From a virus, in the IMG/VR virus record IMGVR_UViG_3300027917_000167, positions 1 through 25,192 of that record: a stretch of 25,192 bases of DNA. One strand, given 5' to 3'. Within the stretch, counting starts at the first letter, position 1, and every line of letters begins with the position of its first letter. The notes under the pieces were generated by a model, which saw only the letters and a list, made by a program, of their open reading frames with translations, did no database searches and had not been told where the DNA came from. Of this stretch, positions 1 through 25,192 are shown piece after piece. The translations under genes were made by a program, and so were the position numbers.

Positions 1-2040
1 ATCAACGAATAATTTTTTATTATTTTTATTTCCAACAAAATTTCTTTGTTCACCCTTAAAATCACCTTCATCTACATAAATTAAGAATTTATCTTTAATA
101 ATTTCATTATCATCTGTTTCAGGACCTGAAAAAACTGGTTGATTTGGAATACATATGCTTTTATTATTTGATAATATAACATCCGATGTTCTGCCATATC
201 TATCAGAAAGCACAATGCCAACTTGGTAACTTCTATTTGTTTTTAAAGTATGATTAGGATATTCTATTATACTAGTTAGATTTTTATCGTCACTAGATGG
301 TTGAAAATCTAAAGGCGTTCCATTTGAAACATTTACAAATTCAGTTACAGTTATAGAAGTTGGAATTGGAGAACCTGTTATTGTTTGAACAATTATATTA
401 TCAGGTGAACCAGACCAAGAAACTTTACTACCAATTTCTATAGTTCCTTTACCTGAATTTAAATTTATTGTTTTACTACCAATAACATCTCCATCTACTA
501 CAGCGCTACCATCTCTTAAGTTAAACTCAGATTTCTCTGTAGCAGCTACATTATAATCTAAAGATACTGGAGGAGTATGTCTATTTTGAAAATTAGAATA
601 AACAACCCTATTACTTACAACTTCCTGCGCTAACGACTTTACAGGTACAACGTCATATACTCTAGCTAATTCTTTTTCAGGTATTGTTTTGTATGGTTTT
701 TTACCAACATATATATATTCTAGCACGGTATCAGAACCACTCAACTCAGAAACAGGTACAGATTCTACAACTTTCATTGACAAACCATCTGACTCTTTGT
801 ATATAATATCTATTTCTTTTATTTTTAAAGAAGCGGCAACATCATCTTGAGTCATTGGTGTGCCATCTTCAAAAGTTGGTAATGGTATTTGAAGTCCTAT
901 AGAGTTAACTTTATTTTCCATAAAAGAAACTATAGTTGAACTCACAGCTTGCTGTTGATCACCTTCTGTTTCAGCTGTATTTAAAAAATAACCATCTTGC
1001 TTTGGAATAAAACAAGGTTGAGTGAATGGAGCTATAAGAGAATACTCGTTATCATCAAATTTAAATCTATAAGAAAACCTTACAAATTTATCTTCTAGAA
1101 ACGCATCGTCACCAGAATATTCTGGATCATAATATGGATTATAATTAAAAACAAGCTCATCTCCAGTCGCTAATGTTATAAGAGTATCTACTTGAACGTT
1201 TGTTACGCCACTACTTCCAGTCACTGTAGCACCTGTGTCAACTATTGGACCTCCTGCTGTAGTTATTTTTCCTAATCTCATTCCAGCTTGTGGAAGATTA
1301 TCTGTTCCACTCGATTGAAAATTAGGATAAAATGGTATATTTAAATTGCCTATAGAGAAACTAGTTCCTGTGGCTCCAGTAGTTACTGTAGCGGTTCCAC
1401 CGCTTCCTATAAACTTAGAGACAACGTCTTTCATTGTCGTTTGGTACTGATCCGTTGGAGAGCCAGCGTCTGCAGCTTCTTGGCTAAACTCGTATAGCTT
1501 TATAGCTGAATAAGGATTATATTTAGCTACAGATATTTGATCTTCATTATAATAATAAGTAGAGTCATTAACAGCTCTACTCACGTTTATTTTTCTAGGT
1601 TGATTTCTATTATCTGTAAAAAATAATAAATTTTCTAATAAATTAACACCATATATTGGATTTAATTTAGAAAAATTTAAAAAAGCACCGCTAACTAAAT
1701 CTTGAACAGTTCCATTACTAGCATTGTATCTTTTTATAAAATGATTAGAACCAGCGCCAGTTGGTATATAGTTAGAACCGTTGTTATCTGTTAAAAACAC
1801 ATATATGTGATTATTAACCTCATCTACAAAAAAACCTACAGCGCTTAAATTATCTACCGTAGGCTCAAACGAAGCTACAGAGATATTTCCTAGTACATTT
1901 TCCAAACTACCAACACCTTCACCTTCAGATTTACTTATCTGAGCATTAATAGCGTTTCTATATTCACCAGGTGGAACAAGTCTTGCATCCAAGTCCTTGT
2001 TCATCTTGGATCTTATAAAATTATTTTTAACTTCAGCCAT
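1..2040 (-). CDS. Tail stabilisation/nozzle-like structural protein (3' end outside window)
   Basis: The frame is open for 680 codons from an ATG at 2038-2040 to the left edge, so the C-terminus is missing. The N-terminus starts MAEVKNNFIRSKMNKDLDAR and continues with PPGEYRNAINAQISKSEGEGVGSLENVLGN, a pattern I associate with the crAss-like 'stabilization protein' (related to P22 gp10 or T7 gp12-type tail tube/nozzle proteins). The segment around residues 70-90 (VGFFVDEVNNHIYVFLTDN) reads like a blade of a beta-propeller-type nozzle protein. It is the last gene seen in the leftward structural block, 6 nt after the ring-like protein, which fits a neck/tail role. The family name comes from remembered sequence similarity; the structural role is fairly safe, the exact tail component is not. 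Confidence 0.62.
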   Translation of the reverse strand, partial: MAEVKNNFIRSKMNKDLDARLVPPGEYRNAINAQISKSEGEGVGSLENVLGNISVASFEPTVDNLSAVGFFVDEVNNHIYVFLTDNNGSNYIPTGAGSNHFIKRYNASNGTVQDLVSGAFLNFSKLNPIYGVNLLENLLFFTDNRNQPRKINVSRAVNDSTYYYNEDQISVAKYNPYSAIKLYEFSQEAADAGSPTDQYQTTMKDVVSKFIGSGGTATVTTGATGTSFSIGNLNIPFYPNFQSSGTDNLPQAGMRLGKITTAGGPIVDTGATVTGSSGVTNVQVDTLITLATGDELVFNYNPYYDPEYSGDDAFLEDKFVRFSYRFKFDDNEYSLIAPFTQPCFIPKQDGYFLNTAETEGDQQQAVSSTIVSFMENKVNSIGLQIPLPTFEDGTPMTQDDVAASLKIKEIDIIYKESDGLSMKVVESVPVSELSGSDTVLEYIYVGKKPYKTIPEKELARVYDVVPVKSLAQEVVSNRVVYSNFQNRHTPPVSLDYNVAATEKSEFNLRDGSAVVDGDVIGSKTINLNSGKGTIEIGSKVSWSGSPDNIIVQTITGSPIPTSITVTEFVNVSNGTPLDFQPSSDDKNLTSIIEYPNHTLKTNRSYQVGIVLSDRYGRTSDVILSNNKSICIPNQPVFSGPETDDNEIIKDKFLIYVDEGDFKGEQRNFVGNKNNKKLFVD

Positions 2041-2046
2041 TTAATT

Positions 2047-3261
2047 TTAATGTTTTATCCACTTAGACTTGCCTCTCATTACTTGAACAAATTCAGTAAG
2101 TTTTATGTTAGATAATCTTATTTTAGCGTTTCTAAGTTTGGCACTTCTTTCTTTTTTAAGACGATGCACTAAATACTCTGGAGAATTTATACTGGTCGCC
2201 ATTATAGCGTGTAGTATGTGGGCGTAAAGAGCTTCTTCTGCTAGTTTAGGTATTTTAGTATCATCATCATAAGCTAAGCCATCTGAAAGATATTCAAATA
2301 TAATTAACTTATCGACAAGATCGCTAGAAAAAGACATTTTACCTTCTCTTTCATTTATAGTAAAATAACCATTTACATTAGCATATTGTGGATCAGTTCC
2401 ATAGAATTCACCTAAATTCCAATTACCGTTATATCCATATACATTACTAAAATAAGCCCAATCATCTAAATCAAAATCATTTGTTAAAAGATCTGTTCTA
2501 GCTTCAGCCCATCTTTCTCTAGTTATAGAAGTACCTTCAATGTTCTCTCCAAAGTTGTCTTGAGTTGGTACACCTCTATTATCTTGTATTGGTGTACTAT
2601 ATGGTATTGATGTTAGATTATTAGTTGGATTTATTGGTCTTTTAATACCATACTTATCAACCCACGATAATTTAACGTAGTTAACATAGTCTTGAGGTAG
2701 AATAACACTTAGATTAGCTGGTATTGTTAGTTCTTGCGATTTAATACTTTTTAAAGTATCATAACTAAATTCCTGTAAACCTCTTTTGGCGTGAAAAACA
2801 ACATCAGTTCTTTTCACACTAGGTATTAACTTGCCAGGTCCAACATAAGCTATTAAAAAATTATTTACAACATCGCTTATTTTAAGATATTGATATTCAC
2901 CATAATTATTTTCTACAGTATCACCAAGTGCTTCTTCAGCCGCTGTGCTAGCGTAATTACCACCATCTAAAGTTTTTAACTGTACTACTATGAAATCTAA
3001 ATTAGCTGGGGCTGATCCAAATGTTATAACGTTTCTACTAACAGTATAAGAAGATGTGTATTCATTCCACGAACCTGGTAAACCAGTTGAGCTTGTGTAT
3101 ATTTTAAAATTATTTAAAGCATAGTTTATATCGCTAGGATCATAACTGCCAAAAACTAAATCTGTGTCAAAAGTAGTTGTAAAATCAGTTGTAGTTCCAT
3201 CGCCTCTAAAGCCTTGCGCACCTTGGTAATATTGCTGATTTGTTTCTGTTATTGATGCCAT
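2047..3261 (-). CDS. crAss-like ring/neck protein with N-terminal fibre-like beta domain
   Basis: 404 aa, ATG start, 3 nt after the preceding gene. Residues about 127-404 form the core: DVVNNFLIAYVGPGKLIPSV, then HAKRGLQEFSYDTLKSIKSQ and LPQDYVNYVKLSW, ending in a basic helical tail. This matches my memory of ring proteins that stack under the portal in crAss-like phages. Residues about 17-100 look like a separate domain: a DG-TTTDF-TTFD opening, YTVSRNVITFGSAP, then a final strand IVVQLKT. That layout resembles the N-terminal attachment domain of T7-type tail fibres (gp17). If so, this ring protein may offer a docking site for fibres. Neighbours on both sides are neck/tail-like. The core assignment is moderate; the fibre-like domain is inference. 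Confidence 0.6.
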   Translation of the reverse strand: MASITETNQQYYQGAQGFRGDGTTTDFTTTFDTDLVFGSYDPSDINYALNNFKIYTSSTGLPGSWNEYTSSYTVSRNVITFGSAPANLDFIVVQLKTLDGGNYASTAAEEALGDTVENNYGEYQYLKISDVVNNFLIAYVGPGKLIPSVKRTDVVFHAKRGLQEFSYDTLKSIKSQELTIPANLSVILPQDYVNYVKLSWVDKYGIKRPINPTNNLTSIPYSTPIQDNRGVPTQDNFGENIEGTSITRERWAEARTDLLTNDFDLDDWAYFSNVYGYNGNWNLGEFYGTDPQYANVNGYFTINEREGKMSFSSDLVDKLIIFEYLSDGLAYDDDTKIPKLAEEALYAHILHAIMATSINSPEYLVHRLKKERSAKLRNAKIRLSNIKLTEFVQVMRGKSKWIKH

Positions 3262-3264
3262 TTA

Positions 3265-4467
3265 TTAACTTTTTGAATTTATTTTTTCAGCTTGAACAGC
3301 TCCTGATGCTGCTTGAATTACCTGCGGATCATTAATAACAACACCAGCGTATGCTAAAATTCTTAATATAACTTCTGTTTGCTCTGTTGCCAATAATTCA
3401 AACTGAGTTGAATTTGTAGAACTATAAACATATTGACCTAAACTTCCAATGCTAAAACCCCAAGCAACATCAGCTGGTTTTCTAATATATGATATTTTTA
3501 TATCAGAAGCGCTTGTGATAGATGTAGGGTAAACATAAACTCTAGTTTGACCAGTGTTAGAGCCTGAAACACCTTGTCTTGCTTGTTCATATAAATAAAC
3601 AGGGAAAGTTTCAGTTGGTCTAGTTAATGAAGATAAGTTTACGTTTAAAAAATCATTTCTAGTTATTCTCTCTATTTCTTTTTCGTCTCTATATATGACA
3701 GTACCAATTCTGTGAAGATTAGATGGAGCTAAGAAATAATTTTCTGTATTTATTGAAGATATTGTTAGTGTAGCATCTGTGTTACCACCAGTTACAGTTA
3801 CCGTATCACCTATAGAGTATCCAGATCCAATAGCGTTTATTACGGCTGAAGATATATTTCCACTACTATTTTCTAACAAAGTTATAGTGGCATCAACGTT
3901 TCCAGCGTTTATAGTTAAAATTTCAGAAGATAAATAACCACTACCTGGGTTTGCTATGTTGATACCAGTAATAACTCCACTATTAACAGACGTTATGTTG
4001 ACAGTTAATCCAGATCCACTGCCACCTGTTACGGCTATATTTGAAGCCACTGAATACCCAGTGCCACCATTTGACAAGTTAAAGTCAGGTATACTTATAG
4101 ATGTATTAACTGTTAACCCTGTCCCAAGCCCACCTGTTGTTGTAGCTACTCCACTTGAAGCAGAATAACCTGTACCTCCAGAAGATATCGATAAACCTGT
4201 CACAGCGCCAATAGGCACTAAAGTTGGAGTACCTATAGTTTTAAAAATAGAAATGCAATCATCAATATTTTTTTGACGATTAGCATATTCATTATCTGTT
4301 TGAGGCATGCGTAATTGCTGATTCATATCTTCAAAGTAACCTTCAAAGATTTCTAATTGTACCTGTGTTGCTAGCTTATTAAATTCATCAGGTGTTATAT
4401 ATCCACGCTGTTCTTTGTTAAGTATAGACAACACTGTATTATAAACAGTATTTACGTTTATTGCCAT
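3265..4467 (-). CDS. Ring/adaptor-like virion protein carrying four glycine-rich GSGY repeats
   Basis: 400 aa from the ATG at 4465-4467. An in-frame TTG eight codons upstream is less likely because ATG-GCA-ATA is preceded by the usual A/T-rich leader. Residues 1-80 (MAINVNTVYNTVLSILNKEQ, then a PDEFNKLATQVQLEIFEGYF stretch) and about 242-400 (NYFLAPSNLHRIGTVIYR onward) look like one conserved phage core, probably a ring or head-tail adaptor protein. Between them, residues about 85-241 contain four repeats of roughly 39 residues, marked by GGTGYS at 97 and 134, GSGYLS at 175 and GSGYSI at 214, each followed by a V-TGG-x-GLTVN-type strand pair. Such repeats are common in structural proteins of marine phages and probably form a beta-rich surface domain. 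The exact role is not established from sequence. Confidence 0.55.
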   Translation of the reverse strand: MAINVNTVYNTVLSILNKEQRGYITPDEFNKLATQVQLEIFEGYFEDMNQQLRMPQTDNEYANRQKNIDDCISIFKTIGTPTLVPIGAVTGLSISSGGTGYSASSGVATTTGGLGTGLTVNTSISIPDFNLSNGGTGYSVASNIAVTGGSGSGLTVNITSVNSGVITGINIANPGSGYLSSEILTINAGNVDATITLLENSSGNISSAVINAIGSGYSIGDTVTVTGGNTDATLTISSINTENYFLAPSNLHRIGTVIYRDEKEIERITRNDFLNVNLSSLTRPTETFPVYLYEQARQGVSGSNTGQTRVYVYPTSITSASDIKISYIRKPADVAWGFSIGSLGQYVYSSTNSTQFELLATEQTEVILRILAYAGVVINDPQVIQAASGAVQAEKINSKS

Positions 4468-4496
4468 TTTTATATTTTTATTATAATACAATGGAA

Positions 4497-4512
4497 GACC
4501 GCTTTCGCGGTC
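4497..4512 (-). other. RNA hairpin with GAAA (GNRA) tetraloop
   Basis: On the minus strand GACCGC-GAAA-GCGGTC forms a perfect 6-bp GC-rich stem closed by a GNRA tetraloop. Two G-U pairs and one G-C pair can extend it outward (about 4493-4515). It lies in the 67-nt gap between the stop of the 277-aa gene and the ATG at 4467. The downstream sequence, TTCCATTGTATTATAAT, is only modestly T-rich, so this may be a weak or leaky terminator, or an mRNA stability/processing hairpin. Confidence 0.55.
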
Positions 4513-4534
4513 CCCATCATATTAGTATCACATG

Positions 4535-5368
4535 TTATTTTAATCTTTTCTCTATAGATTTATAAACTTCTGTGCCTTCGTCAGTTTTAAAATATGCCGC
4601 CATTGCTGAATATGGATTTTCATCAAATGGAACATTCATTAATTTTCTACCTGTCGATGCCCAAGAAAAAGTTCTTTGATCTTGAGATAATTTAATAATC
4701 CCGTTTTCAGCAGCTACAATTGCTACGTTTCTTAAATGTACATTTTCGTCATTTGCTAACTGTAGAAATAAAATTGGATTTTTCTTAGCAAAAAGCATTA
4801 AATCTCTTTTTATTTCTCTAGAACTCATTTTAGAAACTTTAGAACCTAACTCAACTCTCATAATGGCTTCAGCCATATCAATGCTGATTTCTCTAGCTAA
4901 ATTAAGAGCATCTATTTCTGTTTCTATAGATTCTAAATCATTACTAGCATTTTGAACTGGATTATATTCATAATACTTTACGTTTAAAAGAGGGTGGTAA
5001 ATAGATAAAAGTTTTTGTAGTGCAACTTTTTCTTTTGGAACACTTAGCACTCCGTCTTTAAACATTATATGTCCTAATGTAACTTCTCCTTTTTGATCTT
5101 TAACTAATGGAGAATTTTGATTAGTAGCATATCTTATTTCTAGTTGCTCTCCTTTTTCTTTGTCAAACCATAATAAAGGAAATCTTCTAGTATGTTTTGA
5201 TGGGATTGTTAAACTTAAAGGTTTGTGACCTTTCAAAAAATAAACCCTATCTTTTATTTCCCATTCAGGTTTTTTTATCTCTTTTTGAATTTGTGTAATT
5301 TCTACACTAGTTTCTATTTCTTGAGGCGCAACCTCAAAACTTTCTTCTGCTTTAGCTTTTTTAGCCAT
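4535..5368 (-). CDS. Conserved phage protein downstream of the capsid gene, function unknown
   Basis: 277 aa, ATG start. No function is recognised. Residues 1-40 are charged and probably disordered (KKAKAEESFEVAPQE). Residues about 35-110 look like a beta-rich domain (DRVYFLKGHKPLSLTIPSKH, then a GHIMFKDGVLSVP segment). Residues about 145-277 are mostly helical, with conserved-looking blocks SKMSSREIKRDLMLFAKKNP and VPFDENPYSAMAAYFKTDEG. There is no signal peptide or membrane segment. It sits between the capsid terminator and the ring-like genes, behind its own 77-nt leader, so a head-decoration, head-completion or cargo role is possible. It is separated from the capsid gene by a terminator and from the next gene by a hairpin, so its dosage may be set separately. 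Confidence 0.6.
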   Translation of the reverse strand: MAKKAKAEESFEVAPQEIETSVEITQIQKEIKKPEWEIKDRVYFLKGHKPLSLTIPSKHTRRFPLLWFDKEKGEQLEIRYATNQNSPLVKDQKGEVTLGHIMFKDGVLSVPKEKVALQKLLSIYHPLLNVKYYEYNPVQNASNDLESIETEIDALNLAREISIDMAEAIMRVELGSKVSKMSSREIKRDLMLFAKKNPILFLQLANDENVHLRNVAIVAAENGIIKLSQDQRTFSWASTGRKLMNVPFDENPYSAMAAYFKTDEGTEVYKSIEKRLK

Positions 5369-5389
5369 AATATGATAAAATTAAATAAT

Positions 5390-5431
5390 TAATAAAAATA
5401 AGAATTACCCCTGAGGTTTAATCAGGGGTAA
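5390..5431 (-). terminator. Intrinsic terminator after the major capsid gene
   Basis: The arms TTACCCCTGA (5405-5414) and TCAGGGGTAA (5422-5431) form a perfect 10-bp stem with a 7-nt loop. On the minus strand the stem is followed directly by TTCTTATTTTTATT, a good U-rich tract. The hairpin starts 15 nt past the capsid stop codon. It would end, or partly end, leftward transcription after the capsid gene and protect the 3' end of an abundant capsid message. No clear new promoter is visible between it and the next gene, so read-through is likely. Confidence 0.85.
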
Positions 5432-5445
5432 ATCCTGTATTGTGA

Positions 5446-6876
5446 TTAAGCAGTTGCAGCAGCAGTAAACAACACAAAGTTGTTAGCTCCTTGCACAACC
5501 AAACATCTTTCAGAAAGGAAGTGTACTTCCATTGCATCAAGATCAGAAGTGTAAGCACCTCCAGCAGAACCAGTCACCCAGTTTTTCATTCTACGATCAT
5601 CAGCTTGAGAAGCTCTGTATCGAGTATGCAAGAAAGGACGACGAATATTAGTTCCTAAAATTTGGTCGTAAACAGTTGACGTACCGGCTGGAACAAGAAC
5701 ACCTTCAATACCTGGCGTAGTTAAACCACCTCGAGTAGAAGCATCGTTCAAGTATTTCCAATCAGTTTTATAAAAATCATAAGATCCTCTACGGAAACCG
5801 CTAAATCCAAGATTTAAAGCCATTTCTTCAGAGTTTTCAAACAAACCGTATGCAGAACCAGCACCAGAGTTTCCTCCGTTTAATCCAGCAAGCATGTCAT
5901 CAAAATCTAAAGAAGTTTGTCTACCTAAGAAAAGCATGTTTTCTTCAATAGCTCCTTGAGTATCTAAGTTTTTAAGGATATTATCGAAAGCAGCTAAAGA
6001 GTCTGCTGATGTATTTCCAGCAAATCCTAAAACTTCGTTACCTCTTTCTTTGATAGCAGCAAAAAGACCTTGAGTACCTTCAACAGAAGCAGGAGCTCCA
6101 GTTGCAGTGTATAATTCACCCTCAACAACAGCCATTTCTAAATAATCTTCAAAACGCAAACGAGTTTCAGATTCTGCTTTTAAATACCAAAGGTATCCAG
6201 AAGTCCCGTCTTCGGTAGCAACTTCAACCCATCCAATTTGTGCCATATCAGATCCATCTACAGAGTATTTGTTTCTAATAATAATAGGCTTGTTATTGTA
6301 TTGAGTAAATTGAGGAGTTACAGAAACAGCATCTGGAGTAGTACTTCCTTTTCCATATTCAGAACCGTATACAAATATTTTCAAATCTGTAACGTCTGTC
6401 CAGTCGATATCACTAGTTAAATCATCTTGAGTATAAGGAAATACAGTTAAAACACCTGTTGCAATAACTGATGCGGAAACAAATAATTTTAACTCTTCTC
6501 CAGTAGATGGATTAATAGCAACTAAAGTGTCATTAGGACTAATAACATTTTGAATTGTACTTCCATTGACTGGAATAGTAAGTTCATTTGCACCAGTAAC
6601 TGAAACGTTGTCGTAAGAAATGTGTAAACGGTTTTGCTCTGACCATACAACTTGATCTGAAGTCATAGGCATTTCAGCTCCTACCATTCTTAAAAATCCA
6701 GATAACGTACGGTTTCCGTAACGCTCTACTTCAGCTTCGTAGATTTCTGGTAAATACTGCTGAGCAAAATCATTAGTTCCATCTGTAAAACTAAGATAGT
6801 TGTCTCCTGTAGCTTGTTGTTTTTGGCTAGGAGTAATTCCTCCAAAAAATGGAGTTGGGCTATAAGTAATTGCCAT
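5446..6876 (-). CDS. Major capsid protein
   Basis: 476 aa, ATG start, 13 nt after the scaffold-like gene. It follows terminase, portal and a scaffold-like gene and is followed by a strong terminator, the usual setting for the main head protein. The N-terminal region (DFAQQYLPEIYEAEVERYGN, then SGFLRMVGAEMPMTSDQVVW) and the later RRPFLHTRYRASQADDRRMK segment agree with capsid proteins of crAss-like and marine Bacteroidota podoviruses as I remember them. An HK97 fold is expected from the family. No cleavage site is obvious near the start, so maturation by N-terminal processing cannot be judged. It is a natural candidate client for the chaperonin encoded in this operon. Confidence 0.82.
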   Translation of the reverse strand: MAITYSPTPFFGGITPSQKQQATGDNYLSFTDGTNDFAQQYLPEIYEAEVERYGNRTLSGFLRMVGAEMPMTSDQVVWSEQNRLHISYDNVSVTGANELTIPVNGSTIQNVISPNDTLVAINPSTGEELKLFVSASVIATGVLTVFPYTQDDLTSDIDWTDVTDLKIFVYGSEYGKGSTTPDAVSVTPQFTQYNNKPIIIRNKYSVDGSDMAQIGWVEVATEDGTSGYLWYLKAESETRLRFEDYLEMAVVEGELYTATGAPASVEGTQGLFAAIKERGNEVLGFAGNTSADSLAAFDNILKNLDTQGAIEENMLFLGRQTSLDFDDMLAGLNGGNSGAGSAYGLFENSEEMALNLGFSGFRRGSYDFYKTDWKYLNDASTRGGLTTPGIEGVLVPAGTSTVYDQILGTNIRRPFLHTRYRASQADDRRMKNWVTGSAGGAYTSDLDAMEVHFLSERCLVVQGANNFVLFTAAATA

Positions 6877-6889
6877 AATTTTTTAATTT

Positions 6890-8098
6890 TTAGTTTTTAA
6901 ATTTTTTAATTCTTAGTTTTGTAGAATCTGCACCGCTGATAGCTCTAACTTTAAAGCCATTTATAAACACATCGCCATTATTAGAAGGCCTTGCTTTAGC
7001 ATCACTCAAGTTTTTTGAACTATCAACAACTTGTTTTACTGCGTCGGCTTTACCTTGCTCATAGAAATGTGCTGCAATACGATCTACGTTTTCAGCAGCA
7101 TACATTGCTTTGTGATAACCAGAATAATCTTTAACAGTGCCATTAGAATCTAGGAACTTCCCGATTAGGTTGTTAATATTAGACTGTTTTTCAGCAACCG
7201 TATTAGCATTTTGAATTTTATACCTATATTTCTTATCACCAACATTAATATCGAAACCTTCGAAATTTTCAGTGAAAAGCTTTTTAGTATTATTTTCAAA
7301 AACTTTTCGGTTTTGTTCAGCTTGCTCTTGCTGCTTATTATATCGATTGAAAAAGTCTATAGCTTTTTGAGCTTCTGGATTTACATTTGATCTCAACTTG
7401 ATTTCATCGTAATATTTTTCCTTTGTCTCGTTTAAAAAGCGTTTAGCTTTTGCAACTTCTTCTTTAAATGCAAGTTTTTTCTTGCGTATATCTTTTTCTT
7501 CATCTAAATCTTCATCATAATCAAAATCTTCTAATAAAAGTTCTAGATCTGAATTATCAAGATATGGTTTTTCTTTTTTATAATACTCTTTTAATAAAGT
7601 TTTATCATCTACATTAGAATAATCTGCATTAAGTCTAACATAGTCTTCTACAGTTCCACCTGTTTCTTCCATAAAAGAAACTAACTTTTCGATGTTTTCT
7701 GGTAATTGTTTACCTAAAACTTTTTCATCTCTAACTGCTTCTTTTAATTCTTTTTCAGTCTCAATAACCTCTTGAATAACCTCTTCAATAACTTGTATTG
7801 GGGTTTCTACTGTTTCTTCGGTGGACCGTACTTCTTCAACCACTCTCTCGCCGTTGCTACTGTCTTTGGGTTCTTCGACAACAACATTGCTATCATTTGT
7901 CTTTTGTGTTTGAATGGCATTTTCTTCGTTTTCTTTAGGTATAGTAACTTTTGTTACATCAGAAGTAACTTCGCTTTGAGTTACTGGTTTTTTAATTTCA
8001 ACCTTAGTAACTTCATTTTCTTTAATTAGTTTTCTTGGTGTAGTTTTCTTTTTGTTTTTTAAAGTAAATTCACCTTCTTGTTTTTCTTGTGTTGACAT
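6890..8098 (-). CDS. Probable capsid scaffolding protein
   Basis: 402 aa, ATG start, 32 nt after the portal gene. The protein is very rich in Glu and Lys. Residues about 1-120 are low-complexity with repeated E/V/T/K segments, probably disordered. Residues about 175-300 are highly charged helices, and the C-terminus is basic (TKLRIKKFKN). A charged helical rod with a basic C-terminal end that binds coat protein is the usual design of scaffolding proteins, and the position between portal and major capsid protein is the classical one. No protease motif is seen, so it is not evidently a fused head protease. The assignment rests on composition and position, since scaffold sequences are poorly conserved. 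Confidence 0.66.
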   Translation of the reverse strand: MSTQEKQEGEFTLKNKKKTTPRKLIKENEVTKVEIKKPVTQSEVTSDVTKVTIPKENEENAIQTQKTNDSNVVVEEPKDSSNGERVVEEVRSTEETVETPIQVIEEVIQEVIETEKELKEAVRDEKVLGKQLPENIEKLVSFMEETGGTVEDYVRLNADYSNVDDKTLLKEYYKKEKPYLDNSDLELLLEDFDYDEDLDEEKDIRKKKLAFKEEVAKAKRFLNETKEKYYDEIKLRSNVNPEAQKAIDFFNRYNKQQEQAEQNRKVFENNTKKLFTENFEGFDINVGDKKYRYKIQNANTVAEKQSNINNLIGKFLDSNGTVKDYSGYHKAMYAAENVDRIAAHFYEQGKADAVKQVVDSSKNLSDAKARPSNNGDVFINGFKVRAISGADSTKLRIKKFKN

Positions 8099-8130
8099 AA
8101 TATAATATAATTTAAAAAATTGCTATAGCA

Positions 8131-10518
8131 TTACATAAATGCTCCTAAACCTTGATCTGGTTCGTTTTCAAAGTCTATAGGTAAGCCATCATTTTTTCTC
8201 TGACTTATCATTTCACTTTGTTGTGTTGCTTGTATTTTCGTTCTTTTGTCTTTTCTATCTTCTTTAAAAGCTTCTTTTTGATTTACCACTTGCATTTCAA
8301 TTTGCTTTAACTGCATATCGTATTGAAACTGCTGCTGCATCTCCATCTGTCTTATTTGAGCAGCTTGTTGCATTTTTTGAAGTTCCATTTCTTGCTTAGC
8401 TTTTTCAATACTAACTTTTGTAGATGCTATAGCTTCTTGCTTTTGTACTTCAGCCATAGCTGTTCTTTCTGCTGTAGATGCTTGAGCATCTGCTTGTGCC
8501 GCTATATTAGCTTGTTGAGCTTTTTGATCACGTTCTATTTTAACCTTACGTTTTATTTTTAGCATTTGATTAGCTAATTTAAGGTTTTTAATTTGACGTA
8601 TATCAATAGCATCTTCTAAATCAATACCTCCAGTTTGTAAGGCAACTTGAATGTTTTGTTCTAATTGAACTTTTTCCTCTTCATCTGGTTCTAATTCTAA
8701 GAAAATACCAAAATCATGAAGATTTAAATCTATAACTTCATCTAACGACTTTACGTTGTAATTTGATATAGAGTTTTGTAACGATGCTCTAGTTAATGGA
8801 AAACGCAATGCATCACCTATTTTAAGTGAAACGTTTTCAGCTAGTTTAAGAGTTAAAAACAAACTAGACTGAACAATATGTCTAGTCGCTACGTTTGATG
8901 CGTTAGCAGCTAGTTTCTGTAATCCTACGAGAGTAGATTTATCAGGCGTACTACCATCTCTAGCTTCATTTAATCCTGTTACGTCACGTATCATTTGTAA
9001 ATAATATTGATACGTTTGTATTAAACTCTGTATTTTACCATATCCATTAGAACTGTTAAGTTCTTGAATAGGTACTTTTCCGTGATTTAATTCACCATCT
9101 TGAGTTAATGATCTACCTACAATACTACCAGTCTGGAAATACATATTAAGCGCTTCAGCTGGATTGTAATTAGTACCATTACCAAGATCAACTTCAGCTA
9201 AACCGTCCATATCAAGATAAACGCCGTCTGGCACCATTCTTGATAACACTTGTTGAAGTTTTAAATGCGTTATTTGAATCATATCAGCAAAACTAATACA
9301 TTTACTAACAATAGACTCTATTCTACCTTTGTACATTCTTGGAGCGCAAATAGCATAATTCATAGCAACCTTAGTAGTGTCAGCGTAAGGTCTTGACATA
9401 TTTTCTGCTAACTCCCATTTTAATAACGTGTCTGTACCTAAAACTAAAGCTCCATTATAAAGAACTTCTATTGTTCTAGAAACTCTTTCGAACATATCTG
9501 TTTCAGGTGGATTAAACGTGTCTGGCTTTTCAATAGCCTTCATTAATCCTTGGTCTGTTTGTTTTATTTTAAAAACTTGATTATGGTAGGTTTTATAGTC
9601 AAAATACAAAACTTGAACCGTATTTTCATCATAATCACCCCAGCCGGTTATATACTGTCTATTACCAGGCATGTTTTGAATACGCTCAAGTTCTTTATCT
9701 GAAATATTAGGAAATTCTTTTTTAAGTTCAGGTATTGTTATAGCTTTTATTTCACCTACGTAATATATATCTTCAAAGTTAGGATCTTCTGTATACGAAT
9801 AAACCATATAAGCAGGATCAACATAATCAACCTTAACGCCTTCAGCTATGTTAAAACTAGTTTTAGCAGCTGCAATGCCTAACACAGTTAAATCCATGTT
9901 AAGTCTTCTGCGTATTAAATTATATTTGTTTTGAGCAAATACAGTTGATATAGTTTCCTCTTCCGCAATTTCTATAGACTGTTTATAGCTTAATTGCATT
10001 TTAAGCTCTAACTCTTCTTTAGATTCTGGCACAATATTAGGATCTGGTGATTGATATAAGTCGATGCCTAATACAGCTTTAACTTCTTCAATATATTCTT
10101 TAGCTACCATATCTTCGTAAAGTCTAGAAGCGTATTGTGTTCTTTTCTTTACAGATTGAGGATCTTGAGCATAAGCTTTTATATCATATGTCTTTTGAGA
10201 TATACCGTTTACAACGATATCTACAAACTTAGATAAAATTGGAACTGGTTTCCAGTCTAAATTCAAATAAGATAAATCACCGTTTATAGATAATTCATCT
10301 TTATATTTTTGTATTGATTGCTCTCCTCGAGCATACAATCTTAAATTGTGAAAGTTTTTCCAATTAGTTAAATATCTATTACCATTTGTTCTACTTTGTC
10401 TAAACCACTCATATTCTATGGCTTGAGCAACTTGCTTGCCATATTCAAAAGTGTCTTTTTCTTCGTTACTTACAACTTGACTAGGAAAAGAACTGTTATT
10501 GTTAGTGTAAACGTTCAT
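8131..10518 (-). CDS. Portal protein with a long C-terminal coiled coil
   Basis: 795 aa; the ATG follows the terminase stop with no gap. The portal forms the twelve-subunit ring through which DNA is packaged. Supporting features are its place right after the large terminase, its length (typical of crAss-like and P22-type portals), and patterns I recall from crAss-like portals: the YARGEQSIQKYKDELSINGD stretch near residue 65, LNLDWKPVPILSKFVDIVVN, and HDFGIFLELEPDEEEKVQLE before the tail region. Residues about 652-770 are extremely rich in Gln, Ala, Met and Lys and should form a long coiled coil, as in the barrel of P22-like portals. It ends with a short acidic tail (DFENEPDQGLGAFM). It abuts terminase upstream and scaffold downstream. 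Confidence 0.82.
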   Translation of the reverse strand: MNVYTNNNSSFPSQVVSNEEKDTFEYGKQVAQAIEYEWFRQSRTNGNRYLTNWKNFHNLRLYARGEQSIQKYKDELSINGDLSYLNLDWKPVPILSKFVDIVVNGISQKTYDIKAYAQDPQSVKKRTQYASRLYEDMVAKEYIEEVKAVLGIDLYQSPDPNIVPESKEELELKMQLSYKQSIEIAEEETISTVFAQNKYNLIRRRLNMDLTVLGIAAAKTSFNIAEGVKVDYVDPAYMVYSYTEDPNFEDIYYVGEIKAITIPELKKEFPNISDKELERIQNMPGNRQYITGWGDYDENTVQVLYFDYKTYHNQVFKIKQTDQGLMKAIEKPDTFNPPETDMFERVSRTIEVLYNGALVLGTDTLLKWELAENMSRPYADTTKVAMNYAICAPRMYKGRIESIVSKCISFADMIQITHLKLQQVLSRMVPDGVYLDMDGLAEVDLGNGTNYNPAEALNMYFQTGSIVGRSLTQDGELNHGKVPIQELNSSNGYGKIQSLIQTYQYYLQMIRDVTGLNEARDGSTPDKSTLVGLQKLAANASNVATRHIVQSSLFLTLKLAENVSLKIGDALRFPLTRASLQNSISNYNVKSLDEVIDLNLHDFGIFLELEPDEEEKVQLEQNIQVALQTGGIDLEDAIDIRQIKNLKLANQMLKIKRKVKIERDQKAQQANIAAQADAQASTAERTAMAEVQKQEAIASTKVSIEKAKQEMELQKMQQAAQIRQMEMQQQFQYDMQLKQIEMQVVNQKEAFKEDRKDKRTKIQATQQSEMISQRKNDGLPIDFENEPDQGLGAFM

Positions 10519-12729
10519 TTAACTTATAATTTTTGATGTATATCCCCTGTTATCATATCTTTTTATTCCTAGATCTACAGGTTCCGTTTTTCTTTTATTT
10601 ACTGGTGTATATCTGTGTTTATTGCAAGCCATTAAAGCTAAACCAGAGCTAATAGACGCATCATGTGATGTTCTATTGTTAATATCAAATTTAGCCCAAT
10701 CTTCTAATGTTCTTTGAAAATACATATCACCATACCCAGTTTCTTTTAATCCTACAAAATTTTCTATATAAGACTCTATAGCCGCGGCGTGAGCTTGTTT
10801 TATATCTTCACTAGAGTTTGGTATTCCACCTATTTCTCTTTCTGTTATAGATAGTTTATTTCTAGCTCTATCAGGTCTATTCATTGAAAAACCCCTGTAA
10901 CCACGCTTTTTAAAATAATATAATAATCTAGGTTTATTATTTTCAGCTAATATTGGCATACCATAAAAAATACAAGCCATCAAAACATCTTCAAAAAATA
11001 TTTCAGCAGTTTGTGGTCTAGCTATATATTCTAAGAAAAAATGATTAGGTGGCACATCTTCCATTGAAAACTTAGTTAAACCGTGTAAAGATCCATTTGA
11101 TCCTCTTTTATCTACAGTCCCTGATATGTCATATGGATCACATCCAAAAGCACCTAAATGCTCATTACCTGGATAATAAACACCACTTTTATTAATTCTT
11201 TTATTTTGCAAATGAAAAGGCGGTATCCAACTTACTAAAAATCTACCATTGTTATTTGGTGTAAAAATAACTCTAGTATCTTGTTGTCCATTTTCCCATT
11301 GAAAACTACCACGCGTAACATTTATAGAATTACGCATATCTTCATTGAAATCAATTTGCTCGTATATTTTAGTTAGATTAAACAAAGATTCTTTTGTTTC
11401 ATCTCTAAAAGCATGCTTTTCAGTTCTTGGAAATTGTCTGTAAAATTCATTTAAAGCATCTTGATCTTGCTTTAATCCTTCTACTTCGTTCTCCCAGTAT
11501 TCTATTACACCTATTTTTATTTTTTCACCTTGTGGACCTTCAATTGGTTTGTCTGGAGTGTCGAATACAGGTATGCCATAAGCGTCAATGTATCCCTCGT
11601 AGTTCCATTCCATAGGTATGAACAAAGAATATAATCCTGAGCGAGTCTGTCCATTGGCGTTTCTTTTCGTAACATCTGAATCATCATAAAGTTTTTTAAA
11701 GTTTTTACCTCCTTTATCGTGAGCATTAGATGTTGAACCCATCATACACTTGCCTATAATCTTACTACCTAATCGTAAACAAGTTCTAGTTACTCGCCAG
11801 TTATTTAATATATTATTTGGCTTTTCCCACTTGCCACTTTCGTCGTGTACTAGCAGTTTTAATTTTTCACCGTCATAACTATTGTCTCCAGTGTTTTTCC
11901 AGTCGATGGTAGTATCGAGTCCCGATATTTCTTGTAGCTTTTCATTTGTTTCCAGCTTTCGTCTCGTATACTTTGTAGCAGGTACACGATATGCAAGCTC
12001 TGTTTTCGGCCTGTCCATACCGTCTTGAATTGGCTTAAAGAAAAAAGGGTAGTTGACTGATATTGGTACAACTTTGTCGGTAAACATTTTTTTAGCGTCA
12101 GGTCCTGATTTTGACAATATACCGAATCTAGAATCTGTTGATATCGTTGCTTGGTTAACTGTCTCTCCAGAAGCCATAAATGAAAATCCACTACGTCTGT
12201 TTTTAAGATAGCACATTCCGTAGCATCTATCGTCTGCTTTGCAAGCTTCCCAGAATATAAAGAATAATCTATTTGCTTCTCTATAGTCTGGTTTCCCAAC
12301 GTCAATTTTGCTCCACTGCAGGTACATGTAATGAGTACCAGTAATATAAGTAGCTTTATCTTTATTATAAAACCAAAAACCTTCTTCACGTCTGTTAAAT
12401 TCTTCGTCAATATAATCATACCATTTTTCTTTGAAGTCTAATGGATATTCTTCCCAATCAAAAACAGACTTTATTTTTTCTAATTCTTTTGGATAATCTA
12501 TATGACACCATTTATTACCTTTAAACTTATGTACTTTATTTTCTTTAGGTAAAGCTATTTTAAGGTTTTGTATTTCATATATTTCACCGATTTCACCAGT
12601 TCTGCTTATAACAATAATATCATAATCTTCGTTATAACCATATTTCCACTTTTTAGTTTTATTGTTTTTATCTAAAGTATGTGGTTGTATGTGATCTTCT
12701 AATACCTTGTATAAAGTTTGCTCGTACAT
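10519..12729 (-). CDS. terL: Large terminase subunit (packaging ATPase and nuclease)
   Basis: 736 aa; the ATG overlaps the preceding stop by 1 nt (TAATG). TerL drives DNA into the prohead and cuts the concatemer. The ATPase part shows a Walker A-like loop YLKNRRSGFSF (174-184), of the R-R-x-G type seen in divergent terminases rather than the classical GKS/T; a Walker B LKLLVHDE with D296 and E297; and a motif III GSTSN at 331-335. The nuclease part has a first acidic strand FGCDPYD (D531) and a final SHDASISSGLAL (D690). The length is large but within the crAss-like range. Two sizeable frames on the same strand inside it are shadows. Neighbours are a possible small terminase upstream and the portal downstream. 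Confidence 0.9.
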   Translation of the reverse strand: MYEQTLYKVLEDHIQPHTLDKNNKTKKWKYGYNEDYDIIVISRTGEIGEIYEIQNLKIALPKENKVHKFKGNKWCHIDYPKELEKIKSVFDWEEYPLDFKEKWYDYIDEEFNRREEGFWFYNKDKATYITGTHYMYLQWSKIDVGKPDYREANRLFFIFWEACKADDRCYGMCYLKNRRSGFSFMASGETVNQATISTDSRFGILSKSGPDAKKMFTDKVVPISVNYPFFFKPIQDGMDRPKTELAYRVPATKYTRRKLETNEKLQEISGLDTTIDWKNTGDNSYDGEKLKLLVHDESGKWEKPNNILNNWRVTRTCLRLGSKIIGKCMMGSTSNAHDKGGKNFKKLYDDSDVTKRNANGQTRSGLYSLFIPMEWNYEGYIDAYGIPVFDTPDKPIEGPQGEKIKIGVIEYWENEVEGLKQDQDALNEFYRQFPRTEKHAFRDETKESLFNLTKIYEQIDFNEDMRNSINVTRGSFQWENGQQDTRVIFTPNNNGRFLVSWIPPFHLQNKRINKSGVYYPGNEHLGAFGCDPYDISGTVDKRGSNGSLHGLTKFSMEDVPPNHFFLEYIARPQTAEIFFEDVLMACIFYGMPILAENNKPRLLYYFKKRGYRGFSMNRPDRARNKLSITEREIGGIPNSSEDIKQAHAAAIESYIENFVGLKETGYGDMYFQRTLEDWAKFDINNRTSHDASISSGLALMACNKHRYTPVNKRKTEPVDLGIKRYDNRGYTSKIIS

Positions 12730-13004
12730 TACTTAGACCTTCCTTCAGCAAAACCTTTGAAAGTTTTTTCTTCTTTAACTTCTTTAGGTTTATCATTCAA
12801 CAAATCTTGCTCGTGCTCTATTCTTGTAAGTATCTCAAACGCGTCAAATATTGCAAGTTTTTTAGTTGCAGCAGCATTTTTTAAACGATCAGCAGATATA
12901 TCATCTTCAGAATCTATTATAGGCTCTTTTGCAACCTTTATTAATTCATCAACTGCTTTGCGTCCAGCTTGGATTATATTTTTCTTCGTTTCCTTTACGT
13001 TCAT
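12729..13004 (-). CDS. Small helical protein upstream of terL, candidate small terminase
   Basis: 91 aa, the only ATG in frame. It overlaps the end of the upstream GroES-like gene by 56 nt, long for this genome, and its stop overlaps the terL start as TAATG. The sequence is predicted to be helical: KAVDELIKVAKE, then SADRLKNAAATKKLAIFDAF and EILTRIEHEQDLLND, with a charged disordered end. Small terminases usually lie just before terL and have an N-terminal DNA-binding helix pair and a central oligomerisation helix; size and position fit, but no helix-turn-helix is convincing. It may instead be an unrelated accessory protein. I am sure it is a gene, but not of its function. Confidence 0.5.
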   Translation of the reverse strand: MNVKETKKNIIQAGRKAVDELIKVAKEPIIDSEDDISADRLKNAAATKKLAIFDAFEILTRIEHEQDLLNDKPKEVKEEKTFKGFAEGRSK

Positions 13005-13554
13005 ACTTAATTACAATATCATTAGATTTCATACAATAAAGACGCTCTCCGTCTATTAAAAACTCCCATTCACTGTTAGGTGTAAATCCTACAAGATCTC
13101 CAGGAGTTATTTTAAAAGCCTCTAATGAACTATTTCCGTATTTTAGTATACCAACAAGGCTTTTTTCTTTATCTAGCGTTAAATCGCTATCATTTTTAAT
13201 TGGTTGAACAAAACATCTATCGTTGATAGTATGCCAACCAGTTTCATTTTTATATAAATATATTTGGTCTAAAGAGCAAAGATGATGATTATCTCTTAAA
13301 AATGATCTACTTTTTTTCTTTTCACCTCGTATATCATAAAAAGTTCTAAATACATTTTGATGTATTACAACTTTATCGCCTGGTTTTATATCCATTGAAA
13401 ACTCAGATGGTGTTTGTACAACCTCAGCTAGTCTATTAACAAATTTCCAATTTTCAATCTTGGTATTGACTATAAGATCTTTGTCACCGACTTTTACTAT
13501 ATTTTTATATTTTTCACCAACTGGCTTTACAATAAAATCATATAATGAGTTCAT
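12949..13554 (-). CDS. Putative tandem GroES-like (double co-chaperonin barrel) protein
   Basis: 201 aa, ATG start, TAATG overlap with the preceding gene. Two GroES-type patterns can be read in series. Domain 1 (about 5-102): YDFIVKP as first strand, a hydrophobic LIV tripeptide in a loop (27-29) where GroES has its mobile-loop IVL, AEVVQTP, IKPGDKVVIH (57-65), and a last strand HHLCSLDQIYLY (90-101). Domain 2 (about 111-185): NDRCFVQPI, LVGILKYG, ITPGDLVGF (149-157), and RLYCMKSNDIVIKY (171-184). These parallel GroES strands such as DRVIVK, KVGDIVIF and xxIMSESDILAIV. Domain 2 has no obvious mobile loop. Plant Cpn20 shows that tandem GroES domains can serve as co-chaperonin. It lies next to the terminase and capsid genes and 3.5 kb from groES/groEL. 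The fold is inference from pattern. Confidence 0.55.
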   Translation of the reverse strand: MNSLYDFIVKPVGEKYKNIVKVGDKDLIVNTKIENWKFVNRLAEVVQTPSEFSMDIKPGDKVVIHQNVFRTFYDIRGEKKKSRSFLRDNHHLCSLDQIYLYKNETGWHTINDRCFVQPIKNDSDLTLDKEKSLVGILKYGNSSLEAFKITPGDLVGFTPNSEWEFLIDGERLYCMKSNDIVIKYERKGNEEKYNPSWTQSS

Positions 13555-13781
13555 TAGTATTCTAAATCATATTCAACAGCCACAGCCATATTCTTATTAA
13601 ACTTTTTCCAAGGTAAAACCTCGTCATTTTTTTTAATGTAAATGCTGTACGATGAATCTTTCTCTTGAAATAAAATATAAGCTATTTCGTGACCACCGTA
13701 AACCTGCTGACCAACAGAATAATGCATGGCATCATTTTTGTAATCAGAACCAATACTTATTTTTCTAATTACCGTCTCCAT
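13554..13781 (-). CDS. Small conserved-looking phage protein, function unknown
   Basis: 75 aa from the ATG at 13779-13781 (METVIRKISIGSDYKNDAMH). The frame extends eight codons upstream to a GTG, but the ATG behind AAATACAAAAAG is the better start and reduces the overlap with the preceding gene to 17 nt. The sequence reads as a small beta-rich domain with alternating strands (YSIYIKKND, VAVEYDLEY), with no membrane segment and no recognised motif. It ends in a TAATG overlap with the GroES-like gene, so the two are probably translationally coupled. Function not recognised. Confidence 0.6.
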   Translation of the reverse strand: METVIRKISIGSDYKNDAMHYSVGQQVYGGHEIAYILFQEKDSSYSIYIKKNDEVLPWKKFNKNMAVAVEYDLEY

Positions 13782-14007
13782 CTTTTTGTATTTCTGTGTA
13801 TTCACCGGTTTTAAGGTCTACAGAAATAGCTCCATACTCTTTTTCTAATTTAGCCTTAAACTCTTCTATATCTTTGTTTACTCCAGCAACATCGTGTAAA
13901 AGACTATGCTTTTGTGTTTCTAAAACTCCAATATTAGAAATAATTTCATTAAGTTTTGTTTGCAACCCAACGATTTCGTCAAGTTGCTCTTGTTTAATCT
14001 TTGCCAT
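13765..14007 (-). CDS. Small coiled-coil protein
   Basis: 80 aa, ATG start, ending in TAG. Residues about 4-58 have a clear heptad-like pattern (LDEIVGLQTKLNEIISNIGV, then a VNKDIEEFKAKLEKEYG helix) and should form a coiled coil; the last 20 residues may make a small hairpin and a disordered end. It has no signal peptide or membrane segment, which argues against a spanin despite lying next to the holin gene. The leader is a run of TAAAT/TTAAA repeats, resembling the leaders of groEL and of the plus-strand gene at 24947. Function unknown. Confidence 0.6.
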   Translation of the reverse strand: MAKIKQEQLDEIVGLQTKLNEIISNIGVLETQKHSLLHDVAGVNKDIEEFKAKLEKEYGAISVDLKTGEYTEIQKDGDGN

Positions 14008-14031
14008 TTAATTTAATTTAATTTATTTTAT

Positions 14032-14490
14032 TTATTTTTTCTTAAAAATATTTGTTGCTTTTTCGGTTGTTCTACCTCCAAAATAAGCTAAAACTACAGC
14101 CATCATAACACTTTCAAACGTGTCATTCCATAAAGCGTTTATTTGAAAAGGCAAACTGTCTATACTATCTAATAAACCTGCTATACTAAAAACAACAATA
14201 CACCACACTAATACTAACGGTCGAACATTTTTACTCAGCCAAGAATCAGAAATAGAATCCGCTTGCCATCTAAGGGTCACAGCTTCCATTTCTTTATTTT
14301 GTTGGTCAAATATTAATTGCTGTAATTTTATTTTATCTTCGTTGGATATATCAGCCTTTGTTATTTCAGCTATAGCTTCTTGTGGTGAAACAACACCTTC
14401 TAAAACGCCTCCTAAAGCTGGGTTTATAACTTTTGCAGCACCAAGCAGTAGTTTGCCTACTGTTGTCTCTTTGAAAGGCTTTTTAGGCAT
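14032..14490 (-). CDS. Holin-like membrane protein (GTA/3TM-type holin family)
   Basis: 152 aa, ATG start. A soluble helical N-terminal half is followed by RWQADSISDSWLSKNVRP and membrane segments at about residues 91-108 (PLVLVWCIVVFSIAGLLD) and 126-139 (SVMMAVVLAYFGGR), ending with a basic tail KKK. The W-x-AD-S-DSWL-x-K-x-RPLVLVW signature leading into a hydrophobic helix is typical of the holin family found in gene-transfer agents and many phages (3TM holin). Holins make the inner-membrane hole that times lysis. No endolysin is recognised next to it; the HExxH protein about 0.8 kb upstream is the only nearby hydrolase candidate. Confidence 0.72.
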   Translation of the reverse strand: MPKKPFKETTVGKLLLGAAKVINPALGGVLEGVVSPQEAIAEITKADISNEDKIKLQQLIFDQQNKEMEAVTLRWQADSISDSWLSKNVRPLVLVWCIVVFSIAGLLDSIDSLPFQINALWNDTFESVMMAVVLAYFGGRTTEKATNIFKKK

Positions 14491-14515
14491 ATTAGTATTA
14501 TTACTTGTTTTTTAA

Positions 14516-15061
14516 TTAGTTACCAGATTTAATATCTCTCCACTCAGAGACTTCTGTTTTAGCTGTTGGATCTAAAGAATATCCAGCTTGGTTTAAATAT
14601 ATATTAAAGTCCTTTTTTATAGCTTCTTGTATTGATCTATTACCTTTATTCTGTTCAAAAGCTCTCCTGTATATATTTTGTATATTTTCCATTGGCATTT
14701 CTTCTGGCATATCAGGACTTAGTGTTAATCCAAAAAATTTACCAGGTTTAAAAGAACCAGGTGTTTTCCTTAAATTAACATCTCTTTCTTGGATAATTGT
14801 TTTTGGAGCTTTAGATTCTAAATATTTTTTATGTTCTTCTGGATTTTCTTGCCAATATTTTCTACCTTCTCTTGGGTCAACACCTACTTGTTCGAAAGTT
14901 AGTCTTTTTTCACCTGGTATAGTCATCTCTCTTCTAGTTGGTATATTTTGACCATCTATTTGTTGAAATTTTGTTTCTACAAATTCTTGTTCTTGTCTAA
15001 ATGGACTAGATGGATTTAATGGCGACTTAGCGCTAAATTTTTTTTGAAATGGTGAACTCAT
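14516..15061 (-). CDS. Accessory protein with a triple SPF/SPL motif at its N-terminus
   Basis: 181 aa; the ATG overlaps the preceding stop (TAATG). The first 23 residues hold three copies of a short motif: SPFQK (3-7), SPLNP (13-17) and SPFRQ (19-23). The same kind of motif opens the 150-aa protein 1 kb upstream. The rest is charged, with RREMTIPGEKRLTFEQVGVD, then EGRKYWQENPEEHKKYLE, and a C-terminal helix-rich part. No membrane segment or enzyme motif is seen. The repeated motif in separate small proteins of one operon suggests a shared partner, possibly packaging into the virion. Function unknown. Confidence 0.6.
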   Translation of the reverse strand: MSSPFQKKFSAKSPLNPSSPFRQEQEFVETKFQQIDGQNIPTRREMTIPGEKRLTFEQVGVDPREGRKYWQENPEEHKKYLESKAPKTIIQERDVNLRKTPGSFKPGKFFGLTLSPDMPEEMPMENIQNIYRRAFEQNKGNRSIQEAIKKDFNIYLNQAGYSLDPTAKTEVSEWRDIKSGN

Positions 15062-15276
15062 TATTTTTTATTTTTAATCGGTGTTTCTATTACATATTTA
15101 GCGCCTGGAAAATAATAATCATAACCAGGGTACATTACTTTTGTATAACCTCTATCGTCTGTACCTAGAACTTTAAAATCAACTCCTTTCATTGTTATAT
15201 GACCTCCTTTAATTATATTTTGAGGCTTATTAACATCGGGGCTATTTCTTAAGTATCCTTTTTTAGATATTTTCAT
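15061..15276 (-). CDS. Small beta-rich phage protein, function unknown
   Basis: 71 aa, ATG start, with TAATG overlaps on both sides. The sequence KISKKGYLRNSPDVNKPQNI leads into GHITMKGVDFKVLGTDDRGY and a final VMYPGYDYYFPGAKYVIETP. The pattern suggests a small beta-domain, possibly a virion-associated protein. It carries one NSP element like the S-P motif of its neighbours. I do not recognise a named family. Its tight coupling to the neighbouring genes argues for co-production with them. Confidence 0.6.
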   Translation of the reverse strand: MKISKKGYLRNSPDVNKPQNIIKGGHITMKGVDFKVLGTDDRGYTKVMYPGYDYYFPGAKYVIETPIKNKK

Positions 15277-15584
15277 TACGCTCTTTTGTAAGCCTCAGCT
15301 TCCCAAGGCAAGTTTTTAGCACCTTCTTTCATTTGTGCTCTTGAATATTTTTTACCTTTCCAGTAAACAAAATTGTCGTCGTAATTTAAATCACCACGTT
15401 TCATTTGTTCAAGATGTATTTTTTCGTGAGCAACGACTTGCTTTACTTGATCTGGATGTAAATCTTTACTTATTAATATAGATCCATTGTTATTAGCTTT
15501 ACCCATAACACCATGCTCCATGTCTACCTTGTATATAGGTGTGTTGTCCATAGAATATGGTGGATTGGTTAATTTAAAAGCCAT
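15276..15584 (-). CDS. Small HExxH metallopeptidase-like protein
   Basis: 102 aa from the ATG at 15582-15584. The frame runs 11 codons further to a TTG; the ATG is preferred and leaves an 11-nt overlap with the preceding gene. Residues 53-57 are HEKIH in a helix (QVKQVVAHEKIHLEQMKRGD), the zinc-binding HExxH of metallopeptidases. The C-terminal PWEAEAYKRA supplies a Glu (95 or 97) that could be a third ligand. The middle (NFVYWKGKKYSR) is probably a strand pair. There is no signal peptide. It could process a virion protein, act in entry or lysis, or be a degenerate fold; which one cannot be told from sequence. At 102 aa it is a minimal protease domain. Confidence 0.6.
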   Translation of the reverse strand: MAFKLTNPPYSMDNTPIYKVDMEHGVMGKANNNGSILISKDLHPDQVKQVVAHEKIHLEQMKRGDLNYDDNFVYWKGKKYSRAQMKEGAKNLPWEAEAYKRA

Positions 15585-16026
15585 ATCTTTCGTCTTTACT
15601 TTCTTTTCCAGCTTCAAAACCTAAATCTGTATCAATATTACCAAAACTTTTAAAAGCTTTTGACCATTGTTTATCTTTTTCTTTTTGTTCTTTTTTTCTT
15701 TGCTGCTCTTTAAATCCAGCCATTATTTGACCTTGAAGATTTGAAAAAGCTTGACTCATCATTGGTATTTGAGTCAAAAGATCTTCGCTACCTCCAGCTC
15801 CAGAAGCATAAGCACCTTTCAATGGAGAATTATCACCTGATTCTTTTTTTTTAGCAAGTTCTTCAGCAAGTTGCTTTTGAAGCTTTAATTTTAACTCGTA
15901 ATCTGGAGCTCCAGTTTCTGCGCTTTCTTCTTTTTCTATCTTTGCGTATTTTTTAGCAAGAGCTTCGTATTGTTCATCGGAAAAAGGTCTTTTACCCATA
16001 AACTTTTGTGCAAATGGAGAACTCAT
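15574..16026 (-). CDS. Charged accessory protein with SPF/SPL motifs
   Basis: 150 aa from the ATG at 16024-16026, one base after the preceding stop. A longer frame begins 18 codons upstream, but that part overlaps the 64-aa gene. The start MSSPFAQKFMGKRPF closely matches MSSPFQKKFSAKSPL of the 181-aa protein, which supports this start. Residues about 20-70 are a charged helix (ALAKKYAKIEKEE, then LKLKLQKQLAEELAKKK). A second motif, NSPLKG, follows, then a Gly/Ala turn and a helix rich in Q and K. It has no membrane segment or enzyme motif. It may be virion-associated; function unknown. Confidence 0.62.
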   Translation of the reverse strand: MSSPFAQKFMGKRPFSDEQYEALAKKYAKIEKEESAETGAPDYELKLKLQKQLAEELAKKKESGDNSPLKGAYASGAGGSEDLLTQIPMMSQAFSNLQGQIMAGFKEQQRKKEQKEKDKQWSKAFKSFGNIDTDLGFEAGKESKDERYGF

Positions 16027-16027
16027 A

Positions 16028-16222
16028 TTATTTAAATGCTTTAGCTCGTGAAGTAATTGGGGTACCGTGTCCGCACTCAAATGGTGCTTTTAAAACTTCT
16101 AGTCCGTTTTTACCAGAACTAGATCCTTTTCCTTTTGGAAAATCAGTTAAATCAATAGGACCGTCCCAAACGGCGTTTTCACCTACTTGACCGTGTTTAA
16201 GTGGTTGTTTTTGTAGTTTCAT
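16028..16222 (-). CDS. Small hypothetical protein
   Basis: 64 aa, ATG start, 4 nt after the preceding gene and 1 nt before the next. The sequence is rich in Gly, Lys and Pro (DFPKGKGSSSGKNGLEVLKA) and has one Cys-His pair (ECGHGTP), not enough for a metal site on its own. It is probably disordered apart from a short C-terminal segment. I do not recognise it; coding status is supported mainly by its perfect fit into the packed operon. The opposite-strand frame of similar length is a shadow. Confidence 0.5.
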   Translation of the reverse strand: MKLQKQPLKHGQVGENAVWDGPIDLTDFPKGKGSSSGKNGLEVLKAPFECGHGTPITSRAKAFK

Positions 16223-16226
16223 ATTT

Positions 16227-16592
16227 TTATTTTTTATAACCTTCTATTCTTGCTTTAATAACATCTGCTTGAGTTATTTTACCGTCTCCAGTTTGATCTT
16301 TAAACATAGCTGGAGCATTTACAGCATCTTGTCTCATTTGTAAAGGACCAAATATGCCTTGAGCTACTGCTTGAGTTTGTGGCGAAAATGGATTAACCAA
16401 ACTAGATCCAGCTGGAGTAACATTAGTCATTGGTTGAACCATCGGTTGAGACATTTGTGGAGCTACTGGCTGTTGAGCCATTGCTTGATTCATAGGATCT
16501 ACGATACCAATTTGTTTCATTGGTGAATCGCTGTAGTGATTTGGAGAACCACATTTACAAAGAGGTGATCCACATTTTGAGCATTTTGCCAT
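16227..16592 (-). CDS. Zinc-knuckle / EF-hand-like two-part protein
   Basis: 121 aa, ATG start, 2 nt after the preceding gene. The N-terminus MAKCSKCGSPLCKCGSPNHY has four cysteines (C4, C7, C12, C14) that could bind one zinc ion. The middle is a Gln/Met/Pro-rich linker (MAQQPVAPQMSQPMVQPM). The C-terminus DQTGDGKITQADVIKARIEG matches a single EF-hand calcium loop of the D-x-T-x-D-G-x-I-x-x-x-D type followed by a helix, also like half of a dockerin. The S-P motif recurs (GSPLCK, DSPMKQ). A metal-binding head, flexible linker and calcium-binding tail suggest a connector, perhaps in the virion. No known family is recognised. Confidence 0.6.
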   Translation of the reverse strand: MAKCSKCGSPLCKCGSPNHYSDSPMKQIGIVDPMNQAMAQQPVAPQMSQPMVQPMTNVTPAGSSLVNPFSPQTQAVAQGIFGPLQMRQDAVNAPAMFKDQTGDGKITQADVIKARIEGYKK

Positions 16593-16594
16593 AA

Positions 16595-17038
16595 TTATCT
16601 GTATTTGTCTTTATTGACGTTATATATTGCTTTTGTTAAAACTTTATCAGTATATGTATTACCGCGTATTATACTATTAGAATCAGAAGTTGGTATATCT
16701 TCAACACCTAACATCATTCGATAAATTCTTTTTATCAACTGCTTGCATTTAATAGATGTTTTATATATATGGTATTTTTGAGTTGTTCTATTTCTATGTC
16801 TCCAAACAACTATCCAACCTTCTTTTAATAATCTATTCCATCTACGATTGTCCCAACTATAAGAATAAGCACCATCTTCAAAATCTCGTTTCTTAAACAT
16901 ATCCATGCAGTCTAAATAAATTAATAATTCAAGATCTGCATCGTTTAAATCATTATTCCTACAAGCCCATTTTCTTATGATTCTGTAGTGCTTCATAAGG
17001 TTGAGGTCTTTTATATCATCTGCCTCTAACCTTCTCAT
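16595..17038 (-). CDS. Winged-helix-like protein, possible DNA-binding regulator
   Basis: 147 aa; the ATG overlaps the groES stop as ATGA. After a basic N-terminal helix (KHYRIIRKWACRNN), DLNDADLELLIYLDCMDMF is a helix, SWDNRRWNRLLKEGWIVVWR reads as a recognition helix running into a beta strand, and TQKYHIYKTSIKCKQLIKRI as the wing strand and final helix. This order is that of MarR-like winged-helix proteins. The protein is strongly basic. It could regulate late genes or bind DNA during packaging. Translational coupling to groES suggests the same timing as the chaperonin. The fold assignment is by pattern only. Confidence 0.55.
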   Translation of the reverse strand: MRRLEADDIKDLNLMKHYRIIRKWACRNNDLNDADLELLIYLDCMDMFKKRDFEDGAYSYSWDNRRWNRLLKEGWIVVWRHRNRTTQKYHIYKTSIKCKQLIKRIYRMMLGVEDIPTSDSNSIIRGNTYTDKVLTKAIYNVNKDKYR

Positions 17039-17295
17039 AATACAACTACAACGTCTTGAACTTTAATAACGTGATAAGTTTCTTTTTCAACTTCTATTTT
17101 ATGACCAGCGTGTCTATCGTATAGTATTTTGCTACCTTCTTTCAAACTGTTTATTTCATCTCCAGCTGATACAACTGTAGCTTCTACATATCTAATATCG
17201 TCTCTGTGTGTTTCTGCCAAAAGAAGACCACCTTTTGTTTTGGTGGTACCTTCTTTGGTCTTTTTTATAATTATATTTCTACCTATTGCCTTCAT
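17035..17295 (-). CDS. groES: Phage co-chaperonin GroES (Cpn10)
   Basis: 86 aa, ATG start inside the last codons of groEL (17-nt overlap). GroES caps the GroEL ring. Visible elements: first strand IGRNIIIKK, mobile loop TTKTKGGLLLAETHRDD (about 17-33) with the GG and hydrophobic LLL that dock on GroEL, strand ATVVSAGDE, LKEGSKILYDRHAG, and last strand YHVIKVQDVVVVL. The bacterial protein is about 97 aa; the shortfall lies between VSAGDE and LKEGS, where E. coli GroES has its roof beta-hairpin, so the roof seems to be missing. T4 gp31 also lacks this hairpin, which gives a roomier chamber for its capsid protein. Order groEL-groES is the reverse of the usual bacterial operon. The stop overlaps the next gene as ATGA. 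Confidence 0.9.
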   Translation of the reverse strand: MKAIGRNIIIKKTKEGTTKTKGGLLLAETHRDDIRYVEATVVSAGDEINSLKEGSKILYDRHAGHKIEVEKETYHVIKVQDVVVVL

Positions 17296-18835
17296 TAATT
17301 CTTAAATTATTAATTACACAATCTGTAGATAAAATTGTAGTAGCTACTGAAGCTGCGTTTTGAAGAGCGCTCTTGGTGACTAGCAAAGGATCTATAATAC
17401 CTGACTTAGTCATATTTACCATTTTTCCTGTAACCACGTTGTAGCCTTGTCCTTTTCTATCCGGTGTTTTAACATCGTTAACTCCGGCGTTTTCTAGTAT
17501 TGTTTTATAAGGTGCTTTAATAGCTTCTAATAAAACTGTTTCACCTATTGACGAGGCTTTTAAATTTGTTGCGGCATTTAATAGAGCAATACCACCACCA
17601 GGAACAATCCCTTCTTTAATAGCAGCTTTAGTAGCACAGATAGCATCTTCAACTCTATCTGTTTTTTCTTTTAATTCTATTTCTGAATTAGCACCTACTT
17701 TTACTATAGCTATCTTAGCTGATAGCATTGCTAATCTTTTTTCTAATTTAACAAGTTTGTTAGGGTTTTTTTCTTCTAATAAACTTTGTTTTAAATCATT
17801 TATAACACTTAAAACTTCTTCTGAAGGTTCAGGAACTTGCAGTACCGTGTCTTCGTGTGAAGTTACACTTTTTATGCAAGTACCTAAGTGTTCTGGCTTT
17901 ATCATATCCATATCATCTCCAAGATCTTCGTTTATGATAGTAGCACCAGTTAGTAAAGAAAGGTCTTGAAGCATCTGTTGTTTATTAATTCCATAAGTTG
18001 GAGCATCAATAACATTTACTTTAATAGCACCTTTCATTTTATTCATTGCCAGAGCGGACAAAACACCTTGTTCCAAATCGCCTATAATAAGCAAAGGTTT
18101 ATTGTTTTTTATTACGTACTCTAGCACTGATTGTATTTGTCTAATAGTATCTACCGGTGATTCCAATAATAAAACCAGCGGTTTATCCAATTCAGCAGTC
18201 TTAGCCGCTTTATTAGTTATAAAATGTGAGTTTTTAAGACCTTTTTCGTATTGAACACCATCAACAACTTCGACGTATGTTTTACCGTCTGAAGATGTTT
18301 CCATCATTACAACGCCTGTATTATCAACTGATCTAAAAGCATCTGCTATAACACTACCAAGTTCAGAATCGTTGTTTGTAGATATAGTGGCAATTTGATC
18401 TATCATTTTACCTTTAACATCTACAGAAATAAGTTTTAAAAACTTAACTACATTTTTGACAGCTTTATTAATACCGTCTTTTAATTCTCTTGAGTTTGTT
18501 TTATCAGCTACTTTATAAGCTTCATTTAATATAGCGTGAGCTAAAACCGTAGCTGTTGTTGTGCCATCGCCCGCTTCTTTAACTGTTTTTCTAGCAGCTT
18601 CTTTTAAAAGCGTAGCACCCATATTTTCAACTGGATCTAGCAAGATTATTGAATCTGCTACAGTAACACCATCTTTTGTAATAATTGGTTTTCCAGTATG
18701 ATCTTCTAACATTACACATCGGCCGCTAGCTCCTAAAGTGGAGCTAACAGCTTTTGTGAGTTTTTCTATTCCTTTAAATACTTGATCTCTGGCTTCATCA
18801 CCAAAGTTTAAGTTCTTGACAATTGCGTCTGACAT
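17279..18835 (-). CDS. groEL: Phage chaperonin GroEL (Cpn60)
   Basis: 518 aa, ATG start behind a TTAAAT-repeat leader. A full group I chaperonin. Nucleotide-site residues are kept: ITKDGVTVA (D55), AGDGTTTATVLA (D90), VEDAICATKAA (catalytic D397), and PGGGIALL (412-419). The apical domain is recognisable (KPLLIIGDLEQG, INKQQMLQDLSLLTGA), but several residues that bind substrate and GroES in E. coli are changed: the Y199-L-S-P-Y203-F204 segment is LKNSHF (200-205), L234 corresponds to Q, V263-V264 to A-M; L237 and L259 are kept. The GGM-repeat C-terminal tail is absent (ends INEGNR). It is followed by an overlapping groES and preceded by a 36-aa membrane peptide. ATPase cycling is expected; client range is probably altered. 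Confidence 0.94.
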   Translation of the reverse strand: MSDAIVKNLNFGDEARDQVFKGIEKLTKAVSSTLGASGRCVMLEDHTGKPIITKDGVTVADSIILLDPVENMGATLLKEAARKTVKEAGDGTTTATVLAHAILNEAYKVADKTNSRELKDGINKAVKNVVKFLKLISVDVKGKMIDQIATISTNNDSELGSVIADAFRSVDNTGVVMMETSSDGKTYVEVVDGVQYEKGLKNSHFITNKAAKTAELDKPLVLLLESPVDTIRQIQSVLEYVIKNNKPLLIIGDLEQGVLSALAMNKMKGAIKVNVIDAPTYGINKQQMLQDLSLLTGATIINEDLGDDMDMIKPEHLGTCIKSVTSHEDTVLQVPEPSEEVLSVINDLKQSLLEEKNPNKLVKLEKRLAMLSAKIAIVKVGANSEIELKEKTDRVEDAICATKAAIKEGIVPGGGIALLNAATNLKASSIGETVLLEAIKAPYKTILENAGVNDVKTPDRKGQGYNVVTGKMVNMTKSGIIDPLLVTKSALQNAASVATTILSTDCVINNLRINEGNR

Positions 18836-18853
18836 ATTTGATTTAATTTAATT

Positions 18854-18964
18854 TTATTTAAAAATGCTTATAATCCCTAATATTGCTAAACTATAAGCTA
18901 GTATGGTTGTTAATATCCCTACAACACCTATAGTTATAGCAATACTTGGTTTTAGTTTTTTCAT
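18854..18964 (-). CDS. 36-aa single-pass membrane peptide
   Basis: Short frame of 36 codons with an ATG at 18962-18964 and TAA at 18854-18856. The peptide is MKKLKPSIAITIGVVGILTT followed by ILAYSLAILGIISIFK. A basic N-terminus (KKLK) is followed by one long hydrophobic helix of about 27 residues, giving N-in topology by the positive-inside rule. The start overlaps the stop of the 96-aa gene as ATGA, which argues strongly for coupled translation, and groEL begins 18 nt after its stop. Possible roles are a small holin-like or antiholin-like protein or a membrane anchor; none can be shown. Confidence 0.68.
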   Translation of the reverse strand: MKKLKPSIAITIGVVGILTTILAYSLAILGIISIFK

Positions 18965-19251
18965 TTAAAGGTTTTTACTACTTTCGGTCCGTTTATAAAT
19001 TCAACTTTCCTTTGATAGTGTTCGATTGTTTTGTCAATCGAAGTTTCAGCGGCTTCTAATGTTTCTCTACGCGTAACATCAATCCATTGATCTTCTTTTT
19101 TTAGATCTTGGTATTCTGTTTGGTAGTAACCGTTTGGCAGCTGAACTATTCTCCAGTTTGCTTTATCAGCTATATGCTTCCAAAGCTTTAAACGATTTTC
19201 ATCTGGTTGTGATTGACTAGACCACGTATTAGTCTGATAAAAAAATGTCAT
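18961..19251 (-). CDS. Small hypothetical protein
   Basis: 96 aa, ATG start. The sequence is Trp- and charge-rich: KLWKHIADKANWRIVQLPNG, then YQTEYQDLKKEDQWIDVTRR and a C-terminal helix TLEAAETSIDKTIEHYQRKV. It reads as a small alpha/beta domain with a helical end; no family is recognised. Its stop overlaps the start of the 36-aa membrane peptide. The 90-nt gap before it (19252-19341) has no frame worth calling and only a weak 5-bp hairpin. Confidence 0.6.
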   Translation of the reverse strand: MTFFYQTNTWSSQSQPDENRLKLWKHIADKANWRIVQLPNGYYQTEYQDLKKEDQWIDVTRRETLEAAETSIDKTIEHYQRKVEFINGPKVVKTFK

Positions 19252-19341
19252 TGGTTTTGGTTTTAAGTTATTAATTGGTTTGCGCTTTACCCGTGCCGGT
19301 TATGTTTTATATCATCACTTGTAAAAAGTGTTTTTTACTTA

Positions 19342-19680
19342 TTATTGTATTGTCACAGTTACAGAAGTTGGGTTTTGTTTCTCAGCAATTTGAGAAGCAA
19401 TACTATCTTCAATATTTTTAACTTGATCTGTTCCCATTGCGTCTTTTGTCCAACCAACAATTATTTCATTAGTTAAATCTTCGAATGGTATAAATGGTTT
19501 TGAAGAATCTAATTCAACTTTTTGAGTGCCTATATTTGTAGCTGAATAATGATTTAGATTAGAATCTAGTTTGTCCGATACGCCCGTTGCTATCCAATGT
19601 ACATTATATACTACATTAGTTTCACCTTCTGCTTGAGGGTGTATATCTACTGTTTTACAATCCCAATTATATGTTATCAT
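19342..19680 (-). CDS. Small conserved phage protein near the tail fibre genes
   Basis: 112 aa, ATG start, 16 nt after the fibre gene. The opening MITYNWDCKTVDIHPQAEGE, then NVVYNVHWIATGVSD, SATNIGTQKVEL and FIPFEDLTNEIIVGWTKDAM, recalls a short protein that recurs beside structural genes of marine phages; its role there is not known to me. The N-terminal 60 residues look beta-rich, the FEDLTNEIIVGWTKD part starts a helix, and the last residues (QNPTSVTVTIQ) form a possible strand. A virion or fibre-accessory role is a guess from position. Confidence 0.6.
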   Translation of the reverse strand: MITYNWDCKTVDIHPQAEGETNVVYNVHWIATGVSDKLDSNLNHYSATNIGTQKVELDSSKPFIPFEDLTNEIIVGWTKDAMGTDQVKNIEDSIASQIAEKQNPTSVTVTIQ

Positions 19681-19696
19681 TTTTGCTTGTTTTGAA

Positions 19697-21454
19697 TTAT
19701 TTCATTATAGCTGTAAAGCTATCTATTTGTTTTCCATCTTTAGGATCCATAACACTAAAAGTTATATTACCTTCGCATACTTGTATGCTACCTAATACCC
19801 CGTATTCTTCGCCTTTACAGTTTAAGATAGGTATTGTTGCATTACTTCCGTCAGATCCATTTTTACCATCATTTCCAGCTGGTCCTTGTGGTCCAGTCGC
19901 TCCTTGCGGACCTTGAGGTCCAGGCGTCAATGATACTTCTTCAAGTTCTTTTTCAAGTTCAGCTACACGCTTAACTAATAAGTCAATATAGTTAACACCT
20001 TTAATGCCATCAGGTCCAGTGTGAACTAGCTCAGGGTAATCATTTTCTATATCTTCAGCTATTACACCATAACGCTTTCTAGATAAACCATCAATAGAGC
20101 TTTTGTATGTATACTCTTTAAACGGTATTGATGTAGCTTTTCTTTTATCAATATCATTTATATTTTCTTTTTGATCTCTTTGAGATGTTTGTATTAAACT
20201 TAAACATCTTAAATCACCTGTAAATCTACCCGTTCCATTAACGTCAAGTTTATAAGCTGGGTTAGTCTGCCCAATACCGACGTCGCCTGTAGATGTTATG
20301 CGCATTCTTTCATTTGATGCTGCATTAAAAAAACTACCTCCAGTTGGCTGAGCGTGAAATGATATAAACGCTGAATCTATAGCGCCATCGCAAGATGCTT
20401 TTATATGAGCTAAATGGTCATTGTTTCTATTCCAAGAATATAGACCTATATCAGAAGAAGCTCCAGCGTCTGTATGGTCTAATATAATTTCACCATTGCC
20501 AGTGCTTGATATGTCTAAAACTCTTGTACTTCCTAATTGAGAAGTAGGACTAGTTGTCCCGATACCAACGTTGCCGTTACTTCCATTGATAGTAACTCTA
20601 TAACCTCCATTAGTTTCAAAATAGTAGCCTAAAGGTGCCTTTAAGTACATTCTAGTATCACTATTTCCTCGGATGTTTGTATTGCCGTTATCCCATTGAA
20701 GTCTTTCATTGAAATCTAACCTTATATCTCCACCGGAAACGTCAAGAGTTGCAGCCGGACTAGTAGTGCCAACCCCTACTCTATTATTAGTATAATCTAC
20801 ATTTAACGTACTGTCATTAAACCAAACACCTGTTGTGTCGTCCCATACTAAAACATCACCATCTACTTGAGATGTTATTTTAGTATCGTGCAGGTCGTGA
20901 ATACCTTCGTTTGCTTGCACTCTTATTTGTATCTTGCCATTAGTAGCAGCGTTTAAAACTATAGCAGCGGCTATTTTTACATTAGGTCCATCAGGCTCTG
21001 TTATTGTAAAATCACCAGCTGAATTAGGATCACACCATAGTATATCACCATCATTCCAAGTCTCACCGTTCTGACCAAGCGTGTTAAACTGATCTAATTG
21101 ACCAAACGATATAACTCTAGCAAAACCGCCATTAGCTACAGTAGTTTCTAATACACCTAAAAAGTATTTAGATTCTATACTACCATCAGCAACCATTTCA
21201 TCAATTAATATATGGCCAGAATTACCATCTGTGCCAACAGCCATTACGCCTTTACCTTTGTTTATGGTGGAACCTGTTTCGTTTTTTACTTCAAAGTAAA
21301 CAAAATTTGATGCTGCACCTTCAATAGAGCTTAAATCTACGAAAGATAAGTTGCCTGCACCGTCTGTCTGAATTATTTGATCAGCATCTCCATCTGTACT
21401 AGGTAGAGTATACTGATCATTAATCGTTATGTTATTTAAAAAACGATTAGCCAT
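19697..21454 (-). CDS. Tail fibre with S74 intramolecular chaperone and C-terminal collagen-like extension
   Basis: 585 aa, ATG start. The N-terminus MANRFLNNITINDQYTLPST resembles that of the next fibre gene (MAIPFLNNINLDDNQLLNAK), suggesting a common attachment segment. The shaft carries the repeats typical of S74 fibres: VGVGTTSPAATLDV (227-239), VGIGTTSPTSQL (296-307) and VGIGQTNPAYKLDV (392-405). An S74 (endosialidase-type) chaperone domain spans about 420-508, with putative cleavage serine S424 in TSQRDQKENI, then RYGVIAEDIENDYPELV and GVNYIDLLVKRVAELEKELE. Unusually, it continues into eight G-X-Y triplets (512-535) and a ~50-residue end domain. Such domains trimerise fibres and are often cut off by self-cleavage. 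Probable receptor-binding fibre. Confidence 0.85.
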   Translation of the reverse strand: MANRFLNNITINDQYTLPSTDGDADQIIQTDGAGNLSFVDLSSIEGAASNFVYFEVKNETGSTINKGKGVMAVGTDGNSGHILIDEMVADGSIESKYFLGVLETTVANGGFARVISFGQLDQFNTLGQNGETWNDGDILWCDPNSAGDFTITEPDGPNVKIAAAIVLNAATNGKIQIRVQANEGIHDLHDTKITSQVDGDVLVWDDTTGVWFNDSTLNVDYTNNRVGVGTTSPAATLDVSGGDIRLDFNERLQWDNGNTNIRGNSDTRMYLKAPLGYYFETNGGYRVTINGSNGNVGIGTTSPTSQLGSTRVLDISSTGNGEIILDHTDAGASSDIGLYSWNRNNDHLAHIKASCDGAIDSAFISFHAQPTGGSFFNAASNERMRITSTGDVGIGQTNPAYKLDVNGTGRFTGDLRCLSLIQTSQRDQKENINDIDKRKATSIPFKEYTYKSSIDGLSRKRYGVIAEDIENDYPELVHTGPDGIKGVNYIDLLVKRVAELEKELEEVSLTPGPQGPQGATGPQGPAGNDGKNGSDGSNATIPILNCKGEEYGVLGSIQVCEGNITFSVMDPKDGKQIDSFTAIMK

Positions 21455-21469
21455 AAATTATATTTTATT

Positions 21470-23098
21470 TTATCCTATTTTTTGAACTAATACTCTAATT
21501 GAGTTAGTTGGTGTTGTGGCAAATGTAATAGTTGCTTGAGTTGTTGATATACGGTCTACGTCAGCATAAACAGTTTCATATGTTACCGTATCATATAATT
21601 GAATTATTACATCTCTAGTAGCTAAACTATGTGTTATAGTAGCTGTATCTGTTATTGTAGCTGCATATGAGCTTACACTATTTATTTCACCAGCTAACTG
21701 AGAAAAATCTAATTTTTTATTGGCGCCAGCGCCATCATCATAGTAAGCTAAATAAGAATCTTCATTACCAGAAGAAGGTAAGCCTTGCGCTAGCGAGTCT
21801 ATATCCAAACCAACTGTAGCTGTTCCACTAGAATATGTTACTGATAAACCGTCTAATGGAGAAGCTGTTGCTTCATTGACGTTACCAATACCAACTTGAA
21901 CTAAACTAGCTAAATCAATATTATTTTGAACAGTTGTCCAATCAGCTAAAGCGCTTGGATCATCTATTTCAGCAATAAGTACATCACCTACTCTTAATTG
22001 CTCACCGAAGAAAGTGCCATCAGCTGTCACTGTGTATGTCCAACCTTTTTCAATACTGTTTGGTGAAGTCGTTAAGTCAGGTATGTTTAGGTTTGCATCA
22101 TATCCACCTTGATACACTAAACCGCCTACTGTAGCTGCATCAACATAAGCTTTTACCGCTGCTGACGTAGGCAGTGTTGTGTCGTTGTCGTTGTTTTCAA
22201 TACCCTCACTTTCTATTACTATCGCGCTAGCATTAAAATTAGCAACGTCTAAAACACCATTTGCTACTGTAGTTGTTATACTAGTTGTACCAGAACCTGT
22301 AACTTCTCCAGTTAATGTTATTGTTTCATTTCCTGTTAAGTATCTACCATCTAAACTTTGAGTTAAATCTGCAAGGGCTCCAGTTCTACCTAAAGTTAAA
22401 ACACCTGTTCCAGTATTGAATGATATAGAGTCTACGTAGTTGTCGTTATCCGCAGGAAGTGTAGCCCAAGTATTGTCTCCTCGTAAATACGTTGAAGAAC
22501 TTGGCGTCCCGGTAGCGCTTAAACTATATGTCAAAGATCCTGAAGTTGTAATTGGCCCACCTGACCCAGATATAAACGTTGAGTTTGAGGTCCCAACAGA
22601 AGTAACTGTACCAGTAAATTGATCTGCTGAGTTTATAGTAAATGTATTTGTACCCGTAGAATAAGAAACAGTAGTTGTTCCTGTTCCATTCCAGGTAACA
22701 GTATCTCCAGAGTTTATAGTTTCAGTATTCGTTCCATCACTCACGTCAAACGTGTATGTTCCAGGAATACTAGCTATTGTAGCCCAAACACCACTTTTAG
22801 CTAAATATCTTTCTCCTACACTAGCTGTACCGTCTATAGCTGATAAATCAACTGTTAGCGTAGGTCTCGCGTTGCTACCTACTAAAGTAAAATCTACATA
22901 AGTTCCGTTGGAGTATGTTGGATCTTTTATATCAACCCAATCACCTCCATCGTAATATTTAGCTGTTGCTGTACCTAACGTGCTATCAAAGTATATTTGA
23001 CCTTGAGCTGCTGTTGGAGCTGACGACGTAACGTGAAGTTTAGCGTTAAGTAGTTGATTATCGTCTAAATTAATGTTATTTAAAAATGGTATTGCCAT
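21470..23098 (-). CDS. Tail fibre / appendage protein
   Basis: 542 aa, ATG start, 2 nt after the 229-aa gene. It opens MAIPFLNNINLDDNQLLNAK, then a QGQIYFDSTLGTATAKYYDG segment common at the base of phage fibres. The middle is Thr/Ser/Gly-rich beta repeat (SGSGGPITTSGSLTYSLSAT, STYLRGDNTWATLP, DDTTLPTSAAVKAYVDA-like elements), the usual make-up of marine phage fibres. The last ~60 residues (ATITHSLATRDVIIQLYDTV onward, ending SIRVLVQKIG) resemble a compact tip domain with an H-x-L-x-x-D-V-x-V-Q start, found at the ends of several fibres. Probable host-recognition fibre; it lacks an S74 domain, so trimerisation may rely on its tip or on other helpers. Confidence 0.75.
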   Translation of the reverse strand: MAIPFLNNINLDDNQLLNAKLHVTSSAPTAAQGQIYFDSTLGTATAKYYDGGDWVDIKDPTYSNGTYVDFTLVGSNARPTLTVDLSAIDGTASVGERYLAKSGVWATIASIPGTYTFDVSDGTNTETINSGDTVTWNGTGTTTVSYSTGTNTFTINSADQFTGTVTSVGTSNSTFISGSGGPITTSGSLTYSLSATGTPSSSTYLRGDNTWATLPADNDNYVDSISFNTGTGVLTLGRTGALADLTQSLDGRYLTGNETITLTGEVTGSGTTSITTTVANGVLDVANFNASAIVIESEGIENNDNDTTLPTSAAVKAYVDAATVGGLVYQGGYDANLNIPDLTTSPNSIEKGWTYTVTADGTFFGEQLRVGDVLIAEIDDPSALADWTTVQNNIDLASLVQVGIGNVNEATASPLDGLSVTYSSGTATVGLDIDSLAQGLPSSGNEDSYLAYYDDGAGANKKLDFSQLAGEINSVSSYAATITDTATITHSLATRDVIIQLYDTVTYETVYADVDRISTTQATITFATTPTNSIRVLVQKIG

Positions 23099-23100
23099 AA

Positions 23101-23790
23101 TTAGTTCATATATGCTTTACCAGATTCAGCTCCGGCAAATGTTATTGTTAAATTGTTTGAATCTATATATGTTATATCAGCTTGACCAACTTGTCCAGAA
23201 GGTAAAGCTACTGTAACTGAAGGGAATTTACCTAAATTATGTGTTACGTTCCAAGTTATAGCCGGAACAGCTTGATTAAATGTATAATGCTTATCACTAG
23301 CTGAATCTAACACAAAATTAGCTATATCGTAATAATTTTGATCAACTAAAGAACCCGCGCCGCCGATATAGGACAATGCAAGTGTATAAAATCCATCTCC
23401 GTTGTCGGTATATGCGGTGATTTTATAGTGACCAAAAGAACTTATATTGTTTTGCTCTGATATAAGAACATCAGAACCTACAATGTAATTTACAAAATCA
23501 ACTACATTTTGACCGCCAGCGTCAACTGAATGTACATTTAATGACGTGATAGCAGAAAATGCCGTACCATCTGCAACACCGTAGAACATACCGCTACCAG
23601 CTTCACTAGCATCAGCTTCAAACTTGTAGACCATCTGCTCAGATATAGATATCTTACCTTTAGTATTAAGATAATTAGCCACATCTATCGCAAGGAAGTT
23701 TTTTGTCTGTCTATTTGGGCTAGCTGTTCCTATCCAAGCGTCATTATCCTGTATTGTAGTATCTTTAGGATACGAACTTATTCTTGCCAT
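23101..23790 (-). CDS. Short fibre/tip-like structural protein
   Basis: 229 aa, ATG start, 3 nt after the 151-aa gene. The N-terminus MARISSYPKDTTIQDNDAWI, then GTASPNRQTKNF, is a short anchor motif repeated in the preceding gene product (MAIINTYPTATPKASDLLIG). The middle is beta-rich. The C-terminal ~60 residues, with AITWNVTHNLGKFPSVTVAL, then YIDSNNLTITFAGAESGKAY, match a tip domain often seen at the end of phage fibre proteins (W-x-V-x-HNLGK-x-PSVTV). It is probably a short appendage or a partner that binds the longer fibres. No enzyme motif is seen. Confidence 0.68.
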   Translation of the reverse strand: MARISSYPKDTTIQDNDAWIGTASPNRQTKNFLAIDVANYLNTKGKISISEQMVYKFEADASEAGSGMFYGVADGTAFSAITSLNVHSVDAGGQNVVDFVNYIVGSDVLISEQNNISSFGHYKITAYTDNGDGFYTLALSYIGGAGSLVDQNYYDIANFVLDSASDKHYTFNQAVPAITWNVTHNLGKFPSVTVALPSGQVGQADITYIDSNNLTITFAGAESGKAYMN

Positions 23791-23793
23791 TTA

Positions 23794-24249
23794 TTAGCTG
23801 TATATTCTTAATTCTAAATATCCATTGTCTAAACCGTCCGTTGGTGTTGCATTACCGTCTAGTGACAAATTAACTAACCTTATTTCTAAAGGTGATACGC
23901 CTTTTAAATGTAGTGTTGTAGCTTCATTGGTACCTCCAGTTACTTGCACCCAAGTTTCAGATGTTGTTAAACTAGAGCTAGGTACACCATCATATACACC
24001 AGGGGCGCTTCTTGTCCATGTGAATGTTAAACTTGTATTATTCTCATGCTCTGTTATGACTGGATCATCAGTATCTGACTGTGTTAAGGCTATAACATAT
24101 GATTTGTAATTTAGTGCTAATGCAGCTACAGAACCAGCGCTAAAACTCTTGGTTGAGTTCTCTTCTGTTGTATCATCTTTAACTTGTGTACCTATAAGTA
24201 GGTCAGAAGCCTTAGGTGTAGCTGTTGGATATGTGTTTATTATTGCCAT
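23794..24249 (-). CDS. Small fibre/appendage-associated protein
   Basis: 151 aa, ATG start, 1 nt after the 85-aa gene. The N-terminal anchor-like motif (NTYPTATPKASDLLIGTQVK, then STKSFSAGSVAALALN) parallels that of the 229-aa protein. The remainder (YKSYVIALTQSDTDDPVITE, LTFTWTRSAPGVYDG, GYLELRIYS) looks like one beta-sandwich domain. I recognise no named family; placement at the head of the fibre cluster and the shared N-terminus suggest a virion appendage. It has no S74 or collagen segment. Confidence 0.62.
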   Translation of the reverse strand: MAIINTYPTATPKASDLLIGTQVKDDTTEENSTKSFSAGSVAALALNYKSYVIALTQSDTDDPVITEHENNTSLTFTWTRSAPGVYDGVPSSSLTTSETWVQVTGGTNEATTLHLKGVSPLEIRLVNLSLDGNATPTDGLDNGYLELRIYS

Positions 24250-24250
24250 G

Positions 24251-24508
24251 TTATTTTAATGTTGCTCTGTTAGTAGTTGGATCATATGAATAGTCACTAG
24301 CTGGGCGACCAGATTCTTTCGACGCTCTGTCAATAGCACGTTCTTCTGCCGTCATTTTGTTCCTCTGCATACCTTTAGCCGTAAGTTCACCAGATGGTGT
24401 TAAATCACCGCGCTTTTTAAGTAATGCTATAGCGAAACTCTTACTGCCAACTTGTGCTGAAAGGCGATCAATAAGGCTATTACGCCCCATATGTGCTTGT
24501 GTCTCCAT
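24251..24508 (-). CDS. Small basic conserved protein, first gene of the leftward block
   Basis: 85 aa from the ATG at 24506-24508; a second ATG at codon 7 (MGRNSLIDRL) is possible. The protein is basic, with a helical start, then FAIALLKKRGDLTPSGELTA, GMQRNKMTAEERAIDRASKE, and SGRPASDYSYDPTTNRATLK. The patterns ALLKKRGD-x-x-x-GELTA and AIDRASK-x-SGRPAS-x-Y-x-Y-x-P-x-T-N-x-ATL recur, as I recall, in small proteins of marine phages next to structural genes; their function is unknown to me. As the first gene after the divergent control region, its leader probably carries the promoter of the late block. Confidence 0.62.
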   Translation of the reverse strand: METQAHMGRNSLIDRLSAQVGSKSFAIALLKKRGDLTPSGELTAKGMQRNKMTAEERAIDRASKESGRPASDYSYDPTTNRATLK

Positions 24509-24564
24509 ATTTACTGTGTTCTATAGTTCTATATACTCACATATAAAGGTAAAAACTTACAAAA

Positions 24565-24611
24565 TGTGACAATAGCCTATTACTTATTTAACTTATAAGG
24601 CTTATGTCACA
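24565..24611. repeat. Imperfect inverted repeat, possible operator or hairpin
   Basis: The arms TGTGACAATAGCC (24565-24577) and GGCTTATGTCACA (24599-24611) are complementary at 11 of 13 positions, with a 21-nt AT-rich spacer. It lies 57-103 nt upstream of the first leftward start, where a repressor or activator site is expected. Confidence 0.6.
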
Positions 24612-24617
24612 CTGTGA
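24607..24617. promoter_or_regulatory. TCACA-C-TGTGA palindrome
   Basis: A perfect 5-bp inverted repeat around a single C. With TGTGA at 24565-24569 it makes three TGTGA/TCACA half-sites within 53 bp, as expected for a dimeric regulator binding site. The half-site spacing is not that of a CRP site. Confidence 0.45.
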
Positions 24618-24675
24618 ATTTAAAAATCGTTACTAATAGAGGATGTTGGGGTTGCCACTCCCTCTCGTATATTCA

Positions 24676-24786
24676 TTTTTTTAGCAAAATCATTAAATTT
24701 TTACCAGCCCCGGCCATTTTTTACTGATTTTTTCATAAACTTTTAGCATTTTTGCTGATCATTTTTCAATCATTTTAGACTTTTTT
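24676..24786. promoter_or_regulatory. Phased T-tracts, predicted curved DNA
   Basis: T-runs of 4-7 begin at 24676, 24698, 24717, 24728, 24741, 24749, 24762, 24773 and 24781. Successive gaps are 22, 19, 11, 13, 8, 13, 11 and 8, about 105 bp for ten helical turns. Such phasing is known to bend DNA. ATCATT also occurs four times across 24689-24794. Confidence 0.5.
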
Positions 24787-24792
24787 AGATCA

Positions 24793-24826
24793 TTACAAAC
24801 AAATTTAAAGATCTATTGGATAATAT
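24793..24826 (+). promoter_or_regulatory. Promoter-like direct repeat, copy 1
   Basis: TTACAAACAAA, 11 variable bases, then ATTGGATAATAT. It matches copy 2 at 29 of 34 positions, with the two blocks at identical spacing, as expected of a two-part promoter or binding site. TAATAT resembles a -10 box. It lies 120 nt before the rightward start. Confidence 0.55.
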
Positions 24827-24880
24827 CTATGTAAATACTTTGAAACAATAACTAAATTAAAATAAATAACAATAAATAAA

Positions 24881-24914
24881 TTACAAACAAAATCTAATAT
24901 CAATTGGATAATAT
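24881..24914 (+). promoter_or_regulatory. Promoter-like direct repeat, copy 2
   Basis: The same TTACAAACAAA and ATTGGATAATAT blocks with the same 11-base gap, 88 bp downstream of copy 1 and 32 nt before the ATG at 24947. The distance to the gene suits a phage early promoter with a short leader. Confidence 0.55.
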
Positions 24915-24946
24915 AATAAACTAATAATAACTTAAATTAAATTACT

Positions 24947-25180
24947 ATGCAAAATTCAAAATTAAATTCAAAAAGATTTGTCATCAGAAAATCATTAATA
25001 GGCAAAAATCAAATCATTGAAGTAACTTTCAAAAGTGGCAAGACTTTCACTTACAATCATGATAAAGTCTATGAAATTATGAAAGACAAATTGTCTACTA
25101 TGAATTGCTTTGAAAAGTACAAGTCTTACACTTCAAGCACTTCAGTTCCAGTAGTGTTAAGAGACAAAGAAGTTATCTAG
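24947..25180 (+). CDS. Small rightward gene, weakly KTSC-like protein
   Basis: 77 aa, ATG start behind ACTTAAATTAAATTACT, a leader like those of groEL and the 80-aa gene. It is the only plus-strand frame that looks real: it has sensible composition, its own leader and nothing convincing on the other strand. The sequence RKSLIGKNQIIEVTFKSGKT, then FTYNHDKVYEIMKDKL, resembles the strand-turn-strand and helix of KTSC-type domains (E-V-x-F-x-SG-x-x-Y-x-Y), but the namesake K-T-S-C residues are not evident. It is probably the first gene of an oppositely transcribed, perhaps early, block beyond the right edge. Confidence 0.62.
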   Translation: MQNSKLNSKRFVIRKSLIGKNQIIEVTFKSGKTFTYNHDKVYEIMKDKLSTMNCFEKYKSYTSSTSVPVVLRDKEVI

Positions 25181-25192
25181 TCTCTTAATACT

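What the first reader, a model, noticed from the sequence alone, without database searches (positions are those of the whole stretch)
17279..18835. Phage GroEL with intact ATPase residues but a remodelled apical binding face and no GGM tail
D55, D90, D397 and the GGG motif are kept, so the machine should cycle. At positions that contact substrate and GroES in E. coli, Y199/Y203 become L/H within LKNSHF, L234 becomes Q and V263-V264 become A-M, while L237, L259 and F204 remain. The GGM tail inside the cavity is missing. Active enzyme with changed contacts points to a dedicated phage client or to pairing with its own caps rather than to a simple copy of the host gene.
Basis: partly seen in the sequence, partly recalled or inferred. 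Interest (0 to 1): 0.72.

Follow-up and report, generated by a model that had tools for sequence, protein, structure and literature searches.

The report
Old viral GroEL with own caps
A marine bacterial virus carries its own version of the protein-folding machine GroEL, with a binding face unlike that of its likely hosts and two lid proteins of its own, and close relatives of this set occur in many marine viruses, so it is an old, maintained viral machine and not a recently copied host gene.

Summary
The gene is on the minus strand (17279-18835, 518 aa). Catalytic aspartates and GGG are intact; Y199L, Y203H, L234Q, V263A, V264M and loss of the GGM tail are real and clade-wide. Among 150 distinct related viral GroELs, Q234 occurs in 149, M264 in 145, A263 in 129 and H203 in 128; in 80 bacterial GroELs the E. 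coli-like residues prevail. The apical domain has diverged most (30% identity to Bacteroidota, against 48% equatorial), whereas in bacteria it is at least as conserved. dN/dS is low, the viral sequences form one branch (support 100), and sampled Flavobacteriaceae genomes give at most 44% identity: old and maintained, not a recent host transfer. Three things extend the finding. Both equatorial loops carrying E. coli inter-ring contacts are shortened. GroES follows groEL in all 160 loci. A third gene, beside the terminase, encodes a two-domain co-chaperonin whose predicted fold best matches chloroplast Cpn20. GroELs in marine Flavobacteriaceae phages are already published, so the kind is known; the remodelled face, inter-ring deletions and two-cap set make it a variant. 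Pairing with its own caps is supported by genes only; client and ring number are untested.

The parts
17279..18835 (-). groEL, 518 aa group I chaperonin with remodelled apical face, shortened equatorial inter-ring loops and no GGM tail
   Evidence: PF00118 E 2.9e-60, phrog_5725 E 2.8e-134; residue tallies; AF2 model pLDDT 85, best VIA match GroEL 4ki8 Z 42.4 over 508 residues
17035..17295 (-). groES (Cpn10), 86 aa, overlapping the end of groEL by 17 bases; mobile loop GGLLL
   Evidence: PF00166 E 1.9e-13; groEL-groES order in 160/160 loci, same 17-base overlap in 123; loop glycine 24 invariant in 140 distinct viral GroES
12949..13554 (-). two-domain GroES-like co-chaperonin, 201 aa (Cpn20-like architecture); residues 11-40 a flexible loop
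   Evidence: phrog_13932 E 4.3e-23; AF2 pLDDT 88.5; Foldseek top hit chloroplast Cpn20 7ekq_R E 3.9e-6, VIA Z 9.5, 158 aligned; domain 2 vs GroES profile E 5e-8
12729..13004 (-). 91 aa protein at the position of a terminase small subunit
   Evidence: position between the tandem cap and TerL; 53% identical counterpart in MW202828; no family match
10519..12729 (-). terminase large subunit
   Evidence: phrog_6681 E 4.4e-169; 64% to MW202828, 44% to Elemovirus
8131..10518 (-). portal protein
   Evidence: phrog_6547 E 4.1e-149
6890..8098 (-). probable scaffold (402 aa), by position
   Evidence: between portal and major head protein; 37% counterpart in MW202828 and Elemovirus; no PHROG match
5446..6876 (-). 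probable major capsid protein (476 aa), a likely client
   Evidence: phrog_13704 head and packaging E 8.2e-92; order portal-scaffold-MCP

Best explanation
An ATP-driven group I chaperonin that a lineage of marine (probably Flavobacteriaceae-infecting) podovirus-like phages has kept for a long time as a complete machine of its own: GroEL, a Cpn10-type GroES made from the adjoining gene, and a two-domain Cpn20-type cap encoded in the head-assembly block. The most likely work is folding phage virion proteins, first of all the probable 476 aa major capsid protein, during late infection, with the apical face tuned to the phage's own caps and clients. Shown: gene content, conserved catalytic residues, clade-wide conserved apical substitutions, purifying selection, separate viral lineage, cap folds (sequence for GroES and cap domain 2, prediction for cap domain 1). 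Inferred: ATPase activity, cap binding, identity of the client, ring number, host.
For: ATPase residues kept in the viral relatives. The altered pocket is itself conserved: Q234, L237, L262 and M264 at 97-100% in 88 non-redundant viral sequences against an apical median of 75%. Apical/equatorial identity ratio to Bacteroidota is 0.61-0.93 in viruses, 1.01-1.27 in 60 other bacteria. dN/dS 0.04-0.15 over 11 close pairs, apical domain not consistently raised. Own GroES in 160/160 loci, with an aliphatic loop tripeptide, LLL in 104 of 140. Of 30 tandem-cap loci with enough upstream DNA, 29 carry groEL. The tandem cap sits next to terminase and portal in the window, Elemovirus, phi38:1 and MW202828.
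Against: No biochemical or expression data. The groEL-groES pair lies among uncharacterised and tail-fibre-like genes, about 3.5 kb from the head block, and in Elemovirus and Calle_1 it lies in other places and orientations, so tight coupling to head genes rests on the tandem cap alone. Cap domain 1 is not detectable as GroES by sequence profile (13%). GroEL changes could also serve host-protein folding.
Confidence: 0.7

Rival explanations
1. The viral GroEL still works with the host GroES, and the phage caps are accessories; the apical changes serve only client choice.
For: The phage GroES loop stays GG-aliphatic like bacterial loops, and L237, F204 and L262 of the pocket are kept.
Against: Own GroES is linked in 160/160 loci; Q234 and M264 alter positions that, from general knowledge of E. 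coli mutants, matter for GroES binding as well as substrate binding.
Confidence: 0.15
2. A general folding aid that rescues host and phage proteins under infection stress, with no dedicated client.
For: GroEL of bacteria is a generalist; the viral one keeps the whole fold (Z 42).
Against: Loss of the GGM tail, clade-fixed apical residues, and a second cap lodged in the head-assembly block point to special use.
Confidence: 0.2
3. Divergence by relaxed constraint: a passenger host gene decaying in a phage genome.
For: High divergence (41-44% to bacteria).
Against: dN/dS 0.04-0.15, open frames, conserved changed pocket, 160 loci with the pair kept.
Confidence: 0.02
4. Recent capture from a Bacteroidota host followed by fast change.
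For: The best bacterial matches include several Flavobacteriaceae, and the likely hosts are Flavobacteriaceae too.
Against: No bacterium above 44% among those seen; the viral branch is long (1.06) and supported 100, and does not fall inside Bacteroidota.
Confidence: 0.05

Closest known systems
GroEL of Flavobacterium phages Elemovirus (NC_062741)
   Same: Same three genes: groEL followed directly by groES, and a 180 aa co-chaperonin between a small protein and TerL; lacks the GGM tail and the 428-436 loop
   Different: 41% GroEL identity; pocket differs (Y199, L234 kept; Y203G, V263Y, V264A); groEL-groES pair is inverted relative to the head genes
GroEL homologues in 36 environmental viral genomes of putative Flavobacteriaceae phages, group 2 with Cellulophaga phage phi38:1 (Nishimura 2017, PMC5332604)
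   Same: Marine Flavobacteriaceae-type phages with a group I chaperonin; phi38:1 shares TerL, portal, MCP and the tandem cap with the window
   Different: The passages read do not describe pocket residues, inter-ring loops or caps; the window's TerL is 36% identical to phi38:1 and 64% to MW202828
Virioplankton GroELs (Marine et al. 2017, ISME J; recalled, not held here)
   Same: Divergent marine viral GroELs, gene order of large and small subunit linked to GroEL phylogeny (from memory)
   Different: I could not read it, so overlap of the clade with theirs is untested; the tandem cap is not among the points I remember
Phage EL gp146 and AR9 gp228 chaperonins (PMC7185714, PMC9598537)
   Same: Phage-encoded GroEL relatives; EL has a changed apical binding groove and double rings that dissociate into single rings with ATP, AR9's is described as single-ring
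   Different: About 26-27% identical locally; EL did not interact with E. coli GroES, whereas the window has two co-chaperonin genes
Chloroplast Cpn20 and Cpn10/Cpn20 caps (PMC5780408, PDB 7ekq)
   Same: Two head-to-tail GroES-like domains in one chain next to a Cpn10 type; best fold match of the phage 201 aa protein
   Different: 15-18% identity; phage domain 2 has a shortened loop; no shared ancestry shown
T4 gp31
   Same: Phage co-chaperonin for capsid protein folding
   Different: Single domain, used with host GroEL; weaker fold match (1g31_A VIA Z 6.6)

Membership tests
GroEL (group I chaperonin) | Cpn60_TCP1 domain above curated cut-off | tested here: met
   204.8 bits vs 34.3
GroEL (group I chaperonin) | NCBIfam GroEL subfamily model PRK00013 | tested here: met
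   474.3 bits vs cut-off 397
GroEL (group I chaperonin) | NCBIfam GroEL equivalog TIGR02348 (ordinary bacterial GroEL) | tested here: not met
   465.9 bits vs cut-off 582.1: a GroEL relative, not an equivalog
GroEL (group I chaperonin) | ATPase aspartates D52, D87, D398 and GGG | tested here: met
GroEL (group I chaperonin) | GroEL fold over the whole chain | tested here: met
   AF2 pLDDT 85.3; VIA Z 42.4, rmsd 3.4, 508 aligned to 4ki8_A
GroEL (group I chaperonin) | Double heptameric ring with staggered contacts | not testable with these tools
   Both loops with E434 and V464 are shortened in the clade; ring number needs microscopy
GroES (Cpn10) | Cpn10 domain and Gly-Gly-aliphatic mobile loop | tested here: met
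   PF00166 50.7 bits vs 21.1; GGLLL loop
GroES (Cpn10) | NCBIfam GroES equivalog cut-offs | tested here: not met
   39 bits vs cut-offs of 96 or more
Cpn20-type tandem co-chaperonin | Two head-to-tail GroES-like domains | tested here: met
   By predicted fold over residues 1-185; by sequence for domain 2 (phrog_13932) but not domain 1
Cpn20-type tandem co-chaperonin | Mobile loop in both domains (recalled, not read) | tested here: inconclusive
   Domain 1 has a 30-residue low-confidence loop; domain 2 loop is shortened
Cpn20-type tandem co-chaperonin | Caps a chaperonin ring | not testable with these tools
   needs binding assay

The most novel reading that the evidence does not exclude
A viral GroEL clade that has given up the stable double ring and works as single (or easily parting) rings, closed by a mixed cap made of a Cpn10-type and a Cpn20-type phage subunit, a bacterial-virus parallel of the chloroplast Cpn10/Cpn20 lid, dedicated to capsid protein folding.
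Probability: 0.25. Interest if true: 0.72.

Novelty: new variant of a known kind. Interest (0 to 1): 0.48.

Why it matters
How phages re-tool a generalist folding machine for few clients is open, and the best studied phage chaperonins (EL, OBP, AR9) are not known to have a lid of their own. This clade offers a natural experiment: an intact ATPase engine with a conserved but altered binding face, altered ring-ring loops, and two lid genes. Cultured relatives (Elemovirus on Flavobacterium sp. BAL314) make it testable. A two-domain lid outside plastid-type organelles would show that the Cpn20 arrangement arose more than once or is older than thought.

Tried and rejected
Decay: rejected by dN/dS. 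Positive selection on the apical domain now: not seen. Covariation of GroES loop and GroEL pocket: tabulated; acidic central loop residues go with L263 and A/S264 in a few related viruses, but these may be one event, so no claim. Domain 1 of the tandem cap as GroES by sequence profile: failed; it rests on predicted fold. Sister of the viral branch: unresolved (support 51), and the long branches elemo and Manatee Spring meet. 'Acinetobacter phage MD-2021a' hits are bacterial contigs by gene content, so not used as phage. Literature: no paper found on a tandem GroES in phages, but subscription papers are not held and Marine et al. 2017 could not be read.

Full report
OBSERVATION. The ORF given lies on the minus strand, 17279-18835, 518 aa; the plus-strand translation is full of stops. 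It is a Cpn60 (PF00118 E 2.9e-60; phrog_5725 E 2.8e-134). The window is a 25,192-base virus record. Aligned with E. coli GroEL, D55/D90/D397 are the catalytic aspartates D52/D87/D398 and GGG is intact; the pocket reads L199, H203, F204, Q234, L237, L259, L262, A263, M264 where E. coli has Y, Y, F, L, L, L, L, V, V. The C terminus ends NEGNR with no Gly-Met repeats.

MORE THAN CHANCE. Scans of viral contigs gave 160 loci with relatives at 53-95% identity, some of them the same contig fetched twice. Among 150 distinct viral sequences Q234 is found in 149, M264 in 145, A263 in 129, H203 in 128, L199 in 114. In 80 bacterial GroELs, 20 of them Bacteroidota, Y199 and Y203 are found in 79 each, V263 in 80, V264 in 71, and position 234 is always L, V, I or M. 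GGM-like tails: 0 of 161 viral, 73 of 80 bacterial. In 88 non-redundant viral sequences part of the changed pocket is itself strongly conserved: Q234 99%, L237 100%, L262 98%, M264 97%, against a median of 75% over apical positions; positions 199, 203, 259 and 263 are about as variable as the rest of the domain.

WHERE THE CHANGE SITS. Identity of the window protein to Bacteroidota GroELs is 48.5% in the equatorial, 47.8% in the intermediate and 29.9% in the apical domain. The ratio apical/equatorial is 0.61-0.93 in the viral sequences and 1.01-1.27 in 60 bacteria of other phyla. So the apical domain has been singled out, though some other phage GroELs (elemo, Calle) show a similar, weaker bias. 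Selection now is purifying: dN/dS 0.04-0.15 over 11 close pairs, and the apical domain is not consistently higher. The change is old and held.

ORIGIN. A 76-row tree (quick method, SH-aLRT only) puts 33 viral sequences on one side of a branch of length 1.06 with support 100; the sister group is unresolved, and long branches meet there. The best bacterial match is 43% in a limited scan and no listed match exceeds 44% in 299 Flavobacteriaceae genomes, 292 of which gave a match. A recent host transfer is not supported.

The E. coli segment 423-440 (18 residues, with E434) has 10-11 residues in the clade members compared, and 456-478 (23 residues, with E461, S463, V464) has 17-19; A109 becomes a charged or polar residue in most, R452 mostly K or N. 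The column of E434 is a gap in 150 of 150 viral sequences. These are, from general knowledge of E. coli GroEL, ring-ring contact sites. Altered ring pairing is a fair inference; single rings are only a possibility. Phage EL rings part with ATP (PMC7185714) and AR9 is described as single-ring (PMC9598537).

THE CAPS. Directly behind groEL, overlapping it by 17 bases, lies groES (86 aa; PF00166). This order, the reverse of E. coli groES-groEL, is found in 160/160 viral loci, with the same 17-base overlap in 123. The mobile loop keeps Gly24 in 140 of 140 distinct sequences and is mostly GGLLL. About 3.5 kb on, beside the terminase, a 201 aa gene matches phrog_13932 co-chaperonin (E 4.3e-23). Its AF2 model (pLDDT 88.5) matches best, among solved folds, the chloroplast Cpn20 chain 7ekq_R (molecule name) over residues 1-185, that is over both of its GroES-like domains (Foldseek E 3.9e-6; VIA Z 9.5, 158 aligned, rmsd 4.0). 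Domain 2 is related to GroES by sequence profile (E 5e-8); domain 1 only by predicted fold. Domain 1 has the long lower-confidence loop (residues 11-40), with conserved L27, N30, E34; domain 2 has a shortened loop. The gene sits with TerL and portal in the window, Elemovirus, phi38:1 and MW202828, and 29 of 30 tandem loci long enough to tell also hold groEL.

HOW IT MOST LIKELY WORKS. ATP-driven rings bind unfolded virion proteins on a changed apical face and are closed by phage caps; chloroplasts mix Cpn10 and Cpn20 types in one lid (PMC5780408), and the phage may too. The probable major capsid protein (476 aa) is the first candidate client by size and by gene context, as for T4 gp23 with gp31. 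Gene content, conservation and folds are shown; binding, client, ring number and activity are inferred.

KNOWN OR NEW. GroEL genes in marine Flavobacteriaceae phages are published: 36 environmental genomes of the phi38:1 group (PMC5332604). Marine et al. 2017 reported prevalent divergent virioplankton chaperonins; I could not read it and only recall its abstract. The NCBIfam equivalog for GroEL is not met although a GroEL subfamily model is. I therefore call it a new variant of a known kind. The conserved changed pocket, the shortened inter-ring loops and the two-domain cap are the parts I found no paper on, within an incomplete library.

HOST. Nearest named phages by TerL infect Flavobacterium and Cellulophaga, after an uncultured spring phage at 64%. 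GC is 33%. A Flavobacteriaceae host is likely but not shown.

Noticed in passing
window 12949-13554 (-): Two-domain GroES-like protein with Cpn20-type predicted fold in the head-assembly block; in the marine clade it ends in a conserved EEYNPSWAxSS motif that Elemovirus, MW202828 and phi38:1 lack.
   Followed up: partly
L251 (MW202828.1) 26934-28562 and 15273-17519: Uncultured phage whose TerL is 64% identical to the window but whose GroEL is only 35% identical: GroEL evolves much faster than the head genes or was replaced. Its GroEL also has a charged residue (E) at 234 and A at 263.
   Followed up: partly
window 17279-18835 (-), E. coli positions 423-440 and 456-478: Both equatorial loops with E. 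coli inter-ring contacts are shortened throughout the viral clade.
   Followed up: yes
L082 (Elemovirus) 11998-13560: Elemovirus GroEL has AGDSTTCTAV in place of AGDGTTTATV in the nucleotide-binding loop, unusual for a group I chaperonin.
   Followed up: no
L086 (CAKLQH020000021.1): Record named 'Acinetobacter phage MD-2021a' reads as bacterial chromosome by its gene content (glpD, pckG, groSL, acrB): probably mislabelled.
   Followed up: no
window 18961-19251 (-): 96 aa protein of unknown function just upstream of groEL, 87.5% identical in the contig of L002/L256, no clear family match.
   Followed up: no
window 3265-4491 (-): Virion protein (phrog_14543) with Gly-Ser-Thr-rich repeats at about residues 95-240 that match several long virion and baseplate families.
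   Followed up: no
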